In this document: one piece after another, positions 1 to 41,918 of the stretch
How the letters are laid out: the number at the start of each line of letters is the position of its first letter
Numbering within the stretch: position 1 is the first letter of the stretch
Virus record (IMG/VR): IMGVR_UViG_3300020421_000049
Span: 1 to 41,918 of that record
Strand: one strand, 5' to 3'
Source of the DNA: a virus
DNA: 41,918 nucleotides
Made by a program: the position numbers and the translations under genes
Notes under the pieces: generated by a model
Told to the model about the DNA's origin: nothing
The model's database searches: none
The model's input: only the letters and a program-made list of their open reading frames with translations

Positions 1-3000
1 CACTTACCATTAGTTGCAATAGCGTCAGTGAAACTAGGATCGAATCGCATTGGCGAACGACGCTTGTTAGCATAGACATTGAACTTAAGACCAGATTGAC
101 CAGATGCAAATGTAATTGGATTTACATTGTTGATCGCATCAGCATATGTTAGGTGAAGTGTAAGTGTCTTATTGTTCTGATAACGTGTGAAGAATTCAAC
201 ATTAGGATTGATTCTACCGATAGCAGAGTTTTGTGGATCAGTAACAGCAACGTTAGGATCATTGACATATGTCTGAGAAATTAGAGGTAGAACACCACCT
301 TCAACAGCTCTGATGAATGCCTTCTGTGGTGTTACACCAGCATTAGGAACGTCAAAGATGTGAGATACATCTGTCTCAATACCAGCAATGATTGAACCAC
401 TGAGTTTACCAGTGTAGTTGTGTAGATCATACTTGTCATCTAGGACAAACTGATAGAGATCGATCTCAACATCCTTATCAATTGCATCAGTTTCAGATGC
501 GTAGATATAGATACCTGCTGCTGCATTCTCCTTAGAGGTTGCAAGCATCAATCTAGTTTGATCACTACCATCGAAGAATGATGTAGCACCGTAGTTTTCT
601 GGTTGTGTGACTCTACCTGGAGCAATTACATAGTATGTTCTGTTAGTTTCAAATCCATTAGGTAGGCGAACAAGACGCTTATCAACATCAACATACTTAC
701 CTGTGACTTGATCAAAACGAGGACGTGGTACTAATCTTACAGGTGTACCAGTTTCAAAGTCATGTGGGTTAGAAGGACCACTACCAGAAACGTCAATTGT
801 AAATACTGTAGCTCTAGATGCTAGAAGTGCAGTGTTAACTGTCTGTTCTTGTCTAGTAACTGAACCAAGACCACTATTAATAATCGTGGTGATGTTACCA
901 ACTAATGTTTCAATAGCATCAGCAGTAGAAGAACACTCTCTATTAGTAGAAGAGGTTGTAGTGTCAGCAATAACATCAGGACCCTCATTCTCAGGACCAA
1001 CAACTACTGTGTTTGGTAGAGTGTCTGCCCAGATACCATTTTCATATACAAAGTATAGATCAACAGATGTGCTATTTTGTAATGCATTTACAGAAACACC
1101 TTCACTTAATCTAGAACCTTTAACACCAAGTTCAATCTGTGTGTTACTGATAATGTTCTTGACATATGTACCAGCAGGGATGTTAGAGTAAACTGCAGTT
1201 GGGTTGCTTCCTAGTACACCAGGAGCACCATCGTTATCACGATAAGAAGCAGCAGTGTATTCAGTAACACCCATACCAATGATGATGCCACGAGTATCAT
1301 TAACATCAACGATAGCAGAACCAATAGATGTAGTACAGTTATATGCAAGAACATCGAAGTTTCTCATGGCAGCAGTTGCCATCTGTCCTACGTAATCCCA
1401 TGCGTCTAGTGTCTCTGTCTTCTCTCCATCAATATATTCTAGGTTGTTACCAACATAGTATGCTTCACCTGCCTGTACCGAGTTAGAGTTTCCACCCAAT
1501 CTCAAGTCATTAACAACAGCATCAACGATGTAAGTAACGTCACGGAAACACTTAGATGCTTCATTGTTGATTGTAAAGTCACCTGTGTTTAGTGTAGGTA
1601 GACCAGCAAGTGTGCCGCCAACGATTGCATCCTGTAGGATATCAAATAGTGTCTCAATAGATCCACGAACGTTTGCACAATCCCACTCACCATTGTTTAG
1701 AGGTGGTAGGTTGTCAAGGTTACCTTCATTGAGGGAGTTACATGCAATATCAACCAATGCGTTAACAGTTGCAAGAACATCAGAACAGTTACCATCTGCA
1801 TATGTAGATGGTTGATACTTACCAGATGCTCTAGGATATGCATGTGTACTTACATTTGCATCCTTAGTACACTTAAAGATTAAGGACTCTTCCTTAAGTT
1901 TGATGCTAGTGTTTGTACTCAAACTATGAGCACCAATTGTTAGAGCAATAGAACCAGTTGCAGGATCATATACTGCATTAGATACGTTATGCTCAACTAG
2001 AGGAGATGCACCAATGTTAAAGGTGATGCTGTAAGTAGTTACAGAATCAACAGCAATGTTAGAACCAGCAAAAGGATCAATACCAGGACGTGGATATGAC
2101 TTAGTAGTTGCATTGCCATCCATATCACATGAGAATGTGAATGCATTATCAGTCAAGGAAATTTGATCACTAGAAGTTACACCGTGTGCTGTACCGAAGT
2201 ACAGAGTCATGGCACCACTTGTAGCATTGTAAGTAGCATTTGTTGGTGTTAATGTACCACCATTAAGTACGCTGACAGAGTTAGCAGCAGCACTTACAAA
2301 TGTGTGAGCATATCCACCACCAGATACAACAGCACCAGCTGCAGCAGCAATGAATGTGTGTGGATATTGATCACCAGATGCAGATGCACCAACATTAACT
2401 GTAATAGAAGTAGCAGTAGTGCTAATGATGTTAAGTGCAGCGTTCCATGCAGGATCAGGACCGTCTAGTGTTGTTCTAACAATACCATCAAGGTTACCAA
2501 CTCCACCGTCATTACCAATTGCTTGGATAACAATACCAAACAGAGTATCAACAGCAGCAACAGCAGAACCACACTTAGGTAGTAGTTCAGTTGCATCCCA
2601 ATCTTCTACAATTGTATCATCAATCTTCTGAACAAAAGCATTACCAGCAGAAACAGATACTGTCTCATTCTTGATAACCTGCATTGCGATGTTCTTCGCT
2701 TCGGTCATTACCTTAGCAGCTTCATCACGCTCAGCATCAAGGAACGTAGAGATGTTAGTACCAGTTTGATAGTCGTAGTTGGTGACATAGATCTTAGCAG
2801 CATCATATGTCTTATAGTTACCACCAAACTTAACGTCCCACATAACTTCTTTAAGGACGGTGATAACATCATCCTTACAATCTTGTGGAGTATTGTTTTC
2901 CTGTGGTGTGTAAGCAGGATATGCAGAAATCATACGAAGATATGCTTCTTCGGCAATGAAATCTAGGTTATCAAGAACCATGTCATGTGCATCACACTCG

Positions 3001-6000
3001 ATGTTTCCTACGATTGGAGGATCACCAGTTGTGTCAAGTGTAATGTTAAGGTCACGATCATAGTATGTGTTAGTCAATGCACGCTGCATCAATTCTTCAG
3101 CACGCTTGAATGCAGTGATAGAAGGTTCAACTTCAGCATCAACACCGTTAGCGATTAACTGGTTACCATTGAAGTATTCTTTAGTTGCAGCAATAGTAAA
3201 CTCGTTACCACCAAACCAAAGGTCTTGTGCAACAGCGTCAACAACAATACCAAGGTCTCTACGACACTTAGCTTCACCAGTGATGAATGTTCCAGCATTT
3301 GCTGGGTTGTTCCAGATACCACCAGTGATGTTACCAGCAGTGATTGCATCAGTAACAATAGTTCCTAGAGTATCAACAGCAGATTGAACATCAGCACATG
3401 CACTAGAACTTGTTCTGCTTGTGACTGCAGAGTTCTGTTTTACAACAGCATTTGCATCTGCACCTACGAACGTGTGGTTATAGTTACCACCAGAGATAAC
3501 TGCATTTGCAGTAGCAGATACAAATGTATGTGCAGTTGTATTAGTGGAAGGAACGTTCTTCAGTACCTGAACTGTAATTGTAGTTGCAGTTGCTGATAAG
3601 ATAGGAAGTGCAGTTTCGTAGAATGGATCAGTTGAACGAGGATAAGTGTGGTTAGTTTGATTATTATCTTCATCACATGTGAATGTCAAAGAGTTAGCTG
3701 CAATCTTAATGCTTGTGCCAGTTGCTAAACTATGAGCACCAATCGTCAATTCCATCAATCCTGTTGTAGGATTGTAATCTGCATCAGAAACGTTGAAGTT
3801 AACAATAGGTGATGTACCTACATTGACTTCAAATGTGTCATTAGTTTTGTTAGCAACTGTCAACCATGTATTATAAGTTGGGTCAGATGCTCTTGGATAT
3901 GTCTTCCATCCAGTTACTGAACCGACGTTAACTGAGATAGTTGTACCAGTTGCAGATATAATTGGAAGTGACTGGTTAAATGCAGGATCAGTTGTCCTTG
4001 GGTAAGTGTGAGTGGTAGCATTGCTATCCTTATCGCAAGTGAACGTTAACGAGTTTGTTGCGATAGTAATTGAATCATTAGCTGTGTAACTATGGTTACC
4101 AATTGTTAATTCAAGAACACCAGTGGTAGGTGAATACGCTGCATCAGTTACATCTTTATCAGTAGTACCATTAACAGTTACTGCATTGGTAGCTACTCCA
4201 CCTGCCCATGTGTGTGGAGAACCAGTACCCATGTCACATGTGAATGTTAACGAATCTCCTAAGAACTTAATCTGATCTCCATTAGCAAGACCATGACCAG
4301 CAATAGTTGTTACTAGAGTTCCAGTTGTTGCATTATATGTTACATCAGTAGGAGTTCCTACATTAGTTTGTGAACCAGCATAAGTGGATCCACCTTCTGT
4401 TACTGTTAAATCTTTATAGTATAACTGGTTAGTAATCGCCTTCTTCATTTCGTTGATGGCGGTATTATATGCAGTTACACTTTCTGCTTCCTCACCCACA
4501 AGACCATTGCTTAGAGGTGTAGTTGCATTAGTGAAGTATTGCTCAGTGAATGTTCTGGTATGCTTGTTACCTTCACAGAACATGTCAACAGTGATTGCAT
4601 CAATGAAGTATCCAATGTCACGAGCACACTTAAGTTCACCAGGTCCCCTACCTTCACCATAGTTAACCTCAATAGGCATGGTGTTGAGGTTACCGTTAGA
4701 AAGAATTGTGGTAACGATACTTGTTAGTGAATCAACTGCAGATTGAACATCAGAGCAGAGGAATTCTTGAGCATTGAACTGGTTATCAGTATTGCCAGCA
4801 AATGTAACTGCGTCAGCAGCAGCACTTACGAATGTATGTACATAGTCACCACCAGTGATAACTGCTCCAGCTGTTGCACCTACGAATGTATGTGGATCAG
4901 TGTTTGTTGATGGGATAGTTGTTAATACTTGGAGTGTAATTGTGGTTGCAGTTACTGACTCAATTTCAATTGAAGTATTATAGAATGGGTCATTACCATT
5001 TGATCTAGGATATGACTTCTCAGCAGCAGCACCAGTAGCACCACCAAATCCACAACTGAATGTTAGTGAGTTAGGTGCTAATCTTACATGTGTACCAGCT
5101 GCCAAACTATGAGCACCAATCTCAAGAACCATCAATCCTGTGTTAGGATCATATGTTGTTCCTGTAGTTGGTGTGAATGTTACCTCAGGTGATGCACCAA
5201 CATTAACTGTGATACTATCTGTTGTGGATGCAGTGATCTCAATGTACTGTCCAGATACTGGGTCAGTTGCACGAGGATATGTCTTGTTAGAAGTATTACC
5301 ATCCATTGTGCAGGTCATTGTCAATGCATTATCTGCAATCTTGACACGATCACCAACACTCAATCCATGATTAGCAATATCAAGAACCAATTCACCAGTA
5401 GATGCAGTGTATGCTGCACCATGTGGTGTATACTGCTTAGTTACCTGACCATATGCAGAACCAGGTGCATTGTCTGCAGTTCTGAATAGATCCTTCTCAT
5501 AAAGCTGATTAGTGATCGCTTTCTTGATCATCTCAGCAGCTTTGTTGAAGTTGGTATTGTATACCGCTGAATTGAATGAGAACTCAGGAGTTGAAGCATC
5601 AGTAAAGAACTCAGCACCAAATCTATGTGAGTAGACATTACCCTTACAGAACAAGTCAAGTGCAATAGAGTCAACAAAGATACCAATATCTCTACGGCAT
5701 TTCTCTTCGCCAGGACCAGCAATGTATGATGTCTCAGCAGGAAGTCCAGTAAGATTACCAGCAGCAATCTGTGTGGTAACAATATCAGTAAGAGTTACGA
5801 TAGCAGATTGTACATCGTCACAAGCACCAGAGTTATTGTTAGCAATATCTCCACCGCCACCACCATACTGTGCAGGACCAGGAGTAACTGTAGGATCTTG
5901 AATGCTGAGCTGGTTAGCAACAGCAAGTTTCATCTGATCTCTTGCTTCATTGAATGCAGCAATACTTTCAGTTGTCTCACCTTGTAGACCACCAGAGATC

Positions 6001-9000
6001 CAGTTACTACCAGTAGCATCAAAGTATTCAGAGATGAACTTACGAGCATACTTGTTACCACCAACAAACAAGTCAAGAGATACAGCATCAACGAATAGAC
6101 CAATATCTCTCTTACACTTACTCTCAAGAGCAGGAGGTGCTGGGTTTGGTGGAGCAGCATTAACAACTGCCCAAGCAGCATTAACAATCTCTGTTCTGTT
6201 CTGTACGATTAAACGATAACCATCAGCATATCTTGAACGAGCATCTGTTTGCTGATCTCCAACAAAGTAATAATCTGGATGCTGTACAGTTGTCTCTGCT
6301 AATGCAACGTCAACAATTTGATCTCTGTTGTTTGCAATCAAACGATATGCAGATGCGTATCTAGATCCTTCATCGACTTGATTATCACCATCGATGTAGA
6401 AGTTAGGATGAGAAACAGCAATAGATGCAAGTGCCTTATCTCTAATCTCAGAAGAGTTTCTTCTGATTAAACGGAATGCATCAGCAAGTCGTGATTGTGC
6501 GTTAGTTTGTGAGTCGCCAGGAATATAGAAGTCAGGGTGATATACACTTACTTCAGCAAGTGCAGCGTCTAGGATGAACTCTCTATTGGCGACAATTCTG
6601 TTACGTGCGTCCTTATAACGTGATGCAGGATCTGCCTTGAGTGCAAGGTCAATCGTTACACCATTAGTTGTATCACCATCTGCTTCTGCCTGAGATCCTG
6701 TCTTACCAATGTTGATACCATAAGTAGAAAGATTACTGTTAGGATCAGGATCATATAGATCTGCCGTATTTGACAGTAGGTTAGCAATAGCAAGTTTACA
6801 TAGGTCACGAGCTCTACGGAATGCATAAGTTGCATATGTTTCCTCACCAACCAAACCATTAGTTAGTGGGTTACCATCACCATCAAAATATTGTCTGGTT
6901 GCAGCGATAACATTTGCGTTACCACCATCCTTAAGGTCTTCTGCAACAGCATCAACAACTAGACCGATGTCACGCTTACACTTACCATCACCAATACCTT
7001 CGATCACAGCAGATCCAAAGGTCGTGATCATGTCATCAAATGCTGTATCAACAATCTGTTGACGGTTAGCAGCAATTAGATTACGAGCATCAAAGTATCT
7101 GTTACCTGCAGGATTTAGACCAGGGTTAACATAAGGAATGTTCTGAAGTCGTGGATACTTCTCTAGGATATATCCAAATACTTCCTCCTGAATCATACGA
7201 CGGTTAGATTCGATGAGGTTAGCAGCATCAGCATATGTGCTGTTAACAACTCCACCAGAAGGATTAAGGATAGAACCCTTAGCAACATACTTAACAAAAC
7301 CAGTTGGTTCTAGAGTTGCATAGAAGAATTCATCTCCTGTAGGACCATTTTCTAATTTTACATTAAGACGATCATCTGTCTTAGCACCTAACCTGTAACC
7401 CTGAATAGTAGCAGCAGGTCTTGTTAGCGGATCAATGATGTCATCATTACCAAGGAATAGTTTGGTATAATTCTGAGAAGTTTTAAGAGTTCCTTGAATA
7501 TCAATGGTATAGTAGGAAATCTTCTTAGTGCTTGCTAAGTTATCAACAACCACTGAAGGTGGAATGATATCAGTAATGTAACCACCCTTATCTTGGTTAA
7601 AGGCGAAACCTTTGAAACCAATAGCATGTAGAGATGTATTACCGAAGTTGGAGTTCGAGTTGGTGATAGACATGTCACCACCACTTTCCATTAGGAAGTG
7701 ATCAGCGAAACCAACAGCGAAGATAGAAACGTTCTGGATGAATGCGTCATCAGATGCACGAACGTGGAAGTTTCTCCACTCATCTTTCCAGTAAGAATCA
7801 CCCTTGGTGTGATAAGGAACAGTAGCAAATGCATCTACTAGTGATGCTTGGTTCCATGTGTTAGTGTACTCATCATAACGAATGAACGCTCTGTCATCCT
7901 TCTGCAACGAAACGCCCGTATACTGAGCGATAACCATGGATTTGAATCCAGTGGCTTTCAGACCATTAGCCCAGATACCACAAATACCCCATGTTGAACG
8001 GATGGAGCAGTTAAAGACATATGGAGATGCAGATTCTACAGAGTCAACTTCTGCAAGAGTTTGTGAGTTCTGACCTAATGCAGGAGTAGTATCTACACTG
8101 ACTGTCTTCTCTGATTGAATATTGTTTCCAATCGATGTAGCGACGAATGGAATTTCATATGTAAATTTACGAGCATCATTCTGATCAATAGATTTGATCT
8201 GGAAGATACCTTCTAAGACATCATCAATTTCTGTATTAGAAATAGCAACAAACTGACCTTGGAAGTATCCATGATCAACCTTAGTAGTTACTTCAACCTC
8301 TGTAGTAGATGCTGGAATACTAGGTACAGTTGTAGCATCTCTAAATGTTAAACTCTCAATAACTCTAGAGTCAGATAGAGGACCAACAATTCTGTTCTCT
8401 TGTACCCTTAGATCAAATTCGCCTGGGTCATCAATTGTTGGTTGATACTTATTAAATGCCTTAGCAATCTTTCTATAGAAGATGCTTAGTTCTTCTGTAT
8501 CTGCATATTCAAATACAGTTAGTTTGTGGTGAGAGTAGTTAGGTGCTGCTAACTTAGTAAAGTCATTTGGATCATAGTAAACCTTACCAGTTCCGTCAGC
8601 AACATCATATAGAGGAGATTCAGTAGTTGTTTGTCCATCCTTAATGGTGAACTGCCAGAAGTAACAACCACCAGTTACGTTAAAGATTGCAGAGCGAGGA
8701 ATTTCACGTTCCGTTACAGCAGGATCGGGAACGTACATTGGGCGAACAACAGTTCTTCTTAGGTCATAACCTACGAGAGAAGAACCTCTAGGGATGATTG
8801 CACCACCCTCAGTGTTGTTAAACTTCCAGAAAATGTTATCTGGGTTAGAGATATCAAGAATACTATCGTCTGTCCAAGCATTAGTTGCTTGATCAAAACC
8901 AAATTCAGGAATACCAGTATTATCTACAAGACCAGGACGGTTATCGATGTAGTGAATACCAGGCATCAGCATAATGCTGAACTGGTCAAACCTATCGTTT

Positions 9001-9185
9001 CCGAAACCAGGTAGATAAGAATATCTAGCAATCTCTAGGAATGCTCTCTGAATACTCTTAAATGGTGTTACTGGTGAATTGCCTCGGTTCGATAACGCAT
9101 CCGTTGCGTTGAAATCGTCTGGCGAAACATAAAGATACTTACCAGTTTTTGAACTAATAAGGTTATCTAAACGTGTTAATGGCAT
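1..9185 (-). CDS. giant repetitive virion structural protein (3' end outside window)
   Basis: An uninterrupted reading frame runs leftward from ATG at 9185 (MPLTRLDNLISSKTGKYLYV) through 3061 codons to the window edge with no stop, so this is the N-terminal part only. The first ~900 residues are non-repetitive. Then come three internal repeat families: a 46-residue tandem unit around HPDFYIxGDxQTD (about 6190-6620), a Cys-containing unit around KCxRDIGxxVDAxAxDL (at least six copies), and a beta-rich unit around TCDxDxNxTxxTYPRxTDP. Cyanophages carry very large structural proteins of this kind, probably tail-associated or adhesin-like; that role is inferred from family memory and the late promoter. 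No enzymatic motif was seen. Confidence 0.8.
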   Translation of the reverse strand, partial: MPLTRLDNLISSKTGKYLYVSPDDFNATDALSNRGNSPVTPFKSIQRAFLEIARYSYLPGFGNDRFDQFSIMLMPGIHYIDNRPGLVDNTGIPEFGFDQATNAWTDDSILDISNPDNIFWKFNNTEGGAIIPRGSSLVGYDLRRTVVRPMYVPDPAVTEREIPRSAIFNVTGGCYFWQFTIKDGQTTTESPLYDVADGTGKVYYDPNDFTKLAAPNYSHHKLTVFEYADTEELSIFYRKIAKAFNKYQPTIDDPGEFDLRVQENRIVGPLSDSRVIESLTFRDATTVPSIPASTTEVEVTTKVDHGYFQGQFVAISNTEIDDVLEGIFQIKSIDQNDARKFTYEIPFVATSIGNNIQSEKTVSVDTTPALGQNSQTLAEVDSVESASPYVFNCSIRSTWGICGIWANGLKATGFKSMVIAQYTGVSLQKDDRAFIRYDEYTNTWNQASLVDAFATVPYHTKGDSYWKDEWRNFHVRASDDAFIQNVSIFAVGFADHFLMESGGDMSITNSNSNFGNTSLHAIGFKGFAFNQDKGGYITDIIPPSVVVDNLASTKKISYYTIDIQGTLKTSQNYTKLFLGNDDIIDPLTRPAATIQGYRLGAKTDDRLNVKLENGPTGDEFFYATLEPTGFVKYVAKGSILNPSGGVVNSTYADAANLIESNRRMIQEEVFGYILEKYPRLQNIPYVNPGLNPAGNRYFDARNLIAANRQQIVDTAFDDMITTFGSAVIEGIGDGKCKRDIGLVVDAVAEDLKDGGNANVIAATRQYFDGDGNPLTNGLVGEETYATYAFRRARDLCKLAIANLLSNTADLYDPDPNSNLSTYGINIGKTGSQAEADGDTTNGVTIDLALKADPASRYKDARNRIVANREFILDAALAEVSVYHPDFYIPGDSQTNAQSRLADAFRLIRRNSSEIRDKALASIAVSHPNFYIDGDNQVDEGSRYASAYRLIANNRDQIVDVALAETTVQHPDYYFVGDQQTDARSRYADGYRLIVQNRTEIVNAAWAVVNAAPPNPAPPALESKCKRDIGLFVDAVSLDLFVGGNKYARKFISEYFDATGSNWISGGLQGETTESIAAFNEARDQMKLAVANQLSIQDPTVTPGPAQYGGGGGDIANNNSGACDDVQSAIVTLTDIVTTQIAAGNLTGLPAETSYIAGPGEEKCRRDIGIFVDSIALDLFCKGNVYSHRFGAEFFTDASTPEFSFNSAVYNTNFNKAAEMIKKAITNQLYEKDLFRTADNAPGSAYGQVTKQYTPHGAAYTASTGELVLDIANHGLSVGDRVKIADNALTMTCTMDGNTSNKTYPRATDPVSGQYIEITASTTDSITVNVGASPEVTFTPTTGTTYDPNTGLMVLEIGAHSLAAGTHVRLAPNSLTFSCGFGGATGAAAEKSYPRSNGNDPFYNTSIEIESVTATTITLQVLTTIPSTNTDPHTFVGATAGAVITGGDYVHTFVSAAADAVTFAGNTDNQFNAQEFLCSDVQSAVDSLTSIVTTILSNGNLNTMPIEVNYGEGRGPGELKCARDIGYFIDAITVDMFCEGNKHTRTFTEQYFTNATTPLSNGLVGEEAESVTAYNTAINEMKKAITNQLYYKDLTVTEGGSTYAGSQTNVGTPTDVTYNATTGTLVTTIAGHGLANGDQIKFLGDSLTFTCDMGTGSPHTWAGGVATNAVTVNGTTDKDVTDAAYSPTTGVLELTIGNHSYTANDSITIATNSLTFTCDKDSNATTHTYPRTTDPAFNQSLPIISATGTTISVNVGSVTGWKTYPRASDPTYNTWLTVANKTNDTFEVNVGTSPIVNFNVSDADYNPTTGLMELTIGAHSLATGTSIKIAANSLTFTCDEDNNQTNHTYPRSTDPFYETALPILSATATTITVQVLKNVPSTNTTAHTFVSATANAVISGGNYNHTFVGADANAVVKQNSAVTSRTSSSACADVQSAVDTLGTIVTDAITAGNITGGIWNNPANAGTFITGEAKCRRDLGIVVDAVAQDLWFGGNEFTIAATKEYFNGNQLIANGVDAEVEPSITAFKRAEELMQRALTNTYYDRDLNITLDTTGDPPIVGNIECDAHDMVLDNLDFIAEEAYLRMISAYPAYTPQENNTPQDCKDDVITVLKEVMWDVKFGGNYKTYDAAKIYVTNYDYQTGTNISTFLDAERDEAAKVMTEAKNIAMQVIKNETVSVSAGNAFVQKIDDTIVEDWDATELLPKCGSAVAAVDTLFGIVIQAIGNDGGVGNLDGIVRTTLDGPDPAWNAALNIISTTATSITVNVGASASGDQYPHTFIAAAAGAVVSGGGYAHTFVSAAANSVSVLNGGTLTPTNATYNATSGAMTLYFGTAHGVTSSDQISLTDNAFTFSCDMDGNATTKSYPRPGIDPFAGSNIAVDSVTTYSITFNIGASPLVEHNVSNAVYDPATGSIALTIGAHSLSTNTSIKLKEESLIFKCTKDANVSTHAYPRASGKYQPSTYADGNCSDVLATVNALVDIACNSLNEGNLDNLPPLNNGEWDCANVRGSIETLFDILQDAIVGGTLAGLPTLNTGDFTINNEASKCFRDVTYIVDAVVNDLRLGGNSNSVQAGEAYYVGNNLEYIDGEKTETLDAWDYVGQMATAAMRNFDVLAYNCTTSIGSAIVDVNDTRGIIIGMGVTEYTAASYRDNDGAPGVLGSNPTAVYSNIPAGTYVKNIISNTQIELGVKGSRLSEGVSVNALQNSTSVDLYFVYENGIWADTLPNTVVVGPENEGPDVIADTTTSSTNRECSSTADAIETLVGNITTIINSGLGSVTRQEQTVNTALLASRATVFTIDVSGSGPSNPHDFETGTPVRLVPRPRFDQVTGKYVDVDKRLVRLPNGFETNRTYYVIAPGRVTQPENYGATSFFDGSDQTRLMLATSKENAAAGIYIYASETDAIDKDVEIDLYQFVLDDKYDLHNYTGKLSGSIIAGIETDVSHIFDVPNAGVTPQKAFIRAVEGGVLPLISQTYVNDPNVAVTDPQNSAIGRINPNVEFFTRYQNNKTLTLHLTYADAINNVNPITFASGQSGLKFNVYANKRRSPMRFDPSFTDAIATNGK

Positions 9186-9224
9186 GATTACTCTGACCCT
9201 GCGGTGATACTTTGTCCTCGGGTT

Positions 9225-9232
9225 TATTTATA
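9225..9232 (-). promoter_or_regulatory. T4-type late promoter of the giant structural gene
   Basis: The minus strand reads TATAAATA, an exact match to the T4 late promoter consensus, about 40 nt upstream of the giant gene's ATG and with no sigma70 -35 box beside it. It supports late (gp55/gp33-dependent) expression of a virion protein. Confidence 0.7.
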
Positions 9233-9270
9233 CCAGTAAAATACTAAAAACACTGTGTGGTTCTAAGATT

Positions 9271-9331
9271 TTGTCAGGTGAGGATTTGAACCCTAAGGCA
9301 TCACAATGAGTTCGGGTAGTTCTACCATTCC
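9271..9331 (-). pseudogene. degenerate tRNA remnant
   Basis: On the minus strand GGAATGGTAGA resembles a D-loop, and 28 nt later comes a T-arm-like AGGGTTCAAATCCTCA followed by CCTGACA, which looks like an acceptor 3' strand. No matching 5' acceptor strand (TGTCAGG) is adjacent, and the anticodon stem does not pair, so this is not a functional tRNA. It overlaps the last codons and stop of the HNH gene, which suggests an insertion or recombination at a tRNA. Confidence 0.35.
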
Positions 9332-9643
9332 ATGTTGTAGTAATCTATTACAGTTTGCACATATAGGAGCACACTTGTCAATTTCTTCCTTTAATGTTCT
9401 GTAACTTGCGAACTGTAATAACTTTGATACACTGTGTTTCTTAGGTGATGGATCTACATGAATAAGGTCCATTTGCACTGAGTGAAATTCTTTATTGCAG
9501 ATGATACAAGGATGATTCTTTGCATCCTCAATTATCTGCATTCTCCTCTTATGACCAATTTGATTTGCTTTACGAGTTTTAGAATTCTTTCTCGCCCACT
9601 CGCGCTGATACTCACGATTTTTCTCTTTATCTTTGTAAGGCAT
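9293..9643 (-). CDS. HNH family homing-type endonuclease
   Basis: A 116-aa protein with a very basic N-terminus (KDKEKNREYQREWARKN) followed by a zinc-finger HNH core: CIIC near residue 48, the LIHVDP segment near residue 62 giving the catalytic His/Asp region, and CAPICANCNRLLQHG near residue 95 supplying the second Cys pair. Length and architecture fit small phage HNH nucleases that behave as free-standing homing endonucleases. It sits alone between the giant structural gene and a tRNA cluster, and its 3' end runs into a tRNA-like remnant, so it is probably a mobile intruder. The target site cannot be read from the sequence. Confidence 0.85.
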   Translation of the reverse strand: MPYKDKEKNREYQREWARKNSKTRKANQIGHKRRMQIIEDAKNHPCIICNKEFHSVQMDLIHVDPSPKKHSVSKLLQFASYRTLKEEIDKCAPICANCNRLLQHGMVELPELIVMP

Positions 9644-9707
9644 ATCAGAAATACTTCCCTAAAGCATATGTAGATATATTCAAATTGTTCTTTGTATGTT
9701 GTCATAA

Positions 9708-9779
9708 CTCCCCTTCCTGGGATCGAACCAGGGACAAATTGATTAACAGTCAACCGCTCTACCGCTGAGCTAAAGAGGA
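9708..9779 (-). tRNA. tRNA-Asn (GUU)
   Basis: The minus strand folds into a complete cloverleaf: acceptor TCCTCTT/AAGGGGA, D-stem GCTC/GAGC, anticodon loop CTGTTAA (anticodon GTT), T-arm CCTGG TTCGATC CCAGG, discriminator G. The 3' CCA is not encoded. It is one of three intact tRNAs in this cluster. Confidence 0.93.
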
Positions 9780-9793
9780 TTGGTGTGGGTGGA

Positions 9794-9864
9794 GGGAATG
9801 CTTTTGCCCCTCATGTTATGGGAATCGCTAGAGCGAATATTTGTACATAACAACAATGATTCCC
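9794..9864 (-). ncRNA. structured noncoding RNA candidate upstream of tRNA-Asn
   Basis: This gene-free stretch between tRNA-Thr and tRNA-Asn contains nested inverted repeats: GGGAAT 9794-9799 with ATTCCC 9859-9864, TGTTATG 9814-9820 with CATAACA 9846-9852, and a small inner TCGC/GCGA hairpin. A competing perfect 7-bp pairing exists between GGGAATC 9820-9826 and GATTCCC 9858-9864, so two folds are possible. The remaining sequence to 9983 holds another short hairpin (TCAGG/CCTGA near 9880-9893) but no tRNA and no convincing reading frame. Function unknown; a tRNA-precursor spacer or small RNA are both possible. Confidence 0.35.
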
Positions 9865-9960
9865 TTGGTTGGGGTTCTTCAGGACGGACCTGACAGCGAG
9901 CACCACCTCTAATCATCTACCTTACTCCGCCAAATTCCAACAGAGTTATTCAGTCACACC

Positions 9961-9985
9961 CTTTGGAACTGATCAGGTTCCAAAG
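9961..9985 (-). other. perfect hairpin directly 3' of tRNA-Thr
   Basis: CTTTGGAAC 9961-9969 and GTTCCAAAG 9977-9985 form a 9-bp perfect stem with a 7-nt loop. The stem overlaps the discriminator end of tRNA-Thr. There is no U-tract, so it looks like a processing or stability element for the tRNA precursor rather than an intrinsic terminator. Confidence 0.5.
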
Positions 9986-10055
9986 CCTAATGTCAGATTT
10001 GAACTGACGACCTACGCTTTACAAAAGCGTTGCTCTACCACTGAGCTAATCAGGC
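9984..10055 (-). tRNA. tRNA-Thr (UGU)
   Basis: Complete cloverleaf on the minus strand: acceptor GCCTGAT/ATTAGGC with one G-U pair, D-stem GCTC/GAGC, perfect anticodon stem ACGCT/AGCGT around loop TTTGTAA (anticodon TGT), and T-arm GTCAG TTCAAAT CTGAC. No encoded CCA. It begins about 10 nt after the cpeT stop, so it is probably cotranscribed with cpeT. Confidence 0.93.
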
Positions 10056-10065
10056 GATGTGGGCA

Positions 10066-10581
10066 TTACTGCCGCACAAATTTAAAAGCACCCCAGTCAG
10101 AACCCCATACTTTAGTATGATTTTCTGCATGAAGACCTTTGTCTACTACGTGGTATTCATCTGCAGTCAAGGTGACTTCATTTTGGACGTATGTATTAGT
10201 CCCATTCCAATTCACGTAGCAGTCACAGGTTGAGGTCCCGCCAAAGTATGACTGCGGACCTGTCTGTCTCATAATAATATCACAACCCTCGCGATATGTC
10301 AACATATCTTCTGTAATTTGATCAAGGTTTTGGCATTGAGCAAATTGCAATGGGTTGGTGATCTCATAGTTTTTCAAGCGATACTCTTCACCATCCTGTT
10401 CCACATCGATAACGAACTGACGATATGGACGGTTAAGTAGGTAATTGTATGCTTGTTCTCCGTATATACGATTCTCTCCAATCAAACGGTGAGAAACACG
10501 AATGTGTGCATAACGAGTGGGATGGGATTGTGCTTGACGTTTGTTAGCAAATGTACCCACCAATAGTTCAATGAAACTCAT
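10066..10581 (-). CDS. cpeT: CpeT-like phycobiliprotein lyase
   Basis: The 171-aa protein has the CpeT/CpcT lipocalin-like pattern: an N-terminal LLVGTFANKRQAQSHPTRYA followed by HIRVSHR, then YGEQAYNYLLNRPYRQFV, the conserved Arg/Tyr-rich start of the bilin-binding barrel. The C-terminal half has CDCYVNW and ALTADEYHVVD-like segments (here TLTADEYHVVDKG). Known family members bind phycoerythrobilin and assist its attachment to phycoerythrin subunits; cyanophage CpeT binds bilins. Its start overlaps the stop of the upstream 88-aa gene by 4 nt (ATGA), so it is translationally coupled. It probably supports host light harvesting during infection. Confidence 0.85.
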   Translation of the reverse strand: MSFIELLVGTFANKRQAQSHPTRYAHIRVSHRLIGENRIYGEQAYNYLLNRPYRQFVIDVEQDGEEYRLKNYEITNPLQFAQCQNLDQITEDMLTYREGCDIIMRQTGPQSYFGGTSTCDCYVNWNGTNTYVQNEVTLTADEYHVVDKGLHAENHTKVWGSDWGAFKFVRQ

Positions 10582-10844
10582 TCTGGTATAAGTTCTGGAT
10601 TAATAAGATCTAATTCAAATAACACTGGATGACACTCTTCTGCGATGAGATAATCAGAGAATTTGAAGATGTCCTCTAATGAATACTCATCGTGTAATGC
10701 TGCTTCTGAAAGAATCCATTTGTCTTCCTTTTCCTCTTTCTCTAAAGTGTCGAAAGCAAATGGCATATTCTCTATAAAGTACATCAACACTGGTTCGTTG
10801 TCAACAAAGACGTGTCTACGACTAATTGTAAACTGCGTGTTCAT
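10578..10844 (-). CDS. conserved cyanophage hypothetical protein (88 aa)
   Basis: I do not recognise a domain in this acidic 88-aa protein (starts MNTQFTISRRHVFVDNEP, ends ELDLINPELIPE). The start at 10844 was preferred over an upstream GTG/ATG near 10907 because that one lies inside tRNA-Leu; an AGGA lies about 10 nt upstream of the chosen ATG. Its stop overlaps the cpeT start by 4 nt, so the two are coupled. No signal peptide or membrane segment is seen. The position suggests, but does not prove, a link to CpeT function. Confidence 0.6.
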   Translation of the reverse strand: MNTQFTISRRHVFVDNEPVLMYFIENMPFAFDTLEKEEKEDKWILSEAALHDEYSLEDIFKFSDYLIAEECHPVLFELDLINPELIPE

Positions 10845-10866
10845 CGTGTTAGCAATCCTGGTAATG

Positions 10867-11076
10867 TTATTTAACAGGAATGCGAGTAGGGAGACTTGAA
10901 CTCCCACGACTTTTAAGGTCAGCGGATTTTAAGTCCGATGCGTCTACCGATTCCGCCATACTCGCAAGTTTTTTCAGCAGAGCAGAACGACGTGCTCGTG
11001 CCTGCCGAAGTGCCTGAGGTTTCAGATGACGCTTCTTCTCCTTGTCAGAGTGGTGTTGCCAGTTTGGCGTGGTCAT
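10867..11076 (-). CDS. small basic ORF that runs through tRNA-Leu (doubtful)
   Basis: A 69-codon frame opens at 11076 behind GAGG at good spacing and an extended -10 promoter, and encodes a strongly basic segment (KEKKRHLKPQALRQARARRS). From about residue 39 it is simply the antisense-free readout of tRNA-Leu (MAESVDASDLKS), a pattern well known as a spurious translation of tRNA genes. The first ~37 codons may be a real micro-protein, or the whole frame may be an accident. No family is recognised. Confidence 0.3.
   Translation of the reverse strand: MTTPNWQHHSDKEKKRHLKPQALRQARARRSALLKKLASMAESVDASDLKSADLKSRGSSSLPTRIPVK
10881..10965 (-). tRNA. tRNA-Leu (UAA)
   Basis: An 85-nt class II tRNA on the minus strand: acceptor GCGAGTA.../...ACTCGC, D-region GGCGGAATCGGTAGACGC, anticodon loop CTTAAAA (anticodon TAA), a long variable arm (GCTGACCTTAAAAGTCGT), T-arm GGGAG TTCAAGT CTCCC, discriminator A. 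The top anticodon-stem pair is a T-C mismatch; the rest is regular. No encoded CCA. Confidence 0.93.
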
Positions 11077-11098
11077 CTGTCTGCCTCAGTACCTACGA

Positions 11099-11107
11099 AT
11101 TATAGCA
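11099..11107 (-). promoter_or_regulatory. extended -10 promoter for the tRNA-Leu/cpeT unit
   Basis: The minus strand reads TGCTATAAT, a perfect extended -10 (TGn-TATAAT), with no clear -35. It lies just after the stop of the 46-aa gene and upstream of tRNA-Leu, the 88-aa gene, cpeT and tRNA-Thr, which are all on the same strand. Confidence 0.6.
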
Positions 11108-11109
11108 CA

Positions 11110-11250
11110 CTATGTAGGGCGTTTGGGAGGTGCTGACAGTTTATTAACTGACTGCTGCTTGATCCATTCTCTCAATTCTGGTGTCTCTTCCCAGATCCAT
11201 TCTTCTTCACGACCTTTCTTGTCGGTCTTCTTGTAGATGCGTTCAGTCAT
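11110..11250 (-). CDS. small hypothetical protein (46 aa)
   Basis: A 46-codon gene (MTERIYKKTDKKGREEEWIW, then ETPELREWIKQQ) rich in charged residues and Trp. Its ATG overlaps the 3' end of the upstream 65-aa gene by 8 nt, which supports a real coupled gene. No domain is recognised and no membrane segment is visible. Confidence 0.6.
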   Translation of the reverse strand: MTERIYKKTDKKGREEEWIWEETPELREWIKQQSVNKLSAPPKRPT

Positions 11251-11440
11251 TTTGGATACCATCCATTACTTGTTGTAGATCGTCAGCACGTCCCCTATAA
11301 TATTCAATCTCCTCGGTAAGGACATCACGAATGTCATCAACAATAATGTTAGGGTCAACATCATCGTTGAAGTAGGTCTTAATCGCTTCCGATAAGTAAC
11401 GACGCCTGTTCCACTCCATACTATATGGTCTGTAATTCAT
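11243..11440 (-). CDS. small hypothetical protein (65 aa)
   Basis: A 65-aa predominantly helical, acidic protein (MNYRPYSMEWNRRRYLSEAI..., DDIRDVLTEEIEYYRGRADD). A sigma70-type promoter lies directly upstream and the following 46-aa gene overlaps it by 8 nt, so it heads a small operon. No known domain is recognised. The Asp/Glu-rich helix resembles many small cyanophage proteins of unknown role. Confidence 0.65.
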   Translation of the reverse strand: MNYRPYSMEWNRRRYLSEAIKTYFNDDVDPNIIVDDIRDVLTEEIEYYRGRADDLQQVMDGIQND

Positions 11441-11463
11441 GATTATAGGGTTTGTATGTTTGT

Positions 11464-11492
11464 ATTCTATAGGACAATAATCTATTTGTCAA
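11464..11492 (-). promoter_or_regulatory. sigma70-type promoter
   Basis: TTGACA (11487-11492) and TAGAAT (11464-11469) are spaced by exactly 17 nt on the minus strand. The -35 overlaps the stop of the glutaredoxin-like gene, and the start site would lie about 20 nt before the 65-aa gene. Confidence 0.65.
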
Positions 11493-11724
11493 GCATGTTC
11501 ATATTTTTTAGGTAATGTAATGTGTCCTTCATATTACCAATATGTTTGTTGCCCAATGAAACTTGGGGATACTCTGCGTCTCCTCCAAATTCCATCTCAA
11601 ATTGATGCTGTTCAAAGTGTCTTCCTAGATCGTATCTATGAAACTCTGTCGAGATAGATTCAAGAAGTTGAGCAATGCGTTCGCATTCTTGACTACCATT
11701 TGAATAGATTACTGCTGTTGTCAT
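11482..11724 (-). CDS. glutaredoxin-like protein lacking the N-terminal active-site Cys
   Basis: The 80-aa protein has a thioredoxin/glutaredoxin fold pattern: an initial strand (TTAVIYSNG), an active-site position S11-Q-E-C14, helix CERIAQLLES, and the cis-Pro region YPQVSLGNKHIGNMKDTLHYL near residue 54, which in glutaredoxins contacts glutathione. The first catalytic Cys is replaced by Ser (SxxC), so dithiol chemistry is not expected; the C-terminal Cys alone remains. It is coupled by a 4-nt overlap to the upstream 61-aa gene. A second, intact glutaredoxin lies at 35470. Redox role is inferred from fold only. Confidence 0.7.
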   Translation of the reverse strand: MTTAVIYSNGSQECERIAQLLESISTEFHRYDLGRHFEQHQFEMEFGGDAEYPQVSLGNKHIGNMKDTLHYLKNMNMLDK

Positions 11725-11906
11725 TTGGTTTCGTGAGCGTATTCAATTACTATCTTTTTGTGCATGGTTTTTAAATCACTGCACTCGTAATATGTAGCTT
11801 TTCCGTTTAACAATTTGCAGATATTATCAACTTGTATGTCAACGGCAATTTTTTTGAATTCTGGCGTAATGCCTGTCCGTTCCTGTGGTTGATTAAAATC
11901 ATTCAT
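11721..11906 (-). CDS. small hypothetical protein (61 aa)
   Basis: A 61-aa protein (MNDFNQPQERTGITPEFKK, then AVDIQVDNICKLLNGKATYY) with no recognised domain. It overlaps both neighbours by 4 nt (ATGA at each end), strong support for a real, translationally coupled gene in this run of small genes. Confidence 0.6.
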   Translation of the reverse strand: MNDFNQPQERTGITPEFKKIAVDIQVDNICKLLNGKATYYECSDLKTMHKKIVIEYAHETK

Positions 11907-12103
11907 AGATCAAGTTCACCTTGTAGTTTGCGTTCTTCCTCTATTCTGTTGTGTTCTGCCCACATATCAGCAACCATGTCTCTTGGTTTCACGTTTCGAG
12001 TGTGTATATCCACTTTACTCGCTGTCAACCATTTGTCAATAGCCTCTTGTGTGGGAACCACAATTCTAACAGCAGTGCCATCTTTGACAAACTCCTCGTT
12101 CAT
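11903..12103 (-). CDS. small hypothetical protein (66 aa)
   Basis: The frame extends upstream to 12145, but the ATG at 12103 is preferred because it overlaps the TGA of the preceding 44-aa gene (ATGA), the coupling used throughout this cluster. The protein starts MNEEFVKDGTAVRIVVPTQE and ends with an acidic helix EEERKLQGELDL. No domain is recognised. Confidence 0.55.
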   Translation of the reverse strand: MNEEFVKDGTAVRIVVPTQEAIDKWLTASKVDIHTRNVKPRDMVADMWAEHNRIEEERKLQGELDL

Positions 12104-12234
12104 TTTTTCGTAGGTTTCTGGAGTGATTCTTTCCATTCTTTCCATTTGGGGATTACTTCAAAAATATTTTGCTCTTTTTTCTTGTGCATCTTTCGATACT
12201 GCTCAGCAGCAAGATTATCTAAAAAATCATTCAT
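12100..12234 (-). CDS. small hypothetical protein (44 aa)
   Basis: A 44-codon gene (MNDFLDNLAAEQYRKMHKKK..., ending WKESLQKPTKK) fills the gap between its neighbours. It overlaps the upstream gene by 8 nt and the downstream gene by 4 nt. The N-terminus is like that of small cyanophage helical proteins; function unknown. Confidence 0.55.
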   Translation of the reverse strand: MNDFLDNLAAEQYRKMHKKKEQNIFEVIPKWKEWKESLQKPTKK

Positions 12235-12562
12235 CGTGTTGTTTCCAAGAAATACTAATATTATCCAATCCTTCTACTTCAGAAGGTTCTATTTTTATCT
12301 CGGGAGAAAATTGTTTCAACTCCTCCTCTTCCCATTGTTCAACAATATCTTTTGCTTGTTTGTCAACAGACGCCATTTCCATATCTACCCTACCATCAAC
12401 CCACTTTTGCCATAACCATTCTATGAATCCTAGGGCAAGGTGTTTAACAATAGGGTTTTGTTTTTTTGCCCACCTTCTCATTTTAGTGAAGGGTGTATCT
12501 ACACCACCCCACTGATATTCAAATTCATATTGGTAGGATTTAGTCTCTTTGTCTCCAGTCAT
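12227..12562 (-). CDS. hypothetical protein (111 aa)
   Basis: An acidic, Trp-rich protein starting MTGDKETKSYQYEFEYQWGG and containing FTKMRRWAKKQNPIVKHLAL and EQWEEEELKQF. The frame opens at 12604; the ATG at 12562 was chosen to keep the overlap with the upstream gene short (23 nt) rather than 65 nt. Neither start has a strong Shine-Dalgarno. No domain is recognised. Confidence 0.55.
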   Translation of the reverse strand: MTGDKETKSYQYEFEYQWGGVDTPFTKMRRWAKKQNPIVKHLALGFIEWLWQKWVDGRVDMEMASVDKQAKDIVEQWEEEELKQFSPEIKIEPSEVEGLDNISISWKQHDE

Positions 12563-12854
12563 CAGGTTTATCTCTAATGAACCAGTCCTTAATATCGTCA
12601 GCACTATCGAATCCCGTTTTATGATTGGATGGATCGGGATCGCCTAAACCCATCCTATTCATAAAATCATCCATACTGCCCTCCTCAATGTTTTGAGCAG
12701 CTTGTCTTCGTGCCTGTTGTAACCAATTTCTAGCAGTAGTATGTGACTTGGCAAGTTTTTGTGCCCATACCATATCTTCTAACTTGACTTCTTCACCATT
12801 TGCAATTTTTTTACAAATAAATTCTAAGCGAAGTCGGTATTGAGTAGAAAGCAT
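12540..12854 (-). CDS. conserved cyanophage hypothetical protein (104 aa)
   Basis: A 104-aa protein with an N-terminal helical region (MLSTQYRLRLEFICKKIANG, MVWAQKLAKSHTTARNWLQQARRQA) and an acidic C-terminal tail (DFMNRMGLGDPDPSNHKTGF). AGAGGA lies at ideal spacing before the ATG and a CTAAATA late promoter lies just upstream, so it heads the operon 12854-11482. The pattern is familiar from T4-like cyanophages but has no assigned function. Confidence 0.7.
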   Translation of the reverse strand: MLSTQYRLRLEFICKKIANGEEVKLEDMVWAQKLAKSHTTARNWLQQARRQAAQNIEEGSMDDFMNRMGLGDPDPSNHKTGFDSADDIKDWFIRDKPDDWRQRD

Positions 12855-12875
12855 ATTCCTCTCATTATTCGTGAT

Positions 12876-12882
12876 TATTTAG
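12876..12882 (-). promoter_or_regulatory. late promoter (CTAAATA type)
   Basis: The minus strand reads CTAAATA, the cyanophage variant of the T4 late promoter, 21 nt upstream of the 104-aa gene and just after the terminator of the preceding unit. Confidence 0.55.
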
Positions 12883-12883
12883 A

Positions 12884-12910
12884 ATAAAAAAGGGACCCGT
12901 AGGTCCCTTG
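12884..12910 (-). terminator. intrinsic terminator after the beta-barrel-like gene
   Basis: On the minus strand AAGGGACC-TACG-GGTCCCTT is followed by a run of T. It lies 26 nt after the stop of the gene at 12936 and isolates it from the next operon. Confidence 0.85.
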
Positions 12911-12935
12911 TTATTATATCACATCAACTAGTGAA

Positions 12936-13307
12936 TCAGAAGCTGTACTTCAGACCCAACTTTGTACCATATCCACGGTCAACGTTAGAATCACCAGAAC
13001 CAACGAATGATACTTCACCATAAGCACCAAGAGATTCGGTCAAACCGATGCCGAGACCTGCCTTACCAGAAGGAACGGTGTCTCCTTCGCCGTTGTCAGG
13101 AGAAAGCACAGTAGCACCTGCTTGGACGTAGTAAGAAGCGTTATCGCCCAAAGGACCTTCATAACCAACGTGCAGGTCGGTATTAGTTCCGTTGTAGTTC
13201 GATCCAGTGAAACCAGAGTTTGCCTCTACGTTAACATAAGGACCTGCAAAGGCAGCGCCAGTAGAAAGGGACAGAGCAGCGGTAGCTGCGAATGCGGATT
13301 TGATCAT
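12936..13307 (-). CDS. secreted beta-barrel-like outer-membrane protein
   Basis: The 123-aa product begins with a clear Sec signal peptide (MIKSAFAATAALSLSTGAAFA, cleavage after AFA) followed by GPYVNVEANSGF and alternating strand patterns (YYVQAGATVL, GAYGEVSFVG), ending in LGLKYSF. A terminal aromatic after alternating residues is typical of outer-membrane beta-barrels. Start 13307 was chosen because it gives the signal peptide and follows GAGG at good spacing; the frame opens further upstream. Similar small proteins occur in cyanophages and in marine Synechococcus. A role in altering the host envelope is inference; a virion role is also possible. It has its own promoters, structured leader and terminator. 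Confidence 0.75.
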   Translation of the reverse strand: MIKSAFAATAALSLSTGAAFAGPYVNVEANSGFTGSNYNGTNTDLHVGYEGPLGDNASYYVQAGATVLSPDNGEGDTVPSGKAGLGIGLTESLGAYGEVSFVGSGDSNVDRGYGTKLGLKYSF

Positions 13308-13309
13308 TG

Positions 13310-13381
13310 AAATTTTTCCTCGTTTGTTGTTTACTTGCGGAGTGGTTACCCGCAGATGGAGAGTCGGTTTGTCCCGACTGC
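13310..13381 (-). promoter_or_regulatory. structured 5' leader of the beta-barrel-like gene
   Basis: From the predicted start site the leader contains two stable hairpins: AGTCGG-GACAAA-CCGACT and TGCGG-(9 nt)-CCGCA, then an unstructured CAAGTAAACAAC stretch leading to the GAGG ribosome site. Such leaders can stabilise mRNA or bind a regulator. No known riboswitch class is recognised. Confidence 0.5.
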
Positions 13382-13387
13382 TTAAAA

Positions 13388-13416
13388 AGTATAGCACATG
13401 ACGGCGTGAGCGTCAA
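13388..13416 (-). promoter_or_regulatory. strong sigma70-type promoter
   Basis: TTGACG (13411-13416), 17-nt spacer, TATACT (13388-13393) on the minus strand. It reads directly into the structured leader. Confidence 0.8.
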
Positions 13417-13462
13417 GTAGGTTGTCCGAGTAATTGGGGGAGTTCCCGATTGCTACAAGAGT

Positions 13463-13492
13463 AATTTATCACGCCTAACCCCCAAAAGTCAA
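13463..13492 (-). promoter_or_regulatory. second, upstream sigma70-like promoter
   Basis: TTGACT (13487-13492) and TAAATT (13463-13468) with an 18-nt spacer, about 75 nt upstream of the main promoter on the same strand. G-runs flank the -35. Weaker match; tandem promoter use is inferred. Confidence 0.4.
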
Positions 13493-13548
13493 CCCCCTTG
13501 TGCCAGTTGACGATGAGTATATCTTACTATTCCTATAAGTTCTACTTA

Positions 13549-13776
13549 TCAGTCATCTTCAGAATCATTGTCTTCGCTTCTGAATACTAGCAATTCCGTC
13601 CCATACTTAACTCCCTCCATTTCAGGGTGAGGTGCGGGTATTACGGTCTTGCTTTTCTTTTTAGGTTTGTCAAATTCCTTAAGTGTTGATGTCATCATCG
13701 TGAACATGAACGCGAAAGTAGCTCCCAATAAACTAACAAAGCATATTAAGTATATGAGAACTGTTATTTGGTTCAT
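13549..13776 (-). CDS. single-pass membrane protein with HPEM...ELL tail motif (75 aa)
   Basis: An N-terminal transmembrane segment (ITVLIYLICFVSLLGATFAF) is followed by a basic stretch (KEFDKPKKKSK) and the segment HPEMEGVKYGTELLVFR, ending in an acidic tail. The HPEM...ELL(x)F/VR pattern recurs in another small membrane protein at 35063. The basic residues after the helix suggest the tail is cytoplasmic. Its start overlaps the upstream 93-aa gene by 4 nt. Cyanobacteria and cyanophages have proteins like this, with no function I can name. Confidence 0.65.
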   Translation of the reverse strand: MNQITVLIYLICFVSLLGATFAFMFTMMTSTLKEFDKPKKKSKTVIPAPHPEMEGVKYGTELLVFRSEDNDSEDD

Positions 13777-14054
13777 CTTCTTATCCAGCGAGGTAGGTAG
13801 AATATAATGAAAGATAATGCCCAGAAAGTTACTAGTGCCATTATGTGCATTAATCTATTAGAATTGATTATCAATCCAATAACTACTAATGCAATCCAAG
13901 TATAGTCAAGCGCACCATGGAACCTATACCATGTGTTTGCACCATACTTTTCGATAAATTTATCTCTTTGTTTAGAGAACCACGGTGATACGTGTCTCAT
14001 CATAACGAATCCTTCGTTAAAGAACATAACAAAGAATCCAATCCAAAAAATCAT
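13773..14054 (-). CDS. polytopic membrane protein of unknown function (93 aa)
   Basis: Three hydrophobic segments are visible: IFWIGFFVMFFNEGFVMM, YTWIALVVIGLIIN and MHIMALVTFWALSFIIFYL, with a charged loop KQRDKFIEKYGANTWYR between the first two. It is coupled to the downstream single-pass protein by a 4-nt overlap and lies only 5 nt after the 327-aa structural gene, so the three may share a transcript. No family is recognised. Confidence 0.65.
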   Translation of the reverse strand: MIFWIGFFVMFFNEGFVMMRHVSPWFSKQRDKFIEKYGANTWYRFHGALDYTWIALVVIGLIINSNRLMHIMALVTFWALSFIIFYLPRWIRR

Positions 14055-14059
14055 AGTTT

Positions 14060-15043
14060 TTAATTAAGGTAAATTAATGCTCCTGTCAATCTGACATTAG
14101 CACCAGTAATAGAAACGTCTGCAGTACCAACAACATCAACCTTGGCAGATGCAATATCAAGGTCTGCTGTTTTGACAGTAGTTTTTGCTGAAGTAAGATC
14201 TAGATCTGCTGTCTTGATCTCTGCCTTTCCTGCTACTGTCCTAAGTTGATAGGCATTTAGTACACCATCTCCTGTAAGAAGTCCTCCTGGGATCTTCTTA
14301 CCTAAGATATCCATATGATATGCACCACCAATCTGTTGTTGCATGTCACCAATGATCTTATGGTTAATAGATCCAGCAGAAACAATGTTTACAGATGCCC
14401 TAGGATCAAATTGTACCACAGATTCTTCAGAAACGCCTTCTGTCTTTTTCTGACCACTGATAACTTCTTTGTAGTTCACAGTTCTTTGTGTCATATTACC
14501 ACAAACCATGTCAATGGTTCCTTTACCACTTTGACCTGCTTGGATTTTAACACCACCATGACCTACTAGCGATAACTCTTCATCTGCGATAAAAGTTATC
14601 TTCGTTGCTCTGACAGTATACTCAGAACCTCTTGCTTCAGTGACAACATCACCATAACAAAGAACATTCAATGCTTCTTTGTTCTCACCACCAGCATTAT
14701 ACTGAATAACAGATGGTTCCTTATGCATTTGTTGCTGACCTTGTGTCTTGATCAGCAACTTACCACTAGCTGCACCCCTATTAGGGTCATGTATACCTGT
14801 GATCAGACGAATAGTTCCTTCACTATCAAGTGCTACAGCACTATCTGCTGGTCCTTCAATCCTAAGTGTCTTCTTACCATTCTCACCAGGAAGTTTTCTG
14901 GTGTAGATATGTGATCCGTCTGCCTTAATTAAGGTACTATAATCTAGACAGTCCGATAGAGCTTGTGTCTCTGGAGATTTTTTTGGTTTTGCTACCCCTG
15001 TGGGTAGTTTTGCTGCTGACTTGACTCCTTTTGCTGCTGACAT
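14060..15043 (-). CDS. beta-rich virion structural protein, probably baseplate or spike associated
   Basis: A 327-aa protein with a basic Lys/Ala-rich N-terminus, a middle of short beta-strands, and a C-terminus of regularly repeated strands (KTADLDLTSAK, KTADLDIASAK, then VDVVGTADVSITGANVRL), which is the pattern of a beta-helix or triple-stranded spike. It lies directly downstream of the gp5-like gene (9-nt gap) and may take the place of the C-terminal beta-helix needle that T4 gp5 carries on the same chain. That assignment is inferred from position and repeat pattern. Confidence 0.65.
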   Translation of the reverse strand: MSAAKGVKSAAKLPTGVAKPKKSPETQALSDCLDYSTLIKADGSHIYTRKLPGENGKKTLRIEGPADSAVALDSEGTIRLITGIHDPNRGAASGKLLIKTQGQQQMHKEPSVIQYNAGGENKEALNVLCYGDVVTEARGSEYTVRATKITFIADEELSLVGHGGVKIQAGQSGKGTIDMVCGNMTQRTVNYKEVISGQKKTEGVSEESVVQFDPRASVNIVSAGSINHKIIGDMQQQIGGAYHMDILGKKIPGGLLTGDGVLNAYQLRTVAGKAEIKTADLDLTSAKTTVKTADLDIASAKVDVVGTADVSITGANVRLTGALIYLN

Positions 15044-15052
15044 AATTCTATA

Positions 15053-18000
15053 TTACGGACAATCTACATAACGACCAGTTCCAATCTTAGTGGAACCAAG
15101 TTCAACCAATCTATCTTCAGATAGACATGATAGAGATGGCATTAGTTTTGCACCATATCCACCTCCACCAACAATAATAATTTTAGGAATGCGTTCAAAA
15201 GTGACTTCCCTATTTAATACTCTAGCACCAATAAGGAATCCATCTGGATTAATAACTGCTTCAGCAATACTTGGATCGTCATCAATGTAAATGGTTGGAG
15301 CACTTTGATATCCAAATCCAGGACGTATTAAAGTGAATGAATCAATGATGCATCTCTTACCATTGTTAGATGCTAGATTCTTCTTATATCCATATCCACC
15401 AGATATCACTCTGATTTCAGATACAAATCCATCATTATCTAACAATGCTGTAGCAGATGCTCCAATACCATTACCACCAACTGTTACGAATGGTGCTTCA
15501 GTATATGGACCACCAGGAACAGTTACTGGAATCTCAATAATTTTTCCACTATCATCAGTAATAACATCAATTGGATCAACAACTGGTTCAGTTGGTTCTG
15601 TGAATACATTGTCTGAATTATCACCAACACCCTCATCTACATCATCGATACCCTGATTGGATAGAACCAGAACATCTGCAGATGCATTTGTAGAGGAGAT
15701 ACTAAACGTTAGAACTTCATCAGTTTCTGATACATACTCATCTACAATACCAACAGTAATTTTTGCTGTGTTGTCACCAATAACGAAATTAGCAGAAACA
15801 ACTCCACCTATGATATTGTCAGGAGTAAAGTTTGGTGATAAGCGATAATTTAAAACACTACCATTAGGAACATTTTCTGTTGTTACAGTATAGATGATGA
15901 ACTCACCTGCATCAACAGAACTTCTGTTAGCAACTACTTTATAAGAAGGTTCTGTGGATGTAGTACCATCTGTACCATCATCAATGGTTGTGATACTATC
16001 ATCAACACCATCATTAATTTCATCGATGATATCATCAAAACTATATTCGTATGGATCATACGGATCATAATCGTCAATATCATTTCTGACTTTCTGTTTA
16101 ATTACACACTTAGCAACATTGTTCTTGAATCTAGTAGTAATGTCACTAGTGTTATCAGGACTGTTTAACTTAATTCTACCGAAGAAGATTTCATCTCTTT
16201 CATCCTCTTGATCATTGATTGTTCTGACTTCAATTGTTTTTGATGTTTCATTTGGAGCAAAACCAACAATATCAGTAACCATGATAAAATCTTTCTTTGG
16301 AGTTGCAGTAGATCCACCAACTGTTTTGAAAGTTACAGAAGATGCTTCACTTACATATCCACTTCTAGTGATAGTAAATACTGCGTTATCACCCTCTTTT
16401 ACCTCAATGTCCTGAATATCATATACGATCTTCTTCTTATACGAGGGACTGTTTGGATTATTCTTAGGTGTACTTCCATATTTGTCATCAAATACACCAC
16501 CACGGAATCCAATACGGGTTCCTGCTAGTTGCTTACCATTATATGCTTCATCACAAACATACTGATTAGTATCAGCACTAGTGTCTGGGAATAGATTGTC
16601 AATGCTTTCTAATAGATCATCTAAGAAGTCACCTTCTTTCTTTTTCTCTTCACCATTAGTGCATTCACTATCCTCGTCACTACACTTTGCATCAGGTCCA
16701 GTACAAGTAATACCCAAGAAATCTAGAACCTTAGCAATTGCTCCACCAACTAGATTTAAAGCACTAGCAATTGGTCCTAAAAGATCTTGCAGTGGTCCAA
16801 GAATACTTTCAATAATATCTTCCAGTAGAGAAGTTAGTTTAGATAGAATACCATTTACCATGGCATCAATCTGACATGCTACACTCTGGTAGATATCATT
16901 AATAATACCCATCAAAAGATCTGTTACCCATTGGATTAATCTTTCTCCAATGTCTGCCATCTTACAACCAAGATCTTTGAGTAGGTTATTAAACCACTCA
17001 GTTACTGGTGTTAATACATTACCAGTTCCATCTGGTCTCAATACTGCTTTGATTAATGCCTCAACTCCTTCTGTGAGTTTTTCAATAATAAATCCTTTGA
17101 TCTTAGCAACAAAGTGTCTGATAACAGCAATAAACTTATTTGTATACTTTCTAGCAGTATATACTGCATCATATATTCCACCAGTTGCTTCACCAACTAG
17201 ATACGTACCAATATTTCCATTGTTCCTTTGTACTTCTGCAAGAAACTCTCCCATAATACGGGTAGTTGATGTCTTGAGGTCTTCAGGACCACACTTAGAT
17301 GCTTTTTCTTGACACCAGTCCTCAGATGCTTGAGATCCATCAGCAATAGGAGCAATCATTGCTGGTGGTACAGGAGGAGCCCATGGATGTGGACAACCAG
17401 CAGATAGTTCTACTGATGTTTGTAATCCTTCTGCACCACCAGATGTGTTAGCAAACGTAGCAAACGTTCCATCACCAGCTCCAAAGAACTGAGTGTAATC
17501 AATATCAAGACCTAAATCTATTCCAGTGTTAAATTCTGCTGCTAGATTCTCATCAAAGAGAACTGCGCCTGTTTGTACACCATCTTTAGAATTGTTTGGT
17601 TTTCTTGCTGGAGTTGCTTCTGCAGATTGTGATGATGACTGTGTTAAATTATTTGCTGGTGATGGAATACCATCCTTATTGACATCAATATCTGGGTCAA
17701 GGAATGTTGTAAAAGAATTACATTCACCAGGTTGAAATTCATTTACTACCTTAGTAGCACCTGGGGTCATACCAATTGACCCCATGATGATTGGTTTTTG
17801 TTTTTCAGGATCTAGGTAAAATCCAATTACCCATGATCCTTGTTTTAACTGTGCATGCGTTCCTGTTAAATTTCCAACACTAAATGGTAGGTTCACAGGC
17901 ATGATTACAGATGCCCATGGTAAATCATCCGCAGGGACAACCTCGCAGTCCTTAAGATGCTCACCTACAATACGAACTTTATATCGATTGGCACCTTTAA

Positions 18001-18106
18001 TTTCTGGTGTAGTTCTGGATGGTTTTTCAACCTGTCCAATCCACCAGTTAAAGTTATCCCTACCGATACGGTATTCTGGAATTAAATTAGAAAACGCATT
18101 ATCCAT
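15053..18106 (-). CDS. gp5: gp5-like baseplate hub protein without a lysozyme domain
   Basis: The N-terminal ~125 residues match the gp5/gpV OB fold: NWWIGQVEKPSR, YKVRIVGEH, PWASVIMPVNLPFSVG, GSWVIGFYLD and QKPIIMGSIG. The 1017-aa length is nearly double T4 gp5. No T4-lysozyme catalytic pattern is seen after it. Instead there is a hydrophobic helical region (about 280-470), a Calx-beta-like domain near 555-660 (VKEGDNAVFTITRSG), a related domain near 719-800, and Gly-rich strand repeats near the C-terminus (FVTVGGNGIGASATALLD). Its start overlaps the cp12 stop by 1 nt. It should form the central hub trimer with the gp27-like protein. Confidence 0.8.
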   Translation of the reverse strand: MDNAFSNLIPEYRIGRDNFNWWIGQVEKPSRTTPEIKGANRYKVRIVGEHLKDCEVVPADDLPWASVIMPVNLPFSVGNLTGTHAQLKQGSWVIGFYLDPEKQKPIIMGSIGMTPGATKVVNEFQPGECNSFTTFLDPDIDVNKDGIPSPANNLTQSSSQSAEATPARKPNNSKDGVQTGAVLFDENLAAEFNTGIDLGLDIDYTQFFGAGDGTFATFANTSGGAEGLQTSVELSAGCPHPWAPPVPPAMIAPIADGSQASEDWCQEKASKCGPEDLKTSTTRIMGEFLAEVQRNNGNIGTYLVGEATGGIYDAVYTARKYTNKFIAVIRHFVAKIKGFIIEKLTEGVEALIKAVLRPDGTGNVLTPVTEWFNNLLKDLGCKMADIGERLIQWVTDLLMGIINDIYQSVACQIDAMVNGILSKLTSLLEDIIESILGPLQDLLGPIASALNLVGGAIAKVLDFLGITCTGPDAKCSDEDSECTNGEEKKKEGDFLDDLLESIDNLFPDTSADTNQYVCDEAYNGKQLAGTRIGFRGGVFDDKYGSTPKNNPNSPSYKKKIVYDIQDIEVKEGDNAVFTITRSGYVSEASSVTFKTVGGSTATPKKDFIMVTDIVGFAPNETSKTIEVRTINDQEDERDEIFFGRIKLNSPDNTSDITTRFKNNVAKCVIKQKVRNDIDDYDPYDPYEYSFDDIIDEINDGVDDSITTIDDGTDGTTSTEPSYKVVANRSSVDAGEFIIYTVTTENVPNGSVLNYRLSPNFTPDNIIGGVVSANFVIGDNTAKITVGIVDEYVSETDEVLTFSISSTNASADVLVLSNQGIDDVDEGVGDNSDNVFTEPTEPVVDPIDVITDDSGKIIEIPVTVPGGPYTEAPFVTVGGNGIGASATALLDNDGFVSEIRVISGGYGYKKNLASNNGKRCIIDSFTLIRPGFGYQSAPTIYIDDDPSIAEAVINPDGFLIGARVLNREVTFERIPKIIIVGGGGYGAKLMPSLSCLSEDRLVELGSTKIGTGRYVDCP

Positions 18107-18333
18107 TAGTCATCATACACTAAACATTCTGGTTCTGATGGATTTTGATCACAATACAGTTCCAAGTATGTTGGGTCGTGATGATCTCCTGCTTCGATCT
18201 CTTTCTTATGATGCTCTACATACTCTTCCAACTCATGCAGTTCGCCTTCAATGTGACGACGCATTTGTGGATTCGTTGTTGGATCGTGAAGAATCTCTTT
18301 GTCCTTCTCGATATGTGCTTCGATGCTGTCCAT
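18106..18333 (-). CDS. cp12: CP12-like Calvin cycle inhibitor
   Basis: The 75-aa protein ends LELYCDQNPSEPECLVYDD, the canonical CP12 C-terminal motif with its redox-active Cys pair (C-x8-C) and VYDD tail that docks into GAPDH. The N-terminal half is a charged helix (DPTTNPQMRRHIEGELHELEEY) and lacks the N-terminal Cys pair of plant and many cyanobacterial CP12s. CP12 scaffolds phosphoribulokinase and GAPDH into an inactive complex; cyanophage versions are thought to divert carbon to the pentose phosphate pathway. Unusually, it lies between two baseplate hub genes behind a late-type promoter. Confidence 0.87.
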   Translation of the reverse strand: MDSIEAHIEKDKEILHDPTTNPQMRRHIEGELHELEEYVEHHKKEIEAGDHHDPTYLELYCDQNPSEPECLVYDD

Positions 18334-18356
18334 GTAGTAATTAGCTCGATATACGG

Positions 18357-18364
18357 TATTTATT
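18357..18364 (-). promoter_or_regulatory. late-type promoter before cp12
   Basis: The minus strand reads AATAAATA, one base from the T4 late consensus, 24 nt upstream of the cp12 ATG and 9 nt after the stop of the 472-aa gene. It could drive cp12 and the gp5-like gene together late in infection. Confidence 0.45.
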
Positions 18365-18372
18365 ATAGTACA

Positions 18373-19791
18373 TTAAGTATTATCTCGCAAGGATCCTTCA
18401 TCTTTCATACCGAAAGAGTCCCTCATAACCTTAATTGTTGTGGTTACCTCACCATTTGCTCCCGTCGTCTTCATGTATCTATGATTAACTTCTTCGATCA
18501 AATACAGTCCACTGGTCTCTAGATCATATGGTTGTTTCTCGACTTCTTTGTCTGATAACTTAGATCTGATTCTAATATCAATTCTATCACCAGCACATAT
18601 CAATGGATTACCTGCAACTACAACAGCACCTGATTGGTTTCTCATCATACTATATCGTGTCAATGATTGAGTTGCATAAAACTTCTGCCAATCAGCGAAT
18701 TTAGTTGCATCTTGAGATCCATCAGTATCATTAGGGGATGCAATACCAGTTTTATTGTAAAAACTCTCATGATCCAGATAAATGCTCATGGTTCTAGTTG
18801 GAAACGCAGATAATTTTTCCTGTGTTACCCTCAGACCCTCCATTTTTTCTTGACCACCCAAGTGTTTCATCTTATCATATGATTCATCTAAACTATAGAC
18901 ATATTCCTCATATTGACCTGTTGAGTGATTGAAGAATACTACTAACGTAGAATACTTACCCTCTCTGAGAGATTTCATCAAATCTACATCAGATGAAAAA
19001 GATGCTTCTTGTATTCTATCTCTAGTATCTTCATTGTCACTTAAGTTAGCATGTTGTTCAATATATGGTCCCCATTCCTGAACCTTATCGTTTTTATTAT
19101 CACAAAGATAATCTACAGAGAAGAAGTTATATCCCCTATTAGATTCCCAGAAAAAATATCCAGCACTACCCTCAACTTTTGCTGTACTAGTACCCTGAGT
19201 GTTTTTTGCAGTACCTGTACTGTTTGATTCTTGCCTCACAGATTTAGGAGCAAGTTTAGCAGCAATATCGAAAGGTCTATGCCTCGATGTTGTCATCTTA
19301 TGTTCAAACAAAGTATTCTCACTGAAAAATTCCTTTTCAGATTTCAATGTTTCCTTTAATAATACATCATCAATAATTTTTTCTGATCTACCAGATAGTG
19401 TTCTAGAGATAAACGAAGCTTCGTTTACCAATCCCTCTTCTGCAATCAATCCCAAAGTATACACTTGAGTTTTGTTTGAAGATACTCTGTTGTAGATTTT
19501 CCAAACTCTAAAAACGTATTCAACGGGTTCGTCTGAGAATGAGTGTTTAATAACAAGTTCAACTCTTTCAGAACCCTGTAGTGGGGGTCTATTCTTTTCT
19601 TTGCTTCCTGTGAGAAGTCCAGCATTGTCAGATATAACCATCGTCGCTGCAACATAGGGACTCGTGATATTTTCAAAGTAATCAATAGAGTATATCATAT
19701 CACCTATGGGAATAGGGTTACTAAATCCCGCAAGAAATATTGATGCTTTCTTTAAAATAAAATCCTGAGCTGATTGAATATTATCTGCCAT
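18373..19791 (-). CDS. baseplate hub protein, gp27-like (inferred)
   Basis: A 472-aa protein with a pattern seen in gp27/gpD-type hub proteins: an N-terminal strand-rich half (IGDMIYSIDYFENITSPYVAATMVISD, KHSFSDEPVEYVFRVWKIYN), a central variable region, and a C-terminal part with an OB/hub-like segment (NPLICAGDRIDIRIRSKL, GLYLIEEVNHRY). Position next to the gp5-like gene, as 27 and 5 form one complex in T4, supports the call. Sequence similarity to T4 gp27 is not obvious by eye, so identity is inferred from context and fold pattern. It follows the 1169-aa hub gene with a 1-nt gap. Confidence 0.6.
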   Translation of the reverse strand: MADNIQSAQDFILKKASIFLAGFSNPIPIGDMIYSIDYFENITSPYVAATMVISDNAGLLTGSKEKNRPPLQGSERVELVIKHSFSDEPVEYVFRVWKIYNRVSSNKTQVYTLGLIAEEGLVNEASFISRTLSGRSEKIIDDVLLKETLKSEKEFFSENTLFEHKMTTSRHRPFDIAAKLAPKSVRQESNSTGTAKNTQGTSTAKVEGSAGYFFWESNRGYNFFSVDYLCDNKNDKVQEWGPYIEQHANLSDNEDTRDRIQEASFSSDVDLMKSLREGKYSTLVVFFNHSTGQYEEYVYSLDESYDKMKHLGGQEKMEGLRVTQEKLSAFPTRTMSIYLDHESFYNKTGIASPNDTDGSQDATKFADWQKFYATQSLTRYSMMRNQSGAVVVAGNPLICAGDRIDIRIRSKLSDKEVEKQPYDLETSGLYLIEEVNHRYMKTTGANGEVTTTIKVMRDSFGMKDEGSLRDNT

Positions 19792-19792
19792 G

Positions 19793-22700
19793 TCAAGCTC
19801 CCAGTGTTAATAATCTTTGTCTAGCCATATATGCTAGTAGTCCAGCGTCAGACATATCAGAACCTCTCCTTGATGACTGTGATTGACCACCACCGCCACT
19901 GCCGCTAATGTTGGATGATTGATTGACTGGATTATTTACAATAGCAACTTTTGGTCCTGCTGCTGCCATTGCTGTATTAGCAGATCCTTCTAATAGAGCA
20001 GTTGGTGCAGCGTTTGGCGGTGCTTGATATGAACTTCCCCTTCCTTGAGCACCAAATGCGAATGAGAAGAAATCTTCAGGGTTTCCTGCTGGTGCTGCTG
20101 ATGTATTACTCATCAACTGTACACCATTATTAGAAGAAGGAACAGCACCAGGTGCTAAAGCATTTGCACCAGGAGTGTTACCAGATCCTTGCATACCATG
20201 TGCAACAAATGCTCTAGTTCCAGCAATTGTAGCAGTGTTTCCGAATCCTGTAGAGGATTCTTTATAATTATGAACACCAAGAGGTAATCTTAATCCAGGT
20301 TTTCCAGCAATATCTATACCACCAAAAGATCCACCACCATCTCTACCAGCATGAGCTATTTGTTCTTGTTCAATGTATTTCATTAATGTTGCATCATCAG
20401 GTGGATTGTTAGGATCAATGTCAATCATTGCATTTGTAAACGAGAAACGTTCTCCTTTACCAATAAGAGCCTTTGCGATCTTAAATGATGCACGTCTTAC
20501 TTCTGCTTTACCTTCTGGTTTATTCCACAACTCTGTTTCAGGTCCAATATGGAAGTGAGGTCCACGAGAAGCACCAGTATCACCTTGAATGAATGTTCCA
20601 GCACCCTCTAGCATAGCAGTTGGTTGCATTGGTGTTTGTGGTTGAACCGATGCAGCTGCAGCAGCCTGTGCATTACTAGCACTTGGTGTGTAACTCATCT
20701 GCTGGAAACCTGGGTTCAATTGATTATTTTGATTATTAGCAGGTGCTTGTGGTGCTCTCTGCGCTTGCTGTGCCTGCTGTAAGATTTCACCAGTTCCAGC
20801 ACCTTCTCTTCTAACACCTGATAAACCACGATCTCCCGCAATTCTTGCAGCATTACTATCTCCCATAAAGATAGCACCAGCATACTTAGAGTTAAGTTGA
20901 CTTGCAAATTGTGGTGTAAGATGAGCAGGATCTCTAGTTTCGTAAACTCCTTCTTCTATAATTGCACCTTCATTTGAAGCAGCAGATTTAATTGCACTAT
21001 AAGCTCTACCATATTCTTTTTGATTAGGTGGAACTACAACAACTCTATATCCCTTCGCTTTGAGATTTCTGATGGCATCCATCATATCTCTTCCTGCTCT
21101 AACAGGATCATTAGCAGTATTTGTTCCACCAGCAAGAACAACAGTTTGACCTGCTCCTCCTCCTGCCATAGGACTTAATGTAGGTGAAACGTTTTGCAGC
21201 ATGCCTACAGGCAATTGTGATAGGTCTCTATCATCATGGAAGTAATTACCACCAGTTCCACGATACATGTCACCAGATCTCATATTTTGTAGATCTGTTT
21301 GCCCTTTGAAATATGCTCTCCCTTTGACATCGTTTCTTGCTGCTGTTGACATCGCACCACCAGATTGGAAGTCACTTAAAATTGCAGATGCTTCAGATGC
21401 TTTATTTTTATTGAATATTCTATCAAGACCAGCAAACCCTTCTGTAGCAGCAATTTGCCTTAATTTTGCTTTTCTTTCTTCTGGAGTATTACCCAACATA
21501 GGAGCTATATGTCCATATGCTGCATTTGCATTAGGATCTGCTCCAGGACCATAAATTGCAGCAGAGAATGGTGTAAATTGACCCTCTGCCATTGCTTGGT
21601 TTCCAACATTAGTGCCATACCCAGAATGATTCTGTGTCGCTCTATTCAACATTACCTGCATAGCATCAGCAGCATTTTGACCACTACCACCTTCTAATGT
21701 TGACAAATATGCCGCTAACATGTTATCGCTATTACCACCACCTACAGGACCACCAGGACCGCCAGGACCACCAGGAGAAGTGCCCTGTTGTTGACCTTGT
21801 GTATTACCACCACGATTACCAAAGATATCTTTGATACCAGGAATTTTGTCTAAGAGGTCTCTAACACTATTACCAAACGATTTACCACCTTTCAAACCAA
21901 GTGGATCACCAATGCCTCTTTTTTCCATTTCTGCACCAATTGCTGATGCAATACCCTTATACTCTTTTTCTTTACCACCAAATATATTCTGTAAACCACC
22001 ACCAAAAGCATCAGCAATACCTTTCAATGGATTGAGAGGTAAAATACTCATAACTTCTGGATTTCCAGGTTCATTGAAGATGCCATTCAAACCAGGCATA
22101 CTAAATGGCATGTTTGTCATACCAGGAACAATTGTTCCACCTGCTTTGAATTTTGCTGGTGGAAGTAATTTTTGTCCTCCTCCACCTGTTCCACCCATCA
22201 TATCACCAGCCATCAACGCACCGTCAATACCTAGAGATACAGCAGTTCCAACACCAGGAACTGTAGATGCAGCACCAGATGCTAGTTCGCCAACAGCACC
22301 TATGATATCACCTTTAAGTAATCGTTCAATACCAAATGCAGCACCTGCAAGTAATCCAACACCAGGAATTTTCTTTGCTACTGCCTTTCCTGCTCCTTTT
22401 GCTACTGCTTTACCTGCTCCTTTTGCTACTGCTTTACCACCTGTTTTTGCTAATCCTCCACCAACTTCTTTAGAAATTGTTTTACCAATCTTTCCAATAG
22501 CACCACCTTTTTTAGATAGTGCAGTAATTGGTTTAACACCTTTAGTTGGTCTAGCAGGTCTACCTTTTTTAAATGCAGCGATTCTTTCTTGTTTTGTTAG
22601 ATAGTTACCTTTAGCATCAGTACCCATCTGAATGGCATTATTAAATAAATCGCCAATTCCTGAGGACTGTGGTGATACGCCACCACTTGGTCCTGGCATA

Positions 22701-23302
22701 CGTACAGATGGTGTGGGTCCTCCAGTTGTTCCAGGTAATCTAGGACCACCAGGTGGTAAAGCTTTTCTACCTCCTCCTCGTGTAATACCTGAACCAGTTC
22801 TTGGTACAATAGACCCTTTACCAGGTGGTAATTGTAATTGTCTAACTGTTACCCTTTTAATAGGTTCTTGTCTAGAAGGTAATTTCTTCTGTTCTTCCCT
22901 ACCTCTTAATCTTTTTACGTCCTTTTCGCCACCATCAGATTCTACATTTACGGATGCAGAAGCAAAAGTAGAAGTTACACCAAACCTAAGAGTTTCATCT
23001 TGTGGTTTTTCGTATGTCTCCTCAATACCAATCTCTACAGTTGCTTTATTACCAAAAAGTTCAAATTCACCAGCGATCTTACCATCAACAATATCTGCTT
23101 CAGAAAAGTTTTCGGATATTACAAATCTTCTCTTTGTACCATCGGGAAACTTAGCGTTCTCAGCAGTAATCGTAAAGGTGACTACTTCACCTCTTTTAAC
23201 ACTTTGTTTATCAGCCTCAACTTTCCACCCAAGACGGTCGCGCTTCTTCCTCTTGGGGTCTCCTAGTTTTAAACCTGAAATTGCGTAAGATCCTGATGCC
23301 AT
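19793..23302 (-). CDS. multidomain baseplate hub enzyme: SleB-like, SGNH-like and M23-like segments
   Basis: A 1169-aa protein. Residues ~25-125 form a Calx-beta/Ig-like domain (VKRGEVVTFTITAEN). A Gly/Ala-rich hydrophobic region (about 270-375) resembles membrane-active tape or hub segments. Residues ~522-670 match SleB-type cell-wall hydrolases (QNAADAMQVMLNRA, MAEGQFTPFS). Residues ~716-815 carry SGNH motifs (VVLAGGTN, DPAHLT, MGDSNAARIAG) and ~911-1030 carry M23 motifs (RGPHFHIG, GGIDIAG, AFVAHGM), both in permuted order. It likely digests peptidoglycan during DNA injection in place of the missing gp5 lysozyme. The ATG overlaps the stop of the 52-aa gene by 1 nt. Confidence 0.7.
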   Translation of the reverse strand: MASGSYAISGLKLGDPKRKKRDRLGWKVEADKQSVKRGEVVTFTITAENAKFPDGTKRRFVISENFSEADIVDGKIAGEFELFGNKATVEIGIEETYEKPQDETLRFGVTSTFASASVNVESDGGEKDVKRLRGREEQKKLPSRQEPIKRVTVRQLQLPPGKGSIVPRTGSGITRGGGRKALPPGGPRLPGTTGGPTPSVRMPGPSGGVSPQSSGIGDLFNNAIQMGTDAKGNYLTKQERIAAFKKGRPARPTKGVKPITALSKKGGAIGKIGKTISKEVGGGLAKTGGKAVAKGAGKAVAKGAGKAVAKKIPGVGLLAGAAFGIERLLKGDIIGAVGELASGAASTVPGVGTAVSLGIDGALMAGDMMGGTGGGGQKLLPPAKFKAGGTIVPGMTNMPFSMPGLNGIFNEPGNPEVMSILPLNPLKGIADAFGGGLQNIFGGKEKEYKGIASAIGAEMEKRGIGDPLGLKGGKSFGNSVRDLLDKIPGIKDIFGNRGGNTQGQQQGTSPGGPGGPGGPVGGGNSDNMLAAYLSTLEGGSGQNAADAMQVMLNRATQNHSGYGTNVGNQAMAEGQFTPFSAAIYGPGADPNANAAYGHIAPMLGNTPEERKAKLRQIAATEGFAGLDRIFNKNKASEASAILSDFQSGGAMSTAARNDVKGRAYFKGQTDLQNMRSGDMYRGTGGNYFHDDRDLSQLPVGMLQNVSPTLSPMAGGGAGQTVVLAGGTNTANDPVRAGRDMMDAIRNLKAKGYRVVVVPPNQKEYGRAYSAIKSAASNEGAIIEEGVYETRDPAHLTPQFASQLNSKYAGAIFMGDSNAARIAGDRGLSGVRREGAGTGEILQQAQQAQRAPQAPANNQNNQLNPGFQQMSYTPSASNAQAAAAASVQPQTPMQPTAMLEGAGTFIQGDTGASRGPHFHIGPETELWNKPEGKAEVRRASFKIAKALIGKGERFSFTNAMIDIDPNNPPDDATLMKYIEQEQIAHAGRDGGGSFGGIDIAGKPGLRLPLGVHNYKESSTGFGNTATIAGTRAFVAHGMQGSGNTPGANALAPGAVPSSNNGVQLMSNTSAAPAGNPEDFFSFAFGAQGRGSSYQAPPNAAPTALLEGSANTAMAAAGPKVAIVNNPVNQSSNISGSGGGGQSQSSRRGSDMSDAGLLAYMARQRLLTLGA

Positions 23303-23460
23303 TAGCTTTCTTGTGCTTTTTTGAGTTCTTCAAGATATTGTTGCAATAACGCAGTGTAAACATCTCGTTCCCACGGCATTAAATTTTCAATTTCCGTCAA
23401 ACTATATTTATGGTACTGGATCAAAGCAAAATTAGTTTTATAATAACCCTCTAGGGTCAT
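23302..23460 (-). CDS. small tail-assembly partner in the -1 frame of gp26 (52 aa)
   Basis: MTLEGYYKTNFALIQYHKYS, then LTEIENLMPWERDVYTALLQ and an acidic-basic helix. The motif YSLxEIExMxPWER is familiar from small cyanophage proteins next to gp26. The ATG is 11 nt after the gp26 stop and the TAA overlaps the next ATG by 1 nt. It lies exactly in the -1 frame of gp26 and that frame is open back to a TTTTTTC heptamer in the gp26 C-terminus, so it may also be made as a gp26 fusion, as in gpG/gpGT-type tail chaperones. Confidence 0.7.
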   Translation of the reverse strand: MTLEGYYKTNFALIQYHKYSLTEIENLMPWERDVYTALLQQYLEELKKAQES

Positions 23461-23471
23461 ATGGAAGAGGC

Positions 23472-24185
23472 TTACCCGAAAAAATTAGATAATCCCTCAA
23501 TCGTGTACTCACCAACAACACCAGTTTTTGGATTTTCTGCCTCAAAGGTATGAGTCAATTTTGGTGAAGTTGCGAAGAATTCAGAGAATTTCTCAAATTG
23601 TTCTCTGGTCATATTCTCAACAAAATCCTTAAATTCTTGCTTTGAAGTAGTTGAGTTATCAAATACTTCGTCTTCAGTAAAAATTTGATCAATAGAATCT
23701 GCAATAAAGTCAACTACTTCATCTTCATCAAATTTCTTCAAAAGAGAGACATTAACAAAGGTATCAAGACCAGGATATTTCATAATACACCCGATTTTGT
23801 CATCGAGCATGATTTTCTTGTCATGACCCTCAGGGAACTCGACTTCTACATTTTCAAGGTCTACTGTTACGGTTGTAGTTGTCTCGCCATCATCTTTACA
23901 GGTAACAACGAATTCTACTGTGCTTCCAACAGAGACAGATCTGATTTTCAAGTAAATATACTCCAAATCAAAAGATGCTAGTTTTTCAACTTTAACACCT
24001 CTAGTTACGATGCAATTTTGGAGAAGATCGACAATTGCGTCTTTAATTGCCTCTTCGTTACCATCTTCTGATGCCAGTAAAAGCACCTTTTCTTCTTTTA
24101 CAGTGAATGGTCTAATTTTAATACTTTTGCCTGTAGAAGGCACTTTGATAGTAGAAATAGGATAACCAATCGTCGGTAGTGACAT
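23472..24185 (-). CDS. gp26: gp26-like baseplate hub assembly protein
   Basis: The 237-aa protein has the T4 gp26 family pattern: MSLPTIGYPISTIKVPSTGK, SIKIRPFTVKEEKVLLLASE and FDLEYIYLKIRSVSVGSTVE, with an acidic middle (EDEVFDNSTT) and C-terminal helix EQFEKFSEFFATSPKL. In T4 this protein takes part in central hub assembly and is not abundant in the virion. A CTAAATA late promoter lies 22 nt upstream. Its last codons contain a slippery heptamer that puts the following 52-aa gene in the -1 frame. Confidence 0.82.
   Translation of the reverse strand: MSLPTIGYPISTIKVPSTGKSIKIRPFTVKEEKVLLLASEDGNEEAIKDAIVDLLQNCIVTRGVKVEKLASFDLEYIYLKIRSVSVGSTVEFVVTCKDDGETTTTVTVDLENVEVEFPEGHDKKIMLDDKIGCIMKYPGLDTFVNVSLLKKFDEDEVVDFIADSIDQIFTEDEVFDNSTTSKQEFKDFVENMTREQFEKFSEFFATSPKLTHTFEAENPKTGVVGEYTIEGLSNFFG
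23478..23484 (-). promoter_or_regulatory. candidate -1 ribosomal frameshift heptamer at the gp26 3' end
   Basis: The minus strand reads T TTT TTC in the gp26 frame (codons AAT-TTT-TTC-GGG-TAA), a canonical X XXY YYZ slippery site one codon before the stop. After a -1 slip the frame reads CGG GTA AGC CTC TTC CAT ATG and continues into the 52-aa gene with no stop. About 7 nt downstream CCTCT can pair with AGAGG (13-nt loop) as a stimulator. Confidence 0.6.
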
Positions 24186-24206
24186 AATATGCTCGTTCAG
24201 TATTAT

Positions 24207-24213
24207 TATTTAG
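24207..24213 (-). promoter_or_regulatory. late promoter of gp26 (CTAAATA)
   Basis: CTAAATA on the minus strand, 22 nt before the gp26 ATG. It is likely the late promoter for the hub operon running leftward from gp26. Confidence 0.6.
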
Positions 24214-24215
24214 TG

Positions 24216-24284
24216 CGACTTTTTTAGTCAAAATTTAGCGGGAATTTTTTTCCCAGTTTCATGGAATCGAAAAATCGAATTTCC
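24216..24284. repeat. left copy of a ~68-bp imperfect direct repeat
   Basis: Shares collinear blocks with 28038-28104 on the same strand: CGACTTTT, a GCGG block, AATTTTTTTC, TTTCA and ATCGAATTTC. It fills the gap between gp26 and the tube-family gene. It also contains short inverted repeats (GGGAA/TTCCC and GACT/AGTC). Confidence 0.5.
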
Positions 24285-24982
24285 TATTGTACACCAATAT
24301 AGCGTCCGTTCTCATCGTAAAGGGTATTAACCGACTTGAATGACTGTTGTGTGATATCATTCGTCACAACATAGTGTCTTTCATATTGGAACTGTGCTGT
24401 GAACTTAACCACTTGAGTATTACCATACGAAAGAGGAACAGCATCAACCTCTGCAGGCCAGCAGTTTTCCATTACATAAGTGATTGGTGACCTTTCTTGT
24501 GTATCTTCTGGACCCATTTCAGTTTTACTAATCCTTATGTTACATCTGTATTCATCAGGATATGCTAATCGAACTGCACGTTTTGGATTCAACCTATCAG
24601 TAGTTCTCATACTTTGGAGATCACTTCCTGGTTTTTGTGACTTTTGATGCTCTCCAAAAATATAATCATTCCATGATTGAATGAATTTCAAGGGAAGTAG
24701 ATCAGCAGTTAACATCCAACCTAACTGAAATGTACTGAAGACACGACTGGTTGCATAGTTCACCTGACTCTCACCTAGGTATCTTCCAGTGATTCCACCA
24801 GTTCCAGTGCTAATGTTAGGTAGTTGTGCTTCATCACAGAAGATTTTAATGTACTCTTCTTGATAATATTCACCCAACGCTGCTTTAAGTTCATCCGTCA
24901 GATAAAATTGCACATCAAAGTTATTGCTTGAAGCAATACCACCTCTTTTACCTATCTGCTTTAAAAACTTATCTATAGACAC
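24284..24982 (-). CDS. tail-tube family protein (gp19/gp54-like)
   Basis: A 232-aa protein that starts SIDKFLKQIGKRGGIASSNN and has the strand order of tube proteins: YIKIFCDEAQLPNISTGTGG, RVFSTFQLGWMLTADLLPLK with IQSWNDYIF, RCNIRISKTEMG, and a final DAVPLSYGNTQVVKFTAQFQ with ERHYVV. T4 tube (gp19) and tube-initiator (gp54) proteins share this fold and the closing 'xxLSYGxxxxxxFxxxFxYxxY' strand. Position beside gp48 favours a baseplate tube initiator or hub role. It is transcribed divergently from gp4. Confidence 0.6.
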   Translation of the reverse strand: MSIDKFLKQIGKRGGIASSNNFDVQFYLTDELKAALGEYYQEEYIKIFCDEAQLPNISTGTGGITGRYLGESQVNYATSRVFSTFQLGWMLTADLLPLKFIQSWNDYIFGEHQKSQKPGSDLQSMRTTDRLNPKRAVRLAYPDEYRCNIRISKTEMGPEDTQERSPITYVMENCWPAEVDAVPLSYGNTQVVKFTAQFQYERHYVVTNDITQQSFKSVNTLYDENGRYIGVQ

Positions 24983-24983
24983 A

Positions 24984-24990
24984 CTAAATA
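24984..24990 (+). promoter_or_regulatory. late promoter for the gp4-gp53 operon
   Basis: CTAAATA on the plus strand, 23 nt upstream of the gp4 ATG, in a compact divergent intergenic region. Confidence 0.6.
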
Positions 24991-25008
24991 CCTATGTTGG
25001 TCTCTTTA

Positions 25009-25016
25009 TATTTATG
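25009..25016 (-). promoter_or_regulatory. late promoter for the tube-family gene
   Basis: CATAAATA on the minus strand, 26 nt upstream of the ATG at 24982. It overlaps the gp4 start codon, so the two late promoters face outward across 30 bp. Confidence 0.55.
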
Positions 25017-25445
25017 GCGTACTCTGGATTTTACAAACCAGTGAATCCTATGAAGTACCGTGGCAACCCGACAAACATTGTTTATAGGTCGCTATGGGAA
25101 CGAAAGTTCATGGTGTTCTGTGACAATAACCCTAATATATTACAGTGGGGAAGTGAAGAGATTATTATACCATACAGAGCACCTGATGGTAAAGTGAGGA
25201 GATACTTTCCAGATTTCTACATAAAAGTTCGTGAAAAAGATGGAAAGGTCACGAAGTATATCATTGAAGTAAAACCCAAAAAACAAACACAACCACCTAA
25301 TGCAAAAAATAAACGAACTGCCTCCTATCGTAATGCCGCTTTAACATACGCAAAAAACCAAACTAAATGGTCTGCTGCTCGTGATTATTGTGAAGATAGG
25401 CAGATGAACTTCTTGATATTAACCGAGGATCATTTAGGAGTATGA
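25014..25445 (+). CDS. gp4: gp4-like head completion protein
   Basis: Starts MAYSGFYKPVNPMKYRGNPT and contains IVYRSLWERKFMVFCDNNPN, LQWGSEEIIIPYRAPDGKVR and YFPDFYIKV...YIIEVKPKKQT, the conserved pattern of T4 gp4 (gp50/gp65) head completion proteins, which have an endonuclease-like fold (WGSEE, PDFY, EVKP as the PD-(D/E)XK-like core). Length 143 aa matches the family. The frame opens 30 codons earlier, but the start at 25014 matches family members and follows the late promoter. It seals filled heads before tail joining. Confidence 0.88.
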   Translation: MAYSGFYKPVNPMKYRGNPTNIVYRSLWERKFMVFCDNNPNILQWGSEEIIIPYRAPDGKVRRYFPDFYIKVREKDGKVTKYIIEVKPKKQTQPPNAKNKRTASYRNAALTYAKNQTKWSAARDYCEDRQMNFLILTEDHLGV

Positions 25446-25449
25446 AACA

Positions 25450-26076
25450 ATGGCACAAGGATTTGGTTCTACAGCAATTAGAACCGCAAACACAAAAACA
25501 GCAGGATACGAAACTCTATTTGATAAAGTAAAAACTCTGAGTTCAGGTCAAAAGAAATCTATCAAATGGTATAGATCAGCAGTTAAGTCAGAATCTGGTA
25601 AGTACAAAAAGAATTTCAATAACAAAGGAAGTACAGAAGTATCCCAAACTCAAAACGAATTACGTAACACTACATTAGAAAGACATATCTATATGTTTGA
25701 GTACCAGGCAAAAATGAGATGGTTGCCTTACTACGACAAGTTTCCACTAGTATACGTTCTTAAATCAAAAGGTAGTGAGTTCACAGGAATAAATTTACAC
25801 TATCTGTCACCAAAAAAGAGAATTATTGCCACCAAAAAACTGTTGCAAGGAAGAATCGACGTACCTAAGGCATGCTTTCATAAATACCTACATAACCATG
25901 TCCAAGAGGGAGTATACATTGATCTTGCTCAAGCAGAGTGGGATAGTGCTATTCTTTTACCAACAGAGGAATTTGTGAAAAGTATCAATGGTATGAACTT
26001 TCCAATAGACAAGAAACTTGTCTGGAAAGATACCGATGAAGCTTTCTATGATAAAATTACGGGTCAAAGTAAATAA
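25450..26076 (+). CDS. virion protein of unknown role, possibly gp2-like DNA end protector
   Basis: A 208-aa protein with YMFEYQAKMRWLPYYDKFPL, GINLHYLSPKKRI, FHKYLHNHVQEGVYIDLAQA and EWDSAILLPTEEF. The LPYYDxFPL...GxNLHYL pattern is one I associate with proteins placed near gp4 in T4-like phages and sometimes labelled DNA end protector (gp2); I cannot confirm the equivalence. GGAG precedes the ATG, and the TAA overlaps the gp48 ATG by 1 nt, so it belongs to the late gp4-gp53 operon. Confidence 0.45.
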   Translation: MAQGFGSTAIRTANTKTAGYETLFDKVKTLSSGQKKSIKWYRSAVKSESGKYKKNFNNKGSTEVSQTQNELRNTTLERHIYMFEYQAKMRWLPYYDKFPLVYVLKSKGSEFTGINLHYLSPKKRIIATKKLLQGRIDVPKACFHKYLHNHVQEGVYIDLAQAEWDSAILLPTEEFVKSINGMNFPIDKKLVWKDTDEAFYDKITGQSK

Positions 26077-27401
26077 TGTCAGATCCAAAACCAGTAGCAC
26101 AACAGGTAGAGGAAGATACTACTACAAATGATGAGGTAAAATCAGAACCAAAGAAAAACACTTGGTTCGATAGACTCCCATGGACACTTAAAGCTCCTCT
26201 TAAAGCACTCGGTCTAGATGATGATCTAGAAGGTGTGATCGATTATATTGAGAATAGTCCTGCTGGTAACTTTGCGGCAGATGTCATATCTGATCTCAAA
26301 CAAGCAGCAAGAGAATTTAAAGATGATAAACTAGGTCCAGACCAAATTTCATTTAAAGTACAAAAGAAAGCAACACTGGGAGACAATGATAGAAACGATG
26401 CTCACAAATCATCGCTAAGATATCCAAACGATTCTATATTGGCAAGCACAGATTACATGCTGTTCCAATTCTATAGATATCAACCACCATTTGGTGGTCA
26501 AGGTACTTTCAATCCTAGGTTTTTAATTGGACAAACTGCTGGTGAGTATGGAACTATTGAAGAATATAATTTATCAGTAACTAATCTAAGAGTTGATACA
26601 CAATTAAATCAGGTCGTACTATATGTTCCACCTGATGTGTCATCTACATATGGTGCAGAGTGGTCTGATCAATCGTTTAGTAACACTGCTGTTGCTAAGA
26701 TCAGAGGTGGTATGGCACTGAGAGATGGCAATCTAGCTGCGTCCCTTCAAGGTCAATTTGAAAATGCTGGCAATGCAATTGGTAGAATGCCAGAGATCAT
26801 GGGTGCTGATTTTATTAGAGGTCAAGTTGCAGGTGCAACTGGTGAACAACTTAGCAGAAATGATTTGTTCTCGTCATCAGCAGGAGTAGTGTTAAATCCT
26901 AACACTGAACTGCTATTCAGAAACCCACACATGAGAACCATTGACTTTACATATAAGTTGGTTCCAAATAACAAAGAAGAAGCAGAGATTATTTTTGAAA
27001 TTGTAAGGACATTTAAACTATGCTTACATCCTTCGTTTGGTCAACCTGGTAAACAGCAAGGAGGTAAATTAACAGGTGGTGGTCAAGTATTAAATACATT
27101 CGGCAAAGCAGAATCAAAAGTTGGTTTTATTTCTGTTCCTAGTGTATGTAAATTTGCATTTATGCAGGGAGGAGGTTTACATCCATTCCTTCCACAGTAT
27201 AAAACATGTGCATTAGTTAGTGTTGATGTTAACTACACTACTGATGGACAATATGTGGTAACAAGAGATGGTTATCCAGTTGCAACTGAACTAAGATTAT
27301 CATTCAAAGAACTCAAACTCGTGTACAGAGAAGACATTAGACCTGTTGGACCAAGTACAGTTAAGTTTGGTAAGAACAAAGCACTACACGGAGGTCACTA
27401 A
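26076..27401 (+). CDS. gp48: gp48-like baseplate tail-tube cap
   Basis: A 441-aa protein. The C-terminal half has the gp48/gp54-type features TELLFRNPHMRTIDFTYKLV, KEEAEIIFEIVRTFKLCLHP, FMQGGGLHPFLPQYKTCALV, DVNYTTDGQYVVTRDGYPVA and LRLSFKEL. The N-terminal 90 residues are polar and Lys-rich with a short amphipathic stretch. T4 gp48 sits on the dome of the baseplate and, with gp54, starts tube polymerisation. Both ends overlap neighbours by 1 nt (TAATG), showing tight coupling. Confidence 0.75.
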   Translation: MSDPKPVAQQVEEDTTTNDEVKSEPKKNTWFDRLPWTLKAPLKALGLDDDLEGVIDYIENSPAGNFAADVISDLKQAAREFKDDKLGPDQISFKVQKKATLGDNDRNDAHKSSLRYPNDSILASTDYMLFQFYRYQPPFGGQGTFNPRFLIGQTAGEYGTIEEYNLSVTNLRVDTQLNQVVLYVPPDVSSTYGAEWSDQSFSNTAVAKIRGGMALRDGNLAASLQGQFENAGNAIGRMPEIMGADFIRGQVAGATGEQLSRNDLFSSSAGVVLNPNTELLFRNPHMRTIDFTYKLVPNNKEEAEIIFEIVRTFKLCLHPSFGQPGKQQGGKLTGGGQVLNTFGKAESKVGFISVPSVCKFAFMQGGGLHPFLPQYKTCALVSVDVNYTTDGQYVVTRDGYPVATELRLSFKELKLVYREDIRPVGPSTVKFGKNKALHGGH

Positions 27402-28036
27402 TGTATTTTTCTTTAGTACCAGACATACAATATCCAATCAAACCTATTGGGTATCCATTCACACAAGAAGATATTACTGTTGCCAAGAACTTCTTCAGAA
27501 GATATGAACTGAACAAAAATATCTTTGAGAATGCAGTGTTCTTTAATCTCTATCAAATTGGTGATAGGGAAAGACCAGAACACGTAGCAAAAGAAGTGTA
27601 TGGTGATGAGATGTATGATTGGGTAGTGTTGCTATCAAATAATATTGTCAACGCACAATTTGATTGGCCCTTATCCAACTATGAGTTAACAAAATTAATT
27701 TTATCTGAATTTGATGATCCGTATGGAACCATTCATCACTATGAGACATATGATTACGGACAATACAAAAAAGGAACCCATGTTGACAAGACCTTTTACG
27801 ATGGTCAACACAAGTTCCTTTTGTCTGATGGTAATTACGTTACTAAAAATGGTAACGAGATTTCAAAAGCAGTGACTGTTATGGAACACTACACTGCAGA
27901 GAACGAGAAGAAGCGTGAGATCTTTATCCTAAAAGAAGATTACTTTATAGGATTTGTAGATAACTTCAGGAAAACTAATCGTTACAAGAAGAGTGATGAC
28001 TATATTAGTGCTAAACTAAAGAGAGCAAGAATCTAA
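27401..28036 (+). CDS. gp53: gp53-like baseplate wedge protein
   Basis: The 211-aa protein begins MYFSLVPDIQYPIKPIGYPF and contains the family core PEHVAKEVYGDEMYDWVVLL followed by SNNIVNAQFDWPLSNYELTK, typical of gp53 (a LysM-like fold that joins wedges in T4). The C-terminal tail is basic (RYKKSDDYISAKLKRARI). It is the last gene of the plus-strand late operon; an A+T-rich repeat lies directly after its stop. Confidence 0.82.
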   Translation: MYFSLVPDIQYPIKPIGYPFTQEDITVAKNFFRRYELNKNIFENAVFFNLYQIGDRERPEHVAKEVYGDEMYDWVVLLSNNIVNAQFDWPLSNYELTKLILSEFDDPYGTIHHYETYDYGQYKKGTHVDKTFYDGQHKFLLSDGNYVTKNGNEISKAVTVMEHYTAENEKKREIFILKEDYFIGFVDNFRKTNRYKKSDDYISAKLKRARI

Positions 28037-28037
28037 T

Positions 28038-28104
28038 CGACTTTTCTACCAAAAAATTGGCGGAGAATTTTTTTCACTTTTCACAGATTTGATTATCGAA
28101 TTTC
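28038..28104. repeat. right copy of the ~68-bp imperfect direct repeat
   Basis: Collinear with 24216-24284 on the same strand, beginning 1 bp after the gp53 stop and running into the 3' end of the minus-strand 42-aa gene. With the left copy it brackets the tube-gp4-gp48-gp53 cassette. Confidence 0.5.
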
Positions 28105-28202
28105 GTTTCTAGTGATGCGATTCGTGCTAGCAGAACTAAATTGTCTGACTCCAATTGATCGAGACGCTTACGTAGTGCCTCGATCATTTCTTTTTTCTTC
28201 AT
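28074..28202 (-). CDS. small coiled-coil protein (42 aa)
   Basis: MKKKEMIEALRKRLDQLESD followed by NLVLLARIASLETKFDNQ shows heptad spacing of Leu/Ile, so a short coiled coil is likely. Its ATG overlaps the stop of the 64-aa gene by 1 nt (TAATG). It is the last of three micro-genes behind gp32. The final codons overlap the right direct repeat. Confidence 0.65.
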   Translation of the reverse strand: MKKKEMIEALRKRLDQLESDNLVLLARIASLETKFDNQICEK

Positions 28203-28396
28203 TAGTCAAGTTCGTAACAGGCAGATCGTGCCAGTTCAGGGTTTGCTTTTAGTGCTCGATGAACATGTCCATGAACATCACTCTCTAGAGTATGATGTGC
28301 TCTGGTATGTACCATCTGAATAACTATTAAAAAACCCAGAATCATTGCATTGATCTGGGTTATTGGATTTAAGAATGCTCTTAAATACTTTCTCAT
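28202..28396 (-). CDS. small membrane protein (64 aa)
   Basis: One transmembrane segment (ITQINAMILGFLIVIQMV) follows a basic start (MRKYLRAFLN); the C-terminal part is His-rich (RAHHTLESDVHGHVHRAL) and ends ARSACYELD. It is coupled to the upstream 37-aa gene by ATGA and to the downstream 42-aa gene by TAATG. No family is recognised; the His-rich tail could bind metal but this is speculation. Confidence 0.6.
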   Translation of the reverse strand: MRKYLRAFLNPITQINAMILGFLIVIQMVHTRAHHTLESDVHGHVHRALKANPELARSACYELD

Positions 28397-28506
28397 CGAA
28401 TGAATTTATCCATGCGAAGTTTAATATAATACATTCCGATGACCCACAGGGAGAAGAGAAACCCCTCCCCGTAACTCATGGAATTCCATGCGTGAACTAC
28501 ATCCAT
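28393..28506 (-). CDS. micro membrane protein behind gp32 (37 aa)
   Basis: MDVVHAWNSMSYGEGFLFSL continues into a hydrophobic stretch (FLFSLWVIGMYYIKL) and a basic end (RMDKFIR). The ATG lies 1 nt after the gp32 stop and the TGA overlaps the next ATG by 4 nt, which argues for real translation despite the size. Confidence 0.6.
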   Translation of the reverse strand: MDVVHAWNSMSYGEGFLFSLWVIGMYYIKLRMDKFIR

Positions 28507-28507
28507 A

Positions 28508-29410
28508 TCAGTCCTCTGCAAGACGTGCGAAGTATGATAGTGCATCGTCGTCATCTACAACTGCTTCTTCCTTGACAGGAGAAGGTGTAGAACGAGTGAT
28601 GTCAGGATCGTTGAATCCACCAGTCGCTACAACTGGTTCGTACTCTTCATCATCAACAGAAGGACGGGTGACAGGACGTTGCCCAATGCCGAGCACCATG
28701 TTCAGACGACGCTCAAGATCTTCATAGGACTTGAAGTTTTCCTTGGCAGTGAACGCCTCTAGCGAGTGTTCTTTCTTCCACGTTGCTTCAAGTTCATCAT
28801 CATCTGAACTAATAGCACCAACAGAATCAAACTCACTGCTGTCATAGTTCCAGTACCCTGCGACTTTCTTGATCTTCAGTTTGAAGTTAGCACCTTCCCA
28901 AAGGTCAAAGACATTCACTGGTGTCTCATCTTGGAACTCAGGTTGCATAGCAGCGAGGATCTTATCATGGATCTTCTTGCCATACTTGTAAAGGAATACC
29001 TTACCCTCGTTCTCAGGGTGCTTAGGATCTTTCACGACAAGGATGTTGCTGTAGTAAGAAAGCTTACGCTTCTGCTTACGAGCGGTCTCTTTGTCTTCAT
29101 CAGCACCGCTATTCCAGAGACGGCGGTTGACTTCACCAACGGGATCCTTATCGTTGAGTGTAGTCAGGGAGTTTTCGATGTACCAACCACCAGGACCTTG
29201 GAAGGCATGGGAGTACACCTTTGCCCATGGGATGGTTTCACCTTCAGGGGCGGGGAGGAAACGGATAACAGCGTACCCATTTCCAGAAGCGTCAACTTCT
29301 GGTTTCCAGAACCTTTCATCAACGTTCTTACCGCTGGATGACTTCTCTAGTTCCTTCTGGAGAAACTGGAAGTTGTTCTGAGATTTACGCTTTAGATCTG
29401 CGAATGACAT
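28508..29410 (-). CDS. gp32: single-stranded DNA-binding protein gp32
   Basis: The 300-aa protein has the gp32 layout: an N-terminal LAST-like basic start (FADLKRKSQNNFQFLQKELE) for cooperative binding, an OB-fold core (YAVIRFLPAPEGE, WYIENSLTTLNDKDPVGEVN, YYSNILVVKDPKHPENEGKV), and an acidic C-terminal tail (EEAVVDDDDALSYFARLAED) that recruits replication proteins. The start at 29410 gives the conserved MSFADLKRKS N-terminus; the frame opens 32 codons upstream across the promoter. The Cys ligands of the T4 zinc site are absent, as the protein has no Cys in the core. A sigma70 promoter lies upstream. Confidence 0.9.
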   Translation of the reverse strand: MSFADLKRKSQNNFQFLQKELEKSSSGKNVDERFWKPEVDASGNGYAVIRFLPAPEGETIPWAKVYSHAFQGPGGWYIENSLTTLNDKDPVGEVNRRLWNSGADEDKETARKQKRKLSYYSNILVVKDPKHPENEGKVFLYKYGKKIHDKILAAMQPEFQDETPVNVFDLWEGANFKLKIKKVAGYWNYDSSEFDSVGAISSDDDELEATWKKEHSLEAFTAKENFKSYEDLERRLNMVLGIGQRPVTRPSVDDEEYEPVVATGGFNDPDITRSTPSPVKEEAVVDDDDALSYFARLAED

Positions 29411-29464
29411 AGATTGCCTCGGATTGAATTGGATTTGGTTTGTGTGACCCCTGATCACTTGATC

Positions 29465-29493
29465 ATAATAACAGGCACAGAGTCGGGTGTCAA
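29465..29493 (-). promoter_or_regulatory. sigma70-type promoter of gp32
   Basis: TTGACA (29488-29493), 17-nt spacer, TATTAT (29465-29470) on the minus strand, about 55 nt upstream of the gp32 ATG and inside the 3' end of the preceding gene. It would give gp32 extra expression beyond operon readthrough. Confidence 0.75.
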
Positions 29494-29504
29494 CCCTCTG
29501 TGCC
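29474..29504. repeat. 9-bp inverted repeat around the gp32 -35 box
   Basis: GGCACAGAG (29474-29482) and CTCTGTGCC (29496-29504) are perfect inverted repeats with the TTGACA in the 13-nt centre. It could be an operator, or a hairpin at the end of the upstream message. Confidence 0.6.
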
Positions 29505-29831
29505 ACTTTCTAACTGACTCTTCATGTGTTGCACTTTGTCAAGAAGTTCTTGAAACATGCTCTCGATGGTCGTGTTTGGTGTAGCACCTAGCATGATGAT
29601 GCCTTGCTTCATGGTTTCGACCACTGACTTTGCCTCAGGATCGTCACTCAGTTTAGCACGGGCATAGAACACCTGCTGTTTGCTAATAAGTTTTTCTAGT
29701 GCTTCAAAATATTCAAGTTTTCTATTTGGATCTAGAAGTACAAAGTTCATAGCAGATCTGAAACAGAACTGCTGTAACTCCAACATCTCTTGGATGTCAC
29801 CTCTAACTATATCGGAATGGAAAAAGCTCAT
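29490..29831 (-). CDS. DUF1825-like protein
   Basis: The 113-aa protein follows the DUF1825 pattern known from cyanobacteria and cyanophages: MSFFHSDIVRGDIQEMLELQ, a helix FEALEKLISKQQVFYARAKL and SMFQELLDKVQHMKSQLESG. It is all-helical. In cyanobacterial members the N-terminus reads FFDSxIV; here FFHSDIV. Function is not established. It overlaps the gp33 stop by 4 nt and precedes gp32, so it is cotranscribed with late-transcription and replication genes. Confidence 0.7.
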   Translation of the reverse strand: MSFFHSDIVRGDIQEMLELQQFCFRSAMNFVLLDPNRKLEYFEALEKLISKQQVFYARAKLSDDPEAKSVVETMKQGIIMLGATPNTTIESMFQELLDKVQHMKSQLESGTEG

Positions 29832-30082
29832 ACTAGCATTAATTTGGCACGACTTGTTTTTTTCATGAAGTTAAGTTGCTGTGCTTCGTGACGCAACTTT
29901 TCTTTTAATGGTTTACTGATTAATTTATTAACAGTATCTAGTTCAATTTCATTTAGTTCACAGTAGTGGATAACAGAATCAATGTAATTCATTTCAGGAT
30001 TGTGTAATGCAATCTTCTCCACCTCCTGCGAAAATCTCGCAGCAGTCATAAATTTATCCTCTAATAATTGTTTTTTGTCCAT
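29828..30082 (-). CDS. gp33: gp33-like late promoter transcription accessory protein
   Basis: An 84-aa helical protein: KQLLEDKFMTAARFSQEVEK, MNYIDSVIHYCELNEIELDT, and KLISKPLKEKLRHEAQQLNF followed by MKKTSRAKL. The order 'xxSxEVExxxxxxxMxYxDAV...LKEKxxxEAxxLN' matches cyanophage gp33. T4 gp33 bridges RNA polymerase beta-flap and the sliding clamp for gp55-dependent late transcription. Location next to gp32 matches T4 gene order (33-59-32). It overlaps the exonuclease 3' end by 29 nt. Confidence 0.75.
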   Translation of the reverse strand: MDKKQLLEDKFMTAARFSQEVEKIALHNPEMNYIDSVIHYCELNEIELDTVNKLISKPLKEKLRHEAQQLNFMKKTSRAKLMLV

Positions 30083-30752
30083 ATCGTTCTTGGTATTCGT
30101 CGATGTAACTCATGAGTTTCATAAAGAATTCTTTCTTAGGTGGGTGTACCACAACTTGAGTCTCTCCGTTTTCACAAGCAACGATGGTGACGAGTTGTTT
30201 AACACTCATCCCGTAGTTTTCTTGTAGCATACATGCATATGCAGTTTCCTGAACGAAGTAGTCGTAAAGATATTGTTCACGCTTGGGTTTTTCTGCTGTC
30301 TTGAAATCAATAATAGACAGCACTCCGTCAAACTCAGCAATACAATCTACACGCCCTGCCAATTCTAAATGCTTAGAGTAGAGCGCCGCTTCTTGTAAGT
30401 AAATATTATTTATGCGGTCTAAATCAGGACGACTATGCTGAAACATAAGGACAGGTAGAGGTGACTTACTGTACTTTTTTATGTCCAGATTATTGTTTAG
30501 ATAATCTTCTGCAACTGAATGATACTTTGTACCACGTCCAGTAGCACGAGTGGATTTAGCATTTGCTTTCTTCTCACCAACACGGGCTCGCCACTTAGCG
30601 ATACCCGCCATCTTCTCTTTGTTGCTGCCAATCACAGTGGTGACAGACGGGAACTTGAAACCTTCTGGTGTCAGGTACATGCGTTTGCCATCCACCTGCT
30701 CAGCAGACATTTCAATAGGTTCTATGCCACCTACGTGATTGAACAGTTTCAT
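30054..30752 (-). CDS. PD-(D/E)XK exonuclease (RecB/Cas4-like)
   Basis: A 232-aa nuclease with the PD-(D/E)XK core: RGTKYHSVAEDYL (helix with the conserved H near residue 77), LAGRVDCIAEFDGVLSIIDF followed by KTAEKP, giving the G-x-(I/V)-D...D-x-K catalytic set (D at LAGRVD, D-F-K), and the QxxxY-like YDYFVQETAYACML helix. This is the usual single-domain exonuclease found beside phoH and gp33 in cyanomyoviruses; it probably acts in recombination or host DNA breakdown. The start overlaps the phoH stop by 4 nt. Confidence 0.82.
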   Translation of the reverse strand: MKLFNHVGGIEPIEMSAEQVDGKRMYLTPEGFKFPSVTTVIGSNKEKMAGIAKWRARVGEKKANAKSTRATGRGTKYHSVAEDYLNNNLDIKKYSKSPLPVLMFQHSRPDLDRINNIYLQEAALYSKHLELAGRVDCIAEFDGVLSIIDFKTAEKPKREQYLYDYFVQETAYACMLQENYGMSVKQLVTIVACENGETQVVVHPPKKEFFMKLMSYIDEYQERYGQKTIIRG

Positions 30753-31501
30753 AGACCTAGATTAATTTTGTTAATGAGATAAGATTTAACGAGACCAGAA
30801 CGAACGATGTCATCGATACCAAACTCGATAAGAGAAAACTCATCCATGTTTTGTAGGATGCGTTGGAAGTCAATGATACCTGTACGTTCACTAATTTTTT
30901 GGAGATCAGTTTGTGCAGCATCACCACAGAAAATGATCTTACTATCCTGTCCAACACGAGTGATGATTGAATCAAGTTCGTGGAAGTTCAGGTTCTGACA
31001 TTCATCAATGATAACAATAGCATTGTCTAGTGTAGTACCACGGATGAAACTAGTAGACCAGAATGATACTGTCTCTTGTGCCTTGAGGTTATCGTATAAC
31101 ATTTCATACGATGCATCGTCTGGCATTTCAAACATGGATTGTACCATGTTCTTGTATGGTATTTGATAGAGAGAAGACTTATCTTCATGGTCACCAGGTA
31201 GGAAACCAATCTCCCTAGTTGCTACTAGAGAACGAACAATATAGATCTTTTCATATGGTGTGTACTCATTCAGTACATCCTTAAGTGCTTTGTACAATGC
31301 AATGAATGTCTTACCTGTACCAGCAACACCGTAGGCATAAATCATCTGACCTTTTTCCCACTCATCAAAGAATAGTTTTTGATTGTGAGTAAGAGGTTCA
31401 ACGGGAAGCATATACTCCTCGCTGATAGGTTTACGACGCTTACGCTGCTTAGCAGTCATCCCGTCGCCAGGTGCTTTAGTTGTCTTCTTTCTAGCAGGCA
31501 T
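30749..31501 (-). CDS. phoH: PhoH-like ATPase
   Basis: The 250-aa protein starts with a basic tail (MPARKKTTKAPGDG) followed by a P-loop NTPase: Walker A YGVAGTGKTFIAL near residue 58, Walker B AIVIIDECQNL near residue 163, and the PhoH-specific IYIVRSLVATREIGFLPGD, FCGDAAQTDL and GIIDF segments. PhoH is an RNA-binding ATPase widespread in marine phages; despite its name its link to phosphate is uncertain. It lies between an 88-aa unknown and the exonuclease with minimal spacing. Confidence 0.92.
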   Translation of the reverse strand: MPARKKTTKAPGDGMTAKQRKRRKPISEEYMLPVEPLTHNQKLFFDEWEKGQMIYAYGVAGTGKTFIALYKALKDVLNEYTPYEKIYIVRSLVATREIGFLPGDHEDKSSLYQIPYKNMVQSMFEMPDDASYEMLYDNLKAQETVSFWSTSFIRGTTLDNAIVIIDECQNLNFHELDSIITRVGQDSKIIFCGDAAQTDLQKISERTGIIDFQRILQNMDEFSLIEFGIDDIVRSGLVKSYLINKINLGL

Positions 31502-31502
31502 T

Positions 31503-31769
31503 TTAGTAGTTGTATTTGTCTGTAATGGTACGATTGCGAGGTGCTTTAGGAATCACCTTGTTTTTCATGATGTCTTTCCAACCAGGATGTGTCTTTGCCA
31601 TCTTGTCTCTCCATTCACCAACCTCACCAGAGGCAGGACATGTAGAGGGATCACTCCAATCTCTATCCCAATCAGGGTTGTCTGCTTTCCACTGGTCCCA
31701 ATCATGGACGCTAATTCTAACGTCCTTTTGTTCACCAGTGACTTTATTAATTACTGGATAGGTCGCCAT
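31503..31769 (-). CDS. conserved cyanophage hypothetical protein (88 aa)
   Basis: Begins MATYPVINKVTGEQKDVRIS and has a Trp-rich core VHDWDQWKADNPDWDRDWSD followed by PSTCPASGEVGEWRDKMAK. The combination KxTGExK...DPxTCP is familiar in T4-like cyanophages, always near phoH, but I know of no function. The N-terminus resembles a small beta-hairpin as found in zinc ribbons, but only one Cys is present. It overlaps the upstream 75-aa gene by 23 nt. Confidence 0.7.
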   Translation of the reverse strand: MATYPVINKVTGEQKDVRISVHDWDQWKADNPDWDRDWSDPSTCPASGEVGEWRDKMAKTHPGWKDIMKNKVIPKAPRNRTITDKYNY

Positions 31770-31974
31770 CTTTTTTCTCCTTTTTATAAAAACCGAATGG
31801 ATCTTCTAGTTTTTCTTCCAGTGCTGCCTTCAATGCAACAGCACCAATCGCTTCCATAACTTTAAGGACTTGCTCAGGTTTGGCATTCTCTCCAAGTTCT
31901 TTAGCGACGTAATCATACTTAGGCCAGAAAGTTTCACCTGCTTTCTGGTAATCCTCTAGTGTCAAAAGTTTCAT
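31747..31974 (-). CDS. small hypothetical protein (75 aa)
   Basis: Start at 31974 (MKLLTLEDYQKAGETFWPKY) is preferred over two upstream in-frame ATGs because it overlaps the thyX TGA by 4 nt. The protein is helical and acidic with a Lys-rich end (FGFYKKEKKDGDLSSN). No domain is recognised. Confidence 0.6.
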   Translation of the reverse strand: MKLLTLEDYQKAGETFWPKYDYVAKELGENAKPEQVLKVMEAIGAVALKAALEEKLEDPFGFYKKEKKDGDLSSN

Positions 31975-32609
31975 TGCCATCCAAGTGCCTCCGCACAAAT
32001 AGGGAACTGTTCTGCAAACACACGCTTAGCATCTAGTGCAATATCCATGTGTTCTTTCTGCGTACCATTAGCGGAACGCAATTCGATATAATGTATCCAT
32101 GACCGAACTGAGCCCGTCATGTAGATTTTTGTTGGTACTGCTAAAGGAAGCACAAAACGTGAACATTCCTTTGCAATACCATATTTTAACATATCTTGGT
32201 AGAGTTTCATAGCATCTTCAAAATGTTTCTGCATCTTGATCTGAAACTCTTGGTTTACAAAAGGATCAACATCATCAATAGAGTTCTGTCTGTTCTTAGT
32301 ATCCTGCCTGCGAAGTTCAGGCAAAGGAATCTTGTCTGCCAACATAGAACTGTCAGCATACCGCTGTGAAAATTCTTGATATGTGAATGACCTATGCCTC
32401 AATATTTGAGCTGCCAGTCCTCTAGTAGTTTCAATCTCTAGAGTCATGTGTGCTTGCTCAAAGACACTCCAGTGATTGTGTTTGATGCAATAGGATAACA
32501 GACCAGCGACCTTAGGATTGTCCTGATTGTTCGGGTTGCTCACCCTTGCCACGTAACCCATCGTCTTTTCTGCGTCTGGTGTCACTGTCACGAGTTTCAC
32601 TGAGTTCAT
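31971..32609 (-). CDS. thyX: flavin-dependent thymidylate synthase ThyX
   Basis: The 212-aa protein carries the ThyX signature RHR-x5-E-F-S-Q-R-Y (ILRHRSFTYQEFSQRYADSS near residue 70), plus the conserved SVFEQAHMTLEIETTRGLAA and PLAVPTKIYMTGSVRSWIHY followed by IELRS that contact FAD and dUMP. It makes dTMP from dUMP using methylene-tetrahydrofolate and FAD. Cyanophages use it to boost dTTP supply. The upstream 90-aa reading frame runs 98 nt into its 5' end. Confidence 0.93.
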   Translation of the reverse strand: MNSVKLVTVTPDAEKTMGYVARVSNPNNQDNPKVAGLLSYCIKHNHWSVFEQAHMTLEIETTRGLAAQILRHRSFTYQEFSQRYADSSMLADKIPLPELRRQDTKNRQNSIDDVDPFVNQEFQIKMQKHFEDAMKLYQDMLKYGIAKECSRFVLPLAVPTKIYMTGSVRSWIHYIELRSANGTQKEHMDIALDAKRVFAEQFPICAEALGWQ

Positions 32610-32784
32610 TACTAAAACCTTTCTCCTTTTTTCGCTGTAATTGTTTTACTTTAAGTTGTATTTTAGCACGAGTAAGTGCTAGTGCCATGTAAGAAAGTTC
32701 TTCTGCAGTATACAGATTAGGTTTCTTCTTTGCTTCTTTAATAGCTCTCTTTGCTATTCTTATCTGGTCTTTTAATCGGGTCAT
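32512..32784 (-). CDS. basic helical protein (90 aa) overlapping thyX
   Basis: Starts MTRLKDQIRIAKRAIKEAKK and stays Lys/Arg-rich (LTRAKIQLKVKQLQRKKEKG), then enters a polar tail. The last ~33 codons overlap the thyX start in another frame. Related small cyanophage proteins end soon after KKEKGF, so the tail may be an extension after loss of a nearby stop. The start at 32784 keeps overlap with the upstream gene to 47 nt. Function unknown; nucleic-acid binding is possible from charge. Confidence 0.55.
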   Translation of the reverse strand: MTRLKDQIRIAKRAIKEAKKKPNLYTAEELSYMALALTRAKIQLKVKQLQRKKEKGFSNELSETRDSDTRRRKDDGLRGKGEQPEQSGQS

Positions 32785-33004
32785 AGTACGCTTTATAGTA
32801 GGCAACGATTCCAGATGTAGTTGCGTTACCTTGTGATACCCAATCGTGAATGCATTCGTAAATGCTTTGAGTCGAATACCTTGGTGATCCGTCTGAGCAT
32901 AACTCAGGTCCAAATTTCTTGAGTAGGATATTAAGTCCTTGTGTTCTCACGTCCATTCGTTCATCACTATAACGCCAGTCAATCTGCATATCCGTCATCG
33001 TCAT
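32738..33004 (-). CDS. conserved cyanophage hypothetical protein (88 aa)
   Basis: MTMTDMQIDWRYSDERMDVR, then TQGLNILLKKFGPELCSDGS, PRYSTQSIYECIHDWVSQGN. The pattern is familiar in T4-like cyanophages beside thyX but has no assigned function. Three in-frame ATGs (33004, 32998, 32989) compete; CAGAG fits 32998 best. It overlaps the upstream 60-aa gene. Confidence 0.6.
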   Translation of the reverse strand: MTMTDMQIDWRYSDERMDVRTQGLNILLKKFGPELCSDGSPRYSTQSIYECIHDWVSQGNATTSGIVAYYKAYYDPIKRPDKNSKESY

Positions 33005-33161
33005 TCTCTGAAGTTACTACTCTTGGTGTTGTCTTGTTTACATGTTCATCCCATGGGTGAACATATTTGTATGCATCCACGTTTGAATACACTTCACTCT
33101 CTAGTGCATTGACCAAAGATTTGAGGTTCTTGACGATGAGTTTCAGTTTCTCTCTATCCAT
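32979..33161 (-). CDS. small conserved cyanophage protein (60 aa)
   Basis: MDREKLKLIVKNLKSLVNAL, ESEVYSNVDAYKYV, ending in an acidic EXXDDDGYAD. The N-terminal helix is amphipathic. The start at 33161 was chosen over 33221 because the latter lies across the terminator of the preceding unit. It heads the operon containing thyX, phoH, the exonuclease, gp33 and gp32. Confidence 0.65.
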   Translation of the reverse strand: MDREKLKLIVKNLKSLVNALESEVYSNVDAYKYVHPWDEHVNKTTPRVVTSENDDDGYAD

Positions 33162-33191
33162 ATTTAGGTTACAGATGTGACTATCATACCA

Positions 33192-33219
33192 TAAAAAAAG
33201 AGGGGTGTCTACCCCTCTC
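33192..33219 (-). terminator. strong intrinsic terminator
   Basis: GAGAGGGGT-AGAC-ACCCCTC followed by seven T on the minus strand, 6-7 nt after the stop of the 57-aa gene. Confidence 0.9.
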
Positions 33220-33225
33220 ATCGAC

Positions 33226-33399
33226 TCACGCTAAAATTTCCTTACATATCCGTTTACATTGGGTCTGGTTTACTAAATCGCACTCAACTAAACATTCATA
33301 ATAATCGTCTAGTTTTTGATTTTCCACCTCCAAGGTGTCTACAGTAGTTTCAAAATGTCTCCACTCATTCAATTGTGAGCGGGATAATAGATTGTGCAT
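33226..33399 (-). CDS. small twin CX3C protein (57 aa)
   Basis: MHNLLSRSQLNEWRHFETTV, a helix VDTLEVENQKLDDYYE, then CLVEC and CKRIC (a C-x3-C-x7-C-x3-C arrangement) and EILA. The twin CX3C layout on predicted helices could form a disulphide-linked helical hairpin or bind a metal. GGAGGA lies at ideal spacing before the ATG and a strong terminator follows the stop, so this is clearly a gene. Similar Cys-spaced small proteins occur in other cyanophages; no function is known to me. Confidence 0.7.
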   Translation of the reverse strand: MHNLLSRSQLNEWRHFETTVDTLEVENQKLDDYYECLVECDLVNQTQCKRICKEILA

Positions 33400-33448
33400 T
33401 GGTTTCCTCCAAGCAATAGTTCATAATAAAGGGGAGGGCAGGGTTCAT
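33365..33448 (-). CDS. possible 27-aa upstream peptide
   Basis: MNPALPFIMNYCLEETNAQS... with an AGGTGG-like ribosome site 6 nt before the ATG, overlapping the start of the 57-aa gene by 35 nt. It could be a leader peptide whose translation affects the next gene, or a chance frame. No similarity is recognised. Confidence 0.3.
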   Translation of the reverse strand: MNPALPFIMNYCLEETNAQSIIPLTIE

Positions 33449-33544
33449 TTTTCCACCTCGCAAAACTCTACCATTATTTACACATTAAGTATCTCAATAT
33501 ACCATTTATGAAATGAAAATTATTGCCTACGTAAAATTACTCAA

Positions 33545-33572
33545 TAAAAAAAGAGGGTCGAAACCCTCTTTG
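33545..33572 (-). terminator. intrinsic terminator with UUCG tetraloop
   Basis: AAAGAGGGT-TTCG-ACCCTCTTT followed by a T-run on the minus strand, 14 nt after the DUF4278-like gene. The rest of 33449-33544 is A+T-rich and shows only weak promoter-like boxes. Confidence 0.9.
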
Positions 33573-33585
33573 TAAAGTAAGTTAA

Positions 33586-33753
33586 TCACTTTGTGTAAAG
33601 TTTACCACGGTAGCAGAATGTGCCATGGGTCTCTTTATTTTCTACACAACGTGTATCATACTCAACACCACGATATGTGGTGTGATGAATCTGAGCGTCA
33701 TGTAGAGCAGCTCTCTTGAGGATCTGCTTTTTGATTTGATTAAGTGTGTTCAT
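33586..33753 (-). CDS. DUF4278-like small protein (55 aa)
   Basis: The protein has a helical start (MNTLNQIKKQILKRAALHDA) and two YRG motifs (HTTYRGVEYD and FCYRGKLYTK), the hallmark of the DUF4278 family common in cyanobacteria and cyanophages. AGGAG precedes the ATG and a terminator follows the stop. Function unknown. Confidence 0.75.
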   Translation of the reverse strand: MNTLNQIKKQILKRAALHDAQIHHTTYRGVEYDTRCVENKETHGTFCYRGKLYTK

Positions 33754-33811
33754 GAGTTTACTCCTAAAGTAGTTGGGTTTTTAATCCGTTCCTTTAGTCG
33801 TGTGCGTCCCA

Positions 33812-33961
33812 TTACCACTCACAATGGGGTGCTGATTCCTTTACGGTCTCAACTAACTCTACCTTGATTGGATCAGGTAGATCTTCATGGTTTCTAATCC
33901 CCAGAATTAATTCTTGGGATTGAGCGCATGTTAGTGTAGTGTACAGAAGAAATTCTGCCAT
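33812..33961 (-). CDS. 49-aa peptide controlled by a riboswitch-like leader
   Basis: MAEFLLYTTLTCAQSQELIL, then an acidic helix PIKVELVETVKESAPHCEW. The LLYTTLTCxQ start recurs in small cyanophage and marine Synechococcus peptides that lie behind glutamine-type 'downstream-peptide' RNAs. The only ribosome site is GGAG at 33972-33975, inside the 3' part of the RNA element. Known cyanobacterial relatives include inhibitors of glutamine synthetase-related functions, but a role here is only inferred. Confidence 0.65.
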   Translation of the reverse strand: MAEFLLYTTLTCAQSQELILGIRNHEDLPDPIKVELVETVKESAPHCEW

Positions 33962-33962
33962 G

Positions 33963-34022
33963 GGATGAACGCTCCGTTCCGCGACTTACTTGCGTCCCAC
34001 CCCCTTGGGCGGGATGAACGAT
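33963..34022 (-). promoter_or_regulatory. glutamine (downstream-peptide type) riboswitch candidate
   Basis: Begins at the predicted start site. CGTTC (34016-34020) pairs with GAACG (33975-33979) as P1; TCCCGCCC-AAGG-GGGTGGGA forms P2; between them lies CGCAAGTAAGTCGCGG, resembling the conserved core of glnA/downstream-peptide glutamine RNAs as I remember it. A second CGTTCATCCC copy directly downstream can pair with the same GAACG, placing GGAG in the loop. Confidence 0.65.
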
Positions 34023-34028
34023 GGTATT

Positions 34029-34057
34029 AGCATACCACAATATTTAGGATCTGTCAA
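34029..34057 (-). promoter_or_regulatory. strong sigma70-type promoter
   Basis: TTGACA (34052-34057), 17-nt spacer, TATGCT (34029-34034) on the minus strand. The spacer also contains CTAAATA, a late-type box. Transcription would start at about 34022, the first base of the riboswitch. Confidence 0.8.
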
Positions 34058-34076
34058 CTGTATCCGTTGATACAAT

Positions 34077-34346
34077 TTAGTTTCCTGAAAGGTAGAATGA
34101 ATCTACTCCTGCTCTGCACACACGTTTGACGCTAGCATTGTAAACAGGGACAGTTCCATTTCCAGTGATTAGATTCTTCGCGAAGTCAAATGCTTCCTTG
34201 AATCTATTGAACTTGTATACATCATCGTATGTTTTTGCAGATACAAGGATGCCATCTTTTCTCCATAGTTTCATGGTGTGCCATACATCTGGTTCACCCA
34301 ATTTACTATAGAAGATACACCATTGTCCTGTTGCTGAACCACTCAT
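34077..34346 (-). CDS. hypothetical protein (89 aa)
   Basis: Starts MSGSATGQWCIFYSKLGEPD, with DGILVSAKTYDDVYKFNRFK and EAFDFAKNLITGNGTVPVYN. It looks like a small alpha/beta domain; I recognise no family. Its ATG overlaps the upstream gene's TGA by 4 nt, and its stop is 20 nt before the next promoter. Confidence 0.6.
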   Translation of the reverse strand: MSGSATGQWCIFYSKLGEPDVWHTMKLWRKDGILVSAKTYDDVYKFNRFKEAFDFAKNLITGNGTVPVYNASVKRVCRAGVDSFYLSGN

Positions 34347-34606
34347 TTCTTTTTACTAGGTTTATTTGGATCGTTCCACAACTTCGGGTTGATTCGACCT
34401 TCAGTTTGTGTCATGTTAACAAAATCACCATGATATTTATCCCAATAGTCATCAAAAATATCTACCTGACCATTGCCAGTGGCAATATCAAATTTAGTAA
34501 TGCCTTCCACAGTGTATTCAATGAGGAAGGCATTGTAGGGTAGAGATTTATCTTGAGCTAGGGTTGGATCACATTCTTTGTGAATGACCTGACATCCTTT
34601 TCCCAT
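34343..34606 (-). CDS. hypothetical protein (87 aa)
   Basis: Start at 34606 (MGKGCQVIHKECDPTLAQDK) was chosen because the ATG overlaps the upstream TAA by 1 nt; the frame opens 33 codons earlier inside the upstream gene. It has EYTVEGITKFDIATGNGQVD and a basic end DPNKPSKKK. Conserved-looking but without a recognised domain. Confidence 0.6.
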   Translation of the reverse strand: MGKGCQVIHKECDPTLAQDKSLPYNAFLIEYTVEGITKFDIATGNGQVDIFDDYWDKYHGDFVNMTQTEGRINPKLWNDPNKPSKKK

Positions 34607-35037
34607 TATGAACGATTGCCCCACTGAATTTGCGGGAAGGCTTCTTCGACACACTGCCTGGTGATCTTCCAGCGTTTGCCGATCTGTCTGTCCTTCATTA
34701 GACACAGAACTTCTGCTTCCCCTTGCTGTAGACCCTCTAGAAGTTGAATGAAGAGGGTTTCGCGTCTTGTTTGTGAAACATTAGCACCACCTTTGAAGAA
34801 GAGGTAGAGCTTACGATACTCGTGTACAAGTTTCGTATGCTCTGTACCTTCAGGTGCATCGTTCTTTTCATAAGGCACTTCACCTTCAGGTAGCATAGAG
34901 ATAACACTCTCATCAAAGTTTGCAATCAGAACAGATCTGAGTGCTGGAGAGTTATGCTGCTGTAGAAGTTTAATCTTCTGTGCCTTTGTTTTAGCGTTGC
35001 TTACTTTTTGTAGCACTTCATTCAGTAATAATTGCAT
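34606..35037 (-). CDS. conserved cyanophage protein (143 aa, probably DUF6433)
   Basis: Starts MQLLLNEVLQKVSNAKTKAQ, with LLQQHNSPALRSVLIANFDE, DAPEGTEHTKLVHEYRKLYL, FFKGG and ITRQCVEEAFPQIQWGNRS. This pattern is highly conserved in T4-like cyanophages; I believe it is the family named DUF6433, from memory. It is all-helical with two positively charged faces. T4 RegA might be expected near here but the sequence does not resemble RegA. Function unknown. Confidence 0.7.
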   Translation of the reverse strand: MQLLLNEVLQKVSNAKTKAQKIKLLQQHNSPALRSVLIANFDESVISMLPEGEVPYEKNDAPEGTEHTKLVHEYRKLYLFFKGGANVSQTRRETLFIQLLEGLQQGEAEVLCLMKDRQIGKRWKITRQCVEEAFPQIQWGNRS

Positions 35038-35062
35038 GACCTAATTAATTCCATATGTGTAT

Positions 35063-35296
35063 TTATTCCTCTTCAAAACCTTCCTCGTGAGTGTCATCTA
35101 CGAAGCGGACAGAGAGTAGTTCTTCGTTGATCCATTGTCCTTCTGAATCTAACATTTCAGGGTGTACATTCTCCTCTTGTTCAGTGTACATGTATTCGTG
35201 TAGTTTCTCGTTTACTGTCCAACCTGCAAATACTCCAATTGCTAGAAATATGAATGACGTAGTGGCAGATAGATAGACGAATAAAGTATCAGTCAT
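35063..35296 (-). CDS. single-pass membrane protein with HPEM...ELL motif (77 aa)
   Basis: One transmembrane segment (TTSFIFLAIGVFAGWTVNE) is followed by an acidic tail containing NVHPEMLDSEGQWINEELLS and VRFVDD. The HPEM...(E)ELLxVRF segment matches the tail of the 75-aa protein at 13549, suggesting a shared binding partner. It follows the 53-aa gene by 15 nt. Confidence 0.65.
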   Translation of the reverse strand: MTDTLFVYLSATTSFIFLAIGVFAGWTVNEKLHEYMYTEQEENVHPEMLDSEGQWINEELLSVRFVDDTHEEGFEEE

Positions 35297-35311
35297 TGTT
35301 CAACTCCGAAC

Positions 35312-35473
35312 TTAAATTTCCTTGTCCCACCTAAGTTCAAAGTTGAAGTAGACTTTGCGTTTAAGGAGGGAGAACACCTTTTTGATGTGTAAACCTGATT
35401 TGGATTTCTGTTCCTTCGGTTTTGCCCTCCTGAGCATCAGCTCGATGCCTCTATTTATTTTAAGTTTTGTCAT
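35312..35473 (-). CDS. small basic protein (53 aa)
   Basis: MTKLKINRGIELMLRRAKPK, then EQKSKSGLHIKKVFSLLKRK and VYFNFELRWDKEI. Highly basic with a final beta-like strand. The ATG overlaps the glutaredoxin TGA by 4 nt, the best evidence that it is translated. No family is recognised. Confidence 0.55.
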   Translation of the reverse strand: MTKLKINRGIELMLRRAKPKEQKSKSGLHIKKVFSLLKRKVYFNFELRWDKEI

Positions 35474-35727
35474 TTTTTACTGGGTGCTTGTACAAATCCT
35501 TTTTGCATTAATAATTTAGCAAGAGGAACCAACCCACCAATAAACTCATCATCAATAATCACAGCAGGAAACGATGAGAAACCATACTTATCAGTTAAAG
35601 ATACTTGTGTGTCTCCATCTAATTGTTGCCAATTGATTTCTTCGTATTCTAACTTTGCTCGTTCCATAAGTTCTCTTGTTCGAGAACACCACACACAACC
35701 ATTAGATGTGTAGATAGTAATATCCAT
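35470..35727 (-). CDS. glutaredoxin
   Basis: The 85-aa protein MDITIYTSNGCVWCSRTREL has a dithiol active site C11-V-W-C14, the cis-Pro region SSFPAVIIDDEFIGGLVPLA near residue 55, and normal glutaredoxin length. It can reduce disulphides, for example those of ribonucleotide reductase. The ATG at 35727 follows the T-run of the psbD terminator with no leader; a GTG at 35760 overlapping the psbD stop is an alternative start that would translate through the terminator hairpin. Confidence 0.82.
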   Translation of the reverse strand: MDITIYTSNGCVWCSRTRELMERAKLEYEEINWQQLDGDTQVSLTDKYGFSSFPAVIIDDEFIGGLVPLAKLLMQKGFVQAPSKK

Positions 35728-35750
35728 AAAAAAAGGGGTGTTTCCACCCC
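35728..35750 (-). terminator. psbD terminator
   Basis: GGGGTG-GAAA-CACCCC followed by seven T on the minus strand, 6 nt after the psbD stop. The T-run ends exactly at the glutaredoxin ATG. Confidence 0.9.
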
Positions 35751-35756
35751 AGTATA

Positions 35757-36812
35757 TCACAGAGCATTGCCTCGTGGCAAGACTTCTTCAGGAAATACAA
35801 ATGATTCATGTGGTTGATCAACTGGTGCCAACCATGCACGAAGACCTTCATTCAAAAGAATGTTCTTTGTATAGAACGTTTCAAATTCAGGATCCTCCGC
35901 TGCACGAATCTCCTGAGATACAAAATCGTAAGCACGAAGATTAAGAGCGAGTCCAATGATACCAATAGAAGAGGTCCAGAGACCCATGACGGGAACAAAG
36001 AGCATAAAGAAATGCAACCAACGCTTGTTACTAAAAGCAATACCGAAAATCTGTGACCAGAATCGGTTTGAAGTAACCATCGAATAAGTCTCCTCCTGTT
36101 GCGTAGGATTGAAAGCTTTGAATGTATTATTCTGTTCGCCATCTTCATACAGAGTGTTTTCTACTGTAGCACCATGGATTGCACATAATAATGCACCACC
36201 AAGGATACCAGCAACACCCATCATGTGGAATGGATTCAAGGTCCAGTTATGGAAACCTTGAAGGAACAACAGGAATCTAAAGATTGCTGCTACTCCAAAG
36301 GATGGTGCGAAGAACCATGACGACTGTCCGAGTGGATAGATGAGAAATACACTGACAAAGACAGCAATAGGACCACTGAAAGCAATAGCATTGTAAGGAC
36401 GGATACCTACTAGACGAGCAATTTCAAATTGCCTGAGCATGAAACCAATTAGAGCGAATGCACCGTGGAGAGCAACAAAGGGCCAAAGCCCTCCAAGTTG
36501 GACCCACCTGACGAAACTCCCCTGAGCCTCAGGACCCCAAAGTAGAAGAAGAGAATGACCCATAGCGTCACCAGGCGTTGACACTGCCGACGTAAGAAAA
36601 TTAGCACCCTCAAGGTAACTAGTTGCGAGTCCGTGGGTGTACCAACTCGTAACAAATGTTGTACCCGTAAGCCAACCGCCAATTGCAAGATAAGCAGTGG
36701 GAAAAAGAAGTAGTCCAGACCAACCCACAAATACAAAGCGATCTCGTTTAAGCCAGTCATCAAGGACATCGAACCACCCCCTTTGTGTTGGTTGTAGCGA
36801 TGAAGCGACCAT
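35757..36812 (-). CDS. psbD: photosystem II reaction centre D2 protein
   Basis: The 351-aa protein is full length and intact, with five membrane helices and canonical D2 segments: [96 protein letters not shown] and the C-terminal [11 protein letters not shown]. It replaces host D2 in photosystem II during infection. AAGGA lies before the ATG. It follows psbA directly, separated by the psbA terminator, so expression is by readthrough or by a promoter I cannot identify in the 96-nt gap. Confidence 0.97.
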
Positions 36813-36850
36813 TGTACATAATCCTTTTACTAAACTTTACATGTGAAGCG

Positions 36851-36881
36851 AAAAAAAAGGACCCTCGTTAGAAGGTCCTAA
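36851..36881 (-). terminator. psbA terminator (likely partial)
   Basis: TAGGACC-(9-10 nt loop)-GGGTCCT followed by eight T on the minus strand, 28 nt after the psbA stop. Since psbD has no clear promoter of its own, leaky termination would set the psbA:psbD ratio. Confidence 0.8.
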
Positions 36882-36908
36882 TTGTATGATCTAAATTGTA
36901 TCTAGATA

Positions 36909-37985
36909 TCAACCGATAGCAGGTGCAACGAGAGCAACAGGAGTTGTCTCAGCAGCAGCAAGGTCGAGTGGGAAGTTGTGAGCATTACGCTCGTGCATTA
37001 CTTCCATACCTAGGTTAGCACGGTTAAGAACGTCTGCCCAAGTAGGGAGAACACGACCACCGTTGTCAAGAACTGACTGGTTGAAGTTGAAACCGTTGAG
37101 GTTGAATGCCATCGTGGAAACACCCATGGATGCTGCCCAGATTCCAATCACAGGCCATGCTGCTAGGAAGAAGTGCAACGAACGGGAGTTGTTGAAGGAT
37201 GCATATTGGAAGATTAGACGACCGAAGTACCCGTGGGCAGCAACGATGTTGTATGTCTCTTCTTCTTGACCGAACTTATAACCGTAATTCTGACTCTCTG
37301 TTTCAGTTGTCTCGCGGACGAGTGAGGAAGTAACAAGACTTCCGTGCATAGCAGAGAAAAGAGATCCACCGAATACCCCAGCAACCCCGAGCATGTGGAA
37401 CGGATGCATAAGGATAGAGTGTTCTGCTTGGAATACAAGCATGAAGTTAAAAGTACCAGAAATACCAAGAGGCATGCCATCTGAAAAAGAACCTTGACCG
37501 AAAGGATAAACGAGGAATACTGCCATAGCAGCAGATACAGGAGCTGAGTATGCTACACAGATCCATGGACGCATACCCAAACGGTATGAAAGTTCCCACT
37601 GTCTACCAAGATAGGCAGAGATTCCAATAAGGAAGTGGAATACAACTAATTGATAAGGACCACCGTTGTACAGCCATTCGTCGAGAGAAGCTGCTTCCCA
37701 GATAGGATAGAAGTGGAGTCCAATTGCGTTGGAACTTGGAACAACTGCACCAGAGATGATGTTGTTACCATACATGAGCGAACCAGCAACTGGTTCTCTG
37801 ATTCCGTCGATATCGACAGGAGGTGCTGCGATGAACGCAACAATGAAGCATGTTGTAGCGGCGAGCAAACAAGGGATCATTAGCACACCGAACCAACCGA
37901 CATAGAGGCGGTTGTTTGTAGAGGTCACCCACTCGCAGAAAGATTCCCACGCGGATGACTGTTGTTGCCTTGAAAGAGTTGTCAT
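36909..37985 (-). CDS. psbA: photosystem II reaction centre D1 protein
   Basis: The 358-aa protein is full length: [91 protein letters not shown] and the C-terminal [20 protein letters not shown], which carries the Mn-cluster ligands and the processing site after DLA. The [11 protein letters not shown] segment has Gln where high-light D1 has Glu (position 130). Start 37985 matches cyanobacterial D1; an upstream ATG at 38009 adds eight non-conserved residues. No intron interrupts it. It maintains photochemistry as host D1 turns over. Confidence 0.98.
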
Positions 37986-38004
37986 TTGAACAAAAGAAAG
38001 TAAG

Positions 38005-38104
38005 ACCATCAGGGTAATGGTGGAGTTACTATTCCTCTGCGCCCTAGGCAGAGGTATGAAGGACTGTTGTTTAATGACGCTGTTTAGTCCTGGTGAGGCG
38101 TCAT
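38005..38104 (-). promoter_or_regulatory. structured psbA 5' leader
   Basis: The ~155-nt leader contains three perfect stems: ATGACGC (38098-38104) with GCGTCAT (38074-38080), CCTCTGC/GCAGAGG (38034-38054) and ACCAT/ATGGT (38005-38021), the last two close to the ribosome site. Marine psbA leaders include the PhotoRC RNA motifs; whether this is one I cannot say from memory of their consensus. Confidence 0.5.
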
Positions 38105-38144
38105 GTGTTAGGAAAGCAAGACGCTTTCTTCACATTTGTTTACC

Positions 38145-38178
38145 TATTTATAGTAACATGGTTCGGGAAACCAGTCAA
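38145..38178 (-). promoter_or_regulatory. dual psbA promoter: sigma70 and late elements overlapped
   Basis: TTGACT (38173-38178), 17-nt spacer, TACTAT (38150-38155) on the minus strand forms a sigma70 promoter, and TATAAATA (38145-38152), an exact T4 late box, overlaps its -10. psbA could thus be read by early and late polymerase forms from nearly the same position. Confidence 0.75.
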
Positions 38179-38312
38179 CCCCTTTTAGATGAGTATTTGT
38201 ACCCATATTTTGCGAAGGGATGCTTGGGAACTTTGTGTCTAGGGTTTCGTTTTAAATCTCTTTTGAGATCATTGAGAAACCTAAGGTGTCTCTTGATTTC
38301 AGAACGATGCAT
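38175..38312 (-). CDS. small basic protein (45 aa)
   Basis: MHRSEIKRHLRFLNDLKRDL followed by KRNPRHKVPKHPFAKYGYKY is Arg/Lys/His-rich. The start at 38312 overlaps the upstream 57-aa gene by 14 nt; the frame opens earlier at 38381. Its stop codon sits inside the psbA -35 box. RNA or DNA binding is possible from charge only. Confidence 0.5.
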   Translation of the reverse strand: MHRSEIKRHLRFLNDLKRDLKRNPRHKVPKHPFAKYGYKYSSKRG

Positions 38313-38472
38313 CTTCAGGTTGGTACTCACTATAGCATGGTTGAATTTCCCAATGCTGCCAATCAATTTCTCTCTTTGCAATCAGTTGTTCTAATTCATC
38401 AACTGATAAAGAATGCTTTACGACTACGTTTGTTCCTTTCTCATAGATGTGGAACATTTGATTTTCTGTCAT
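38299..38472 (-). CDS. conserved small cyanophage protein (57 aa)
   Basis: MTENQMFHIYEKGTNVVVKH, then SLSVDELEQLIAKREIDWQH and CYSEYQPEDASF. A short beta-beta-alpha pattern familiar from several small cyanophage proteins near psbA and hli; function unknown. The start at 38472 is favoured; the frame opens at 38490, within the previous terminator's tail. Confidence 0.6.
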   Translation of the reverse strand: MTENQMFHIYEKGTNVVVKHSLSVDELEQLIAKREIDWQHWEIQPCYSEYQPEDASF

Positions 38473-38491
38473 GTAAAATTTTTGTAGCAAT

Positions 38492-38530
38492 AAAAAAGGG
38501 ACCTTCTGTTAGTGGGCAGAGGTCCCTTTG
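38492..38530 (-). terminator. terminator of the hli operon
   Basis: AAAGGGACCTCTG-(8 nt)-CAGAAGGTCCCTTT with one bulge, followed by T-run on the minus strand, 23 nt after the stop of the 54-aa gene. Confidence 0.88.
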
Positions 38531-38552
38531 CGGCGACGATATTCTTTGCTAT

Positions 38553-38717
38553 TTATGTAGGATTATATGCAGGAACCATCATTCCTCCATCCCTATCATC
38601 ATCGTCATCATTATTCACTGCACGTAAGTACAGTTCAATCATAACTAAAGCCCCCATAGGATAGAAGCACCACAATATTGCCTTCCAATAAGGATACGAC
38701 TCAGTTACGAATTCCAT
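38553..38717 (-). CDS. small membrane protein with Asp-run (54 aa)
   Basis: MEFVTESYPYWKAILWCFYP, a transmembrane helix (AILWCFYPMGALVMIELYL), then RAVNNDDDDDRDGGMMVPAY. The YPYWKxILWxFYP...NNDDDDD pattern recurs in cyanophage hli operons. The start overlaps the stop of the 27-aa gene by 1 nt. The acidic tail would lie on one membrane face; function unknown. Confidence 0.65.
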   Translation of the reverse strand: MEFVTESYPYWKAILWCFYPMGALVMIELYLRAVNNDDDDDRDGGMMVPAYNPT

Positions 38718-38800
38718 TATGATTCATCCCCATTTTGAGTGATGATTGCTCCTGCACTGAAAGCAAGAATCATTATACCTGCTACTGCAAGGAACCCCAC
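38717..38800 (-). CDS. 27-aa single-helix microprotein between hli and the Asp-run gene
   Basis: A GTG codon immediately after the hli TAA opens VGFLAVAGIMILAFSAGAII followed by TQNGDES and a TAA that overlaps the next ATG. The whole product is one hydrophobic helix with a short acidic end, about the size of minor photosystem subunits, though it matches none I know. There is no separate ribosome site; reinitiation after hli would be needed. Confidence 0.45.
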   Translation of the reverse strand: MGFLAVAGIMILAFSAGAIITQNGDES

Positions 38801-38908
38801 TTAAAAAATACCTGGAATGATTTGTCCTGTAGTTACATAAGCACCAACAGCGGCTACGAAACCGATCATTGCTGCCCATCCGTTAAACTTTTCTGCTTCT
38901 GGAGTCAT
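38801..38908 (-). CDS. hli: high-light-inducible protein
   Basis: The 35-aa protein MTPEAEKFNGWAAMIGFVAA followed by VGAYVTTGQIIPGIF has the Hli/chlorophyll-binding motif ExxNGxxAMIGFxAAxGAY and the TTGQIIPGI ending typical of cyanophage and Prochlorococcus multi-copy hli genes. Hlips bind chlorophyll and carotenoid and protect photosystem II under stress. The ATG overlaps the upstream TGA by 4 nt. Confidence 0.92.
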   Translation of the reverse strand: MTPEAEKFNGWAAMIGFVAAVGAYVTTGQIIPGIF

Positions 38909-39054
38909 TTGTTTGTACCTCTTGTTTTGTTAGTGATGATGATCTTTTGACCATCGTGTGTAAATTGCAATTCGTCATCTGGATCCCAAAGTAACTCTTC
39001 ATAGAGGTCATTCAGGGTCTGCATATCTTCATAGAGTTGGTTAGGGTTGGGCAT
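38905..39054 (-). CDS. small acidic protein between two hli genes (49 aa)
   Basis: MPNPNQLYEDMQTLNDLYEE, then LLWDPDDELQFTHDGQKIII and TNKTRGTNK. It overlaps the first hli stop by 1 nt and the second hli start by 4 nt, so it is translated in the chain. No domain is recognised. Confidence 0.6.
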   Translation of the reverse strand: MPNPNQLYEDMQTLNDLYEELLWDPDDELQFTHDGQKIIITNKTRGTNK

Positions 39055-39272
39055 TAAATACCGAAAGCTCCAAAGAAGAATATACTACCAGAGAAAGCAT
39101 AAGATGTCAATGCTGCTACCACACCAATCATTGCCCAACGTCCATTTTGCTTCTCTGCACGTTCCGCATGTGTCTCATAACCGTAACGTTCTGCCTCAGT
39201 TTTGTCAATCCACATTTGTGGTTCTTTGGCAAACATGTTGGTACGGCCACCGTCTTCAGTAATAACAGTCAT
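39054..39272 (-). CDS. hli: high-light-inducible protein with N-terminal extension
   Basis: A 72-aa Hlip: the N-terminal half is hydrophilic (MTVITEDGGRTNMFAKEPQM), the C-terminal half carries AEKQNGRWAMIGVVAALTSY with the Glu, Asn-Gly-Arg and Ala-Met-Ile-Gly residues that bind chlorophyll, and ends YAFSGSIFFFGAFGI. It is first in the hli operon, directly behind a strong sigma70 promoter, which suggests early or middle expression. Confidence 0.93.
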   Translation of the reverse strand: MTVITEDGGRTNMFAKEPQMWIDKTEAERYGYETHAERAEKQNGRWAMIGVVAALTSYAFSGSIFFFGAFGI

Positions 39273-39298
39273 TGTCTTGTGTAAAGAATTACTACAAT

Positions 39299-39327
39299 AC
39301 TATATAGGAAAGATTAAGTTTTGTCAA
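39299..39327 (-). promoter_or_regulatory. strong sigma70-type promoter of the hli operon
   Basis: TTGACA (39322-39327), 17-nt spacer, TATAGT (39299-39304) on the minus strand, about 25 nt upstream of the first hli ATG. Confidence 0.8.
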
Positions 39328-39373
39328 CCCCCTAGGAAAATCAATATTGCTTATGGTGAACATAAGAATATTT

Positions 39374-39381
39374 GATAAATA
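39374..39381 (+). promoter_or_regulatory. late promoter of the secreted-protein operon
   Basis: GATAAATA on the plus strand, one base from TATAAATA, 27 nt upstream of the ATG at 39408. A perfect inverted repeat CTTATG-GTGAA-CATAAG (39350-39366) lies just before it. Confidence 0.5.
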
Positions 39382-39407
39382 AATATGGATCCCAAATTAT
39401 ATGCGCT

Positions 39408-39902
39408 ATGAAGAAACTCCTTCCTATCGTCATGCTATTGATGACCACCAGTGCTGCTCAAGCAGGTGGACTTGTTACGAAACACGCTTCTAGTGTACAA
39501 CTGACCGTGGATGCTGCCAGATCAACAGCTTCGAGAATCGGTTCAACGTTCAGTATTTCAGGTAGTAATATTGATACTACGGATGGGACAACTGCTGGCA
39601 CTGTAAGTGCAGGAACAATCACCTCAGGTGTTTATAGTCCTGGTACTATTGCAGCGACTCAAGATACTGCAGGAGCAGCATTTAGTTTCAGTCAATCTTA
39701 TACTCAGGCTGACGCTGTACCACAAGCAGCAGCGACAGTGGGTGCTAACCCTAACTTTAGTAGTGTTACTTCTTACTCTGCTGGAACAAAAGATACATTA
39801 GCAGGTACTATTACAAGTGCAAATGTTATTGGCATCACAGCAGGTGGAGCTGGCACTACAGCAACGGGACAATTCGTTTCGGAAATTACTGTCATCGATT
39901 AA
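39408..39902 (+). CDS. secreted protein A of a three-gene cluster (164 aa)
   Basis: Signal peptide MKKLLPIVMLLMTTSAAQAG, then a Thr/Ser/Ala/Gly-rich beta-like chain containing DTAGAAFSFSQSYTQADAVP. The segment TxGAAFxFxxxY is shared with the next gene, so the two look like diverged paralogues. The start at 39408 was chosen for the signal peptide; an upstream ATG at 39372 would bury it. Similar cyanophage proteins have been labelled as virion or hypothetical; a capsid-surface or envelope role cannot be told apart. Confidence 0.65.
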   Translation: MKKLLPIVMLLMTTSAAQAGGLVTKHASSVQLTVDAARSTASRIGSTFSISGSNIDTTDGTTAGTVSAGTITSGVYSPGTIAATQDTAGAAFSFSQSYTQADAVPQAAATVGANPNFSSVTSYSAGTKDTLAGTITSANVIGITAGGAGTTATGQFVSEITVID

Positions 39903-39914
39903 TGGAGGATCCTC

Positions 39915-40364
39915 GTGAGCATCCGTTTTGGAAAGACAATCACATATACTGTGACAAGTGCGGCGGCAGTATTAGTTACTGCTGCAGGTGTCCAGGCGGT
40001 CCCCGTGGTCCCAAACTTCACTCAGGGCTCAATGTCGAGCCACACAGAGACGACAAGTAAGGTAACGGAGACAATAAACTCAATGGACTATAACACAGGA
40101 TACTCGTATTCTACAACTGGTTCAGGAGTAACAGCAAATGGAAACCTGTCACCTACGACAGGATCAAACAATGTAACTATTAATGGCGTGAACTCATCAT
40201 GGACAGGCGTAACAAACAAACCAACATTCACACAGACAACACCAGGAGCAGCGTTTCAGTTCACAGAAACTTATCAAGGTCCTGGTCTTTCAAACCACAC
40301 AATTATTCAGAGAGTGACCGAGGTCACCAGCGTAACCGACACTACAAGTATATTCCAGCAGTAA
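39915..40364 (+). CDS. secreted protein B of the cluster (149 aa)
   Basis: A GTG start behind GGAGGA gives MSIRFGKTITYTVTSAAAVL with VTAAGVQAVP, a signal-peptide-like N-terminus, followed by NFTQGSMSSHTETTSKVTET and TQTTPGAAFQFTETYQGPGL, ending TEVTSVTDTTSIFQQ. Related proteins in other cyanophages have sometimes been called 'possible hemagglutinin-neuraminidase', a label I see no motif to support. It is probably a structural or surface beta-protein. Confidence 0.65.
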   Translation: MSIRFGKTITYTVTSAAAVLVTAAGVQAVPVVPNFTQGSMSSHTETTSKVTETINSMDYNTGYSYSTTGSGVTANGNLSPTTGSNNVTINGVNSSWTGVTNKPTFTQTTPGAAFQFTETYQGPGLSNHTIIQRVTEVTSVTDTTSIFQQ

Positions 40365-41065
40365 TTGCACTACTATTTGCAACACCAGTAAATGCAGAAA
40401 CTGTTGGTGGTGTATCAGCAACAGCATCTCCAGTGGCGAATAGCTCAGGCTCAGTTACCAACCAGGCAATTCAGGTTTTACAAGGTCCATATATTACTAA
40501 TACTTATGGTGCTGGTATACAATGTCAAGGTCCAACTGTTAACTTTACACCATATGTAACAGCAGCTATATCTCAACAACATCCATTTGAAGATCTATAC
40601 TATGATAATGTCTACGACATGCGTGATCTAGATGAGGATGGAGCACCTGATAATCCTGGCTCTGTGTTATATCAAATTCCTGTTAGGACTGGACAAAAAG
40701 ATAACACCAACCTTTCAGTAGGTTTTAGTGCTACATGGTCTCGTCCATTAGATAAGAAGTTACAAGATCAATGTAAAGAAGCAGCGGCAGCAAACATTTC
40801 ATTAATGAATCAAACAGTTGCTAATAAAAGATTAGATTTTGAGATCGCAAGATTAAAAAATTGTGGAGAATTATTAAAGTCAGGAATTCGCTTTGCTCCT
40901 GGTACACAGTATGCAAGAATCTGTGCTGATGTACAGGTCAAAGGTGTGAACTTTATGGTTCCACATGTTCATGGTATTCCACAGCATAATAAAGTGATTA
41001 AAAAAGTATCAACTAATGCTAGTGATCTTGGTCTTCCAATAGAGATAGGAGAGACGAAGAAGTAA
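40199..41065 (+). CDS. secreted protein C of the cluster (start uncertain)
   Basis: The mature part begins after a hydrophobic segment ending FATPVNA: ETVGGVSATASPVANSSGSV, TNQAIQVLQGPYITNTYGAG, and a Cys-containing C-terminal part (LKNCGELLKSGIRFAPGTQY, ARICADVQVKGVNFMVPHVH). The only ATG is at 40199, deep inside gene B and 56 codons before the signal-like helix; the codon in the expected place (40352) is ATT. Related proteins in other cyanophages start right at the signal peptide. So either an ATT start, a frameshift out of gene B, or a long N-terminal extension is used. Confidence 0.6.
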   Translation: MDRRNKQTNIHTDNTRSSVSVHRNLSRSWSFKPHNYSESDRGHQRNRHYKYIPAVIALLFATPVNAETVGGVSATASPVANSSGSVTNQAIQVLQGPYITNTYGAGIQCQGPTVNFTPYVTAAISQQHPFEDLYYDNVYDMRDLDEDGAPDNPGSVLYQIPVRTGQKDNTNLSVGFSATWSRPLDKKLQDQCKEAAAANISLMNQTVANKRLDFEIARLKNCGELLKSGIRFAPGTQYARICADVQVKGVNFMVPHVHGIPQHNKVIKKVSTNASDLGLPIEIGETKK

Positions 41066-41873
41066 TTGGTTTGACTTCTTCTTTCTTACGACTAATAGTT
41101 TCAGTCAACATTCTTTCTTTAGCAATGTCATTGTACTCATCAGAAACATCAATACCAATGTAGTTTCTGCCAAGACACTTTGCTGCTAGTGTTGTTGTCC
41201 CACTACCATTAAAAGGATCAAGGACAATACCATCAGGAGGACAGAAACATTCAATCATATCATATGCAAGCATGTTAGGAAACACTGCTGGATGTTGACT
41301 CTTTAATTTACTCTCACCACCACAGGTATTACCAAAAGTCATAACAGTACCAGGACACTTGGTAGGATTGATCTTTACTTTACGAGATCCAGTCCTACCA
41401 TTTTTTGTTCTGATGTTAGCACCTGTCATAACCTTACCACCATGCTTAGATGGAATCTTGATAGGTTCTTTGTCAAAATAGTTTGGACGCCTACCCTTTA
41501 AGAAGATAGGCATGTACTCATGGTCTACACGAAATCTTTTCTTCCACCATGCACCTTCAGTTCCTTGTCTGTTGTAGATGTTGCATTCAAACAAACGGAA
41601 TCCTATGTTGTCACACCAGTCAACGATGGTACGAAATGACGTAAGTGATTTAGCAAAGTCCTTTGTAGAATCTTGAATGACCATCACACACATACCACCA
41701 TCCTTTAGAACACGAAAGAGTTGTTCTCCAAGACCATGTAGATTGAGTGAATAACCATTGTAATCCCTGAGTCCATCATATGGAGGGGAAGTTAATACAA
41801 AATCAATACAACCATCAGGAAGTGTCTTGAGGTATTCAATATTGTCAGACGTTACGATGGTGTTTAGATTCAT
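41019..41873 (-). CDS. beta-class DNA (adenine-N6 or cytosine-N4) methyltransferase
   Basis: The 284-aa protein begins MNLNTIVTSDNIEYLKTLPD and carries motif IV TSPPYDGLRDY near residue 28 and the C-terminal motif I VLDPFNGSGTTTLAAKCLGR followed by NYIGIDVSDEYND near residue 217. Motif IV before motif I makes it beta class; SPPY fits N4-cytosine or N6-adenine. No restriction gene is adjacent, so it is an orphan enzyme, perhaps for protection from host restriction. It overlaps the convergent gene C by 47 bp. The target site cannot be predicted. Confidence 0.9.
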   Translation of the reverse strand: MNLNTIVTSDNIEYLKTLPDGCIDFVLTSPPYDGLRDYNGYSLNLHGLGEQLFRVLKDGGMCVMVIQDSTKDFAKSLTSFRTIVDWCDNIGFRLFECNIYNRQGTEGAWWKKRFRVDHEYMPIFLKGRRPNYFDKEPIKIPSKHGGKVMTGANIRTKNGRTGSRKVKINPTKCPGTVMTFGNTCGGESKLKSQHPAVFPNMLAYDMIECFCPPDGIVLDPFNGSGTTTLAAKCLGRNYIGIDVSDEYNDIAKERMLTETISRKKEEVKPITSSSLLSLLEDQDH

Positions 41874-41918
41874 TTGGATTTCTTGTTCTTAAGTGCGTTG
41901 TTGAAATACTCTGCATTG
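41870..41918 (-). CDS. 3' end of a further minus-strand gene (partial)
   Basis: The last 15 codons (NAEYFNNALKNKKSK) and TGA of a gene whose start lies beyond the window. The TGA overlaps the methyltransferase ATG by 4 nt, so the two are coupled. Too short to identify. Confidence 0.6.
   Translation of the reverse strand, partial: NAEYFNNALKNKKSK

Follow-up and report, generated by a model that had tools for sequence, protein, structure and literature searches.

Our analysis implies that the gp26-family gene and the 52-aa ORF that follows it are almost certainly one gene, which would be expressed through a programmed -1 ribosomal frameshift, and that its short and long products very probably form a tail assembly chaperone pair of the gpG/gpGT type. 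Conserved among the relatives are the slippery site, its phase, the -1 frame behind it, the spacing to the downstream domain, a bias towards a Shine-Dalgarno (SD)-like element and the gene order, and both products are homologous to T4 gp26 and gp51. The window, that is the whole stretch of DNA that was analysed, is an IMG/VR virus record of 41918 bases, and since it carries psbA- and psbD-like genes, the virus is a cyanophage. On its minus strand a tail tube-type gene, the gp26-family gene, the 52-aa ORF and a 1169-aa ORF follow one another, and the features of this locus are:

24284..24982, minus strand: tail tube-type protein, directly upstream of gp26 (PF23849 Phage_TTP_2, E=3e-57; phrog_45, tail tube)
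23472..24185, minus strand: gp26-family gene, 237 aa, short form, putative tail assembly chaperone N-domain (PF12322, E=7e-63; phrog_150)
23494..23498, minus strand: SD-like GAGGG, its end 9 nt ahead of the heptamer, probable stimulator (anti-SD energy, GAG bias)
23478..23484, minus strand: slippery heptamer T TTT TTC (in-phase conservation)
23472..23474, minus strand: TAA that ends gp26 in the 0 frame, a single sense codon past the heptamer (sequence)
23448..23470, minus strand: stem CCTCT/AGAGG, 7 nt past the heptamer, possible stimulator (folding energy)
23302..23484, minus strand: -1 frame segment of 60 codons, FFRVSLFHMTLEGYYKTNFALIQYHKYSLTEIENLMPWERDVYTALLQQYLEELKKAQES, putative long-form C-domain (phrog_634, spacing)
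23302..23460, minus strand: 52-aa ORF, part of the -1 frame segment, ATG at 23460 (-1 frame)
19793..23302, minus strand: 1169-aa protein in the tape-measure slot (ORF; its start codon overlaps the -1 frame stop)

The identity of the two products follows the T4 proteins closely. The window gp26 matches PF12322 (T4_baseplate) with 212.6 bits at a cut-off of 24.5, and the -1 frame peptide matches two families: phrog_634 (E=1.5e-26), labelled "baseplate hub assembly catalyst", and phrog_150, to which gp26 belongs, here at the C-terminal end. This double match arises because T4 gp51 (249 aa) joins PF12322 to the same C-domain, while T4 gp26 (208 aa) consists of PF12322 alone; in T4, too, gp26 corresponds to the short form, and gp51 to the short form with the C-domain added. 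The AlphaFold model of the window gp26 (pLDDT 84) has as its two best PDB matches the HK97 tail assembly chaperone 2ob9, with probabilities of 0.84 and 0.80 and weak E-values of 0.28 and 0.56, the match to HK97 gp13 with E 0.28 covering 71 columns; a profile sequence search of gp26 against the PDB gave nothing relevant. The chaperone reading is based on this homology to T4 gp26 and gp51 and on the position of the pair between the tail tube gene (PF23849) and the tape-measure slot. One could argue that the fusion is instead a structural protein of the baseplate hub, as records call gp26 "baseplate hub" and T4 gp26 was assigned to the hub on genetic grounds (PMC3004832). However, in that review both T4 proteins, gp26 and gp51, count as hub assembly chaperones, and gp51 is described as required and absent from the particle (PMC3004832), the gene order and the pairing of a short with a long form are those of tail assembly chaperones, and Vladimirov et al. 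(2022), to judge by its title and the papers citing it, assigns them as such. Thus it is not likely, that the fusion is a hub component. The earlier note had likened a fusion of gp26 with the 52-aa ORF to gpG/gpGT and tied it to the T4 hub assembly pathway: the frameshift device stands, with heptamer and phase kept, and the hub fusion is better read as a long-form chaperone.

The minus strand of the window reads ATT GAG GGA TTA TCT AAT TTT TTC GGG TAA GCC TCT TCC ATA TGA CCC TAG AGG G across the end of gp26. The gene closes, as had been noticed earlier, with AAT TTT TTC GGG TAA, which contains T TTT TTC at 23484-23478; the 52-aa gene indeed lies in the -1 frame relative to gp26, and that frame is open from the heptamer to the end of the gene, over 180 nt. 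An equally long open frame occurs in about 1.3% of shuffled downstream sequences. In the window genes examined, 16 of 7937 codon positions have an in-phase heptamer of the form X XXY YYZ, and the one in gp26 is alone in lying less than 45 nt from a stop. These chance figures, coming from the window alone, are suggestive, not decisive.

The relatives carry the argument. We gathered 75 distinct loci with the gp26 protein and from named phages, and compared their 3' ends as the earlier note had proposed: despite strong divergence the relatives retain heptamer and -1 phase, with T TTT TTN in 74 of 75. Among these 74 loci, 54 have TTTTTTC, 18 TTTTTTT, one TTTTTTA and one TTTTTTG, the last being Rhizobium phage RL2RES (T TTT TTG); the sole exception of the 75, locus L063, has the imperfect heptamer G TTT TTT A. 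The heptamer falls on a conserved Phe-Phe pair, therefore part of its conservation is protein constraint. This share was addressed with the Phe-Phe pairs at other places in these genes, which take the form T TTT TTN in 3 of 74 cases (Fisher P=1e-37 against 74/75). A second set of 61 distinct loci was gathered with the 60-residue -1 frame peptide; it overlaps in part with the first, as some contigs are in both. All 61 of these loci carry TTTTTTC, in each the 0-frame stop follows the first base of the heptamer at exactly 10 nt, and none of them has an in-frame fusion.

The -1 frame codes for protein under selection from the heptamer onward. An example of what follows the two Phe codons is RVSLFHMTLEGYYKTNFALIQYHKYSLTEIENLMPWERDVYTALL. 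Nearly all of the 74 loci have a conserved YY block 13 codons past the heptamer, regardless of whether the 0-frame stop lies 7, 10, 13 or 31 nt from the start of the heptamer. Where close relatives differ in codons ahead of this block, changes that are synonymous in the -1 frame outnumber the others, by 280 to 90 in the larger group and by 51 to 34 in the window's own group. The window does have an ATG 12 nt past the gp26 stop, and GenBank records annotate gp51 separately, so one could take the 52-aa ORF for an independent gp51 whose own ATG is used through translational coupling with the gp26 stop. However, this ATG lacks an SD and is not conserved, an ATG before the conserved block is absent in 47 of the 74 relatives, 34 of 74 lack ATG, GTG and TTG there altogether, and a start is preceded by an SD in only 1. 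Moreover, the annotated gp51 starts vary between phages, no gp51 gene is annotated in Sf-CH1b, Aeh1, S13 and G2, where the -1 frame is intact, and conservation reaches upstream of the 52-aa ATG as far as the heptamer. An independent gp51 is thus a very improbable account of the window gene. The fixed spacing, the missing starts and the synonymous excess in the -1 frame argue that an own start is not the general way of gp51 expression, and the window's ATG looks incidental. As this ATG is unconserved and without an SD, the functional -1 segment is taken to be the 60 codons from TTT TTT onward.

Two elements beside the heptamer may stimulate the shift. The mean anti-SD energy has a sharp minimum of about -6 kcal/mol for 8-mers ending 7-8 nt ahead of the heptamer, and is -0.1 elsewhere in the gene. 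The SD-like motif codes for a conserved Glu-Gly, and for this reason it was compared with a null of synonymous codons, weighted by the codon usage of the locus in question: the best SD-like sites average -6.32 against -5.23 +/- 0.17 for the null, with 0 of 300 as low, and GAG encodes the conserved Glu in 32 of 49 loci, compared with a share of 28% elsewhere (P=1e-7). The SD-like GAGGG is stronger than the amino acids and codon usage explain, and it is a probable frameshift stimulator. Across the relatives a second, weaker anti-SD peak lies about 30-33 nt upstream of the heptamer (about 23514-23525 on the minus strand of the window) with a mean of about -3.5 kcal/mol; it may reflect conserved Gly codons.

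The downstream element is a plausible stimulator, though not a proven one. The CCTCT/AGAGG stem described earlier is present, 23470-23466 pairing with 23452-23448, and starts 7 nt after the heptamer; the minimum free energy of the region is -10.1 in the window. Over the 74 loci the downstream region folds more stably than shuffled sequence, with a mean z of -1.4, against -0.2 and -0.5 in control stretches. Close relatives share a related stem of 9 bp with 94% pairing, in which no compensatory changes were found, and S-PM2 has a different, long stem in the same place. The additional pairing of GGG after the heptamer with CCC in the loop, which had been suggested as a pseudoknot, is not kept: in close relatives GGG is replaced by GGA or GCA and CCC has disappeared from the loop, and since both partners change, the pseudoknot was rejected. 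A search of window positions 22000-26000 against Rfam gave no matches.

Slippage of the polymerase on the T run, adding a base to the mRNA and so fusing the frames, is the least credible explanation, for although some relatives (L036-L049) have runs of 7-8 T, most have exactly six T and then C (61/61 in the set gathered with the C-domain), six T are short for polymerase slippage and, followed by C, well suited to tandem Phe-tRNA slippage, and the SD-like bias upstream is a signal to which ribosomes would respond, and not the polymerase.

We infer slippage in the cell, its efficiency and the action of the two stimulators from the sequences, and under programmed frameshifting the steps would be as follows. 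Most ribosomes would stop at the TAA and release the 237-aa short form. A minority would be paused by the downstream stem, while the SD-like GAGGG would pair with 16S rRNA and pull the ribosome back; both Phe-tRNAs would then slip one base back, from U UUU UUC to UUU UUU, and the slipped ribosomes would make a 294-aa long form ending in the conserved gp51-type domain. In the window phage the predicted tryptic junction peptide of this product is TGVVGEYTIEGLSNFFR, which only the long form would yield. By analogy with lambda, the two domains could divide the labour, the N-domain coating the tape measure and the C-domain recruiting tube subunits.

Among known systems, lambda gpG/gpGT and the G-T frameshift of long-tailed phages come close: there, too, a short protein and a long form, made by a -1 frameshift near the 3' end, are encoded (PMC5009743), the genes lie between tail tube and tape measure, and the phase is conserved across diverged sequences. 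The window gene differs from it in its family (PF12322), in its heptamer U UUU UUC and in the SD-like element, here 9 nt upstream. The tail assembly chaperone (TAC) genes of Vandenendeviridae and Andersonviridae share the poly-T -1 signal and the annotation of the locus as two genes; they belong to another phage group and their slip motif is GTTTTT (PMC12846349).

The same site and -1 domain were found in Kyanoviridae, Sinorhizobium phage phiM12, Caulobacter phage Cr30, Rhizobium phage RL2RES, a Desulfovibrio phage and Stenotrophomonas phage Moby, as well as in KVP40-type vibriophages, Aeromonas phage G2, Cronobacter phage S13, Aeh1 and vB_VmeM-32. The groups with this arrangement include Emdodecavirus, Pootjesviridae, Menderavirus and KVP40-, Aeh1- and S13-type Straboviridae, and the putative frameshift spans the T4 superfamily, some Straboviridae included. 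In contrast to the window, T4, 44RR and ZZ1 carry gp26 and gp51 as two separate divergent genes that need no frameshift, and a two-gene arrangement is found in T4, Biquartavirus, Twarogvirinae and Pseudotevenvirus. We lean towards the view that a frameshifting gene with an SD-like stimulator was ancestral in the T4 superfamily, and that its duplication into a short gene, 26, and a long in-frame one, 51, went along with loss of the frameshift in the Tevenvirinae-type phages. If this is true, a ratio set by translation was replaced by two separately regulated genes. In a tree of short and long forms the T4-type long forms group on one side; the tree is unrooted and its long branches meet, therefore it does not date the duplication. 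Within the window record, of only 41918 bases, a second PF12322 copy was not found. Enterobacter phage EC-F2 (L101:2501-3794) has a long (247 aa) and a short (185 aa) PF12322 gene overlapping in tandem on one strand, again with no need of a frameshift, and this pair may be an intermediate in the origin of the duplication.

For long-tailed phages a review from 2016 described the G-T frameshift as conserved "except T4" (PMC5009743), and the earlier note likewise knew of no established case in T4-like phages. That statement is outdated, as the paper on phage Adele refers to Vladimirov et al. (2022) for -1 signals of the poly-T type in the TAC-N genes of T4-like phages (PMC12846349), and the PRFect paper refers to the same work for some T4-like phages having the short and the long form as separate genes (PMC10885494). 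According to such citing papers, the TAC genes of T4-like phages have been identified. Vladimirov, Gautam and Davidson (2022, pmid 34826709) apparently made the same assignment for T4-like phages; judged through its title and these citations, the chaperone identity was already published in 2022, and the frameshift in some T4-like phages was probably already known. The selection on the SD-like element, the fixed spacing free of starts and the resolution of the 2010 anomalies described below were not found in the literature searched, though Vladimirov et al. may include the SD-like bias, the fixed spacing and the cases of Aeh1, KVP40, S13, Cr30 and RL2RES; for cyanophage ribosome profiling the same literature gave nothing useful.

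The apparent T4 exception to the frameshift rule of tail chaperones (PMC5009743) would hereby be removed: the frameshift long said to be absent from T4 seems to be kept in nearly all T4 relatives that have the gene in its frameshifting form. The C-domain of gp51, a protein described in 2010 as essential but with no known function (PMC3004832), would gain a specific expression mechanism and a role. The comparison of 26 T4-like genomes by Sullivan et al. (2010) recorded that gp51 of cyanophages and vibriophages is without its first ~200 residues, and that Aeh1 is without gp51 (PMC3037559). The former would be so because gp26 supplies these residues, the latter because the -1 frame of Aeh1 was never annotated. 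The C-domain is matched by 575 phage records, none of the annotated records inspected joins the two frames, and many cyanophage records probably carry a wrong gene model at the gp26/gp51 locus. Unannotated gaps after gp26 with an intact -1 domain lie in Aeh1 (L183:3286-3456), Aeromonas G2 (L089:3205-3373) and Cronobacter S13 (L090:3226-3390).

The 1169-aa protein of the window is presumed from its position to be the tape measure. The S-PM2 and Cr30 counterparts match tape-measure families; the window protein itself gave no tape-measure family match and no Pfam match. Its residues 25-141 match the T4 gp5-type tail lysozyme family, and a Lys/Gly-rich hydrophobic stretch near residues 255-369 matches viral peptidase/endolysin families. 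The S-PM2 protein in the same slot (L081:4886-8386, record 151356-154856) also has a phage tail lysozyme domain, and its residues 66-218 form an ADP-ribosyltransferase-like stretch (PF01129, E=1.3e-5).
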